39,273 bases of DNA, from contig JAGUVT010000087.1 of NCBI GenBank assembly GCA_020062745.1, positions 1 to 39,273 on the forward strand, in the 5' to 3' direction. Of this stretch, positions 1 to 39,273 are shown one piece after another. Every line of letters starts with the position of its first letter. The first letter of the stretch is position 1. The DNA is from Deltaproteobacteria bacterium. GTDB taxonomy: Bacteria; Bacillota; Desulfotomaculia; Desulfotomaculales; JAGUVT01. Under the pieces are notes generated by a model that had not been told where the DNA came from, searched no databases, and saw only the letters and a list, made by a program, of their open reading frames with translations. The position numbers and the translations under genes are program-made.

Positions 1-234
1 GTGCCGCATCTGCCAGCGCCAGTCCTGCCATTCCGCTTCATCAGCGCCAAAATACTTGAGTATCCGCTGTTTCTTTGCCTGAATTTCTTCCTGCAAATCA
101 AAACCGGTAAGAATATTTTCCTTTTCTGCAAGGTAGTCAGCTATTTTATCTTTCAAATCCGTTGCCCTGCTCAGAGCAATTTGCTTTTTCTTCTGCCGGT
201 CTATATTGTCTACCGGTACCGGATAAACCGCCAT
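1..234 (-). CDS. eam: Glutamate (or lysine) 2,3-aminomutase, N-terminal part only
   Basis: The gene runs off the left edge, so only the first 78 codons are present. Seen: the translation opens MAVYPVPVDNID, continues through a charged helical stretch with TGFDLQEEI, and ends in EAEWQDWRWQMRH. The W-x-DWRWQ block is the hallmark of the radical-SAM, PLP-dependent aminomutases. Known: lysine 2,3-aminomutases have only about 20 residues before this block, whereas glutamate 2,3-aminomutases carry a longer N-terminal region like this one, so the glutamate enzyme (beta-glutamate formation) is favoured. The ATG at 234 is preceded by a GGGGGG-type ribosome binding site. A c-di-AMP riboswitch and terminator precede it, which fits osmolyte synthesis. 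The radical-SAM CxxxCxxC motif lies outside the window and cannot be checked, so substrate choice is an inference. Confidence 0.72.
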   Translation of the reverse strand, partial: MAVYPVPVDNIDRQKKKQIALSRATDLKDKIADYLAEKENILTGFDLQEEIQAKKQRILKYFGADEAEWQDWRWQMRH

Positions 235-248
235 TTATGAATCCCCCC

Positions 249-285
249 TTGGAAAAATAATAAAGCCCCAGGAAGTTCCTGAGGC
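249..285 (-). terminator. Intrinsic terminator of the c-di-AMP riboswitch (expression platform)
   Basis: On the minus strand a 9-bp stem (GCCTCAGGA paired with TCCTGGGGC, one G-U pair, 3-nt loop, bases 265-285) is followed directly by a U-rich stretch. It sits between the aptamer and the ribosome binding site of the aminomutase gene, the usual place for a transcription-terminating expression platform. Confidence 0.75.
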
Positions 286-319
286 GCAATAAAAAACCCG
301 ATATTAACCAGGCCAAAAC

Positions 320-490
320 TAAAACCAGGTCATAGCACTTTCCACGCTTGCGAAGTTAGCTGACGGGTTCGGGTCGAAAGTTAACCCTACCTTTTCAAGC
401 AACAAACGCTGCCCTAAAAAGGACTCACCCCAGGAATTTGGTTCCCCCGCTTCTTTCCTAAAAAAAGAATTAAGCGCCCCAGCGAGTTTA
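320..490 (-). promoter_or_regulatory. c-di-AMP riboswitch (ydaO/yuaA class)
   Basis: Read on the minus strand, the leader contains the conserved blocks of the ydaO/yuaA aptamer in order: CGCTGGGGCGCTTAA, then GCGGGGGAACCAAA, GGGGTGAGTCC, a variable stem, and near the 3' side ACCCGAACCCGTCAGC followed by TAACTTCGCAAGCG. The last block (bases about 341-371) is almost identical to the family consensus. Known: this class binds c-di-AMP and usually shuts off K+ uptake, cell-wall and osmoprotectant genes. Here it precedes an aminomutase that could make a beta-amino-acid osmolyte. A covariance-model search against RF00379 would settle the call. Confidence 0.88.
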
Positions 491-506
491 TTTAGTTGTC
501 CAAATA

Positions 507-512
507 ATTATA
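507..512 (-). promoter_or_regulatory. Probable -10 element of the riboswitch/aminomutase promoter
   Basis: A perfect TATAAT on the minus strand lies just upstream of the riboswitch aptamer, placing a transcription start near base 500. No good -35 hexamer is seen at 16-18 bp spacing, so the promoter is AT-rich with a weak -35. Bases 513-640 otherwise hold no recognisable gene. Confidence 0.5.
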
Positions 513-660
513 ACATATTAACTTAAGTTTATAAATGCTTCCTAAAAAAATATTCAGGATACTTACCCATCAAAAACAAAATTAAAAAATCATATCTCCG
601 GCGAATTTAAGCAAAGGTTTCAGCCATCAGATAAAGAAACCTTAAGTGGGGTGATTTGAC

Positions 661-1389
661 ATGAAAATTATTATAACCAATGATTATAAAGAAATGAGCC
701 GCCGTGCAGCTTGTTTCATTGCCGGCATGGTCCGACTGGCAATGGCTATACCTTCCGGCAGTACCCCGCTGGGACTGTACCAGGAGCTGGTCCGGCTACA
801 CTGTAAAGACGGCCTGGACCTTTCCCGGGCGACTTTCTTCCTCCTGGACGAATACTATGGGCTCAGCCCGCAGGAAGAGGGCAGCTTTTACTCCTTTGTT
901 TACAGCCACTTTATTGCCCCCGCTAAAATATCCGCCGCACATGTCCACGCGCCTGACACTATGTCTTTGAATGCAGTCGCCGCCGGCCGCCAGTATGAGA
1001 AGGAGATTTCCAGTTCGGGCGGCCTGGATCTGGCGGTTCTGGGCATAGGACACAACGGCCATATCGGCTTCAACGAGCCCGCCCGTCCGTTCAATTCCCG
1101 CACCGGACTGGTAACACTGAGCCGGGAAACCATATCCGCCAATAAACGTTTTTTTAAAGCTCCGGCAAATGTCCCCCGGCAGGCCATCTCCATGGGTCTG
1201 GCCACCATCACCGAAGCGCGGCAGACTTTGCTGCTGGCCAGCGGCGCCGGAAAAGCAAAGGCTGTTGCGGCAGCCCTGGAGGGACCGGTAACCATCATGG
1301 TTCCGGCCTCCTGCCTCCAGCTTCACCCTGCCTCTACTGCCGTCATAGATGCCGGTGCGGCATCACTCTTAAAAACCCATTTTACTTAA
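661..1389 (+). CDS. nagB: Glucosamine-6-phosphate deaminase
   Basis: Converts glucosamine 6-phosphate to fructose 6-phosphate and ammonia in the cytosol, feeding amino sugars into glycolysis. The 242-residue product matches the family length. Visible motifs: IPSGSTPLG near residue 30 (phosphate loop), LDEYYGL near 63 (catalytic Asp region) and the family signature LGIGHNGHIGFNEPA near residue 127. ATG at 661 follows a GGGGTGA ribosome binding site. The next plus-strand gene in the pathway, nagA, is 5.2 kb downstream; the space between is filled by minus-strand genes, so the two nag genes are not one operon. The last 21 bases overlap tail-to-tail with the decayed PfkB kinase gene. Confidence 0.93.
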   Translation: MKIIITNDYKEMSRRAACFIAGMVRLAMAIPSGSTPLGLYQELVRLHCKDGLDLSRATFFLLDEYYGLSPQEEGSFYSFVYSHFIAPAKISAAHVHAPDTMSLNAVAAGRQYEKEISSSGGLDLAVLGIGHNGHIGFNEPARPFNSRTGLVTLSRETISANKRFFKAPANVPRQAISMGLATITEARQTLLLASGAGKAKAVAAALEGPVTIMVPASCLQLHPASTAVIDAGAASLLKTHFT

Positions 1390-2359
1390 AAAACATAAAA
1401 CTTCATCCCTTAATGGCAAAGACGGGATGGCGCCCATACGGGTTGTGCTAATGGCAGCAACAGCGTTGGCAAACCGGCAGGCTTTTTCAAGGATATCTCC
1501 GGAGAGGTATCTCCAGTTTTTTTCACGGTGCTCCACCTTCAGCAAAGCTGCCAGCAGGCCGGCGGTAAAGGCGTCACCCGCCCCAGTGGCGTCTACCGCC
1601 TGTACCGGCCATCCCGGTACCTTTCCCTGACCGGCCCGGCCGGCAAAAAAGCTGCCGCCGGCGCCAAGTGTAACCACCACCAATCCGACTCCGCGTTTAA
1701 GCACCCAACCCACGCCTTCTTCAACACTTTCCCGGCCGCTGATAAAGGATAGCTCTTCCCTGCAAATCCACGTTATCGAGCACTCCATCAATTGCTTCCC
1801 CGGCGCTTCCAGGAGAAGCCCACAGAGCAAGTCTCAGGTTCGGGTCAAAAGATATCTTCAGTCCGTAAAGCCGGGCCAGTTCTATTGCTTTCTTCGTAGC
1901 ACTGCAACTCGATTCGCCGATCAAGGACAGAGCTCCAAAGTGCAGGACTTCAGCCTTCCTTATCAGCGCCGGATTAATATCCTTCTCTTCAAGGAGCATA
2001 TCGGCTCCCGGGTCGCGGTAAAATAAAAAATCCCTTTCGCCCGATTCAGTCAAAGTAATAAAAGCCAGGCTGGTTTTGGCCGCGCCGGTATATGATACGC
2101 CCTCCAGACCAACCCCATTTTCAGAAAGCACTTTATATAGATAATAACCGAAAGCATCATCTCCCAGTTTTCCGATAAAACCGGACTGCACTCCCAACCG
2201 GCAGAGCCCCACCGAAACATTGGCCGGCGCACCCCCCGGCGCCTTGTTGAAACCGGTAACGTCCATCAATTTCAGGCCGGTCTGCACCGGGACAAAATCA
2301 ATCAGGGCTTCGCCCAGGGTCAGTACACGCGATACGCCTGCTCCCTCATCTTCAACCAT
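1369..2359 (-). pseudogene. PfkB-family sugar kinase (fructokinase-like), frameshifted
   Basis: Two overlapping reading frames together make one ribokinase/fructokinase-family protein. The N-terminal frame (2359 to about 1755) contains GEALIDFVP, the first PfkB signature (GGAPANVSVGLCRLG, then GKLGDDAFG) and SFDPNLRLALW. The C-terminal frame (about 1765 to 1369) contains REELSFISG and the catalytic signature DATGAGDAFTAGL. Where the frames meet (about 1750-1770) a few residues normally found between the DNVD and EELSF positions are missing, so this looks like a short out-of-frame deletion and not a single-base read error. The ATG at 2359 overlaps the end of the upstream GH15-like pseudogene by 8 bases, so the two once formed an operon. 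A split but functional enzyme is unlikely because the signatures lie on separate fragments. Confidence 0.82.
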
Positions 2360-4351
2360 TTACGCGCAAACCCCCTACGTCGAACCTCTCACCCCACACC
2401 AACACATTCTCAAATTTCATGTAATCCAGGTGCAACGGCCGGCTTGCACTTCTCTTTTCAAGGTCGGCATGAGCCAGCATGGCCCTGATAAAGCCGCACT
2501 GCAAAAAACTAGGCATTCCAATTCCGCGGGGCAGGTCATAAGTATACATAAGCTCAGGAAAAAGACCGCAAAAAGTGGAATAATTCAGGGTGGTACCGAA
2601 GTAATGCCAGCCGTCCGCCATCCGGCCCTGGGCCAAACAGGCCTCGCCTAAAAGGAAGGTATAAAAAAGCCAGGGACGAAGGTCTCCCTCCTCCGTAATA
2701 GCTTCTTCGTAACCTCAAACTGAATATTTCTCCTAACGAAATTAAGCCAACTCCCTCCTCCGTAATAGCTTCTTCGTAACGCCACACCCCGCCCAAAACA
2801 GGGTCAACCAGCCGCTTCTCGCAGGCCGCTACTGTTTCTTTCAGCAACTCCCTGTCATCAAACACTTTCAAATCACCGAAGAGAAAATTCAAAACCGACG
2901 CATCAAGGCGGGCGGATTCTCTCGAACGGTAGAGAACGCCGTTTTTTACACAGTGGGTAAGAATCGCCCCTTTTAAATCACTGCAGCACTGACGGTACTT
3001 CCCGGCCTTCTCCAGGTCTCCCACCGCCTCCAACATACACGCGGCCTTATCAATTCCGTAAGCGGAGATAGCGCTGGTCCATACCATTTGCTCGCACTTT
3101 TGACCCAGATGCGGCCCGAAAACCTCCGATATACCGGCGCAGGATTTGACCAGACCGAAAAAGCCAGCGGCATTGTTGCAAATCCAGTCACCGCAGTATT
3201 CAATCAATGGCAGAAATTCTCTGATCAGGTCCCTTTCCCCCAGAGCACGGTAACAGGACCAGATACCGTAAATGATCAAACCCGTGGAATCGTTCTCGTA
3301 AGAATGCTCGTTGGGCATTCTGGTGGTAGTGCTAAAAGCAAAGTAAAAATTCCCGTCCCGGCGCTTTTTTAATATTTTCTTTAGCGCCCGGAGAGCTTCG
3401 ACAGCTTCGACCGGGTGTCCGGCTCTTGCTAAAGTGGAAATAATCCAGATGCTATCCCTTACCCAGGCGTTCCCCTGATAAGGCCTGAAACCGATTAGAA
3501 CGGGAAGATTGTTTTTTTGCAGGCAGCTTTTTCAAAAGGGTAAGAGAAGTGCGCCAGAGATAATTTAAACGGTTGTCAGACGTAACCAGGCGCGTTCCAC
3601 TTTGATGCCACTTATCCCACCAGGTAAGAGTTTCGTGGTAAAGACAATCCCCTGATGCCATAACTTTCTTAATTTCTTTAACCGCTCTCGTCTTATTGCT
3701 GCCGAGGGCCAGCACCAGTTAGACCGGCTGGCTCCAACCCCCTTCAGGCACAGACTTTACTGCCGGAAAAGTAACCGGTGAGGGAATACTGCCGTGTTCA
3801 AAGGCAGCCTGCCGCACCCCCTTGATTGAAGCAACAACATCCCCGCTGGAAACCGCGGCGGCTCCGCTGCAGGTTACAGCAAGCCACATATTGTGAATAA
3901 TACGGGAAAGAACAATTTTAGAAACCTTGCCTGCCACGTTCACCAGGTTCACCACCGGATATATTGTAGCCAGGGCGCTGTCTCCTCTCAAGGTAGATAC
4001 TTCAATGCTCCGCATTCAGGAGGCAACCAGGTCCTGGTACGCACCATTATATTCCCCTTGTGGCTGATAACCTGGTAAACCCCACTTCCCTCTACGAATT
4101 CTGCACTGTCAACAGAAATGATTTCGCCCGCCTGTCCCGGGTTGTCTCTGATCAAACCATAAGGATCGTACCAGATACGTTCGTGAGAAAGTTTAACCAG
4201 GGCAGTGCTGCCGCCATCGCCCAGTATCCAGGAAGAAAGGTCATAATCAGGGTAGAACAACTGGGACAGCTTATCTACCGGCCTGCCGGCGTCGTATTGT
4301 TGCAACCAGGCCAGTATTGTGCCGTTAGCCAATGGAACGTTATTTTCATGG
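2352..4351 (-). pseudogene. Glycoside hydrolase family 15-like (glucoamylase/trehalase type) gene with multiple lesions
   Basis: About 665 codons of homology-like sequence are spread over three frames. Pieces in order: VPLANGTILAWLQQYD ... SQLFYPDYDLSSWILG (N-terminal beta domain), STLRGDSALATIYPVVN, ETLTWWDKWHQSG with RLNYLWRTSLTLLK, then RPYQGNAWVRDSIW, FSTTTRMPNEHSYENDSTG and RLDASVLNFLF with GGVWRYEEAITEEG (catalytic alpha/alpha barrel), and a tail after DLRPWLFYTFLLGEA. Lesions: a frame change near the ATG at 4351 (which has a good AGGGAG site), another near 4000-4010, an in-frame TAA at 3719-3721, a frame change in a 7-T run at 3512-3518, and a 67-bp insertion at 2684-2780. Family assignment rests on overall layout; the activity (maltodextrin, trehalose or other) cannot be told. 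Clearly non-functional as read. Confidence 0.72.
2684..2780 (-). repeat. Exact 30-bp direct repeat flanking a 37-bp insert inside the GH15-like pseudogene
   Basis: Bases 2684-2713 and 2751-2780 are identical over 30 bp and encode the same residues (YEEAITEEG) in two different frames. The 37 bp between them have no place in the protein, because the correct continuation (DLRPWLFY) follows the second-read copy. The net gain is 67 bp, which is not a multiple of three and therefore breaks the gene. Confidence 0.9.
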
Positions 4352-4371
4352 TTTCTCCCTGTAAAAAACAA

Positions 4372-4554
4372 TTTTTATCCTCCAATTTTATATTATAAAA
4401 ATAGTATGTTACCTGTTATATTGCCTGTTCCAGTATCTGGAGCCCTTTGCAACTGATTATATATTTAACTTATTTTAATCATTGCCCTCCCTTAAATCAA
4501 GAAATTTCGCGTACTTTTTCTTCCTCGGAAACAAGGTTAAATATTATTTCATTT
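4372..4554. other. AT-rich intergenic stretch between khtU and the GH15-like pseudogene
   Basis: No coding signal, convincing promoter or strong terminator was found. The short open frames that cross it are shadows of khtU. Confidence 0.5.
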
Positions 4555-5790
4555 TTACTCTTTACCTGCATTAAAATTGCCCAAAATCTGCTTGATCCCT
4601 GAAAGCTTGTTCCAGAAATAAACGGCAGCCGTATAAATTTTTCTTGCTCTTTTAGCCAGCACAGGACTTGCCAGAGCCAGCAAAAGGACGTAAAGAGCGG
4701 CAAACGGTTGCATTATTCCGACCATGCCTGCTGTAGCAGCCAGGCCGGCAACAACAACAGAAAATTCACCGCGGGCAATAATTGTACAGGCTATATTGGC
4801 TGCTGCCGGACCACGGTAACCACAAGCCCGGGCGCTCAGGTAACCGGCCAACAGGTTCCCCGCTATAGTGGCAAAAGTCATCATCACGGCGATACCCGAT
4901 ACAGCGGCAAACTGGTGATAATCGATGTTCATGCCGAATGAAAGGAAAAACACTCCACCAAAAAGGTCACGTAAAGGAGCAAAAATCTGAATCAATCTTT
5001 TAGCATGAAGTGTCTCAGCCAGTACCAGCCCCAACAACAGAGCGCCTGCCGCCTCGGTTACATGAAGAACATCTGCGAGAAAAGCAGCAAGAAGGATTAA
5101 AGCAAACGCCAGCACAGTAAATACTTCACCACTGTGAATACTTAACAGGCGGTTAAGATAGACGCTGAGGCGACGAGCTCCCAAAAGCAAGAAAAACACG
5201 AAAATCATGACGGCAAGGCTGCTTAAAAATACTGATGAAAATGCGGCTTTCTGAAACAACAAATAACCGGACAAAAAAGAGAGGTACAAAGCCATGAAAA
5301 TATCTTCAAACACCATGATGCCCAAAATAAGTTCGGTTTCCGGATTGGCCGTCCGCTTTAATTCCATCAGAAGCCTGGTTATTATTGCGCTGCTGGAGAC
5401 GGTAGTAATCCCCGCCATGACAAGCATTTCCGGTACAGAACCAAAGAATACCCATCCTAAAGCCAGGCCGCGGATAAAATTTAAACCCACATAAATGCTG
5501 CCGCCTTTCAGGATGATAACCCCGTTTTCAACCACTTTTCCGGCCGAAAACTCCAGACCCAGGTGGAAAAGCAAAAAAAGCGCCCCCAGGCGACTGAGCA
5601 GTTCAATAGACTCACTAACATTAATCAGCCGTAAATCCAACCAACCGTAACCAGGAGCATGAGGACCAAAAAATATGCCCAGCAGGATTAACAGGGGGAT
5701 AGAACTGAACTTAAGCTTATTTGCTGTTAGAACAGCCAGGCCAATAAAAATAAAAACCAGGCCGAGGTTGGCGACAGGATCTTCGAACAT
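4555..5790 (-). CDS. khtU: K+(Na+)/H+ antiporter membrane subunit, CPA2 family (KhtU-like)
   Basis: A 411-residue integral membrane protein with about 12 hydrophobic segments. It opens MFEDPVANLGLVFIFIGLAVL and carries the CPA2 landmarks LGALFLLFHLGLEFS near residue 90, FEDIFMALYLSFLSG near 160 and ARGEFSVVVAGLA near 340. Length and layout match Bacillus KhtU (YhaU). It lacks the cytosolic Rossmann/TrkA-N tail of KefB; that regulatory role is supplied by khtT, whose stop is only 4 bases upstream. The pair should expel K+ in exchange for H+ at the cytoplasmic membrane, protecting against excess K+ or alkaline stress. Ion specificity is inferred from family and partner. Confidence 0.85.
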   Translation of the reverse strand: MFEDPVANLGLVFIFIGLAVLTANKLKFSSIPLLILLGIFFGPHAPGYGWLDLRLINVSESIELLSRLGALFLLFHLGLEFSAGKVVENGVIILKGGSIYVGLNFIRGLALGWVFFGSVPEMLVMAGITTVSSSAIITRLLMELKRTANPETELILGIMVFEDIFMALYLSFLSGYLLFQKAAFSSVFLSSLAVMIFVFFLLLGARRLSVYLNRLLSIHSGEVFTVLAFALILLAAFLADVLHVTEAAGALLLGLVLAETLHAKRLIQIFAPLRDLFGGVFFLSFGMNIDYHQFAAVSGIAVMMTFATIAGNLLAGYLSARACGYRGPAAANIACTIIARGEFSVVVAGLAATAGMVGIMQPFAALYVLLLALASPVLAKRARKIYTAAVYFWNKLSGIKQILGNFNAGKE

Positions 5791-5794
5791 AGCG

Positions 5795-6304
5795 TCAATC
5801 TTCTTCCCTGGTCACAATTTCCTGAAATCGTTCAACGTTGCCCAATTTACCCGCGCATACCACCACCTGGCCGGGCAGAAAAACAAAACCGGGGCCGGGG
5901 TTGATCGCAGTGGCCTTCTTCTTGCCCTTGCTATCCTCCTCGATAATAGCAATTACTGTAACGCCGTGATTTTTACGCAGACCCAGCTCGCCAATGCTTT
6001 TCCCCACCACCTTCGCGCCTGGTGCAACTTTAAGCCACTCAATGCGAAGCTCGGCAATGGCCAGTTCAAGTTTTTCCAGCATCCTGGGTTGATAAAAAGC
6101 TCCTCCGATAACAGAACCCACCTGACGGGATTCCTGATCAGTCAGGGTAAAAGAAAAGGCGGGCTCACTTTCTCCAGAAGGGAAATGGTATAATTCCCGG
6201 TGCCCTTCATCGTAAATGACAACTACCAGACGATCACTGCTTTCAAGCTCAATTTGATACTTTTTGCCCAGTCCCGGCAACTCCGCCTCCTTGATCAGGC
6301 TCAT
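5795..6304 (-). CDS. khtT: KhtT-like regulatory subunit with C-terminal RCK_C (TrkA-C) domain
   Basis: A soluble protein of 169 residues. Residues 1-75 form the KhtT-type N-terminal domain (LPGLGKKYQIELESSDRLV near residue 10). Residues 85-165 form a TrkA-C fold: IEWLKVAPGAKVVGKSIGEL, then a beta strand with GVTVIAIIEED and the closing PGPGFVFLPGQVVVCAG. Known: Bacillus KhtT binds c-di-AMP in its RCK_C domain and activates KhtU. Here it is translated just before khtU, 4 bases apart, with a GAGGTGA site upstream of the ATG. It diverges from nagA. Activation by c-di-AMP is an inference from the family, strengthened by the c-di-AMP riboswitch at 320-490. Confidence 0.85.
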   Translation of the reverse strand: MSLIKEAELPGLGKKYQIELESSDRLVVVIYDEGHRELYHFPSGESEPAFSFTLTDQESRQVGSVIGGAFYQPRMLEKLELAIAELRIEWLKVAPGAKVVGKSIGELGLRKNHGVTVIAIIEEDSKGKKKATAINPGPGFVFLPGQVVVCAGKLGNVERFQEIVTREED

Positions 6305-6562
6305 CTCCTGCTCACCTCACCCACCAAAGTTATCGAAATCACCTTAATCATATCATTCGAGCAGTTATTTTACCATAATCATCAACTAAGTTTATTGCCC
6401 CTTTGGGCTTTCCCGGGAAGCCAACCGAATTTGCAAGCTAAAAGCCAGGATTGCCAACCTTCCGTCCCCAGTATAAACTGGAATTAAAAAAGCAGAAGAT
6501 TAAAGTAACTACTCAGCTACGTAAACTTATTCAGATTAAAGCACGAAAGGAGCTTCCGAATA
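6305..6562. other. Divergent intergenic region between khtT and nagA
   Basis: 258 bases that must carry both promoters. A short GC-rich inverted repeat (GGCTT, then TCCCGGG, then AAGCC) lies at 6406-6422. No riboswitch signature or small gene was recognised. Confidence 0.45.
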
Positions 6563-7705
6563 GTGGTAAATTATTTTATTCGAGGCGGCACTGTGGTGGG
6601 CACCGGCTTCCTATCTGAAAACCGCGGGCTTTTTATCAGGGGAGGCAAAATATTTACAGCACCGCCCTGTCCGGACAATGAACAGAAAATTATCGATGCC
6701 GGGGGTATGATTATTGCACCGGGCTTTATCGACCTGCATGTGCACGGGGGAAACGGCGCCGACGTACTGGACGGGTTGCCGGATGCGCTGGTGAAAATAG
6801 CTTCCTTTCACGCCCGGCACGGAACCACCGGAATGCTCCCCACCACCGCAGCCGCTCCACGGAAGCAGATGCTCGATGCGCTGCAGGCGACGGGAGAAGC
6901 AGCCGGCCGTCCAGCAGCCGGCGCCCGCATTCTGGGCGCTCACCTGGAGGGACCCTTCCTCAACCCGGCCCGCAAGGGCGCCCAAAACAAAGATTATCTT
7001 TTAATGCCCAATCTTGCCGAAATAAAAGCTCTGGCTGACGCCGCCGCCGGCCGGCTGCGAATGGTTACTTTGGCGCCGGAGTTGCCGGGCGCCATAGAAG
7101 TTATCCGGTGGCTGGCAGGTAACGGCATGATCCCGGCCGCCGGCCACACCGAAGCAACTTTTGAACAGATGACGGAAGCCGTGGAGGCCGGCTTAAAGCA
7201 CGTCACCCATATATTCAACGCCATGGCCCCTTTTCATCACCGCGAGCCCGGCCCGGCCGGGGCCGCCCTGGCCGGCCCGGACTTGAGCATCGAGGTAATC
7301 GGCGACGGGGTGCACGTCCACCCGGCGCTCTTAAAGCTGCTCTGGAAGTTGAAAGGAGAAGGTAAGATGGCTCTGATCACTGATGCCATCAGCGCCGCCG
7401 GCACGGGCGAAGGCACCTGCCACCTTGCCGGGCAAACCATTGCAGTGCGCAATGGCCGGGTCTGCCTGCCCGACGGTACCCTGGCCGGCAGCACCCTGAC
7501 CATGCTGCAGAGCGTAAAAAACCTGATCAAACTGTCGGGCCTGACCCTTCCGCAAGCGGTCCGCCTGGCCAGTACCAACCCTGCTGTCATACTCGGCCTG
7601 GAGCATTGCAAGGGAAGGATTGCTTCCGGCTATGACGCCGACCTGCTGCTCCTGGATCAAAATTTAGAGTTAAAAATGGTCATGGTGGAAGGAAATATAG
7701 TATAA
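6563..7705 (+). CDS. nagA: N-acetylglucosamine-6-phosphate deacetylase
   Basis: Removes acetate from GlcNAc-6-phosphate, giving glucosamine 6-phosphate for NagB; cytosolic amidohydrolase of 380 residues, the normal length. Seen in order: IIAPGFIDLHVHGGNG near residue 52 (metal-binding HxH), HLEGPFLNPARKGAQ near 128 (metal-ligand Glu), GHTEAT near 194 and THIFNAMAPFHHREPG near 217 (substrate and metal His), ITDAISAAG near 273 (catalytic Asp), and a C-terminal G-x-DADLLLLD strand. GTG start at 6563 with an AAAGGAG site about 10 bases upstream. It stands alone on the plus strand; pairing with nagB suggests use of cell-wall or chitin-derived amino sugars. Confidence 0.94.
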   Translation: MVNYFIRGGTVVGTGFLSENRGLFIRGGKIFTAPPCPDNEQKIIDAGGMIIAPGFIDLHVHGGNGADVLDGLPDALVKIASFHARHGTTGMLPTTAAAPRKQMLDALQATGEAAGRPAAGARILGAHLEGPFLNPARKGAQNKDYLLMPNLAEIKALADAAAGRLRMVTLAPELPGAIEVIRWLAGNGMIPAAGHTEATFEQMTEAVEAGLKHVTHIFNAMAPFHHREPGPAGAALAGPDLSIEVIGDGVHVHPALLKLLWKLKGEGKMALITDAISAAGTGEGTCHLAGQTIAVRNGRVCLPDGTLAGSTLTMLQSVKNLIKLSGLTLPQAVRLASTNPAVILGLEHCKGRIASGYDADLLLLDQNLELKMVMVEGNIV

Positions 7706-7760
7706 TTTAAAAAAAACACCAGCTTCAGCCTGGGCGGCGGAGCCGGGGGCTGATAGTTTT

Positions 7761-7781
7761 AAAAAAGGACCGGCGGTCCTT
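7761..7781 (-). terminator. Intrinsic terminator at the end of the cobalamin operon
   Basis: A perfect 7-bp stem, AAGGACC with GGTCCTT and a 3-nt loop (7765-7781), is followed on the minus strand by a run of six T. It lies about 25 bases after the stop of cobC. On the plus strand it may also act weakly for nagA, where the trailing sequence is only moderately T-rich. Confidence 0.8.
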
Positions 7782-7806
7782 AATCGTTTCCCATCTCCAA
7801 TAAAAA

Positions 7807-8478
7807 TTAACGAAGGTGCTTTTGAGCTTCCTGGTATATCCTGGTTTGTAAATTTGAAGCGGCCAACTCCGAAAGATGGCTGCAGTCATTATAAAGCGCC
7901 AGTATTCCCTTGTCCCACTCCGGAAAGTCGATTATGCTCAACGCCGTGTTGTCCAGGCGCAGGCGCCAGTATTGATTTAAGTTTATGCCCAGGACGCTGC
8001 CGACAATGCAGCGGATAGTGCCGCCGTGGGAAACCACCACCACCTGCTCGTCTTTGTGACGGCTGACTATTTCCTGCAGGGCGCTCATGCAGCGATTTAC
8101 CACTTCGGCCAGGGTCTCACCGTCAGAAATGCGGGTGGTCAGGGGAGCTGACCACCACTGCTTAAACATTTGAGCATAACCATCTTTAATCTGCTTTGCC
8201 GTCAATCCCTCCCACACACCAAAGTTCAACTCTCTCAAAGCCGTCATTTTCACCACCGGCAGGCCGTACGGCGCAGCCAGTATTTCCGCCGTGCGGTATG
8301 CCCGTTGCAGGTCGCTGGCGTAGAAACTGTTGATCTTCTCCGCCGCCAGCTTTTTACTCAACATTTCGGCCTGCCGTAACCCGCTTTCCGACAACGGAAT
8401 GTCGGTATGTCCCTGGTATCTCATGGTAGCATTCCAGATAGTCTCCCCATGACGGACTAAGAATACGCGGCAACTCAA
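7807..8478 (-). CDS. cobC: Alpha-ribazole phosphatase (histidine phosphatase family)
   Basis: Dephosphorylates alpha-ribazole 5'-phosphate or cobalamin 5'-phosphate in nucleotide-loop assembly. A cytosolic phosphoglycerate-mutase-fold enzyme of 223 residues. The catalytic RHGET is at residues 9-13; SESGLRQAE and SDLQRAYRTAE (second Arg), ELNFGVWEGLT and VVSHGGTIR (second catalytic His) follow in the expected order. The best start is TTG at 8478 with AGGAG 7 bases upstream, 2 bases after the cobD stop. Histidine phosphatases are hard to tell apart by sequence; the specific name rests on its place as last gene of the cobalamin operon. Confidence 0.85.
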   Translation of the reverse strand: MSCRVFLVRHGETIWNATMRYQGHTDIPLSESGLRQAEMLSKKLAAEKINSFYASDLQRAYRTAEILAAPYGLPVVKMTALRELNFGVWEGLTAKQIKDGYAQMFKQWWSAPLTTRISDGETLAEVVNRCMSALQEIVSRHKDEQVVVVSHGGTIRCIVGSVLGINLNQYWRLRLDNTALSIIDFPEWDKGILALYNDCSHLSELAASNLQTRIYQEAQKHLR

Positions 8479-8480
8479 TT

Positions 8481-9575
8481 TTATTCTCCTCTCAAAATCT
8501 GCTGCATAACCTGCAGTAACTTTTCATTTTCCGGGCGGGTCCGGACAGCCAGTCTGATATACTGCCCGGCCAGACCGCTAAAACTTTTACAATCACGGAT
8601 CAAGATACCCCGCCGGCCCGTGAGTTCAACCAAAGTATCAGATGTAATGCCACTCATTCCAACGTCTACCAGCAGGAAGTTGGCTTCCCCGGGCAACGGT
8701 TTAATCCCCGGCAGTTGGGACAGCCCTGCGAACAAAAACTGCTTCTCGGTTTGGACCAGTTTCCTGGTCATCTCCATATGCTCCCGGTCGCGAAGGGCGG
8801 CTACCCCCGCTACCTGAGCCAAAACATTAACGCTCCAGGGGTCGCGGGCACACGCCATTTGACTGACGAGGTTATCTGCGGCTACCAGCGCCCCCAATCG
8901 CAAACCGGGGATGCCGAAAAACTTGGTCAGAGAGTAAAGCACTACCAGGTTGGGGTACCGGTCGACCAGCCTCAAAACGGAAAAATGTTCGCCATCCGGC
9001 ACAAAATCCATAAACGCTTCATCTACAACCACCGTTATTTTCTTATTCCGGGCAATTTCCAGGATCTCTTGCACAGCCTCCGGCGGTATCAACCGCCCGG
9101 TCGGGTTATTAGGATTGCACAAAAATAGAATATCCGCTCCGGGCAGGGCATCAAGCACCTGCCGCAACGGCAGGTCAAAGCCTTCATCAGCATTCATCGG
9201 CAGTTCCTGTACTGCGCCGTCCAGGCTCAAAACCGCCAGACCGTACTCACTGAAAGTAGGTACCGGGATCAATGCCCGGCGGCGTTTTATTACCCGTACC
9301 AGCAGGTAAATCAACTCTGCCGTTCCGTTGCCCATTAATAAATAATCAGGCCGGGTACGCAAGTAATCGGCCAGAACGCTGCGCAGTTCGGTACAGTCGG
9401 GATCGGGATAATGACAAATACGGTCCAAATTTGCTGCTACCGCTGCCGGCACAGCAGGCGGCGGCCCCAGGGGGTTGATATTAGAACTGAAATCAATAAA
9501 CTGGTCCGGCTGGAAACCGTATTTTAAGGCAGCCCGGGTAAGATTACCACCGTGGATATGCTCTATTCCTGACAC
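8481..9575 (-). CDS. cobD: L-threonine-O-3-phosphate decarboxylase
   Basis: PLP enzyme that makes (R)-1-amino-2-propanol O-2-phosphate, the linker between corrin ring and nucleotide loop. The 364 residues contain HGGN near the start, FSSNINPLGPP near 29, LMGNGTAELIYLLV, CNPNNPTG near 153, VVVDEAFMDF, and the PLP lysine in YSLTKFFGIPGLRLG near 214. The fold-type I aminotransferase layout with this N-terminus is typical of CobD and distinguishes it from histidinol-phosphate aminotransferase (HisC); operon context agrees. GTG at 9575 keeps the normal N-terminus, although its AAGGGG site is unusually close. The CobS stop is 6 bases upstream. Confidence 0.9.
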   Translation of the reverse strand: MSGIEHIHGGNLTRAALKYGFQPDQFIDFSSNINPLGPPPAVPAAVAANLDRICHYPDPDCTELRSVLADYLRTRPDYLLMGNGTAELIYLLVRVIKRRRALIPVPTFSEYGLAVLSLDGAVQELPMNADEGFDLPLRQVLDALPGADILFLCNPNNPTGRLIPPEAVQEILEIARNKKITVVVDEAFMDFVPDGEHFSVLRLVDRYPNLVVLYSLTKFFGIPGLRLGALVAADNLVSQMACARDPWSVNVLAQVAGVAALRDREHMEMTRKLVQTEKQFLFAGLSQLPGIKPLPGEANFLLVDVGMSGITSDTLVELTGRRGILIRDCKSFSGLAGQYIRLAVRTRPENEKLLQVMQQILRGE

Positions 9576-9581
9576 CCCTTT

Positions 9582-10352
9582 TTATAGAATACTGCTGCTT
9601 ACCCTTAAAACGACATAAAAAGCCAGCAAAAGCATTACTTCCAGCACTTCGTTGATCGCTCCATAAACATCACCGGTAAGTCCTCCCAGTTCCACCGCAA
9701 CAGCCTTCCCTAAAAGCAAGGTTAAAGCACCGCCTAAAGCCATTAGCCACAGGCCGACCGGGCCGAGGATAAACCCGGCTACAACAGCAGCAGTAAGAGT
9801 GGCCAGCAAAAGCTCCTTCCTCCCAGTGTAGATGGTATGGAGCTTACCCAGACCCTCCGGCCGGGCATAAGGAAAAGTAAAAATGGCGAAGGTCATTCCC
9901 CAGCGGCTTAAAACAGGAATAAGCAAAAGCATTTTAAACAAGACGCCGGCAAACAGACCTTCCAGCAATCCTTGCAAAAGAGCAAACTTCAGCAACAACA
10001 GGCAGGTCAGTGCCAGGACCCCGAAGGCGCCCACCCGGCTGTCCCGCATGATCTCCAGTTTGCGTTCTCTCGGCCGGCCGCTGAAAAGGCCGTCGACGCT
10101 GTCCATAAAACCGTCTAAATGGATCCCCCCTGTCAGGGCCACCAAGCCGACAACAATCATTGCTGCGATCACCGGGGGTGGAAACAGCCAGCCGGCCAGC
10201 CACCAGAAGACAGCCAGAATCAACCCGAAAAGCAGTCCGACCAGGGGGAAAAAAGCCGTCGAGCGCCCTAAAGATTCTTCTTTAAAGGGAACGGCAGGTA
10301 CCGGCAACCGGGACAGGTGGCTTAAGGCAAACAAAAAACTGTCCAAGAACAA
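9582..10352 (-). CDS. cobS: Adenosylcobinamide-GDP ribazoletransferase (cobalamin synthase)
   Basis: Membrane enzyme joining adenosylcobinamide-GDP and alpha-ribazole (phosphate), the penultimate or last step to cobalamin. Product of about 256 residues with 6 or 7 hydrophobic segments. Signatures: LSRLPVP near residue 13, STAFFPLVGLLFG, GGIHLDGFMDSVDGLFSG near 75 (acidic metal site) and RDSRVGAFG near 105. The TTG at 10352 and a TTG two codons further in are both plausible starts; an AGGAG lies 3 or 9 bases upstream of them. It acts downstream of CobU and alongside CobC. Confidence 0.92.
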   Translation of the reverse strand: MFLDSFLFALSHLSRLPVPAVPFKEESLGRSTAFFPLVGLLFGLILAVFWWLAGWLFPPPVIAAMIVVGLVALTGGIHLDGFMDSVDGLFSGRPRERKLEIMRDSRVGAFGVLALTCLLLLKFALLQGLLEGLFAGVLFKMLLLIPVLSRWGMTFAIFTFPYARPEGLGKLHTIYTGRKELLLATLTAAVVAGFILGPVGLWLMALGGALTLLLGKAVAVELGGLTGDVYGAINEVLEVMLLLAFYVVLRVSSSIL

Positions 10353-10388
10353 CGTCTCCTGTAAATAAATTAAAAGTCAACTTACATT

Positions 10389-11777
10389 TTAATCAAACTT
10401 ACCCGCTGAGCAGTTGGCAAGAAACCGGGCGGCAAAATGGGGGTAACCGGCAAGGTGCAGGTGGACATAAGATGCCAGCAGGTTGCCCCTTACCAGACCG
10501 TCTTCAACGCCAGCGGTTCCCATCGCCCTTTCCAGGCGGTAGGCCCTGCAGAAGCCAGGCACGTCCGGCTCCTCCCAAACGGAATAATGGAATTCGTGTC
10601 CGCGTAACAATGCGCCGGCCGGCGCCAGGACATTATCGTTCAAAACCCTGGCTGTAACGTAACCCAGCGCCGCCCGCTTTTTTTCCATCCGGCAACGGCC
10701 GGGAATTACGCCCGCCGCCGGGTATTCCCTGCCCTCGAAATCTACAATGGCCTCGCTTAAGTACATCAGGCCCCCGCACTCGGCATAAACGGGCAGGCCG
10801 CAAGCCACAGCTTCTTTCAGGCTGGAACGAAAAGTATGGTTCTCAGCCAGGGCTTCTAAAAACATCTCGGGAAATCCCCCGCCAAGGTAAAGCCCGGCGA
10901 GATTTTCCGGCAAACAATGGTCGCGTAGAGGGCTGAAAGAAACCAGTTCAGCCCCCAGATGGGCCAGTAAATCAAGACCGTCCTGGTAGTAAAAGTTAAA
11001 AGCTTCATCCCGTGCAATACCTATGCGCACTTCCGTGCCGGCCGGAGTGGATGAAAATATATTCCCTTCCGTTACAGGAAGCGGGTCCGCCCGGCGGGCA
11101 ATATCCACCACCTGTTCTAAATCCAGCCCCTCGCCGACAGCAACAGCCAGAGCCGCCAGGTATTCGGCCAGTTCATTTTTTTCCGCCGTCGGTAAAAGCC
11201 CCAGGTGCCTCTCCGGCAGGTTGACTTTTGTTTCCCTCGGTACGTAACCAACCACCGGTATCCGGCAACGGTCTTCGATAGCTTCTTTTACCAGCCGGTA
11301 ATGGCGTTCGCCGCCTACCCGGTTTAAAACAACTCCCGCCAGCCGGACCAATGGATCCATTTGCTGGTAGCCAAGCACCATTGCCGCCGCACTGCATGCC
11401 ATGGACTGTACATTGAGCACCAGCAACACGGGCAAATGCAGGATTTTAGCAATGTGCGCGGAACTGGCTTCAGAGGTGGACCCTATACCATCGTAAAGAC
11501 CCATTACCCCTTCAACTAGAGAAAGATCGGCCCGGCGGGCGGAGCGGATAAACAGTTCCCGGACAGCGCCTTCATTGAGCAGCCAACTGTCCAGGTTGCG
11601 GCAAATCCGGCCGGTGGCCGCCGTGTGATAGCCGGGGTCGATATAATCCGGACCCGCCTTGTACGGCTGCACCCTGTAACCCCGGCGGGCCAGGGAAAAC
11701 ATTACTGCAGTGGCAATGGTAGTCTTGCCGGCTCCACTGCTGGTACCAGCAATCATCAGGCGGGGCAAGCACTTCAT
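10389..11777 (-). CDS. cbiA: Cobyrinic acid a,c-diamide synthase
   Basis: ATP- and glutamine-dependent amidation of the a and c side chains of the corrin ring. Product of 462 residues: N-terminal P-loop domain with MIAGTSSGAGKTTIA near residue 8, YKAGPDYIDPGYH near 43 and VEGVMGLYDG near 89; C-terminal glutamine amidotransferase domain with GLYLGGGFPE near 290 and the nucleophile in VYAECGGLMYLSE near 330. An open frame extends to 11948, but the ATG at 11777 gives the family N-terminus and overlaps the cbiB stop in an ATGA, so the longer version is rejected. Also called cobB in the aerobic nomenclature; an anaerobe makes CbiA the better name. Confidence 0.93.
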   Translation of the reverse strand: MKCLPRLMIAGTSSGAGKTTIATAVMFSLARRGYRVQPYKAGPDYIDPGYHTAATGRICRNLDSWLLNEGAVRELFIRSARRADLSLVEGVMGLYDGIGSTSEASSAHIAKILHLPVLLVLNVQSMACSAAAMVLGYQQMDPLVRLAGVVLNRVGGERHYRLVKEAIEDRCRIPVVGYVPRETKVNLPERHLGLLPTAEKNELAEYLAALAVAVGEGLDLEQVVDIARRADPLPVTEGNIFSSTPAGTEVRIGIARDEAFNFYYQDGLDLLAHLGAELVSFSPLRDHCLPENLAGLYLGGGFPEMFLEALAENHTFRSSLKEAVACGLPVYAECGGLMYLSEAIVDFEGREYPAAGVIPGRCRMEKKRAALGYVTARVLNDNVLAPAGALLRGHEFHYSVWEEPDVPGFCRAYRLERAMGTAGVEDGLVRGNLLASYVHLHLAGYPHFAARFLANCSAGKFD

Positions 11778-12757
11778 AAAAACACCACTTTTTGTGCCAG
11801 CCAGCTTAAGATTATGCCACTTGACAGGGCCAAAGCCGCTGTGACATACATAACCCTTACCACCTGGCGGATATGATCGGCCTGTAGCGGCACAATCGCT
11901 TCTCCTAAATAAGGCCGGAACGAAAGACTGCCCTGGTAAGAATTCCACCCGCCCAAACGCACACCCAAAGCACCAGCCACGGCTGCCTCGGGAATACCGC
12001 TATTTGGACTGGGATGGCCTGGAGCATCCCGCCGGACTACCGTCCAAACCCGCCGGGCGTTCAAGCGAAGAATGAAAGCGGCTACAACCAGAAGCATACC
12101 GGTCAGACGGGCGGGCAAGTAGTTGACAAAGTCGTCAAAACGGGCGGCCGCACGGCCGAAATAAAGATAGCAGTCGTTTTTATAGCCGACCATGGAATCC
12201 AGAGTATTGGCCGCCCGGTAGGCCATGGCCAGCGGCGCGCCGCCCAAAAATGCATAAAAGAGCGGGGCGGTGATACCGTCCACAGTGTTTTCGGCAACAG
12301 TTTCCACTGTAGCCCTGGTTATTTCCTCCGCATCCATCCGTCCGGTATCGCGGCCGACGATCATACCCACCTGCCGGCGGGCTCCCGCAATGTCCCCGGA
12401 CCGGAGCAGATTGTAAATACTGCCTGCAGCATCAGCCAGCCCCCTGGTTGAAATAGTCGCGGCAATCAGCCATATTTCCACAGCAGCGCCCGCCCAGTAA
12501 TTAAGCCGGTACAACCATTCCAGGAAAACAACGGTAGCCAGGTAGCTTCCACTCACCACCAGCGCCACCAGTACCACTCCCGCTGCCTGCAGCCGTCCCG
12601 GATCAGTGGCAATGCGGCGCAAAACACTTTCCAGGCCGCTGATAACTTTCCCCATCAGCACTACCGGGTGCGGAATCCACCGGGGATCGCCAACCAGCAG
12701 ATCAAGCAGGAAGGCCGCTAAAACATATAACGAGTTAAACCCACTCAAAACATCCAT
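11774..12757 (-). CDS. cbiB: Adenosylcobinamide-phosphate synthase
   Basis: Membrane protein attaching the aminopropanol (phosphate) linker made by CobD to adenosylcobyric acid. The 327 residues include LLDLLVGDPRWIPHPVVLMG near residue 17 (family signature), NTVDGITAPLFYAFLGGAP near 155, ANTLDSMVGYKND near 185 and PSPNSGIPEAAVAGALG near 250, with several hydrophobic helices. ATG at 12757, 14 bases after the cobQ stop; its own stop overlaps the cbiA start by 4 bases, implying translational coupling. Confidence 0.93.
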   Translation of the reverse strand: MDVLSGFNSLYVLAAFLLDLLVGDPRWIPHPVVLMGKVISGLESVLRRIATDPGRLQAAGVVLVALVVSGSYLATVVFLEWLYRLNYWAGAAVEIWLIAATISTRGLADAAGSIYNLLRSGDIAGARRQVGMIVGRDTGRMDAEEITRATVETVAENTVDGITAPLFYAFLGGAPLAMAYRAANTLDSMVGYKNDCYLYFGRAAARFDDFVNYLPARLTGMLLVVAAFILRLNARRVWTVVRRDAPGHPSPNSGIPEAAVAGALGVRLGGWNSYQGSLSFRPYLGEAIVPLQADHIRQVVRVMYVTAALALSSGIILSWLAQKVVFL

Positions 12758-12771
12758 CTTACTTCCTTCGA

Positions 12772-14331
12772 TCAGTTGCCTCTCGGGCCGGGCAGGTTTA
12801 ACAGACGGTAAACCGCCTCCATATCCAGGCTGTTTCGCACCACTGCAGCCAGTCGATCAAAATCTCGCTGGCGTTGTTCCATGGTACTTATGGACTGCCA
12901 CTCCGCCGGCAACCCGATGCCCTTTCTACAGCGCAGCACGTTGATCACATGGCGGCGGAAAACGTCGTGGTCGAAAATGCCGTGGATATAAGTACCGAAG
13001 ACATGACCATCGCCGCTGACCGCTCCGTCTGGAAAAATAACATTTTTCCCCGACTGAACCAAAATATTGAAAGCAGGACTTATACCGCAAGCCAGCTCAG
13101 TCCGGCCCATATGTATTTCATAACCGGCAACACGATAACCAGCCGCGCCGGAAAGAAAAATACCCGGTCCTGTTGCTTCCGCCTCCACCTGAGTGGTAAT
13201 TTTCTCCGGCTCGAAAGTCGTCGTAATGTCCAAAAGCCCCAAACCATCAATTCGAGAAATGCGGGATTCCGTATGAAACGGATCGTTTAATTCGCGGCCC
13301 AGCATTTGAAACCCGCCGCAGATACCGATTACCGGAGTGCCGGCCCGGGCTCTCGCGACAATCCAGTCCGCCAGCCCCTCTTGCCGCAAAAAGGACAGAT
13401 CTTCGATGGTGTTTTTGCTGCCCGGTAAAATGATCAGGTCAACATCTTCACCCGGTATACAGCCCCGGTTGATGTACCGGAGGCGCACATCCGGCTCATC
13501 TTCCAGAGGATCGAAATCAGTAAAATTAGAAATATGGGGCAGGCGGATTACGGCAATTTCCACTTTTTCCGAACCCGGCGGGAGTTCTTCCGCTTCGTAC
13601 CGTTTCTCCGGGATGGTGTCCTCCTCCTGAATGCGCAGGTCCTGGTAGTAAGGCACCACCCCTAATACCGGTTTGCCGGTTTTTTGCTCCAAAAAGGCGA
13701 CTGCCGGTTGAAACAGGTTTAAATCGCCGCGAAACTTATTAATAACGATGCCGGATACTCTTTCCCGGTCGGCAGGAGCAAGCAGTTCCAGGGTCCCTAC
13801 CACCGATGCCAGGGCTCCTCCTTTATCAATATCCGCTACCAGCAGTACCGGCGATTCTACCATCCTGGCAATCCGCATGTTGACTATTTCCCGCTCCTGC
13901 AGATTAACCTCAGCCGGACTGCCTGCTCCTTCAATTACCACCACTTCGTATCGCATGCGCAAGCGGTCCAGCGCCCCCTCAATAATATCCAGCGCTTGCG
14001 GGGCATAATCGTTGTGGTAGCGGTACGCCGGCATGTTGCCGATCGGCCGGCCCAAAACAATTACCTGAGAAGAAGCCTGGCCGGTAGGCTTTAACAAAAT
14101 CGGGTTCATATCCACCGACGGTTCCACTCCGGCTGCCTCAGCCTGCACTACCTGAGCCCGCCCCATTTCGCCGCCTTCCCTGGTAACAAAAGAATTAAGG
14201 GCCATGTTCTGCGATTTAAAAGGAGCCACCCGGTAACCATCCCGGTAAAATATACGGCAGAGGGCGGCTACCAGAACACTCTTACCAACATGCGAAGCTG
14301 TCCCCTGTACCATAATGAACTTTGTCTTCAC
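12772..14331 (-). CDS. cobQ: Cobyric acid synthase
   Basis: Amidates the b, d, e and g side chains of adenosylcobyrinic acid a,c-diamide, using glutamine and ATP. The 519 residues are full length: P-loop variant MVQGTASHVGKSVL near residue 7, KSQNMALNSFVT near 38 (family signature), VVVIEGAGSPAEVNL near 130, VADIDKGGALAS, then an amidotransferase domain with DLIILPGSKNTI near 300, VIGICGGFQMLG (nucleophile Cys) near 335 and a catalytic His in FGTYIHGIFD. GTG start at 14331 with a GGAAGG site, 2 bases after the cobU stop. Also known as cbiP. Confidence 0.94.
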   Translation of the reverse strand: MKTKFIMVQGTASHVGKSVLVAALCRIFYRDGYRVAPFKSQNMALNSFVTREGGEMGRAQVVQAEAAGVEPSVDMNPILLKPTGQASSQVIVLGRPIGNMPAYRYHNDYAPQALDIIEGALDRLRMRYEVVVIEGAGSPAEVNLQEREIVNMRIARMVESPVLLVADIDKGGALASVVGTLELLAPADRERVSGIVINKFRGDLNLFQPAVAFLEQKTGKPVLGVVPYYQDLRIQEEDTIPEKRYEAEELPPGSEKVEIAVIRLPHISNFTDFDPLEDEPDVRLRYINRGCIPGEDVDLIILPGSKNTIEDLSFLRQEGLADWIVARARAGTPVIGICGGFQMLGRELNDPFHTESRISRIDGLGLLDITTTFEPEKITTQVEAEATGPGIFLSGAAGYRVAGYEIHMGRTELACGISPAFNILVQSGKNVIFPDGAVSGDGHVFGTYIHGIFDHDVFRRHVINVLRCRKGIGLPAEWQSISTMEQRQRDFDRLAAVVRNSLDMEAVYRLLNLPGPRGN

Positions 14332-14333
14332 GT

Positions 14334-14918
14334 CTAAATTTCCTTCCCCCGGTCCGGCTTGATCTGTAACGGCAATCCGGCTACAGTAAAATAAACCGCA
14401 TCGGCATAATGAGCTAAAATTTGATTGGCCTGACCGGCCAAATCGCGGAACGCCCTGCCCAGAGGGTACTCCGGTACCAGGCCAAGACCCACTTCATTTG
14501 AAACTGCTATTACATGAGCCGGCGTTTCCCTGGCCAGCATAGCCAGGCGCTCTACTTCGCCCAATATAACAGCTTCTTTCCCAATTCCGGAAACGACAGG
14601 TTCAGGGAAATTCTGATTTAATAATAAATTAGTCAACCAGATAGTAATACAATCCACTAGAAATGTTATACCGGCTTCTGCCCTGCGGTTTATCAGCTCA
14701 GTTATAGCTTTGGTTTCTTCTACCGTCTCCCATTGTTCAGGCCGTCTCAACCGGTGTTTTTGAACCCTTCCGGCCATCTCTTCATCCATCACCGCAGCCG
14801 TTGCAATATAAATAACCTTATCGCCCAGCCGGGCAGCCATCTCCTCGGCCAGGCGGCTTTTACCGCTGCGGGCTCCGCCAAGGATTAAAATAAATCTACC
14901 TTTAAGCAAATTCTCCAC
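14334..14918 (-). CDS. cobU: Adenosylcobinamide kinase / adenosylcobinamide-phosphate guanylyltransferase
   Basis: Bifunctional cytosolic enzyme that phosphorylates adenosylcobinamide and transfers GMP to it. 194 residues: Walker A GGARSGKSRLAE at about 14-25, YIATAAVMDEEM, the catalytic-His region VQKHRLRRPEQW near 53, VDCITIWLTNLL near 88, and SNEVGLGLVPEYPLGR near 139. The first codons overlap the end of the DUF3842 gene by 17 bases. It is the second gene of the cobalamin operon. Confidence 0.93.
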   Translation of the reverse strand: MENLLKGRFILILGGARSGKSRLAEEMAARLGDKVIYIATAAVMDEEMAGRVQKHRLRRPEQWETVEETKAITELINRRAEAGITFLVDCITIWLTNLLLNQNFPEPVVSGIGKEAVILGEVERLAMLARETPAHVIAVSNEVGLGLVPEYPLGRAFRDLAGQANQILAHYADAVYFTVAGLPLQIKPDRGKEI

Positions 14919-15342
14919 CAGACCTGCCAGATAACTGCAAAATTTCTTTTACCTTCTTTATCAGTTCCTCAATTAAATGCGGCAAGGGCTCACCCCGCAG
15001 GCCGACAATTTCAACGCCCGAGCGGCTTAAAGGGATTAAAACTTTCCGGGCCGGACTATCGGCAACGGCTAAAGCCATCTCCGGGGTTAGTTCTCCAAGC
15101 ATGGCGTTTGGAACCAGGATACTGAGCGGCCCGACAATCAGGTCTACCCGCCGGGCGTTGTAGACAACTGCATTCTCCCCGGTCGCCCCTTCATTAGCTC
15201 CGGCTCGCAGCATTGCCGAGGTAGCCAGGGCATTGGTACCCAACGCCAGAAATTCTACATCTTCGGGCAATTCCCGGCGCAGCTTTTCCACAATATGCCT
15301 GCCTATACCGCCACCCTGCCCGTCTATCACTGCTATCCTCAT
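14902..15342 (-). CDS. DUF3842-type protein, unknown function, first gene of the cobalamin operon
   Basis: 146 residues, no transmembrane segment. The N-terminus MRIAVIDGQGGGIGRHIVEKL has a glycine-rich beta-alpha turn like a nucleotide-binding fold, followed by LALGTNALATSAML, ARRVDLIVGPLSILVPNAMLGE and SGVEIVGLRGEPLPHLIEEL. The whole pattern resembles the uncharacterised DUF3842 family of anaerobic Firmicutes. It overlaps cobU by 17 bases, so co-translation is likely and a role linked to cobinamide nucleotides is possible, but that is inference from position only. ATG at 15342. Confidence 0.75.
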   Translation of the reverse strand: MRIAVIDGQGGGIGRHIVEKLRRELPEDVEFLALGTNALATSAMLRAGANEGATGENAVVYNARRVDLIVGPLSILVPNAMLGELTPEMALAVADSPARKVLIPLSRSGVEIVGLRGEPLPHLIEELIKKVKEILQLSGRSGGEFA

Positions 15343-15394
15343 TTTTTTACCGCCCCAGTTTCATATTATATCACATTCATCCCGGAAAATGAAA

Positions 15395-15412
15395 AAGACC
15401 CCAACGGGCCTT
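15395..15412 (-). terminator. Terminator-like hairpin upstream of the cobalamin operon
   Basis: The minus strand has AAGGCCC, loop GTTG, GGGTCTT (7 bp with one G-U pair), then TTTCATTTT. It probably ends the upstream coiled-coil gene transcript; it is also close enough (about 50 bases) to the DUF3842 start to be a leader attenuator. No cobalamin-riboswitch B12 box was recognised here. Confidence 0.5.
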
Positions 15413-15515
15413 TCTGCATATTTATTCTACTTTTCGAATTAAACAAAAACAACATAAAATAATAACAACATTAATGTTATACGCAAAACATGGGGAGAGA
15501 TGGGAAGATAAATTA

Positions 15516-15791
15516 TTAATTCGCTGAATCCTGCGAGTTGCAATCTTGCAATTTTGACTCAAGCTCCACGATCCGCTGGTTTTTTCGCAACAGCCACCAG
15601 GCATACCGGTAATTATCCCGGTGCAATTTGCGATTTTCTTTCTCCAGCCTGCCCAAAAAGCTGGCTTTCTCTTTCTCAAGCCTTTCAATAAGACTCATCA
15701 GGACTCTACGGCTCAGTCGCAGTTGCTCAATTTTTTCCTCCAACTCCCGGACTCTTCGCCTTAAGTAACTGATTTCGCTTTCATCTTCCAT
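15516..15791 (-). CDS. Small coiled-coil protein of unknown function
   Basis: 91 residues, extremely charged, with heptad-like spacing of Leu/Ile from about residue 7 to 65 (SEISYLRRRVRELEEKIEQL, then LIERLEKEKASFLGRLEKE), and again near the C-terminus. No signal peptide or membrane segment. ATG at 15791 with an AGGTGG site. It stands between the cobalamin operon and the aminotransferase gene with gaps on both sides, so it is probably its own unit. Family and role not recognised; the composition suggests a structural or scaffolding protein. Confidence 0.6.
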   Translation of the reverse strand: MEDESEISYLRRRVRELEEKIEQLRLSRRVLMSLIERLEKEKASFLGRLEKENRKLHRDNYRYAWWLLRKNQRIVELESKLQDCNSQDSAN

Positions 15792-15902
15792 CGCCTAACA
15801 CCACCTGCCCGACACTTACTTTTAGTATATGCAGGCAGGGCATCAAATAGACAAAGCATTAAATAGATAGAATAGAAGCAAACGGCTTTTTCATAACATT
15901 TC

Positions 15903-17069
15903 CTAACGAAAGCAAAGGTTTTGCTCTACCCGGCGCACAGCCTCAAGTAAAACAGATTCATCCCGCACCAGGGCAATGCGCACATACCTTTCACCACGAC
16001 TGCCAAAAGCCACCCCGGGAACCATGATAACTCCGGCTTTTTCCAGCATTTCCGCCGCAAAAGAAACTGAAGAGGTATAACCGGGCGGCAACGGAGCCCA
16101 GACAAACATCGACGCCCTGGGCTTTGGCACAGCCCACCCCAGGTCAGCCAGACCTTCCACCAATATATCCCGGCGACGCTGGTAAGTACGGGCAGTCTCC
16201 GCCACATATTCCTGGGGACCGGTCAAGGCAGCAATGCCTGCTTCCTGTACTGCGCTAAAAACACCGTAATCAATATTGGACTTGATCAAAGCCAGGGACG
16301 CCAGTACCTCCCGGTTACCGACAGCAAAACCAATACGGCAGCCGGCCATATTATACGTTTTTGAGAGAGAGTAAAACTCAACACCTACTTCCTTTGCCCC
16401 TGCCGCTTCCAGAAAACTCACCGGTCTAAAACCATCGTAGGCCAGTTCGGCATAAGCAATATCATGGCAAACAAAAATCTCATATTCCCTGGCAAAATCG
16501 ACAACCCGTTCAAAAAAGTCCAGATTGGCAGAAGCAGCTACTGGATTATTAGGGTAATTTAACCACATCAACCTGGCCTTATGAGCCACTTCATCAGGTA
16601 TGGCAGTTAAATCCGGCAAAAAATCATTTTCAGCCAGTAACGGCATGGGGTAAATGACACCTTGCGCCAGCAAGATACTGCATCCATAAATCGGATAGCC
16701 CGGATCAGGAACCAGAGCCAAATCACCGGGGTCAATATAAGCCATAGCCAGATGCGCCAGGCCGTCTTGAGAGCCCATCAGTACCAGTACCTCCGTTTGC
16801 GGCTCCAGGTCAACCTTAAAGCGATCCTTATACCACCCGGCTACTGCCTCATGAAGACGCAAGGAACCAGCCAGTGGATAAGTATAATTAGCAGGATTCC
16901 CCACAGCCCTCTTTAAAGCCTCAATAATATGTGGAGCAGGTGGCAGATCAGGGCTGCCGACACCCAAATTAATTACCTCTACCCCTCTGGCTTCAACCTC
17001 CCTCTTGCGTTTTTCCATTTCGCTAAAGATACCGGAACCAAGGTCTTTAATCCGCTCTGCCCTTTTCAT
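15903..17069 (-). CDS. dapL: LL-diaminopimelate aminotransferase-like class I/II aminotransferase
   Basis: PLP enzyme of 388 residues; the DapL class converts tetrahydrodipicolinate directly to LL-diaminopimelate for lysine and peptidoglycan. Seen: VINLGVGSPDLPP near 32, GSQDGLAHLAMAYIDPGD near 98, WLNYPNNPVAA near 167 (Asn for PLP), CHDIAYAELAYDG near 204 and the PLP lysine in YSLSKTYNMAGCRIGF near 233. The DLPP and SKTYNMAGCRIGF strings fit DapL2-type and related enzymes, so another transamination substrate remains possible. A longer frame starts at 17087, but the ATG at 17069 follows a near-perfect AGGAGGT by 5 bases. It overlaps the end of the PHP gene by 23 bases. Confidence 0.8.
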   Translation of the reverse strand: MKRAERIKDLGSGIFSEMEKRKREVEARGVEVINLGVGSPDLPPAPHIIEALKRAVGNPANYTYPLAGSLRLHEAVAGWYKDRFKVDLEPQTEVLVLMGSQDGLAHLAMAYIDPGDLALVPDPGYPIYGCSILLAQGVIYPMPLLAENDFLPDLTAIPDEVAHKARLMWLNYPNNPVAASANLDFFERVVDFAREYEIFVCHDIAYAELAYDGFRPVSFLEAAGAKEVGVEFYSLSKTYNMAGCRIGFAVGNREVLASLALIKSNIDYGVFSAVQEAGIAALTGPQEYVAETARTYQRRRDILVEGLADLGWAVPKPRASMFVWAPLPPGYTSSVSFAAEMLEKAGVIMVPGVAFGSRGERYVRIALVRDESVLLEAVRRVEQNLCFR

Positions 17070-17904
17070 TTCTACCTCCTGGAACACCCCGTTTTCCGCA
17101 TTTCTTCATTTCTTCTACAACCTTATAGGGAACAGTAACTGCACCTAACTGACCTCCATCCTTATGGCCAGGACCGTGGTAATCGGATCCGCCGGTAACA
17201 AACAGGCCCATATCCCGCGCCTGCCGGCAATAGCAGGCCGTCAGCTCCCATGTATGACCGGGATAATAAGCCTCCAGGCCAAGCAACCCTTCCGCCACCA
17301 GACCAGGCAGTAAATCGTAGCAGTTAGATATTCCCGGGTGAGCAAGCACCGGCACTCCGCCAGCAGCCCGAATCATACGCACAGCCATCGCCGGCGCATA
17401 CTTGAAACGGGGAACATACGCCGGACATCCTTTACCGATATATTTCTCGAAAGCATCGGCTATTGTCCTGACCGACCCGAGTTCTATCAAAGCCCGGGCT
17501 ACATGAGGCCGCCCAACTGAACCGCTACCTGATATGGCAAGCACCTGTCCCATTGTTATGGCAAATCCCATCTCCTTTAATTTCTGCACCATCCTGCTTA
17601 TCCGCTCCAGCCTGGTGGATCTTAAAAAGGTCAGTTGAGCAAGAAAATCCAATTCATGCAAATCAACAAAGTAGCCCAAAATATGCACCTGTCTATCCTG
17701 GTAAACAGTACTTAACTCAACACCTGGTATAACTTCCAACCCGGCCGGCCGGGCCGCATTAAGAGCCGGCTCAATACCTTCAATAGTGTCGTGATCGGTA
17801 ATAGCAACCGCCTCCAGACCCAAATGCAAGGCCTGTTTGACGACTTCTTCCGGTGTAACGCTACCGTCAGAAGCAGTAGTATGAACGTGCAAATCAACAG
17901 GCAT
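17047..17904 (-). CDS. PHP-domain phosphoesterase
   Basis: 285 residues of the polymerase-and-histidinol-phosphatase fold, opening VDLHVHTTASDGSVTPEE (HxH metal ligands), then AITDHDTIEG near 35, IPGVELST near 58 and VHILGYF near 74; later VPVLAHPGIS near 188 and TGGSDYHGPGHKDG near 247 supply further metal ligands. This is the TrpH/YciV subclass, whose members act as nucleoside 3',5'-bisphosphate phosphatases or 5'-3' RNA/DNA trimming nucleases; which one applies here is not shown by the sequence. ATG at 17904 with an AGGGAG site; the 3' end overlaps the aminotransferase gene. Confidence 0.87.
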   Translation of the reverse strand: MPVDLHVHTTASDGSVTPEEVVKQALHLGLEAVAITDHDTIEGIEPALNAARPAGLEVIPGVELSTVYQDRQVHILGYFVDLHELDFLAQLTFLRSTRLERISRMVQKLKEMGFAITMGQVLAISGSGSVGRPHVARALIELGSVRTIADAFEKYIGKGCPAYVPRFKYAPAMAVRMIRAAGGVPVLAHPGISNCYDLLPGLVAEGLLGLEAYYPGHTWELTACYCRQARDMGLFVTGGSDYHGPGHKDGGQLGAVTVPYKVVEEMKKCGKRGVPGGRNEKGRAD

Positions 17905-17975
17905 AATTTTCTCCCTGATAAGAACTTCCTAATGAAAACTTCGACAACTTGTATTTAGTTTCCTTTAAGTTAAAA

Positions 17976-18009
17976 AAAACAAACCTGTTTACTCTATAGA
18001 ATAAACAGG
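17976..18009 (-). terminator. Intrinsic terminator after spoVS
   Basis: A perfect 8-bp stem CCTGTTTA/TAAACAGG (17984-18009, 10-nt loop) is followed on the minus strand by TTTGTTTTTTTT. It lies 25 bases after the spoVS stop. Confidence 0.88.
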
Positions 18010-18033
18010 CTAATTAACGGAGGTTAAAATAAT

Positions 18034-18294
18034 TTAGCGAGGCTCGACAATTAGTTTTATTGCTGTCCTTTCTTCCCCATCAATGATAATATCTGTGAAG
18101 GCAGGAATACAGATTAAGTTTACTCCACTGGGCGCTACAAACCCTCTGGCAATTGCTACTGCTTTTATTGCTTGATTCAGGGCGCCGGCGCCAATTGCCT
18201 GCATTTCGGCACATCCACGCTCCCTGAGCACACCGGCCAGAGCTCCGGCTACAGAATTTGGATTAGATTTTGCTGAAACTTTTAACACTTCCAC
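18034..18294 (-). CDS. spoVS: Stage V sporulation protein S
   Basis: 86 residues matching the highly conserved SpoVS/Alba-like fold: EVLKVSAKSNPNSVAGALAG at the start, RGCAEMQAIGAGALNQAIKA in the middle, then VAPSGVNLICIPAF and ERTAIKLIVEPR at the end. Known: SpoVS influences septation and spore coat assembly and may bind nucleic acid. GTG start at 18294 with AAGGAGGT 9-10 bases upstream. Monocistronic: a SigH-like promoter lies upstream and a terminator downstream. It shows the host belongs to an endospore-forming lineage. Confidence 0.95.
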   Translation of the reverse strand: MEVLKVSAKSNPNSVAGALAGVLRERGCAEMQAIGAGALNQAIKAVAIARGFVAPSGVNLICIPAFTDIIIDGEERTAIKLIVEPR

Positions 18295-18347
18295 TTGTTC
18301 AAACCTCCTTCTTATACTAAAAAATTTCCGATTTACCTGCTCAAAAT

Positions 18348-18376
18348 ATATTCGTTAAAAAAAGGAAAATTCCTTT
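18348..18376 (-). promoter_or_regulatory. SigH-type promoter of spoVS
   Basis: On the minus strand a -35 box AAAGGAATT (18368-18376) and a -10 box AACGAATAT (18348-18356) are separated by 11 bases. Both match the SigH pattern RnAGGAwWW ... RnnGAATww, and spoVS of Bacillus is SigH-dependent. The -35 sits inside an AT-rich palindrome (AAAAGGAATTTTCCTTTT) that may also weakly terminate the ymdB transcript. Confidence 0.72.
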
Positions 18377-18405
18377 TCGTAAAAGTAAAAATATTCGTAC
18401 AATTT

Positions 18406-19173
18406 TTATTCAAAATTCTGGATTCTTTCAATACCTGTTGACTGACCTGTTTCTTCATCAATGTCAATCACCACCGCATTAAACTGAAAAGACCCGCCGG
18501 CAACTTCAAAACGCCTGGGTAACTGGGTAAGAAACTTCTCAATAATCAACTCCCTTTTTATGCCAATAATCGAATTACTGGGCCCAGTCATACCGACATC
18601 TGTAATGTATGCTGTCCCTCCTGGTAGAAGTTGTTCATCAGCAGTCTGCACGTGAGTATGTGTTCCACATACTGCCGACACTCGCCCGGCCAGGTACCAT
18701 GCCATAGCCAGCTTTTCTGAGGTAGCCTCGGCGTGAAAATCAACCAGCACTACCTGTGTCTGCTCTTTTAACTTTTTAATCAGTTCGTCTGCTCTACGAA
18801 AAGGACAATCTATACCGGGCATAAAAACCCGGCCGGACAGGTTAATTACAGCTATCCTGGTCTTGCTGCAGCTCTCGTAAATACAAGCTCCCGCTCCCGG
18901 GGTGCCGGGAGGATAATTGGCAGGTCTGATAATTCGTTTCTCCTGGTCAATAAAATTAAAAATCTCTTTTTTGTTCCAAACATGGTTGCCCATGGTAAGC
19001 ACATCCACGCCATAAGAAAACAACTCCTGTGCTATTTCCTTAGTAATACCATTACCGCCTGCAGCATTCTCTCCATTAGCAATAATAAAATCACACTTTA
19101 TATCATCCAAATTTGTCTTTACCGCCCGACGACCGGTACGACCGACAATATCACCGATCATTAGCACCCGCAA
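18406..19173 (-). CDS. ymdB: YmdB-type metallophosphoesterase (2',3'-cyclic-nucleotide phosphodiesterase)
   Basis: 255 residues of the TIGR00282 family. Metal ligands are visible in order: MIGDIVGRTGRRAV at residue 5 (Asp), IANGENAAGGNGIT near 31 (Asn-Glu), TMGNHVWNKKEI near 60 (Asn-His), VDFHAEATSEK near 144, and GTHTHVQTADEQLLPGG near 170 (His pair). Known: Bacillus YmdB hydrolyses cyclic nucleotides and affects biofilm versus motility decisions and RNase Y activity. It follows rny in the same direction, as in many Firmicutes. The start is a TTG at 19173 that gives the family N-terminus LRVLMIGD. Confidence 0.93.
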   Translation of the reverse strand: MRVLMIGDIVGRTGRRAVKTNLDDIKCDFIIANGENAAGGNGITKEIAQELFSYGVDVLTMGNHVWNKKEIFNFIDQEKRIIRPANYPPGTPGAGACIYESCSKTRIAVINLSGRVFMPGIDCPFRRADELIKKLKEQTQVVLVDFHAEATSEKLAMAWYLAGRVSAVCGTHTHVQTADEQLLPGGTAYITDVGMTGPSNSIIGIKRELIIEKFLTQLPRRFEVAGGSFQFNAVVIDIDEETGQSTGIERIQNFE

Positions 19174-19222
19174 AACCTTTTACCCCCATTTAGAAATTTA
19201 AAATTTGCTGCTAGATTACAAT

Positions 19223-19251
19223 AGGAATTCTGTCTTGGATACAGGATTCCT
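19223..19251. other. Imperfect hairpin between rny and ymdB
   Basis: An 11-bp inverted repeat with one mismatch (AGGAATTCTGT and ACAGGATTCCT, 7-nt loop) lies in the 94-base gap after rny. No clear T-run follows on the minus strand, so it may be an RNA processing or stability element and not a terminator. Confidence 0.45.
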
Positions 19252-19267
19252 GCTTTTAATACAGTAT

Positions 19268-20809
19268 CTACCTGGCATAATCCACAACCCTCGTCTCCCG
19301 GATTATCACCAGCTTGATTTGCCCCGGGTATTCCAGTTCACTCTCGATTCTCTTGGAGATATCTCTGACCAGACGAATTGCCCCCAGGTCGTCTATTTTA
19401 TCGGGCTTGACCATAATCCGTATTTCCCGCCCCGCCTGGATGGCATAAGATTTTTCTACGCCATCAAATGAACTGGCTATCTCTTCCAACTTGGTGAGAC
19501 GCTTAATATACGTTTCCAAGGTTTCCCGGCGGGCCCCCGGTCGAGCCGCGGAAACAGCATCAGCTGCTTGAACTAACACAGCTATGATGGTTCTCGGTTC
19601 CACATCCCCGTGATGGGACTCAATAGCATGAAGAATTTCTTCCGATTCACCGTATTTTTTCGCCAGGTCAACCCCAATGGTTACATGAGGCCCTTCTATC
19701 TCATGATTTACCGACTTGCCGATATCGTGCAGGAGTCCGGCCCTCCTGGCCAGTTGAACATCCACCCCCAGTTCGGCCGCCATCAATCCAGCCAGATGGG
19801 CTACCTCAACCGAATGTTTCAGTACATTTTGTCCGTAACTGGTACGAAACTTTAGCCTTCCTAACAAAATAATTATTTCGTTATGCAGGCCATGCACACC
19901 CGTATCAAAGGAAGCCTGTTCTCCGGCCTCATAGATCTGCGTGTCAACTTCCTTTTGGGCCTTTTCAACCATTTCCTCGATCCGTGCCGGGTGGATGCGG
20001 CCGTCGATAATGAGTTTTTCCAGGGCAATACGGGCCGCTTCCCTGCGAATAGGATCAAAACCGGACAGAATGACAGCTTCCGGAGTGTCATCAATAATCA
20101 GATCAATCCCCGTCAGACTCTCAAAGGCACGAATATTGCGTCCTTCCCGCCCGATAATACGCCCCTTCATCTCATCATTGGGCAGCGGTATTACCGATAC
20201 TGTAGCCTCGGCTACATGGTCGGCAGCACACCTTTGAATGGCCATGGTAACAATCTCCCGGGCCTTCTTATCCCCTTCCTCTTTAGCCCTGCTTTCAATA
20301 TCTCTGATCATAACGGCTATATCATGCTGAATCTCCTTTTCAACATCGGCAAGCAGGATTTGTTTAGCTTCTTCGGCACTAAGACCAGAAATGCGTTCCA
20401 GTTCACTTAACTGCCTCTTATGCGCTTCCGACAGCTCAGCCTTAACGGCATCAATTTCCCCTTCTTTTCTGGTTAAAGCATCTTCTTTTCTTTCAATAGC
20501 CTCAACCTTGCGATCCAAAGTCTCTTCTTTCTGTACCAGGCGCCGTTCCAGGCGCTGCAATTCTAAACGCCTTTCCTTATGTTCTTTCTCTATATCGTTA
20601 CGGAGTTTCAATGTTTCTTCCTTGGCGCTAAGAACTGCTTCCCGCTTTTTAGCCTCAGCATCCTTTTTGGCTTCTTCTAAAATTTTTCTTGCTTCTGATT
20701 CAGCCGAAGCAATTTTTGCTTCGGCCATGTATTTTCTAGCCAGATATCCAATGATAAGAGCCGCTAAGACGGCTGCAGCCATTATTAAAAAGTTACTTAC
20801 AACCACCAT
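19268..20809 (-). CDS. rny: Ribonuclease Y
   Basis: Membrane-anchored endoribonuclease that starts mRNA decay. 513 residues: one N-terminal transmembrane helix (about 5-25), a long highly charged coiled coil (about 30-190; [20 protein letters not shown]), a KH domain with [20 protein letters not shown] near 222, and an HD domain with [16 protein letters not shown] near 356 (metal His-Asp) and ESHHGDVEP near 398. Full length compared with Bacillus RNase Y. It sits between recA (upstream, separated by a terminator) and ymdB (downstream), the classical order. Confidence 0.96.
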
Positions 20810-20835
20810 TAAATCACCACTTTATCAAAATTTAC

Positions 20836-20861
20836 AAAAAAAACACCGAGTATACCTCGGT
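20836..20861 (-). terminator. Intrinsic terminator between recA and rny
   Basis: A 6-bp stem ACCGAG/CTCGGT with a 5-nt loop (20845-20861) is followed on the minus strand by GTTTTTTTTG. It lies about 165 bases after the recA stop; the 217 bases between recA and rny hold nothing else recognisable. Confidence 0.8.
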
Positions 20862-21026
20862 AGAAAACGAACAGACACTACTTTTCAAAACACCCAACAT
20901 GAAAAAAAACACCTTAGTACCAAACTAACAGTTCCCCGGAATCTAAAATTATTGTTCTATGTAAAAATAGCAGTATCCCATTCTATTTTCTCCCAGCCCT
21001 TATTGTACAGGCTTTTAAAAAAACTG

Positions 21027-22094
21027 TCAAGACCCAAACGCACTGGGCTCAAACGCACCGGGCTCATCAACACTATCTTCTACTTTGGCAGGAGTTACTT
21101 TAAAACTACCTATGTTTAAAATCTGGCGCACCTTTTGCTCGATTTCCCGGGTTACCTCCGGATGTTCTCTAAGGTACTCCTTAACATTCTCCCGGCCCTG
21201 GCCCAATCGCTCCTCATTATAAGAATACCAGGCTCCATTTTTACTGATTATATTTAGTTCTGCCGCTACATCCAGAATGCTCCCTTCCCGGGATATTCCC
21301 GCACCATACATAATATCAAAATCAGCCTGCTTGAAGGGAGGAGCCAGCTTATTTTTCACTACTTTAGCTCTGGTCCGGCTGCCGATATTATCAGTCCCCT
21401 GCTTAATATTCTCCTGCCTGCGCACTTCTAACCTTATTGAAGCATAAAATTTTAAAGCTCTACCTCCCGTAGTAGTCTCCGGCGAACCATACAAGACCCC
21501 AACCTTTTCTCTAATCTGGTTAATAAAGATAACAGTGGTGCGAGACTTGCTGATAGCACCGGTAAGCTTTCTTAAAGCCTGGGACATTAAACGCGCCTGT
21601 AAACCGACATGAGAATCACCCATCTCGCCTTCTATTTCAGCTCTCGGTACCAGCGCCGCCACTGAATCAACAACAATCATATCGATAGCCCCGCTTCGCA
21701 CCAGAGCCTCGCCAATCTCCAGGGCCTGTTCACCGGTATCGGGTTGAGAAACCAGCAGGTTCTCTATATCCACTCCCAAGTTTCTGGCATAAACCGGATC
21801 TAAAGCATGCTCGGCATCAATAAAAGCCGCTGTCCCACCCAATTTTTGAGATTCTGCGATCATATGAAGAGCTACAGTAGTTTTACCGGATGACTCAGGA
21901 CCAAATATTTCAATCACCCGGCCCCGGGGAACACCACCAACCCCTAAAGCAATGTCAAGTGCCAGGGCACCCGTTGGAATAACTTCAACATTTAACTTGG
22001 CAGAAGCTTCTCCGAGCTTCATGATTGAACCTTTACCAAACTGTCGCTCGATCTGGAGCAAAGCCAACTCCAATGCCTTCTGCTTGTCTGACAA
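21027..22094 (-). CDS. recA: Recombinase RecA
   Basis: DNA strand-exchange protein and SOS co-protease. 355 residues: [20 protein letters not shown] at the start, Walker [14 protein letters not shown] near 65, [15 protein letters not shown] near 120, [20 protein letters not shown] near 140, [22 protein letters not shown] near 195 (L2 loop) and an acidic, short C-terminus. An open frame reaches an ATG at 22124, but that part has no ribosome binding site of its own. A TTG at 22094 follows GGAGGTG by 8 bases and gives the normal SDKQKALE start, so TTG is chosen. The extension region carries the LexA box instead. Confidence 0.96.
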
Positions 22095-22106
22095 GAAAAA
22101 CACCTC

Positions 22107-22120
22107 CAAACATTTGTTCG
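22107..22120 (-). promoter_or_regulatory. LexA (DinR-type) SOS box of recA
   Basis: The minus-strand sequence CGAACAAATGTTTG matches the Gram-positive SOS operator CGAACRNRYGTTYC at 13 of 14 positions. It lies just downstream of the recA -10 box, over or beside the expected start of transcription, and should be bound by LexA. Confidence 0.85.
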
Positions 22121-22127
22121 CCAACTA

Positions 22128-22157
22128 ATTATATCCTCATTGTTTACGGGTTGTCAA
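22128..22157 (-). promoter_or_regulatory. SigA promoter of recA
   Basis: A perfect TTGACA (22152-22157) and a perfect TATAAT (22128-22133) are separated by 18 bases on the minus strand, in the 83-base gap between cinA and recA. Transcription should start near 22121, at the edge of the LexA box. Confidence 0.85.
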
Positions 22158-22177
22158 TAAAAATTTATCTTAAAACT

Positions 22178-23416
22178 TTATCTCGCCAGCAAATAATGGC
22201 GAAGCAGGTTTAAAGCCGCATTAACAGTACCCTGCCGGATGGCCGTCCGCGCTCCGGGAAGCCGGTATTCGCGGCAACAGGTTCCATCATCCGCTGCCAG
22301 ACAGATATAAACCAATCCTACCGGCTTGGCCGGTGTACCGCCCGAAGGTCCTGCAACACCGGTAACCGACAGTCCCAGGTCGGCGCCTGATAACTTGCGT
22401 ACCCCTTCAGCCATAACAACAGCCGTTTGTTTGCTTACCGCCCCATATTCCCGCAAAGTTTGGGCCGGTACTCCCAGTATATCCCGTTTTATGCTATCAT
22501 TATAGGCAACAACTCCACCTCTAAGATACCCTGAACTACCGGGAATACCGGTCAGCCTGGCCGCAATCAGCCCGCCGGTACAGGACTCGGCAATTCCAAC
22601 AGTAAGCCCGGCATCAAGAAGAAGTCTGCCAACCACTTCTTCCAAAACTTCTTCATCGTAGCCAAAAATATAGCCGCCCAGGCGGCGCCGTACTTTTTCA
22701 GCCAGGTCGGATACCATCTTCTCTGCCTTTTCGGCATTACCGGCTTTAGCAGTCATACGCACATGCACTTCACCCGGCATAACCAGGTAAGCAATACCCG
22801 GATTACTCTGCCTCCCTAAATCTTTAAGCTGATCCTGTACTGCCGATTCAGCAATGCCGGTAAGCTTATAAATCCTGTGTCTCGTAACCACACCCCGGCT
22901 TGCCCAGGCAGCCAAGTAGGGAGTAAGTGAACTTTCAAAGATTTCCACCAATTCCGAAGGCGGGCCGGGTAACATAAGGATTATCTTCTTGTCTTTTTCA
23001 ATTAAAATACCGGGGGCAGTGCCACGGGGATTAGGCAATACATGAGCCCCTTCCGGAAGGTAAGCCTGCTTGGTAATGCTTTCCGGCATGGCAACACCGC
23101 GTTCAGCAAAATGCGCTTTGATCCTGGCCAGAGAACTTTCATCCAATACCATTGGCAGACCTAATACATCGGCTACTGTCTCTTTAGTTAAATCGTCAGT
23201 AGTAGGACCCAGACCTCCAGTAGTAATGATCAACTCCGAGCGAGTTAAGGCCTGTCGCAAAATCATAGCCATACGCTCCCACTCGTCCCCGACCGTAGTG
23301 TGTAAAATTATTTCAATACCGATTTCAGATAGTCTACGCCCTATATACTGAGCATGAGTATTTAAAACATGGCCTAAAAGCAATTCTGAACCAGTAAATA
23401 TTAACTCCGTTCGCAT
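22178..23416 (-). CDS. cinA: CinA-type nicotinamide-nucleotide amidase / competence-damage protein
   Basis: 412 residues with the two CinA parts. The N-terminal molybdopterin-binding-like (COG1058) domain contains [15 protein letters not shown] near 8, [15 protein letters not shown] near 66 and [15 protein letters not shown] near 150. The C-terminal amidase domain (PncC) contains [21 protein letters not shown] near 274, [18 protein letters not shown] and [22 protein letters not shown] near 353. Known: the amidase recycles NMN to nicotinate mononucleotide. It is directly upstream of recA, as in many Firmicutes, but recA has its own promoter. Confidence 0.94.
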
Positions 23417-23571
23417 TAAACATCCCTTCCAGGTTTTAATCGTGAACCACAGAAATTACAGAAGCCATCATAGGATTAAATTATAATATTAATAATATAC
23501 TTCGCCGGCTATGCTTTAAAAACCTTCCTGCCCGCTGGAAAATCTTAGCCTTAAAACACAAAATGCCGGGA
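23417..23571. other. Intergenic stretch between the FtsH-like gene and cinA
   Basis: AT-rich; presumably holds the cinA promoter. No coding signal seen. Confidence 0.4.
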
Positions 23572-23615
23572 GGAGGACTGTACAGTCTCCAAAGTATCAT
23601 CTCTCCACCAGCATT
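23564..23615 (-). terminator. Long hairpin terminator after the FtsH-like gene
   Basis: The minus strand forms an imperfect stem closed by AATGC/GCATT with internal pairing of GGTGGAGA against TCCTCC, enclosing a near-palindrome GGAGACTGTACAGTCCTCC, and is followed by TTGTGTTTT. It begins about 40 bases after the stop codon. Confidence 0.6.
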
Positions 23616-23653
23616 TCTTCCATCAACTTTGCAGGCTCACTTATGTAAAAAAG

Positions 23654-25144
23654 CTACACCCATACACCGTCTGTTATCTTATTAAGAATTGACCGGAACT
23701 GGTCACCAGTGATTTTTTCTTTTTCAAGAAGCAATTCCACCGCTTGATCAAGCGCCGGCGAAAGTCTGGCTACAACTTCTTTTACCCGCTGCTCCTGTTC
23801 CCGGACAATTTCCGTCAGCGCCTGGTGCTTCAGTTCCCGGGGCAAGCTTTCCGGACAAATTACACCCAGCTTTGACATGCCTGCTCGTACAATAACATCT
23901 GCTGTACACATGGCCTGTTCCAGATCGTTTGTTGATCCAGTGCTGCGGTTCCCCAGCAAAACCTCTTCCGCCACGGCACCACCCAGCATAATAGCAATCT
24001 GGCTTTCCAGGTAATCTTTAGTATAAAGATAAGTATCATCTTCGGGAGACTGTCGCATGTAGCCCAGCGCATCCCCGCGAGGAGTAATTGTAACCGCAGA
24101 TACCGAACCGGGCCTTACCATTTCACCAAGCAAGGCGTGCCCGGTTTCATGAACAGCCACCCTTTTCATTTCCGACCTGGAAGGTTGCTTATCAAGCTTC
24201 CCGCCCATCATTACTTTATCAATTGACTCGCTAAAATGATGCTGACTTATTTTTGTGCAGCCTTCCCGCATAGCCAGGATGGCTGCTTCGTTGGCCAGAC
24301 TTTCCAGGTGAGCGCCGGAGAAACCAAACGTTTCCCTGGCGATTACTTCTAATTCCACATCGTCAGCAAGCGGTTTATTGCGTGTATGCAGTTTTAAAAC
24401 TGAAAGTCTTCCTTCTTTATCCGGCAGGTCTACTTTCACCATCCGGTCAAAACGCCCCGGTCTGAGCAAAGCAGGATCCAGCATGTCCACACGGTTGGTA
24501 GCAGCAACCAGCAACACCCTTATGTCATCCTCTACTTTTAGGCCATCCATCTCCACCAGCAGTTGATTCAAGGTCTGGTCATACTCCATGTGGCCGACGG
24601 CCTTACCCCTCTTACCGCCGAGAATTTCGATCTCATCAACAAATATTATGGCGTTGCTTTTTTTCTGGCGAAAAGCGATTTCCCTGGCTTCCTGGAAAAG
24701 CCGCCTCACCCTTTGGGCGCCTACCCCGGCATACATTTCAATAAATTCCGAACCGCTGGCAGAGATAAAAGCAGCGTCGGTGTAGCCGGCAGCGGCCCTG
24801 GCCAGCAGCGTCTTACCGGTGCCGGGCGGTCCGGTCAGCAATATGCCCTTTAGCGGGCGTATGCCCAGACCCTTAATATCCTTGTAGTTGCGGATAAAAT
24901 CCAAAGCTTCTTTTAATTCCACAATGGCCGAATCCTGCCCGCCGATATCTGTAAAGGATGTCCCCCGGTAACCGGAAGCATCATTAAAATTCTTCTGCCC
25001 GACCAAACCCCGCACCCGGGCCAGGAAATACAGACCCACCGTAGCAGCTAAAATAAAAAGCAAAGGAGTAAGATCGTAACCCATTATACTAATAAAAATA
25101 ATCAGCGCCAGACTTAAGCCGATGGCGATCTCTTTAATAAACAC
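23654..25144 (-). CDS. FtsH-like AAA+ zinc metalloprotease without the usual extracytoplasmic domain
   Basis: 496 residues against about 600-650 for typical FtsH. Two hydrophobic segments (about 5-22 and 25-42) are joined by a turn of only a few residues (GYDLTP), so the normal external domain is missing. Then: SFTDIGGQDSAIVELKE near 63, Walker A GPPGTGKT near 103, pore region EMYAGVGAQRV (FtsH normally has FVG), Walker B IIFVDEIEILGGKRG near 162, SRH ATNRVDMLDPALLRPGRFDR near 215, zinc motif VAVHETGHALLGE near 332 and the third ligand in STGSTNDLEQA near 408. The GTG at 25144 follows GAGAGGTG; an upstream ATG at 25171 has no such site. The preceding gene may supply an external domain. Confidence 0.87.
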   Translation of the reverse strand: MFIKEIAIGLSLALIIFISIMGYDLTPLLFILAATVGLYFLARVRGLVGQKNFNDASGYRGTSFTDIGGQDSAIVELKEALDFIRNYKDIKGLGIRPLKGILLTGPPGTGKTLLARAAAGYTDAAFISASGSEFIEMYAGVGAQRVRRLFQEAREIAFRQKKSNAIIFVDEIEILGGKRGKAVGHMEYDQTLNQLLVEMDGLKVEDDIRVLLVAATNRVDMLDPALLRPGRFDRMVKVDLPDKEGRLSVLKLHTRNKPLADDVELEVIARETFGFSGAHLESLANEAAILAMREGCTKISQHHFSESIDKVMMGGKLDKQPSRSEMKRVAVHETGHALLGEMVRPGSVSAVTITPRGDALGYMRQSPEDDTYLYTKDYLESQIAIMLGGAVAEEVLLGNRSTGSTNDLEQAMCTADVIVRAGMSKLGVICPESLPRELKHQALTEIVREQEQRVKEVVARLSPALDQAVELLLEKEKITGDQFRSILNKITDGVWV

Positions 25145-25184
25145 TCTTTCACCTCTCCCGCAAAGAAACATATTTGGCTATCAG

Positions 25185-25262
25185 TTAGCGGCTAGCAGCA
25201 AAAAAGAGAAGGGATTTTTTTCTTTACCTCTCTGCAAGCTGACTGCTTATGGCTGACAGCTA
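25185..25262. repeat. Short AGCTGTCAGC/CAGTCAGCT-type repeats around a hairpin
   Basis: The gap between the 171-residue gene and the FtsH-like gene contains several related words (GCTATCAGTTAGCGGCTAGC, CTGACTGCTTATGGCTGACA) that are partly complementary. On the minus strand an AGAGAGG/CCCTTCTCT stem followed by TTTTTT may act as a terminator or attenuator between the two genes. Confidence 0.4.
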
Positions 25263-25265
25263 TTT

Positions 25266-25781
25266 CTATTTTTTATCTCTGGCAATAACCTGATCCAAAA
25301 TGTGCCCTTCACGTTTTAGCCTGAGGTAAACATAGTCATTGTCTACATAAATCTCGGCATCAGCTTTTGCCGCACCGGCTTCACGTTCAATAAAATCAGC
25401 CATATCCTGGAAGGTGCCCCGGGCAATAGCTTGATAAATAACGAATTGACTTTTATAGAAAACCTGCTGCAAAACATCATCCCTGCTATCCTGCACCGTC
25501 AGGCGGAACGCTCTGTTGCCCAGAACCCTTGCCAGATCATGCCTAACCTCCTGGTATGCCTCCATCAGATTAGCATCATCATTAAAAGAAAGAGTTAATT
25601 CTAAAATGTTTCTCTCGTTGTCGATCTGAAACGTTTTAATATCTTTATTGTTATTTAATGCCCTGGCAAGAGGTTCAGAAAAGCTGACCCGCTGGTAAAT
25701 CCACTGCCCGCCTAAAAAAATACTCATACCTGCCAGAAGGGCAAAAATAACAACCGGCACCCTCAGACCATACCATCGCAT
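25266..25781 (-). CDS. Membrane-anchored protein with an FtsH_ext-like outer domain, unknown function
   Basis: 171 residues. A positively charged start (MRWYGLR) precedes one transmembrane helix (about 8-27), so by the positive-inside rule the remaining 140 residues face outward. Just after the helix, RVSFSEPLARALNNNKDIKTFQIDNERNILELTL resembles in layout the start of the FtsH extracytoplasmic domain (ISYSEFL...V..V.I....I). No enzymatic motif is seen. ATG at 25781 with AAGGAG 8-9 bases upstream. It directly precedes the FtsH-like protease lacking that domain, so a role as its separate sensor or partner subunit is inferred; the similarity was judged by eye only. Confidence 0.6.
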   Translation of the reverse strand: MRWYGLRVPVVIFALLAGMSIFLGGQWIYQRVSFSEPLARALNNNKDIKTFQIDNERNILELTLSFNDDANLMEAYQEVRHDLARVLGNRAFRLTVQDSRDDVLQQVFYKSQFVIYQAIARGTFQDMADFIEREAGAAKADAEIYVDNDYVYLRLKREGHILDQVIARDKK

Positions 25782-25897
25782 ACCTGGTATCTCCTTCTTT
25801 GCACCTTATCAATATCTTGTCAACTTTAACATTATAGCATAAGTCAGCATTCATTTCCCCAGTAAATAAATGTTAACCTTTTTTTAGAATAGAATTC

Positions 25898-25926
25898 TTG
25901 AAAATCTCTGCACTTAATGCTATACT
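25898..25926 (+). promoter_or_regulatory. SigA promoter of gap
   Basis: TTGAAA (25898-25903) and TATACT (25921-25926) are separated by 17 bases, about 100 bases upstream of gap. The transcript would begin near 25933. Confidence 0.75.
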
Positions 25927-25940
25927 AAGCTTTGTAAAAA

Positions 25941-25963
25941 GGTGAGGCAAAATATTCCTCGCC
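25941..25963 (+). other. Hairpin in the gap leader
   Basis: A 7-bp stem GGTGAGG/CCTCGCC (one G-U pair, 9-nt loop) lies at the start of the leader. No T-run follows, so it is not a terminator; it may stabilise the 5' end of the mRNA. Confidence 0.45.
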
Positions 25964-26024
25964 CTAAAAAACAAAAAACTGGGTACGCTAAAGATAATAA
26001 TATTTAAAAAGGGGTGGTTGACTG

Positions 26025-27035
26025 ATGTCTCTCAAAGTAGGTATTAATGGTTTCGGCCGTATCGGACGCACTATTTACCGTGCTGCCTTAAACAAGCCGG
26101 ACATTGAAATTGTGGCCGTCAATGACCTTTCCGACGCCCACACCATGGCCCACCTTTTAAAGTACGACTCGGTACACGGCATTCTCCAGGAAGAGGTCAC
26201 CTCTTCCGAAAAGGGTTTCAAAGTGGGGAACAAAAAAGAAGTGTTGATGCTTGCCGAAAAAGAACCGGCTAAACTGCCCTGGCGGGATTTGGGCGTGCAG
26301 GTCGTAATAGAGTCCACCGGACGTTTCACCGCCCGCGAAGGCGCCGCCGGACACCTGACGGCCGGAGCAAAAAAAGTATTGATCAGCGCCCCGGCCAAGG
26401 AAGAAGATATAACCATCGTAATGGGAGTAAATGAGGACCAGTACGCCCCCTCCCGGCATCACGTTATCTCCTGTGCTTCCTGCACCACCAACTGCCTGGC
26501 TCCCCCGGTCAAAGTACTGCATAAGAAATTTGGCATCGTCCGGGGAATGATGACTACCGTCCACTCTTATACCAACGACCAGCAGATCCTGGACCTGCAC
26601 CATCGCGATTTAAGAAGGGCCAGGGCGGCCGCCATGTCCATTATTCCCACTACTACCGGCGCAGCCAGAGCCATATCCCTGGTAATGCCGGAACTGAAGG
26701 GAAAACTTAACGGCATGGCCATGCGGGTGCCTACTCCCAATGTTTCAGTAGTAGACCTGGTAGCCGAATTATCCACTTCAACCAGTAAGGAAGAAGTCAA
26801 CGCCGCCTTAAAAGAAACAGCAAACAGCGTCTTAAAGGGAATAATGGAATACTGCGAGGAACCCCTGGTTTCCATTGATTTCAACAACAACCCGCATTCT
26901 TCGATTATCGATGCCCTGTCCACCATGATCATCGACGGACAGATGGTCAAAGTAGTCGCCTGGTACGACAATGAATGGGGCTACTCGAACCGGGTGGTGG
27001 ATACCGCCTTGTACATCGCTCAAAAAGAACTGTAG
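26025..27035 (+). CDS. gap: Glyceraldehyde-3-phosphate dehydrogenase
   Basis: Interconverts glyceraldehyde 3-phosphate and 1,3-bisphosphoglycerate with NAD(H). 336 residues, tetrameric class I enzyme. Seen: VGINGFGRIGRTIYRAAL at the start (Rossmann fold), IVAVNDL with the NAD-selective Asp near 34, the catalytic Cys in SCASCTTNCLAP near 153, HSYTNDQQILDLHHRDLRRAR near 180 and WYDNEWGYSNRVVD near 314. ATG after GGGGTGG. No cggR, pgk or tpiA follows, so it is monocistronic here, unlike the gap-pgk-tpi operon of many Firmicutes. Confidence 0.96.
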   Translation: MSLKVGINGFGRIGRTIYRAALNKPDIEIVAVNDLSDAHTMAHLLKYDSVHGILQEEVTSSEKGFKVGNKKEVLMLAEKEPAKLPWRDLGVQVVIESTGRFTAREGAAGHLTAGAKKVLISAPAKEEDITIVMGVNEDQYAPSRHHVISCASCTTNCLAPPVKVLHKKFGIVRGMMTTVHSYTNDQQILDLHHRDLRRARAAAMSIIPTTTGAARAISLVMPELKGKLNGMAMRVPTPNVSVVDLVAELSTSTSKEEVNAALKETANSVLKGIMEYCEEPLVSIDFNNNPHSSIIDALSTMIIDGQMVKVVAWYDNEWGYSNRVVDTALYIAQKEL

Positions 27036-27098
27036 CATTCATAACTGGACAGACGCTCATGCCGCGTTGCGGCACCAGCAGAGAATGAAAATGCTGTA

Positions 27099-27187
27099 TG
27101 TCATTGCGAGGAACGTCAGCGACGAAGCAATCTAAAAGCAACATGCGCGGGTATGAGATTGCTTCGCGAGAAGCGCTCGCAATGACA
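27099..27187. repeat. GTCATTGCGAG palindromic repeat, copy 1
   Basis: Outer arms TGTCATTGCGAG (27099-27110) and CTCGCAATGACA (27176-27187) are perfect inverted repeats, with inner arms GAAGCAATCT and AGATTGCTTC. The words match a widespread bacterial interspersed palindrome of the REP/MITE kind. It lies between gap and the hydratase pseudogene and could terminate both converging transcripts. Confidence 0.8.
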
Positions 27188-27223
27188 AAAGGGCTATTTA
27201 ACCAACCGTCCGGCAAAAGCAGC

Positions 27224-28091
27224 CTATGGCTCTAGATATCTCTCATCTCGTTTATGAATACCTGTTCTTACCCCTTCTTCTTTTCTTTGCCGCACAAAGT
27301 TGTACTCATCCGGTTCCCACCTTAGATTTGTAAACAGCGTATGGGTCATATAACCATACACCAGTCCGTCGGTCAGTCCTAAAATATTGCAGATCATGTG
27401 GTTGGCGGCCTTGCCGATGGAAATCCCGTCACGCGGCAGAAGGGTCAACTGCCTGGCCGCTTTGTCTACCTCTTCTTCCAGCTTTTCATAGGGCACGGAT
27501 TTGGTTGCCAGGCCGATTCTCTCGGCCTCCACACCACTGATTGCCTCACCGGTCAGAAGCATCCACCTGGCTTTTTTGTAGCCCACTGTCTGGTAAAGGG
27601 GAACTAAATTCAGGCCGCTGCCGGCAAAACCCAGCCTTTGTTCGGCATGGCTGATCCTGGCGTCGTCAGCGACGATAGCGACATCACACATTTCGGCAAT
27701 GATCGCCCCTTCGCCGATACAGTGACCGTGCACCTGGGCGATGGTTATCTTGGGGAAGAGCAATATTTTCTGGTGACCTTCCAGCCATTTGCGGTCAATT
27801 TTCAATCTTGCTCTCTGGCTGGGACGTCTTTTCCCCGGTTCCGCGTCCTGCTCCTCGTATACTTTATAAATCCTTGACAGGTCGTGACCGGCGCAAAAAG
27901 AGCGGCCCGCCCCTTTAATTATAGTAACTTTGATCTCATCATCCGCGGCAGCCTCATCCAAAGCCGCCATAAACTCATCGAAGATGCCGTTATCGCCGGG
28001 GGAAGTCCATCACATTGAGCTTGTCCGGCCTGTTCAAGGTTATCCGGGAGAACTCGCCGCTTGTTTCGTAAATTACATACTTATAACTCAT
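27224..28091 (-). pseudogene. Enoyl-CoA hydratase/isomerase family gene, single-base frameshift
   Basis: The ATG at 28091 starts MSYKYVIYETSGEFSRITLN, and the frame ends 33 codons later just after NVMDFP. Removing one C from the five-C run near 28001-28009 would join this to GDNGIFDEFMAALDEA and restore a crotonase of about 289 residues. The rest is intact: KGAGRSFCAGHDLS (oxyanion hole), AQVHGHCIGEGAIIAEMCD, DDARISHAEQRLGFAG. The catalytic position lies in GFAGSGLNL, where classical crotonase glutamates are not conserved, so the exact reaction is unclear. The frame may survive from a downstream start at 27970, but that would lack the first beta strands. A read error in the C run is possible. 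Confidence 0.8.
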
Positions 28092-28375
28092 TAAAGCACT
28101 TTCAATGAAATAACACCGGCCAAACCGGTTAATTGCCCGGCTACAAATGGAGTGGTCAGGATTACGGCGTTCGTCCGGTTATGAATGCCGGTTACCAGTT
28201 TTTTGTCAAAATGGTCAGCGTGTTCATGAGTAATGACAATTAAATCAATATCGTCATATTTTTCCGGGTTTATCTCCAACGGGTCAAATAAAATCACCAG
28301 AGAATTTATCTTCATCAGCACGGTAGAGTACACATTCAGCATCGACAGGGAAATCTTCGTTTTGTTCTCTCTCAT
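28091..28375 (-). pseudogene. Truncated metallo-beta-lactamase-fold hydrolase
   Basis: 94 residues in place of about 210-230. Only the first third of the fold is present: LVILFDPLEINPEKYDDIDL and the metal motif THEHADHFDK near residue 48. The frame ends at a TAATG shared with the hydratase start, so the C-terminal metal ligands are missing. ATG at 28375 follows GAGGTAG. The start resembles UPF0173-type hydrolases. Either a deletion remnant or, less likely, a mini-protein. Confidence 0.6.
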
Positions 28376-28430
28376 TCCGCACTACCTCATCCGGCAAACT
28401 GCTTTTTTAGGCTCCCTTAATAATACGGAC

Positions 28431-28471
28431 AACCTGTCATTGCGAGGTCTTTAAGAATGACAAAACAGGTT
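28431..28471. repeat. GTCATTGCGAG repeat, short degenerate copy 2
   Basis: TGTCATTGCGAG at 28435-28446 is followed by AATGACA, and the whole is bracketed by AACCTGT and ACAGGTT. On the minus strand this hairpin overlaps the stop of the SDR gene and may serve as its terminator. Confidence 0.6.
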
Positions 28472-29417
28472 AGTTCTTTTTCTCTTTGGGCGGTTCAGCC
28501 GGCGCCGGGTTCACATAACCGGTAAGCAAGGTTTTTGGTACAAACTCCGCCAGTTCCTCCACCGTGAACATCCCGTCATCATTGATTTTATAGATTGCCA
28601 GCGTTTCCACGGGCTCGGAATAAATAGCCGCCCGGCCTTTTTCAATGTGAAACACCCGGCCGTTGATATTGGCCGCCGCCTCACTGGCCAGGTATACCAC
28701 CATGGGCGGTACGTATTCCGGCCCCGGCATGGCCATGAAAGAATCGTAAAATTCCCTGGTAATCAGGCCGCTTTCCAATCTTTTCTTCATGCCGGCTTTT
28801 ACTTCTTCGGTCATGGTCATCCTGGTCGCCGCAATGGGAGCGACGCAGTTGGCGGTAACTCCGTAGCGGCCCATTTCCCGGGCAATCGCCCTGGTCAGGC
28901 TGACGATGCCGCCCTTGGCGGAGCCGTAGTTGCTCTGGCCTACCGTGCCCCGCCAGGCGTCCGAGGTTAAGTTGATGATTCTGCCGGAGCGCTGTTCTCT
29001 CATTTTTACGCAGGCATGACGGCAAACGTTAAAGGTGCCTTTCAAGTGTACGGCAATCACCGAATCCCAGTCATCCTCGGTCATGTTCCAGATCATGCGC
29101 TCTCTTAATATTCCGGCGCAGTTCACAACAATATCAACGGAGCCGAAGCTGTCCACGCAACTTTTGATGATATCCTCGGCCGCCTTGAAGTCGGTAACGG
29201 AATGGAAACTGGCGACAGCCCTGCCGCCTCCGTTTTTAATTTCGGAAACCACCTGATCCGCCAGAGCCAGATCGGTACCGCTGCCGTCCCTGGCCGCACC
29301 CGGATCAACCACCACCACGCCGGCCCCTTCCGCAGCCAAGGCCAGCGCTATTTCCCGGCCGATCCCCCGGCCGGCGCCGGTAACCACGGCCCCTTTGCCT
29401 TTTAATCTTTCACCCAT
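28470..29417 (-). CDS. Short-chain dehydrogenase, 3-hydroxyacyl-CoA dehydrogenase-like, with C-terminal extension
   Basis: 315 residues, about 60 longer than a plain SDR. The N-terminus has GAVVTGAGRGIGREIALALA (NAD-binding TGxxxGxG) near residue 9, VVVDPGAARDGSG near 36, VNCAGILRERMIWN near 100 and the active site SDAWRGTVGQSNYGSAKGG near 152 (Tyr-x3-Lys). This pattern resembles the dehydrogenase half of MFE-2, which oxidises 3-hydroxyacyl-CoA in beta-oxidation. The tail (about 250-315) ends in a proline/lysine-rich PAPAEPPKEKKN. The ATG at 29417 has AGGAGG 8 bases upstream; the open frame also runs back into a thiolase remnant, which is not part of this protein. One of the few intact genes in the decayed stretch. 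Confidence 0.85.
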   Translation of the reverse strand: MGERLKGKGAVVTGAGRGIGREIALALAAEGAGVVVVDPGAARDGSGTDLALADQVVSEIKNGGGRAVASFHSVTDFKAAEDIIKSCVDSFGSVDIVVNCAGILRERMIWNMTEDDWDSVIAVHLKGTFNVCRHACVKMREQRSGRIINLTSDAWRGTVGQSNYGSAKGGIVSLTRAIAREMGRYGVTANCVAPIAATRMTMTEEVKAGMKKRLESGLITREFYDSFMAMPGPEYVPPMVVYLASEAAANINGRVFHIEKGRAAIYSEPVETLAIYKINDDGMFTVEELAEFVPKTLLTGYVNPAPAEPPKEKKN

Positions 29418-29898
29418 CCTGACAACCTCCTCTTGTAGTAAGAATAATTTTTGCTTTTCCTGGTGTGGTTTTCTCGCCCTTTTCATTCTCCACCCAAATT
29501 TCGCACTTAACTGTAAATATAACTCATTACACATCCGTAGTCCGGTCGCACCCAGCGGGTGGCCGAACGCTTTCAAGCCGCCGTCGGTGTTTACCGGCAA
29601 ATCCCCTTCCAGGATAAAAGTACCTGCTTCCACTTCCCGCACAGCCCTGCCCCGCTCGCAAAAACCAAGCGCTTCGTACTCGGTCAGTTCCGCGATGGTA
29701 AAACAATCGTGCAACCTGGGCCATGCTGATTTCTTTACGGGGATTTTTCACCCCGGCCGCTTCGTAGGCCTGCCTGGCGGCGGCTTCGGTTTCCGGCAGG
29801 TAATCGTACTGGTAGTCAATGTCTTCTTTACCCAGGCCGGGCCCGATGGATAGCCCGAAACCTTTGATCAGCACATAATCGTCTCTACAGGAAAGCGC
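29418..29898 (-). pseudogene. Thiolase (acetyl-CoA acetyltransferase, SCP2-type) remnant
   Basis: Only the C-terminal half remains, in two frames. First RDDYVLIKGFGLSIGPGLG to PRKEISMAQV, then HDCFTIAELTEYEALGFCERG, GDLPVNTDGGLKAFGHPLGATGL. The HDCFTIAE and GHPxGATG signatures (catalytic His and Cys loop) are diagnostic. A one-base insertion near 29722 (CAGGTTGCACGA) separates the frames. The N-terminal half with the acyl-carrying Cys is gone: the upstream end is fused to a truncated CoA-transferase gene. The C-terminal end lacks the final thiolase strand and reads through without a stop into the SDR gene. Confidence 0.85.
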
Positions 29899-30410
29899 TT
29901 ACCCCCCCTGGACACCTTCAAGTCCCAACCCATGTTTTCTTTTACCTGGCTTACGGTTACCCCGGGGTAATAAGCGTCAAGGTACATCTCACCCGTACGG
30001 TCAAACTTAAAGCGTCCCAGGGTGGTATAGACCGCCCACGGGCCGGTACCCGGACGCAGGCCGGCCTCCCGGCGGGAATCGTAACCGTTCAAATAGCCGG
30101 GCGAGGTCACATAATCGACTTTTTCCGGAAAGCGCTTTCGGTCATGCTCCAGAAGAACAACCAACCTGGAAGATAGACAGGCAAAATCACCGGCTCCCCC
30201 GCTGCCTCCCAGGCGGTATTTCGGCTTCCTGTAGTCCCCAAAACAGGTGGTATTGATGTTCCCGGACAGGTCCACACGCCCGGCGTGGAGCAGCATGCCC
30301 AGCGTATCCAGGGAGTCCCCGCAAAGAAAGGCGTCGGATACCAGGCACGGGTCGGCGCTTAAGAGAGGAATGCGGTAAGGAAACGCATCATAAACTCTTA
30401 CCACCATCAA
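29886..30410 (-). pseudogene. Class I CoA-transferase beta subunit (GctB/IpdB-like), truncated at both ends
   Basis: Recognisable blocks are LLSADPCLVSDAF, GDSLDTLGMLLHAGRVDLSG, NTTCFGDYRKPKYRLGGSGG, then VLLEHDRKRFPEKVDYVTSPGYL, and GVTVSQVKENMGWDLKVS. The family normally has about 70 more residues at the N-terminus and about 13 between GRVD and GN-NTT, and continues after GWDLKV. All three are missing here, and the downstream end runs into the thiolase remnant. The partner alpha subunit is absent. The frame itself has no stop, so a shortened product could be made, but activity is very unlikely. Confidence 0.78.
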
Positions 30411-30433
30411 TCAATGTGCCGGGAAAGGAAAGT

Positions 30434-30590
30434 TCACCTCCGCACCCAGGCACGGATGCAGGAAACAATACTTTCAACCGGTGAGCCCGGCGTAAAAACT
30501 TCATCTACCCCCATTTCCTTCAATACCCGAATATCTTCTTTCGGAATTATCCCGCCGAGCAGCAAAAATTCCATTTTAGCCCGGAATCAC
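30434..30590 (-). pseudogene. C-terminal remnant of a B12-binding acyl-CoA mutase domain
   Basis: About 48 codons ending at the TGA 30434-30436 read EFLLLGGIIPKEDIRVLKEM, then GVDEVFTPGSPVESIVSCIR. This is the last part of the cobalamin-binding domain of methylmalonyl-CoA-mutase-type enzymes (GG-x-IP-x-xD, then IF-x-PGT-like). The DxHxxG cobalamin loop and everything upstream are missing; a TGA lies just before the remnant. It shows that a B12-dependent carbon-skeleton mutase gene once stood here. Confidence 0.82.
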
Positions 30591-30654
30591 CTTCGACATA
30601 CCGCACACCCTCAATTTAACATTAAAAGATTGAAAAGGTCATTGCATCTCCCGG

Positions 30655-30736
30655 GTCATTGCGAGGGTGAAGCGACGAAGCAATTCCAACGCCAACTGCT
30701 ATTTCAAGGAATTGCTTCGCCGCCGCTCGCAGTGGC
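30655..30736. repeat. GTCATTGCGAG palindromic repeat, copy 3
   Basis: GTCATTGCGAGGGTGAAGCG at the left end and GCTTCGCCGCCGCTCGCAGT at the right end form an imperfect long inverted repeat, with GAAGCAATTCC/GGAATTGCTTC inside. It is the same family as the repeat at 27099-27187. The surrounding 30600-30887 contains no gene that can be supported. Confidence 0.75.
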
Positions 30737-30887
30737 GGGAAAGTAAATTCCAGGACAATTTTTCAAATAAATCTAAAGCTTTCTTATCCTGCTTCCCAGG
30801 GGCCAGAAACCAGCTCAGCGGCATGGATGTCTGTCCTGAAAATAACCTTTTTATGGCATGTCTTCATACCAGCCCGGGCAGTCGCTT

Positions 30888-32057
30888 TTAAACAACCCCA
30901 TTTTGCCGCAAACTGTCAATATCTTCGGCCCTATAACCAAGACCGGATAAAATCTCCGTACTATGTTCGCCCATTTCCGGCGCCGGAGAAGTGATCCTGC
31001 CGGGCATTTCTTTTAACTTGATTGGAAATCCCAACTGCGTCAACATGCCCAGAACGGGATGCTCCGCCTCCAAAAACATTTCCCGGCTCTGCAATTGAGG
31101 GTTGCGAAAAACTTCGTCCATGGTCAAAACAGGCGCAAAACACGTATCCGCCGGCTCTAAAACCTGCACCCATCCATCCAAGGTGCGGGTTAAAAATATT
31201 TTTTGTAATATTTCAATCAGTTCTTTTTGCCTGGCCGGCGGGGCGTCCAGTTCCGGAATCAGGTCGTCCCGTCCAAGCGCCCGGCAGAGTCCAGCCCAAA
31301 ACTTCTCTTCCAGGGCTCCGATTGATATATAGCGGTCATCCCCGGTGCGGTAGACCTGGTAACACGCCTTGCCCCCGGTCAGCCTTTCCCTGCCGCGCCG
31401 CGGATTTTGCTTCAGCGCGGCATACTGGGCGGCGGCGTTGATCCCCAGCATAAAGGATACGTCGGTCATGCTGATATCAATCATCTCGCCCCGGCCAGTT
31501 TTTTCTCTCCCCAGTAACGCCATTAAAATTCCGACCAGGGCCATAATCGACCCGCCCAAATCGGCAATCTGGATCCCGGGGATCACCGGCGGCCCGTCAC
31601 TTGTTCCGATATTGTCCAGAACTCCGGCTATGCTGACGTAGTTAAGATCATGACCGGCGCGGTCACGATAAGGACCGTTCTGGCCGAAACCGGTAATGGC
31701 ACAGTAGACCAAACCGGGATTTACTTTTTTCAGGTGCCCGTAACCCAGTTCCAGACGGTCCATTACTCCGGGCCGGAAACCCTCCACCAGCACGTCGGCC
31801 TGCCGGACAAGCTTTAGAAAAACTTCTTTTCCTTCAGGCTTTTTAAGATTAAGGGTTAAGCTCTTTTTGCCCCGGTTAACGATCAGGTGGCGCGCTCCCG
31901 TCCCCTTGAACAGAGGGGGCGACCAGCGCCCGTAGTCTCCCTTGCCCGGCTCCTCCACTTTTATCACCTCGGCCCCGAAATCCGCCAGAAACATCGTACA
32001 GAAAGGTCCCGGCAGCAGGCGGGTCAGGTCCAGTACTTTTATGCCCTCCAATACCAT
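30888..32057 (-). CDS. CaiB/BaiF-type (class III) CoA-transferase
   Basis: 389 residues, full length. Motifs: LEGIKVLDLTRLLPGPFCTM at the start, LADFGAEVIKVEEPGKGD near 26, NRGKKSLTLNLKKPEG near 61, the catalytic Asp in RDRAGHDLNYVSIAG near 135, IPGIQIADLGGS near 160, and LGRDDLIPELD and APVLTMDEVFRNPQLQSREM later. The family transfers CoA between acids or racemises 2-methylacyl-CoA; the AGHDxNY context resembles the alpha-methylacyl-CoA racemase branch, but substrate cannot be told. The ATG at 32057 follows AAAGGTGG; a GTG four codons earlier lies inside that site. It is intact among decayed neighbours. Confidence 0.87.
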   Translation of the reverse strand: MVLEGIKVLDLTRLLPGPFCTMFLADFGAEVIKVEEPGKGDYGRWSPPLFKGTGARHLIVNRGKKSLTLNLKKPEGKEVFLKLVRQADVLVEGFRPGVMDRLELGYGHLKKVNPGLVYCAITGFGQNGPYRDRAGHDLNYVSIAGVLDNIGTSDGPPVIPGIQIADLGGSIMALVGILMALLGREKTGRGEMIDISMTDVSFMLGINAAAQYAALKQNPRRGRERLTGGKACYQVYRTGDDRYISIGALEEKFWAGLCRALGRDDLIPELDAPPARQKELIEILQKIFLTRTLDGWVQVLEPADTCFAPVLTMDEVFRNPQLQSREMFLEAEHPVLGMLTQLGFPIKLKEMPGRITSPAPEMGEHSTEILSGLGYRAEDIDSLRQNGVV

Positions 32058-32089
32058 GAACAAAACCACCTTTTTCTTTGTCCTGAAAA

Positions 32090-32540
32090 TTTAATTAACG
32101 AAATTGAAAATGCAGCAATATTTTTATTCGCCTGAAAAGAATGCCTACTTTTATGCCGAGCATGGCTTTCCCCATGCTTCCCGGCCTGGCATTGAATTGT
32201 ATCCATATCCGTGGCGCCGCCGCTGAATGTCATGCGCCTTAAGCTTTTCAGCTTATGGTGGTCAAATTTCCCGGAGATTATTATTCTCCGGTAAACCAAA
32301 GGCGCCGCTGAAAGGTTGCCGATGCAAAACTTTATATTTACGGCGGTGAGAGTTGCCGCTATATGGTTGTAGTAAACAGGCTTGGGCGAACCGGTAGTGC
32401 CGCTGGAAAACTGAATTACAGCCAGGTCATTGGCGGAGGTATTGACAGTATACGTATCGTTATAGCCATGCAGAATTTTTGGCAGTTCTTCACCGATAAT
32501 CAAATGCTCCACCATATCCCTTTTAATAATAGAAGCCTTC
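32090..32540 (-). pseudogene. AMP-forming acyl-CoA synthetase (ligase) remnant
   Basis: The frame contains TYTVNTSANDLAVIQFSSG, then TTGSPKPVYYNHIAAT (the P-loop motif of the adenylate-forming superfamily), and a second block LKSLRRMTFSGGATDMDT that normally lies more than 100 residues downstream. Only a stump of the roughly 500-residue enzyme remains; most of the fold, including the YGxTE and hinge motifs, is gone. Its upstream end is joined in frame to a CaiB remnant. The tail after GATDMDT (to 32090) is not recognisable. Confidence 0.78.
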
Positions 32541-32770
32541 CCCTTGTTGTGTTCCCCCAGGCGAGGCACGGGACCCGGCTTTCCAAGCCTGATTCTGTTG
32601 AACTTAACGGGAAAATCAACTACCGGACGGCCGCCTGAAAAACTCAACATTTACCTGTGTTTTATCTGGGGATCGTTTTCCAGATCGTCAATAAAGTTAA
32701 CCGGGCTGCAGGGTATATTTTCTTTTATTAGCAAGGCCATCCATTCCTCATGGTCCTTGTATTGTTAAAA
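32540..32770 (-). pseudogene. C-terminal remnant of a second CaiB/BaiF CoA-transferase
   Basis: In one frame: EEWMALLIKENIPCSPVNF, then IDDLENDPQIKHR, a TAA at about 32652, then SFSGGRPVVDFPVKFNRIR and GPVPRLGEHN. This matches the last quarter of CaiB-type transferases (W-x-x-L-x-x-x-x-IPC-x-PVN, DPQ, P-x-LGEHN). The first 300 residues are missing, an in-frame stop interrupts it, and the end is fused to the ligase remnant. It is distinct from the intact CaiB gene at 30888-32057. Confidence 0.78.
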
Positions 32771-32816
32771 GTGACAATGAAAAACCATTGGTGGTGCCGC
32801 AACGCAGCATTAGCGT

Positions 32817-33045
32817 CTAATACGGCACGGAATCTTTGCCGATTACTTCCCGGCTGATGACAATCTTTTGCACCTGCGCGGTACCGTCGGCAATTTGCAG
32901 CCCCATGACGTCCCGCAGCCTTTTTTCTACAGGGGTCAAAGCTGATCATTACCTGTTTAAAACCATGTCCCTCAAGACCGATTAAATTATCAACCGGTAC
33001 CTTGACTCCATCTAAAAAGCAGGTTCTCTTTTTAACACAGAAATA
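32817..33045 (-). pseudogene. Acyl-CoA dehydrogenase remnant with internal deletion
   Basis: Two family blocks are abutted: KKRTCFLDGVKVPVDNLIGL followed by EGHGFKQVMISFD (middle domain), then EKRLRDVMGLQIADGTAQV with QKIVISREVIG (the C-terminal helix, with the QI-x-x-GT signature). About 100-150 residues that normally separate them are missing, and nothing remains of the N-terminal domain. The stop is TAG at 32817-32819. The neighbouring gene at 33119-34285 encodes an intact relative. Confidence 0.8.
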
Positions 33046-33118
33046 TTAAAATATATAATGCATATATGAATTACTGCAATGCTCCCTTGCATCAGTCATA
33101 AACACCCTTGTTTTCTCT

Positions 33119-34285
33119 CTAGCGATTAGCTTTTTTGTAGCCAAGGACATCGTTGGCAATAATTATCTTGTGAATATTGGGCGAGCCCTCGATCAACTGG
33201 TACAGTTTGGCATCCCTTAGATACCTCTCCATCGGGTATTCCCCGGAGTAGCCGTAGGCACCTAAGATTAACAGCCCCAAATCCGCTACCCTGGACGCGA
33301 CGTCGCACGAGTAATATTTCGCCATCGAAGTCTCCAGGGTATTTTTAACTCCCCGGTCCTTCTCACAGGCGCAACGGTAAACAAGCAGCCTCGCCGCCTC
33401 GGTTTCCACCACCATCCTGGCAATCATTTCCTGAACCATCTGAAACTGTCCGATCTCTTGTCCGAATTGCTTCCTTTGCGTGGCATACTTAACACTTTCT
33501 TCAATGATCGCCCGGCACACCCCGATGGCTCCGGCGGCAGCGCTCAGCCTGGTATTGTCCAGCCCCCCCATGGCGTAAAAAAACCCTTCCCCTTCGTTGC
33601 CCATGAGGTTTTCCGCCGGCACTTTCACATCTTCAAAGAAAACCTCGCCTGTGGGACAGGCATGCCAGCCCATCTTATGTTCGATCAGACGGGTGGTAAC
33701 TCCCGGAGAATGGAGATCTACGATAAAGGCGGATATGCCCCGGTATTTCTTTGACCGGTCGGTATAGGCATAAAAAATTCCCGTATCGGCTACCGTCGCC
33801 CAGGTTATCCAGGTCTTGGAGCCGTTTAAGACGTAGTAATCCCCCTTTTTTACCGCCGTGGTCTTCAAGGAGGCCACATCCGAACCGGCATCGGGTTCGG
33901 TAATGCCGATGCAACCAAGCAATTCGCCTTTTACCAAACCGGGTATATACTTCTTTTTTTGCTCTTCATTTCCGTACTGGAGGATCTCCCTGGCAGTTCC
34001 CATGGCCTGCATGTTGAAGGGGGCCCTGAGTGAGCCGCTGACACGGGCAATCTCTTCGGTTACAATGGCGTGCGCCAGAAATCCCATCCCGGAACCGCCG
34101 TATTCTTCCGGTATGACGCAGCCGAAAAAGCCCAGATCGCCCATTTTAGAAACAATATCACGCTGAAAACGATGGTTTCTTTCGTCCTCGTCCACCACCG
34201 GCCGGATCTCTTTCTCAACAAAGTCCCTGGCCACCTGGCGCAAAATCTCGTGCTCCTTGGTGATTTCAATATCGTACGTCGACAT
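33119..34285 (-). CDS. Acyl-CoA dehydrogenase, glutaryl-CoA dehydrogenase-like
   Basis: FAD enzyme of 388 residues that introduces a 2,3-double bond into an acyl-CoA. Seen: FVEKEIRPVVDEDERNHRF near 18, PEEYGGSGMGF near 60, SGSLRAPFNMQAMGTA near 83, GCIGITEPDAGSDVASLKTT near 124, LNGSKTWITWATVADT near 151, TRLSAAAGAIGVCRAI near 248, RKQFGQEIGQFQMVQ near 271 and YQLIEGSPNIHKIII near 363 (catalytic Glu region). The Arg in SLRAPFNMQ sits where glutaryl-CoA dehydrogenases bind the distal carboxylate, so a dicarboxylyl-CoA substrate is inferred. The gene follows the decarboxylase alpha subunit by 23 bases, with a strong GGGGGAAGG site. It would suit non-decarboxylating oxidation followed by Na+-coupled decarboxylation. 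Confidence 0.85.
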   Translation of the reverse strand: MSTYDIEITKEHEILRQVARDFVEKEIRPVVDEDERNHRFQRDIVSKMGDLGFFGCVIPEEYGGSGMGFLAHAIVTEEIARVSGSLRAPFNMQAMGTAREILQYGNEEQKKKYIPGLVKGELLGCIGITEPDAGSDVASLKTTAVKKGDYYVLNGSKTWITWATVADTGIFYAYTDRSKKYRGISAFIVDLHSPGVTTRLIEHKMGWHACPTGEVFFEDVKVPAENLMGNEGEGFFYAMGGLDNTRLSAAAGAIGVCRAIIEESVKYATQRKQFGQEIGQFQMVQEMIARMVVETEAARLLVYRCACEKDRGVKNTLETSMAKYYSCDVASRVADLGLLILGAYGYSGEYPMERYLRDAKLYQLIEGSPNIHKIIIANDVLGYKKANR

Positions 34286-34308
34286 GTCCTTCCCCCTTGT
34301 TTGTTATT

Positions 34309-35853
34309 TTAAAGCGGATATATGCCCCTCTTCCGCCACGGCCTTTCCTCTTTTTTGTTGGCGAGCATCTCCAGAGCGTTAATAATGGTGCGCCTGGTCG
34401 CCCTGGGTTCGATTATATCGTCTATTTGCTGCAGGGAAGCGGCGTGGTATGGTTTTACAAACTTTTCGTAATACGCGCTGAAAAGCTCTTTTTCTTTCTT
34501 TTTAGGATCTTCCGCCTGCTGGATTTCTTTTTTAAAGATAACACTGCCGGCAGTATCGGGAGCAACACTGCAAATTTCAGCGATGGGCCAGGCAAAAACC
34601 TGATCGGCGCCGATGTATTTGCTGCCCTGGGCAATAGTTGCTCCGGCAAACGCCTTTCTGATAATTACCGTGATTTTAGGAACGGTGGCGTTGGCAAAGG
34701 AATACAGCAACTTGGCTCCCCTCATGATCATGCCCCTGCGTTCTTCTTCCGGGCCAATCATAAAGGCGGGAGAGTCTTGCAGGGATATTACGGGGATATT
34801 GAAAGCATCGCAAAACCTTACAAACCGCGCCGCCTTCTCCGCCGCCGGCACATTTATAACACCCCCCATATACATGGGCTGGTTGGCCACGATACCTACC
34901 GTCCGGCCGTTCATCCGGGCAAAACAGGTGATCATGTTCACCACATAATTACTTTTTACTTCAAAAAACCGGCCCTCATCTACAATCAGGCGGATTACCT
35001 CGTGCATATCAAACGCCACTTTGGAGTTAGCGGGAACAATTCTTTCCAGGTCGGGCTCTTCCCGTTCCGGATCATCGTTAACAGGAACAACAGGCGGGAG
35101 TTCCCGGTTGTTGGACGGCAGGTAACTTAAAAGCTCTCTGGCTTGCTGCAGGCAGTCCCGGTCGTCTGCCGCCACCAGGTCGCATACCCCGCTTTCCGTG
35201 GCGTGCATCATTGCTCCGCCCAATTCCTCCTCCGTGGTCTCTTCCCCGGTTTGGGCCTTGACAAAAGCAGGACCGGCAATATACAAAGAACTGTTTTCGG
35301 TCATGAAGATAAAATCGGTAAGACCGGGGGAGTAAGCCTGCCCGCCGGCCACACTGCCCATGATCAGGGATATTTGCGGAATGACACCGGAATAAATACT
35401 GTTGCGGTAGAACAGCCAGCCGAAAAGTTCCATCGGTCCCAGCGTCTCATGCAATCTCAAGCCGCCGGAGTGGCATATCTGGACCACCGGGGCGCCCACC
35501 CGGGCAGCCAGGTCCATCACCTTGATGATTTTTTTGCCGTGCATTTCGCCAAAAGAGCCGCCTAAAGCGGTAAAGTCCTGGGCATAGACAAACACCTGCC
35601 GTCCGTCTACTTTGCCGTAGCCGGTAACCACGCCCTCCGCCGGTATTTCCTTCCTGTCCATGCCGAAATGAGTGCAGTGATGGGTAACCAGCAGATCAAA
35701 TTCAACAAAGGTACCCGCATCCAGGAACTCGTCTATCCTTTCCCTGGCGGTAAGCATCCCTTTCTGGTGGATCAGCCTTTCAACCGCCTCCGCTCCGCCG
35801 CCCTGCTTGATCTTTTCTTTCTTTTCCCTTAGTTCCTTTATCCTGTCTTCCAT
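34309..35853 (-). CDS. Biotin-dependent acyl-CoA carboxyltransferase / decarboxylase alpha subunit, divergent
   Basis: 514 residues, the length of methylmalonyl-CoA decarboxylase alpha or propionyl-CoA carboxylase beta. Family blocks: GMLTARERIDEFLDAGTF near 32, VYAQDFTALGGSFGEMHGKK near 90, IPQISLIMGSVAGGQAYSPGLTDF near 158, GRTVGIVANQPMYMGG near 315 and RRGMIMRGAKLLYSFANATVPKI near 375. The active-site loops deviate from consensus: CHSGGLRLHET for DSGGARIQEG, AGGQAYSP for AGGAVYSPA, and AFAGAT for AYGGAY. A non-standard substrate is therefore likely. It sits with biotin carrier, beta subunit and small membrane proteins, so its role is removing CO2 from an acyl-CoA onto biotin, not ATP-driven carboxylation; no biotin carboxylase gene is present. 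Confidence 0.83.
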   Translation of the reverse strand: MEDRIKELREKKEKIKQGGGAEAVERLIHQKGMLTARERIDEFLDAGTFVEFDLLVTHHCTHFGMDRKEIPAEGVVTGYGKVDGRQVFVYAQDFTALGGSFGEMHGKKIIKVMDLAARVGAPVVQICHSGGLRLHETLGPMELFGWLFYRNSIYSGVIPQISLIMGSVAGGQAYSPGLTDFIFMTENSSLYIAGPAFVKAQTGEETTEEELGGAMMHATESGVCDLVAADDRDCLQQARELLSYLPSNNRELPPVVPVNDDPEREEPDLERIVPANSKVAFDMHEVIRLIVDEGRFFEVKSNYVVNMITCFARMNGRTVGIVANQPMYMGGVINVPAAEKAARFVRFCDAFNIPVISLQDSPAFMIGPEEERRGMIMRGAKLLYSFANATVPKITVIIRKAFAGATIAQGSKYIGADQVFAWPIAEICSVAPDTAGSVIFKKEIQQAEDPKKKEKELFSAYYEKFVKPYHAASLQQIDDIIEPRATRRTIINALEMLANKKEERPWRKRGIYPL

Positions 35854-35861
35854 TTATTCTT

Positions 35862-36047
35862 TCAACTCCTCTTTCTTGCTCCGAACGCCATTACTACCAG
35901 TCCCGCAAAAGCCAGGAGAATGCCGCCGAAATAAAACAAAATTTGCATTTCCGGCGTTCCGAAATACCGGGGTAACATTCTGGCCGTGATCACCCCGCCG
36001 GCCGCCAGCAATATGCCGGCCAGCCAGAGCTTCGCTTTAGCGCTCAA
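35862..36047 (-). CDS. Small two-helix membrane protein in the decarboxylase operon
   Basis: 61 residues from a TTG at 36047 that overlaps the stop of the beta-subunit gene (TTGA), with GGTG 8 bases upstream. Two hydrophobic helices (AKLWLAGILLAAGGVITA and ILFYFGGILLAFAGLVVMAF) are joined by a polar loop; the end is basic (GARKRS). A longer open frame upstream is only a shadow of the beta subunit. No family is recognised; position suggests an accessory subunit of the Na+ pump or its assembly. Confidence 0.6.
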   Translation of the reverse strand: MSAKAKLWLAGILLAAGGVITARMLPRYFGTPEMQILFYFGGILLAFAGLVVMAFGARKRS

Positions 36048-37258
36048 AATTTCAACACCGGGATTACGGTCACGTATATCCCCGTTATGATGGCCGAAGT
36101 GATTACCCCGCTGACATTCGCCCCCATGGCATAAGGGAGAATGACCGCCCATTTATTAACCTCGTAAACACTCTTTTGGGCTACCTTTGCCGTGGTCGGA
36201 ACGCAGGAAACGCCGGCTATGCCGATAACCGGGTTGAACTTGCCTTTGTTCAGCGCATACATCAGCATGCCACCCAGCAATCCGCCTATACCGGACAGGA
36301 GAAGGGCCATCATCCCCAGCACGAGAATGGGCAATACCCTGGGGTCTAAGATTGTCTCCGCCTGCAACAGCACCCCTAAAAGAAGGCCCAGGAAAAAAGT
36401 GGAGCCGTAGAGGACGGGGCCCTCCAGAAATTCAACGTATCTCTTTATGCCCGCTTCCTTGACGGCCACTCCCAAAAAGAAGGAAACGAAAAGAGGCGCC
36501 GCCACCGGAAAGAGAAAACTTAAAACCGTACAGGTTATAACGGCAAAGGCGAATTTCTCGCCGGGCGATATTTCCGGCATTGAGCCGGTATCCATTTTTA
36601 CTCCTCTCATCTCTTCCGGCACAAGCATTTTGATTAGATAGGGATAACCGGCATAGGTCAGACTCAAGTACAGGTAAGCCACTATCGTAATGGGCACAAA
36701 AAGGTGCTTCGCCAGGATCAACGAGGTGTACAGCACCATGGGAGCGTCCGCTCCGCCGACAATGGCAATGGCGGCGGCTTCTTTAAGGTCGAAGCCGAAA
36801 GCCACTGCGAGCGGCAGAACGGCTATAGTCCCCAGTTCGGCAAAAATAGCCAGCACCATGCTGGCAAACGGGCGGGCTAAAAGAAACCCCATGTCGGTTA
36901 TGGCGCCGATTCCCATGAATATCAGGCAGGCAATCAAGCCGTTGCTGAAGGTCAGGGTGTATATGGGCTGGAGAAAGTCAACCTGCATAATGTTAACCAA
37001 CTCGGAAGGGTCGCTGATCAGCGGATCGATAAAGATAGTGCCTGTTTTGGCGGCGCTCAAAAAGAGTACTCCGGCATTTACGGCCAGCATTCCCAATCCC
37101 ATGGGAATCATTAAAATCGGCTCCAATATTTTTTTACAACCAAGGTAAGTCAGCAAGAAGCCTAAAGCTATCAGTACAATTCTGGCCACCGCGATCTTTG
37201 GTTCCGCCGCAAATAGCGTTGCCGCGCCTTGAAAGATGTCCAATACCTGGATGTTCAT
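36044..37258 (-). CDS. Na+-translocating decarboxylase beta subunit (OadB/GcdB/MmdB family)
   Basis: 404 residues, about 9-11 membrane segments. It carries the Na+ channel and drives export of about two Na+ per decarboxylation. Landmarks: CLIFMGIGAITDMGFLLARP near 110 (family: GIG...DF...L..P), the key Asp in IAIVGGADAPMVLYTS near 165 (GGADGPT in OadB) and NPVIGIAGVSCVPTTAKVAQK near 347, ending YAMGANVSGVITSAIITG (family NVAGVIGSA). The Gly-to-Ala and Pro-Thr changes after the Asp are unusual. ATG at 37258 follows GGGGGTAG. It lies between two tiny membrane-protein genes, with the alpha subunit next downstream. Confidence 0.9.
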   Translation of the reverse strand: MNIQVLDIFQGAATLFAAEPKIAVARIVLIALGFLLTYLGCKKILEPILMIPMGLGMLAVNAGVLFLSAAKTGTIFIDPLISDPSELVNIMQVDFLQPIYTLTFSNGLIACLIFMGIGAITDMGFLLARPFASMVLAIFAELGTIAVLPLAVAFGFDLKEAAAIAIVGGADAPMVLYTSLILAKHLFVPITIVAYLYLSLTYAGYPYLIKMLVPEEMRGVKMDTGSMPEISPGEKFAFAVITCTVLSFLFPVAAPLFVSFFLGVAVKEAGIKRYVEFLEGPVLYGSTFFLGLLLGVLLQAETILDPRVLPILVLGMMALLLSGIGGLLGGMLMYALNKGKFNPVIGIAGVSCVPTTAKVAQKSVYEVNKWAVILPYAMGANVSGVITSAIITGIYVTVIPVLKF

Positions 37259-37298
37259 TTTCTACCCCCTGCATTGCTTAGATCTGGTCTGGGCTAAA

Positions 37299-37433
37299 TT
37301 ACGATTTACCATGGCGGCCGTGCTGTTTTAAAGTTATGATGTAGATTGCTTTGATCATACAGGCAACAAACAAGGAGACAACAGCAGTCAGTATATATAC
37401 GCCCAGCGCAAACATTACTGTGCTCTTAAGCAT
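37299..37433 (-). CDS. 44-residue single-helix membrane protein, possible delta-like subunit
   Basis: The frame from ATG 37433 to TAA 37299 encodes MLKSTVMFALGVYILTAVVS, then LFVACMIKAIYIITLKQHGRHGKS. One strong transmembrane helix (about 6-29) is followed by a basic, His-rich tail. A GGAAGG site lies 9 bases upstream. It occupies the whole gap between the biotin carrier and beta-subunit genes, so it is almost certainly translated. It is short for OadG or GcdD but similar in layout. Confidence 0.68.
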   Translation of the reverse strand: MLKSTVMFALGVYILTAVVSLFVACMIKAIYIITLKQHGRHGKS

Positions 37434-37450
37434 TTGTAGTTTCCTTCCTT

Positions 37451-37837
37451 TTAACTTATTGAAACCAGCAACTTGCCTCTTTTTATATTATCCCCTACCG
37501 AAACGTGGATTTTTTCTACCTTTCCCGCATGTTCCGCAAGCACCTCATTTTCCATCTTCATGGCTTCCAGAACAAGCAGAACCTGGCCCCGCGCCACTTC
37601 GTCGCCAGGGGTCACTTTTATAGCTGAAACAGTGCCGGGCATAGGCGCGACGGTATCCTTCCCGCCGGAACCAACAGCATCTATCCTGCCGGAATCTTTT
37701 CCCGCAGCCACCCTTGCCGGCCGGACAGGAGGCGGCTTCACAGGAGAATATCCCGGTTCTTTCTCCCGGTCGCTTTCGATCACTTCCACTATTGCTTCGT
37801 AACTGCGATTATTGATGGTAACGCGGTACTTTTCCAT
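37451..37837 (-). CDS. Biotin carboxyl carrier protein, decarboxylase gamma subunit
   Basis: 128 residues: an N-terminal beta hairpin (MEKYRVTINNRSYEAIVEVI), a Pro/Ala-rich flexible linker (about 28-50) and a C-terminal biotinyl domain with APMPGTVSAIKVTPGDEV, the biotin-accepting lysine in VLEAMKMENEVLA near 92, and VSVGDNIKRGKLLV at the end. It shuttles carboxybiotin from the alpha subunit in the cytosol to the beta subunit in the membrane. ATG at 37837 with AGGAGG 8 bases upstream. Length and linker match GcdC/MmdC-type proteins. Confidence 0.93.
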   Translation of the reverse strand: MEKYRVTINNRSYEAIVEVIESDREKEPGYSPVKPPPVRPARVAAGKDSGRIDAVGSGGKDTVAPMPGTVSAIKVTPGDEVARGQVLLVLEAMKMENEVLAEHAGKVEKIHVSVGDNIKRGKLLVSIS

Positions 37838-37863
37838 GTTTTATTCCTCCTGAAATTTTTCTT

Positions 37864-38094
37864 TCATCTCCTGGTCACGGACTTTATTCTAACAAACCCC
37901 TTCCCCCGCCTCCTGGCCATACAAACGGCGGCAACAGCGGCAGCCGCCAGTTCCTCTTCTTCCAAAGAAAGAGTTCCTCCCTTTCTTTTAATTTTAAAGG
38001 CCGTCTTTAAACCCAGACCAAGTAAATACGTAAACAGTAGTATTAAAACAGTAATACCGACCAACGGCAAAATTGAATTAAATATTTTTCTCAC
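37864..38094 (-). CDS. OadG/delta-like membrane anchor, first gene of the decarboxylase operon
   Basis: About 76 residues. One transmembrane helix (SILPLVGITVLILLFTYLLG) is followed by KTAFKIKRKGG and a cytosolic part, EEEELAAAAVAAVCMARRRG, that resembles the tail of OadG and GcdD proteins, where an E-rich then Ala-rich AAAVAAV helix is typical. The start is uncertain: a GTG at 38094 lies inside GGGAGGTGAG, so either this GTG or a nearby non-standard codon is used. Directly upstream of the biotin carrier gene (26 bases). The promoter presumably lies just after the terminator at 38168. Confidence 0.7.
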   Translation of the reverse strand: MRKIFNSILPLVGITVLILLFTYLLGLGLKTAFKIKRKGGTLSLEEEELAAAAVAAVCMARRRGKGFVRIKSVTRR

Positions 38095-38163
38095 CTCCCG
38101 GGGCCAGGCACATGCAGGACATCTTCCTCTCCATATTCGCAATTTTAATGCCAGAATTCAGGG

Positions 38164-38196
38164 AAAAGACCGGCTTCTTTTTTGGAGAAGCCGGTC
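38164..38196 (-). terminator. Intrinsic terminator between the glycyl-radical-like gene and the decarboxylase operon
   Basis: A perfect 10-bp stem GACCGGCTTC/GAAGCCGGTC with a 9-nt loop (38168-38196) is followed on the minus strand by TTTT. It comes about 78 bases after the stop at 38274 and separates the upstream gene from the decarboxylase genes. Confidence 0.82.
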
Positions 38197-38273
38197 ATAT
38201 CAATTCATGTAAGGTAATCTGTTTTTACCTGTATCTACTTATGTTCGGATTCTTTCTCCCGCCGTTATTAAAT

Positions 38274-39273
38274 CTAAAGCGTTTGCACGTTCCAGGCGAT
38301 GATGGTGTCCTGCGTCTTTCTGTTCATGTCTACAAAGTGAGCGCTGTAGCCGGCTAGGGCGTCCAATTGATCCATCCACATCAAAGAACTGATCCAGGGG
38401 TTGCCCCGCTCTTTCACCCTGGTGCTGTTATCTCCCAACTCCACGCACCGTTCGTAAGTGGCTGAAATATATGGCTTGGGCAACTGGTTCATTTCCACCC
38501 CCCGGCAAATTTCCCGGATGCGGATGCCTTCCCACATCATGGCTCTGAATTGCTCCAGCCAGGCCTGGTAAAGCTCCTCAAAGGTGGTGAACTCGCTGCC
38601 GTCCGGCTTGACTCCACCGAGAGTCCACACATACGGGCCGCTGCTCCCCTGCATGATTTCCCGGTAAATCCGGCTCCAGGCCCGGCTGTGCTCAAAGGCC
38701 CTGATTTCAAACTCGCAGATATAATCCAGCGCATCCTCCCTGGTCATTACTTTATCATCAAGCACATCTTTTTTATAAAACGGATAGTACCAGTAATCCG
38801 GCCGGCACGGCCAGGCAGTCTCCGGCACTTCGTAGCGCTTCAGCATCTGCAGGAGGTGATCCATCTGTAACGCTTCGTCGAAGTGCTCCGGCGCTTCCGC
38901 CGGCACTCTCTGGCAGATTTCAAAGATGCGCATCAACTCCTGCTTTCTTACCGGTTCGGTTTCAAAGTTCTCGGCAATTATTTTGGCCAGCCGGCTGTAT
39001 CGTTTAGCCCACCTGATGCCGGCCTCCAGGGTAATCTTCATGGCCTGCCAGTTATCCAGCTTTGCCATCAAAGGTAACTGCTCCGGCGCATTGGGCACAT
39101 CCTCATGCAATTTCGCGCTTGCTTCGGCCATATTTTTGTCGATTTCGCCGATGATATGATTAAATCCTTTCAACACGAAGTCGAACTGGATGGCCGGGTT
39201 GTCGTGCCCGTCAATGTAATGGTTGCCGAAGTTGGTTATGGCCAGGGCTGAGTTCATTTTCTCTTTGCGGGTA
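38274..39273 (-). CDS. Glycyl-radical-enzyme (PFL-domain) homologue lacking Cys and Gly-radical segments; N-terminus outside the window
   Basis: At least 332 residues, running off the right edge. Family blocks appear in the right order: HYIDGHDNPAIQFDFVLKG, EAGIRWAKRYSRLAKI, IFEICQRVPAEAPEHFDEALQ, YYPFYKKDVLDDKVMTREDAL, VWTLGGVKPDGSE, FTTFEELYQAWLEQF and LPKPYISATYERCVELGDN. In active enzymes roughly 130 residues holding the thiyl-radical Cys lie between the GG...DG and FTTFEEL blocks; here these blocks are adjacent. The C-terminus stops at about the DSLAAIKK-equivalent position, so the RVAGY-type glycine loop is absent too. No stop or frame break is seen inside. It is either a pseudoenzyme or the product of clean deletions; the subfamily cannot be fixed. 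Confidence 0.75.
   Translation of the reverse strand, partial: TRKEKMNSALAITNFGNHYIDGHDNPAIQFDFVLKGFNHIIGEIDKNMAEASAKLHEDVPNAPEQLPLMAKLDNWQAMKITLEAGIRWAKRYSRLAKIIAENFETEPVRKQELMRIFEICQRVPAEAPEHFDEALQMDHLLQMLKRYEVPETAWPCRPDYWYYPFYKKDVLDDKVMTREDALDYICEFEIRAFEHSRAWSRIYREIMQGSSGPYVWTLGGVKPDGSEFTTFEELYQAWLEQFRAMMWEGIRIREICRGVEMNQLPKPYISATYERCVELGDNSTRVKERGNPWISSLMWMDQLDALAGYSAHFVDMNRKTQDTIIAWNVQTL

Follow-up and report, generated by a model that had tools for sequence, protein, structure and literature searches.

A c-di-AMP riboswitch leader ahead of a glutamate 2,3-aminomutase gene and its likely role in the control of osmolyte synthesis

c-di-AMP is best known for its control of K+ and osmolyte transport. 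Riboswitches that bind it have been reviewed as lying near genes for both the synthesis and the transport of osmoprotectants (PMC7288161), and in Dehalobacter a c-di-AMP riboswitch shuts off transcription of a lysine 2,3-aminomutase gene in vitro (PMC9337991); the placement of such riboswitches on osmoprotectant genes, including lysine 2,3-aminomutase in Dehalobacter, is already known. The glutamate 2,3-aminomutase gene (eam), where it is found under Na+-I riboswitches, has been named as an osmoprotectant (beta-glutamate) gene (PMC9337991). At the protein level, c-di-AMP in Bacillus subtilis binds at the dimer interface of KhtT and switches export on, with a stronger effect at high pH (PMC10117811). 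A search of the literature, with the older surveys of ydaO gene context lying outside its scope, returned no c-di-AMP riboswitch tied to the synthesis of sucrose or trehalose.

The window analysed here (39,273 nucleotides) is the entire contig C34 of a genome of 148 contigs (2.69 Mb, 99.65% complete), and the 80 relatives with which it was compared all belong to the same order. On the minus strand of the window a promoter-like site, an aptamer, a terminator and the start codon of eam, at position 234, follow one another in this order (Table 1). The first-pass annotation had proposed a ydaO/yuaA riboswitch with a terminator ahead of a "glutamate/lysine 2,3-aminomutase", and both RNA elements were confirmed, as the RF00379 covariance model was matched over its whole length with 89.8 bits (gathering cut-off 38 bits) and the hairpin GCCUCAGGAACUUCCUGGGGC, followed by UUUAUUAUUUUU, at 285-265 stands between the aptamer and eam. 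The leader is the same in kind as other RF00379 riboswitches, with a full-length aptamer and then an intrinsic terminator upstream of a gene of osmotic function, and differs only in a longer insert in the variable loop of the aptamer. Besides RF00379, no Rfam family scored over its cut-off in the window.

Table 1. Features of the window and riboswitch-associated gene arrangements in related genomes
Genome	Feature	Positions	Strand	Remarks
Window	eam, N-terminal 78 codons, glutamate 2,3-aminomutase	1..234	-	TIGR04368 positions 2-64, 67.4 bits
Window	intrinsic terminator-like hairpin and U tract	265..285	-	9 pairs, -14.3 kcal/mol
Window	c-di-AMP (ydaO/yuaA) riboswitch aptamer, RF00379	331..486	-	E 6.3e-20, model 1-134 of 134
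Window	aptamer core segment UUCCUGGGGUG, proposed antiterminator strand	426..436	-	would pair with terminator 5' arm
Window	promoter-like site TTTATA-N17-TATAAT with TG	507..535	-	upstream of leader; consensus match alone, 10/12, extended -10
Window	nagB-like glucosamine-6-phosphate deaminase	661..1389	+	divergent from eam; separates eam and khtTU
Window	fructokinase (PfkB), frameshift-broken	1369..2359	-	frame -1 covers homologue residues 1-191, frame -2 covers 186-270
Window	glucoamylase/trehalase-like gene, several frames	2352..4371	-	67-base direct duplication at 2684/2751
Window	khtU-like K+(Na+)/H+ antiporter	4555..5790	-	Na_H_Exchanger / CPA2
Window	khtT-like RCK_C (TrkA_C) regulator, proposed c-di-AMP receptor	5795..6304	-	homologous to B. 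subtilis KhtT
G007	riboswitch, eam, sps-like GT, spp			best solved matches 6kih (Tll1590) and 1s2o, respectively
G009	riboswitch, sps, spp, without eam			
G046	riboswitch, eam, otsAB			1040.8 bits to bifunctional trehalose model
G003, G064	eam, then otsA or otsAB			leader off contig
G055 (C236), G037 (C7), G073 (C120), G016 (C36), G064 (C235), G014 (C139)	riboswitch directly before otsA/otsAB			gaps 116-203 bases
G024	eam, then lysine 2,3-aminomutase			
G012	eam, then spp-like relic			
G034	riboswitch, amino acid permease-family transporter, KimA-like by sequence	L134:9094-11193		riboswitch 5-6 kb from khtTU
G047	riboswitch, glycine-betaine-type ABC transporter	L135:3608-10226		riboswitch 5-6 kb from khtTU

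The closest described system is the Na+/c-di-AMP tandem riboswitch of Dehalobacter sp. CF (PMC9337991). There, as proposed here, c-di-AMP acts as an OFF signal over a KamA-family aminomutase for a beta-amino-acid osmolyte, and in both cases a segment of the aptamer is proposed to pair with the left arm of the terminator. The window differs in that its gene is a glutamate 2,3-aminomutase and in that no Na+ aptamer scored over the cut-off, either in the window or at the eam loci scanned for a tandem arrangement. Compared with the eam genes under Na+-I riboswitches (PMC9337991) the gene is the same, but the predicted sensor is for c-di-AMP and not for Na+. A second RF00379 copy in the genome (contig C28) precedes a cell-wall hydrolase with LysM and Hydrolase_2 domains. 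Cell-wall hydrolases are typical targets of c-di-AMP riboswitches.

The aminomutase gene is split over two contig ends. Its remainder opens at the very beginning of contig C84 (L006:2-997) and covers positions 78-403 of the 404 in TIGR04368 with 591 bits, and the two contigs were joined because these two pieces are the only KamA-family pieces in the genome. Between the pieces about 13 codons are missing. The sum of the two scores (67 + 591 bits) would exceed the curated TIGR04368 cut-off of 650, with the proviso that the gene is in two pieces. The C-terminal piece scored 422 bits with lysine 2,3-aminomutase compared with 591 bits with TIGR04368, and in an alignment to the lysine enzyme (PDB 2a5h) K and N stand opposite its D293 and D330; we take these two aspartates to be lysine-binding and K and N in their place to mark glutamate specificity. 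Scores and residues point to a glutamate 2,3-aminomutase and not a lysine 2,3-aminomutase, so that the family given in the first annotation stood and its undecided substrate could be narrowed. An operon of the kam/kdd type for lysine fermentation was considered and rejected, as no other KamA-family gene was found in the genome and the next gene is a remnant of a sucrose-phosphate synthase gene.

The predicted mode of switching relies on the aptamer core segment UUCCUGGGGUG (436-426), which is able to pair with the 5' arm of the terminator (286-276) over 11 contiguous positions (G-U allowed, -17.1 kcal/mol), a pairing equalled by 5 of 500 dinucleotide-shuffled aptamers. When ligand is absent this pairing would let transcription enter eam, and when c-di-AMP is bound the aptamer would retain its core, the terminator would form and eam would be silenced. 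The P1 strand CUGGGGCGC (482-474) is also able to pair with the same arm (-16.2). In most of the relatives' leaders for which a terminator was found it is again this core segment that pairs with the 5' arm, and for 16 leaders their own arms paired better than swapped arms, with 5 of 2000 permutations as good. This pattern fits an OFF switch in which ligand binding frees the terminator; both the ligand response of the eam leader and the direction of switching are predictions. On the evidence of two diadenylate cyclases identified by sequence, one cdaA-type and one disA-type, of which one is located beside glmM and one beside radA, the genome makes c-di-AMP; it also carries a gene for a PgpH-type 7TM-HD protein.

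The switch could instead act mainly on translation, by pairing of an aptamer segment with the ribosome site and start region, given that GUGAGUCCUUUUU (428-416) and AGGGGGGAUUCAU (249-237) can form 13 contiguous pairs (G-U included, -12.8 kcal/mol) and that in several relatives no terminator was found and only about 50 bases separate the aptamer from the gene. In the window, however, the aptamer is followed by a strong terminator ahead of the gene, the 5' arm of this terminator forms a better, species-matched pairing, and we regard a mainly translational switch as very unlikely here. Since several of the relatives' leaders had no terminator in the scan, the terminator mechanism predicted for the window is not universal, and those leaders may act on translation.

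To place the arrangement within the order, 67 Eam-type loci in the 80 relatives were compared with the positions of RF00379 matches. A listed match was located at most 700 bases upstream at 46 loci, and direct scans added six more (G066, G065, G053 and G044, together with G056 and G079, where the match is partial at a contig edge). With four loci left out as the contig ends there (G060, G057, G003 and G064), a riboswitch preceded eam at 52 of the 63 evaluable loci, and the arrangement is thus common to most relatives. One that is in culture and has the riboswitch ahead of eam is Desulfofundulus thermosubterraneus. A riboswitch went undetected at 11 of the 63, seven of them in genomes of family f16 and four elsewhere; all seven f16 genomes (G015, G026, G036, G045, G054, G063 and G072) have eam without a detected c-di-AMP riboswitch.

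A second c-di-AMP output had been suggested about 4 kb away, where a khtT-khtU pair was read as encoding a K+/H+ antiporter whose Bacillus relative is switched on by c-di-AMP. This pair was upheld, as the KhtT of the window shares 40% identity with B. subtilis KhtT (PDB 7agv, E 1.8e-35) and lies beside a CPA2 antiporter, and khtU is also found beside khtT in all six named relatives with a close khtT, which include Desulfofundulus and Desulfovirgula. In Staphylococcus aureus KtrA the RCK_C contacts to c-di-AMP are D167, R169, N175 and I176 (PMC7288161). The KhtT residue R110, invariant with respect to B. subtilis, was placed at KtrA R169 by motif spacing, whereas the D167 position is G in the window, and at the N175 position both the window and B. 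subtilis have T. The gene pair, the overall identity and the retained RCK_C arginine thus resemble B. subtilis KhtTU, and the differences are that no khtS was noticed upstream, that the gene neighbourhood is another one and that the aspartate two residues before the RCK_C arginine is a glycine. The protein is proposed as a c-di-AMP receptor, and KhtTU would be a separate output of c-di-AMP at the protein level (K+ export) within the same general physiology.

The nearness of eam and khtTU was a different matter. Both are plausible c-di-AMP targets, the leader and khtU are about 4.1 kb apart, and in G034 and G047 a c-di-AMP riboswitch that leads transporter genes lies 5-6 kb away from khtTU, all of which could suggest that eam and khtTU are kept together as outputs of one turgor-lowering module. 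Against this, the two are on the same strand but in separate transcripts with the oppositely oriented nagB between them, none of the 43 relatives carrying both eam and khtT has them within 30 kb, and eam is absent from the neighbourhood of khtT at all six named loci, and a conserved eam-khtT module was rejected. A riboswitch within 6 kb of khtT was seen three times compared with about 0.8 expected (P = 0.04 with the index case and 0.17 without it), which makes for a weak excess over chance. There is little probability that the two were kept together as a module; given the 0/43 result the nearness is probably coincidence, the two being chance neighbours found in the genome of the window only, and the meaning given to it earlier was not borne out by the survey. 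A joint turgor-lowering logic, in which c-di-AMP stops osmolyte synthesis and activates K+ export, is plausible from known biology and would not depend on the genomic location of the genes. The linkage claim adds nothing to the picture of osmolyte synthesis.

More is gained from the genes that share the riboswitch with eam in relatives (Table 1), where sps denotes a gene for sucrose-phosphate synthase, spp one for sucrose phosphatase and otsA one for trehalose-phosphate synthase. In addition to those listed, lysine 2,3-aminomutase genes stand directly under the riboswitch at no fewer than nine loci. The sps-like GT scored below every curated cut-off, with MshA as its best NCBIfam match, and the name sps was given on the strength of its closest match among solved structures and of the spp gene next to it. 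In the genome of the window, contig C84 carries directly after eam (L006:1012-1690) an sps fragment that matches as far as residue 177 or so, and fused to it in another frame are the final 55 residues of spp. This looks like the loss of some 1.4 kb from genes that are intact in G007. The most economical reading of this remnant is an internal deletion in a G007-like eam-sps-spp operon, with misassembly as an alternative.

Beta-glutamate, the compound that Eam would make from L-glutamate, is a compatible solute that is metabolised slowly; low c-di-AMP would allow osmolyte synthesis and high c-di-AMP would be a signal of high turgor or K+. The riboswitch-led partners in relatives and the sps-spp remnant support both the osmolyte role of the product and the idea that c-di-AMP switches compatible-solute synthesis off. 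Alternatively, Eam might serve metabolism, in glutamate degradation or in supplying a beta-amino acid for a secondary product, with c-di-AMP control reflecting the nitrogen or energy state, in line with the control that c-di-AMP has over central metabolism in other bacteria, for instance through pyruvate carboxylase (PMC7288161). No catabolic genes follow eam, however, its riboswitch-led operon is shared in relatives with genes for sucrose, trehalose or beta-lysine synthesis, and beta-glutamate is established as an osmolyte that cells metabolise slowly (PMC1224877), so a metabolic role is unlikely. We consider it likely that c-di-AMP, acting through the riboswitch leader, turns off eam and with it the synthesis of beta-glutamate as an osmolyte, with KhtTU a separate output whose position is probably incidental; of the logic first put forward, the OFF-type riboswitch over a probable osmolyte aminomutase is kept and the nearness to khtTU is not.

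For the order as a whole, we lean, with less assurance, towards a c-di-AMP riboswitch that is a shared OFF switch for the synthesis of the chemically distinct solutes beta-glutamate, sucrose, trehalose and beta-lysine, with genes gained and lost by a single operon under the riboswitch, of which the genome of the window would have lost the sucrose part and kept beta-glutamate. A riboswitch on sucrose synthesis in general was rejected, as none of nine sps-spp loci outside the order (398 genomes of the phylum) had one, and the association with sps is for this reason lineage-specific. The modular multi-osmolyte operon is the part worth following. This comparative evidence extends c-di-AMP control, through RNA, to the production of organic osmolytes, disaccharides among them, across an anaerobic order. 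The riboswitch contexts predict which solutes its little-studied members make, and they offer a test of whether a single signal, c-di-AMP, governs ions and organic osmolytes alike.

Two further genes in the window, the frameshift-broken fructokinase and the glucoamylase/trehalase-like gene, may be what is left of the sugar pathway to which sps-spp belonged, and in G188 (L153) a 57%-identical fructokinase is found beside sps-spp. The glucoamylase/trehalase-like gene is possibly a pseudogene or an assembly error. On C84 an MscS-type mechanosensitive channel gene is located about 2 kb after eam (L006:2942-4036), and in G007 an MscS-like gene is also found after eam-sps-spp, on the opposite strand (L109:9839-10990).
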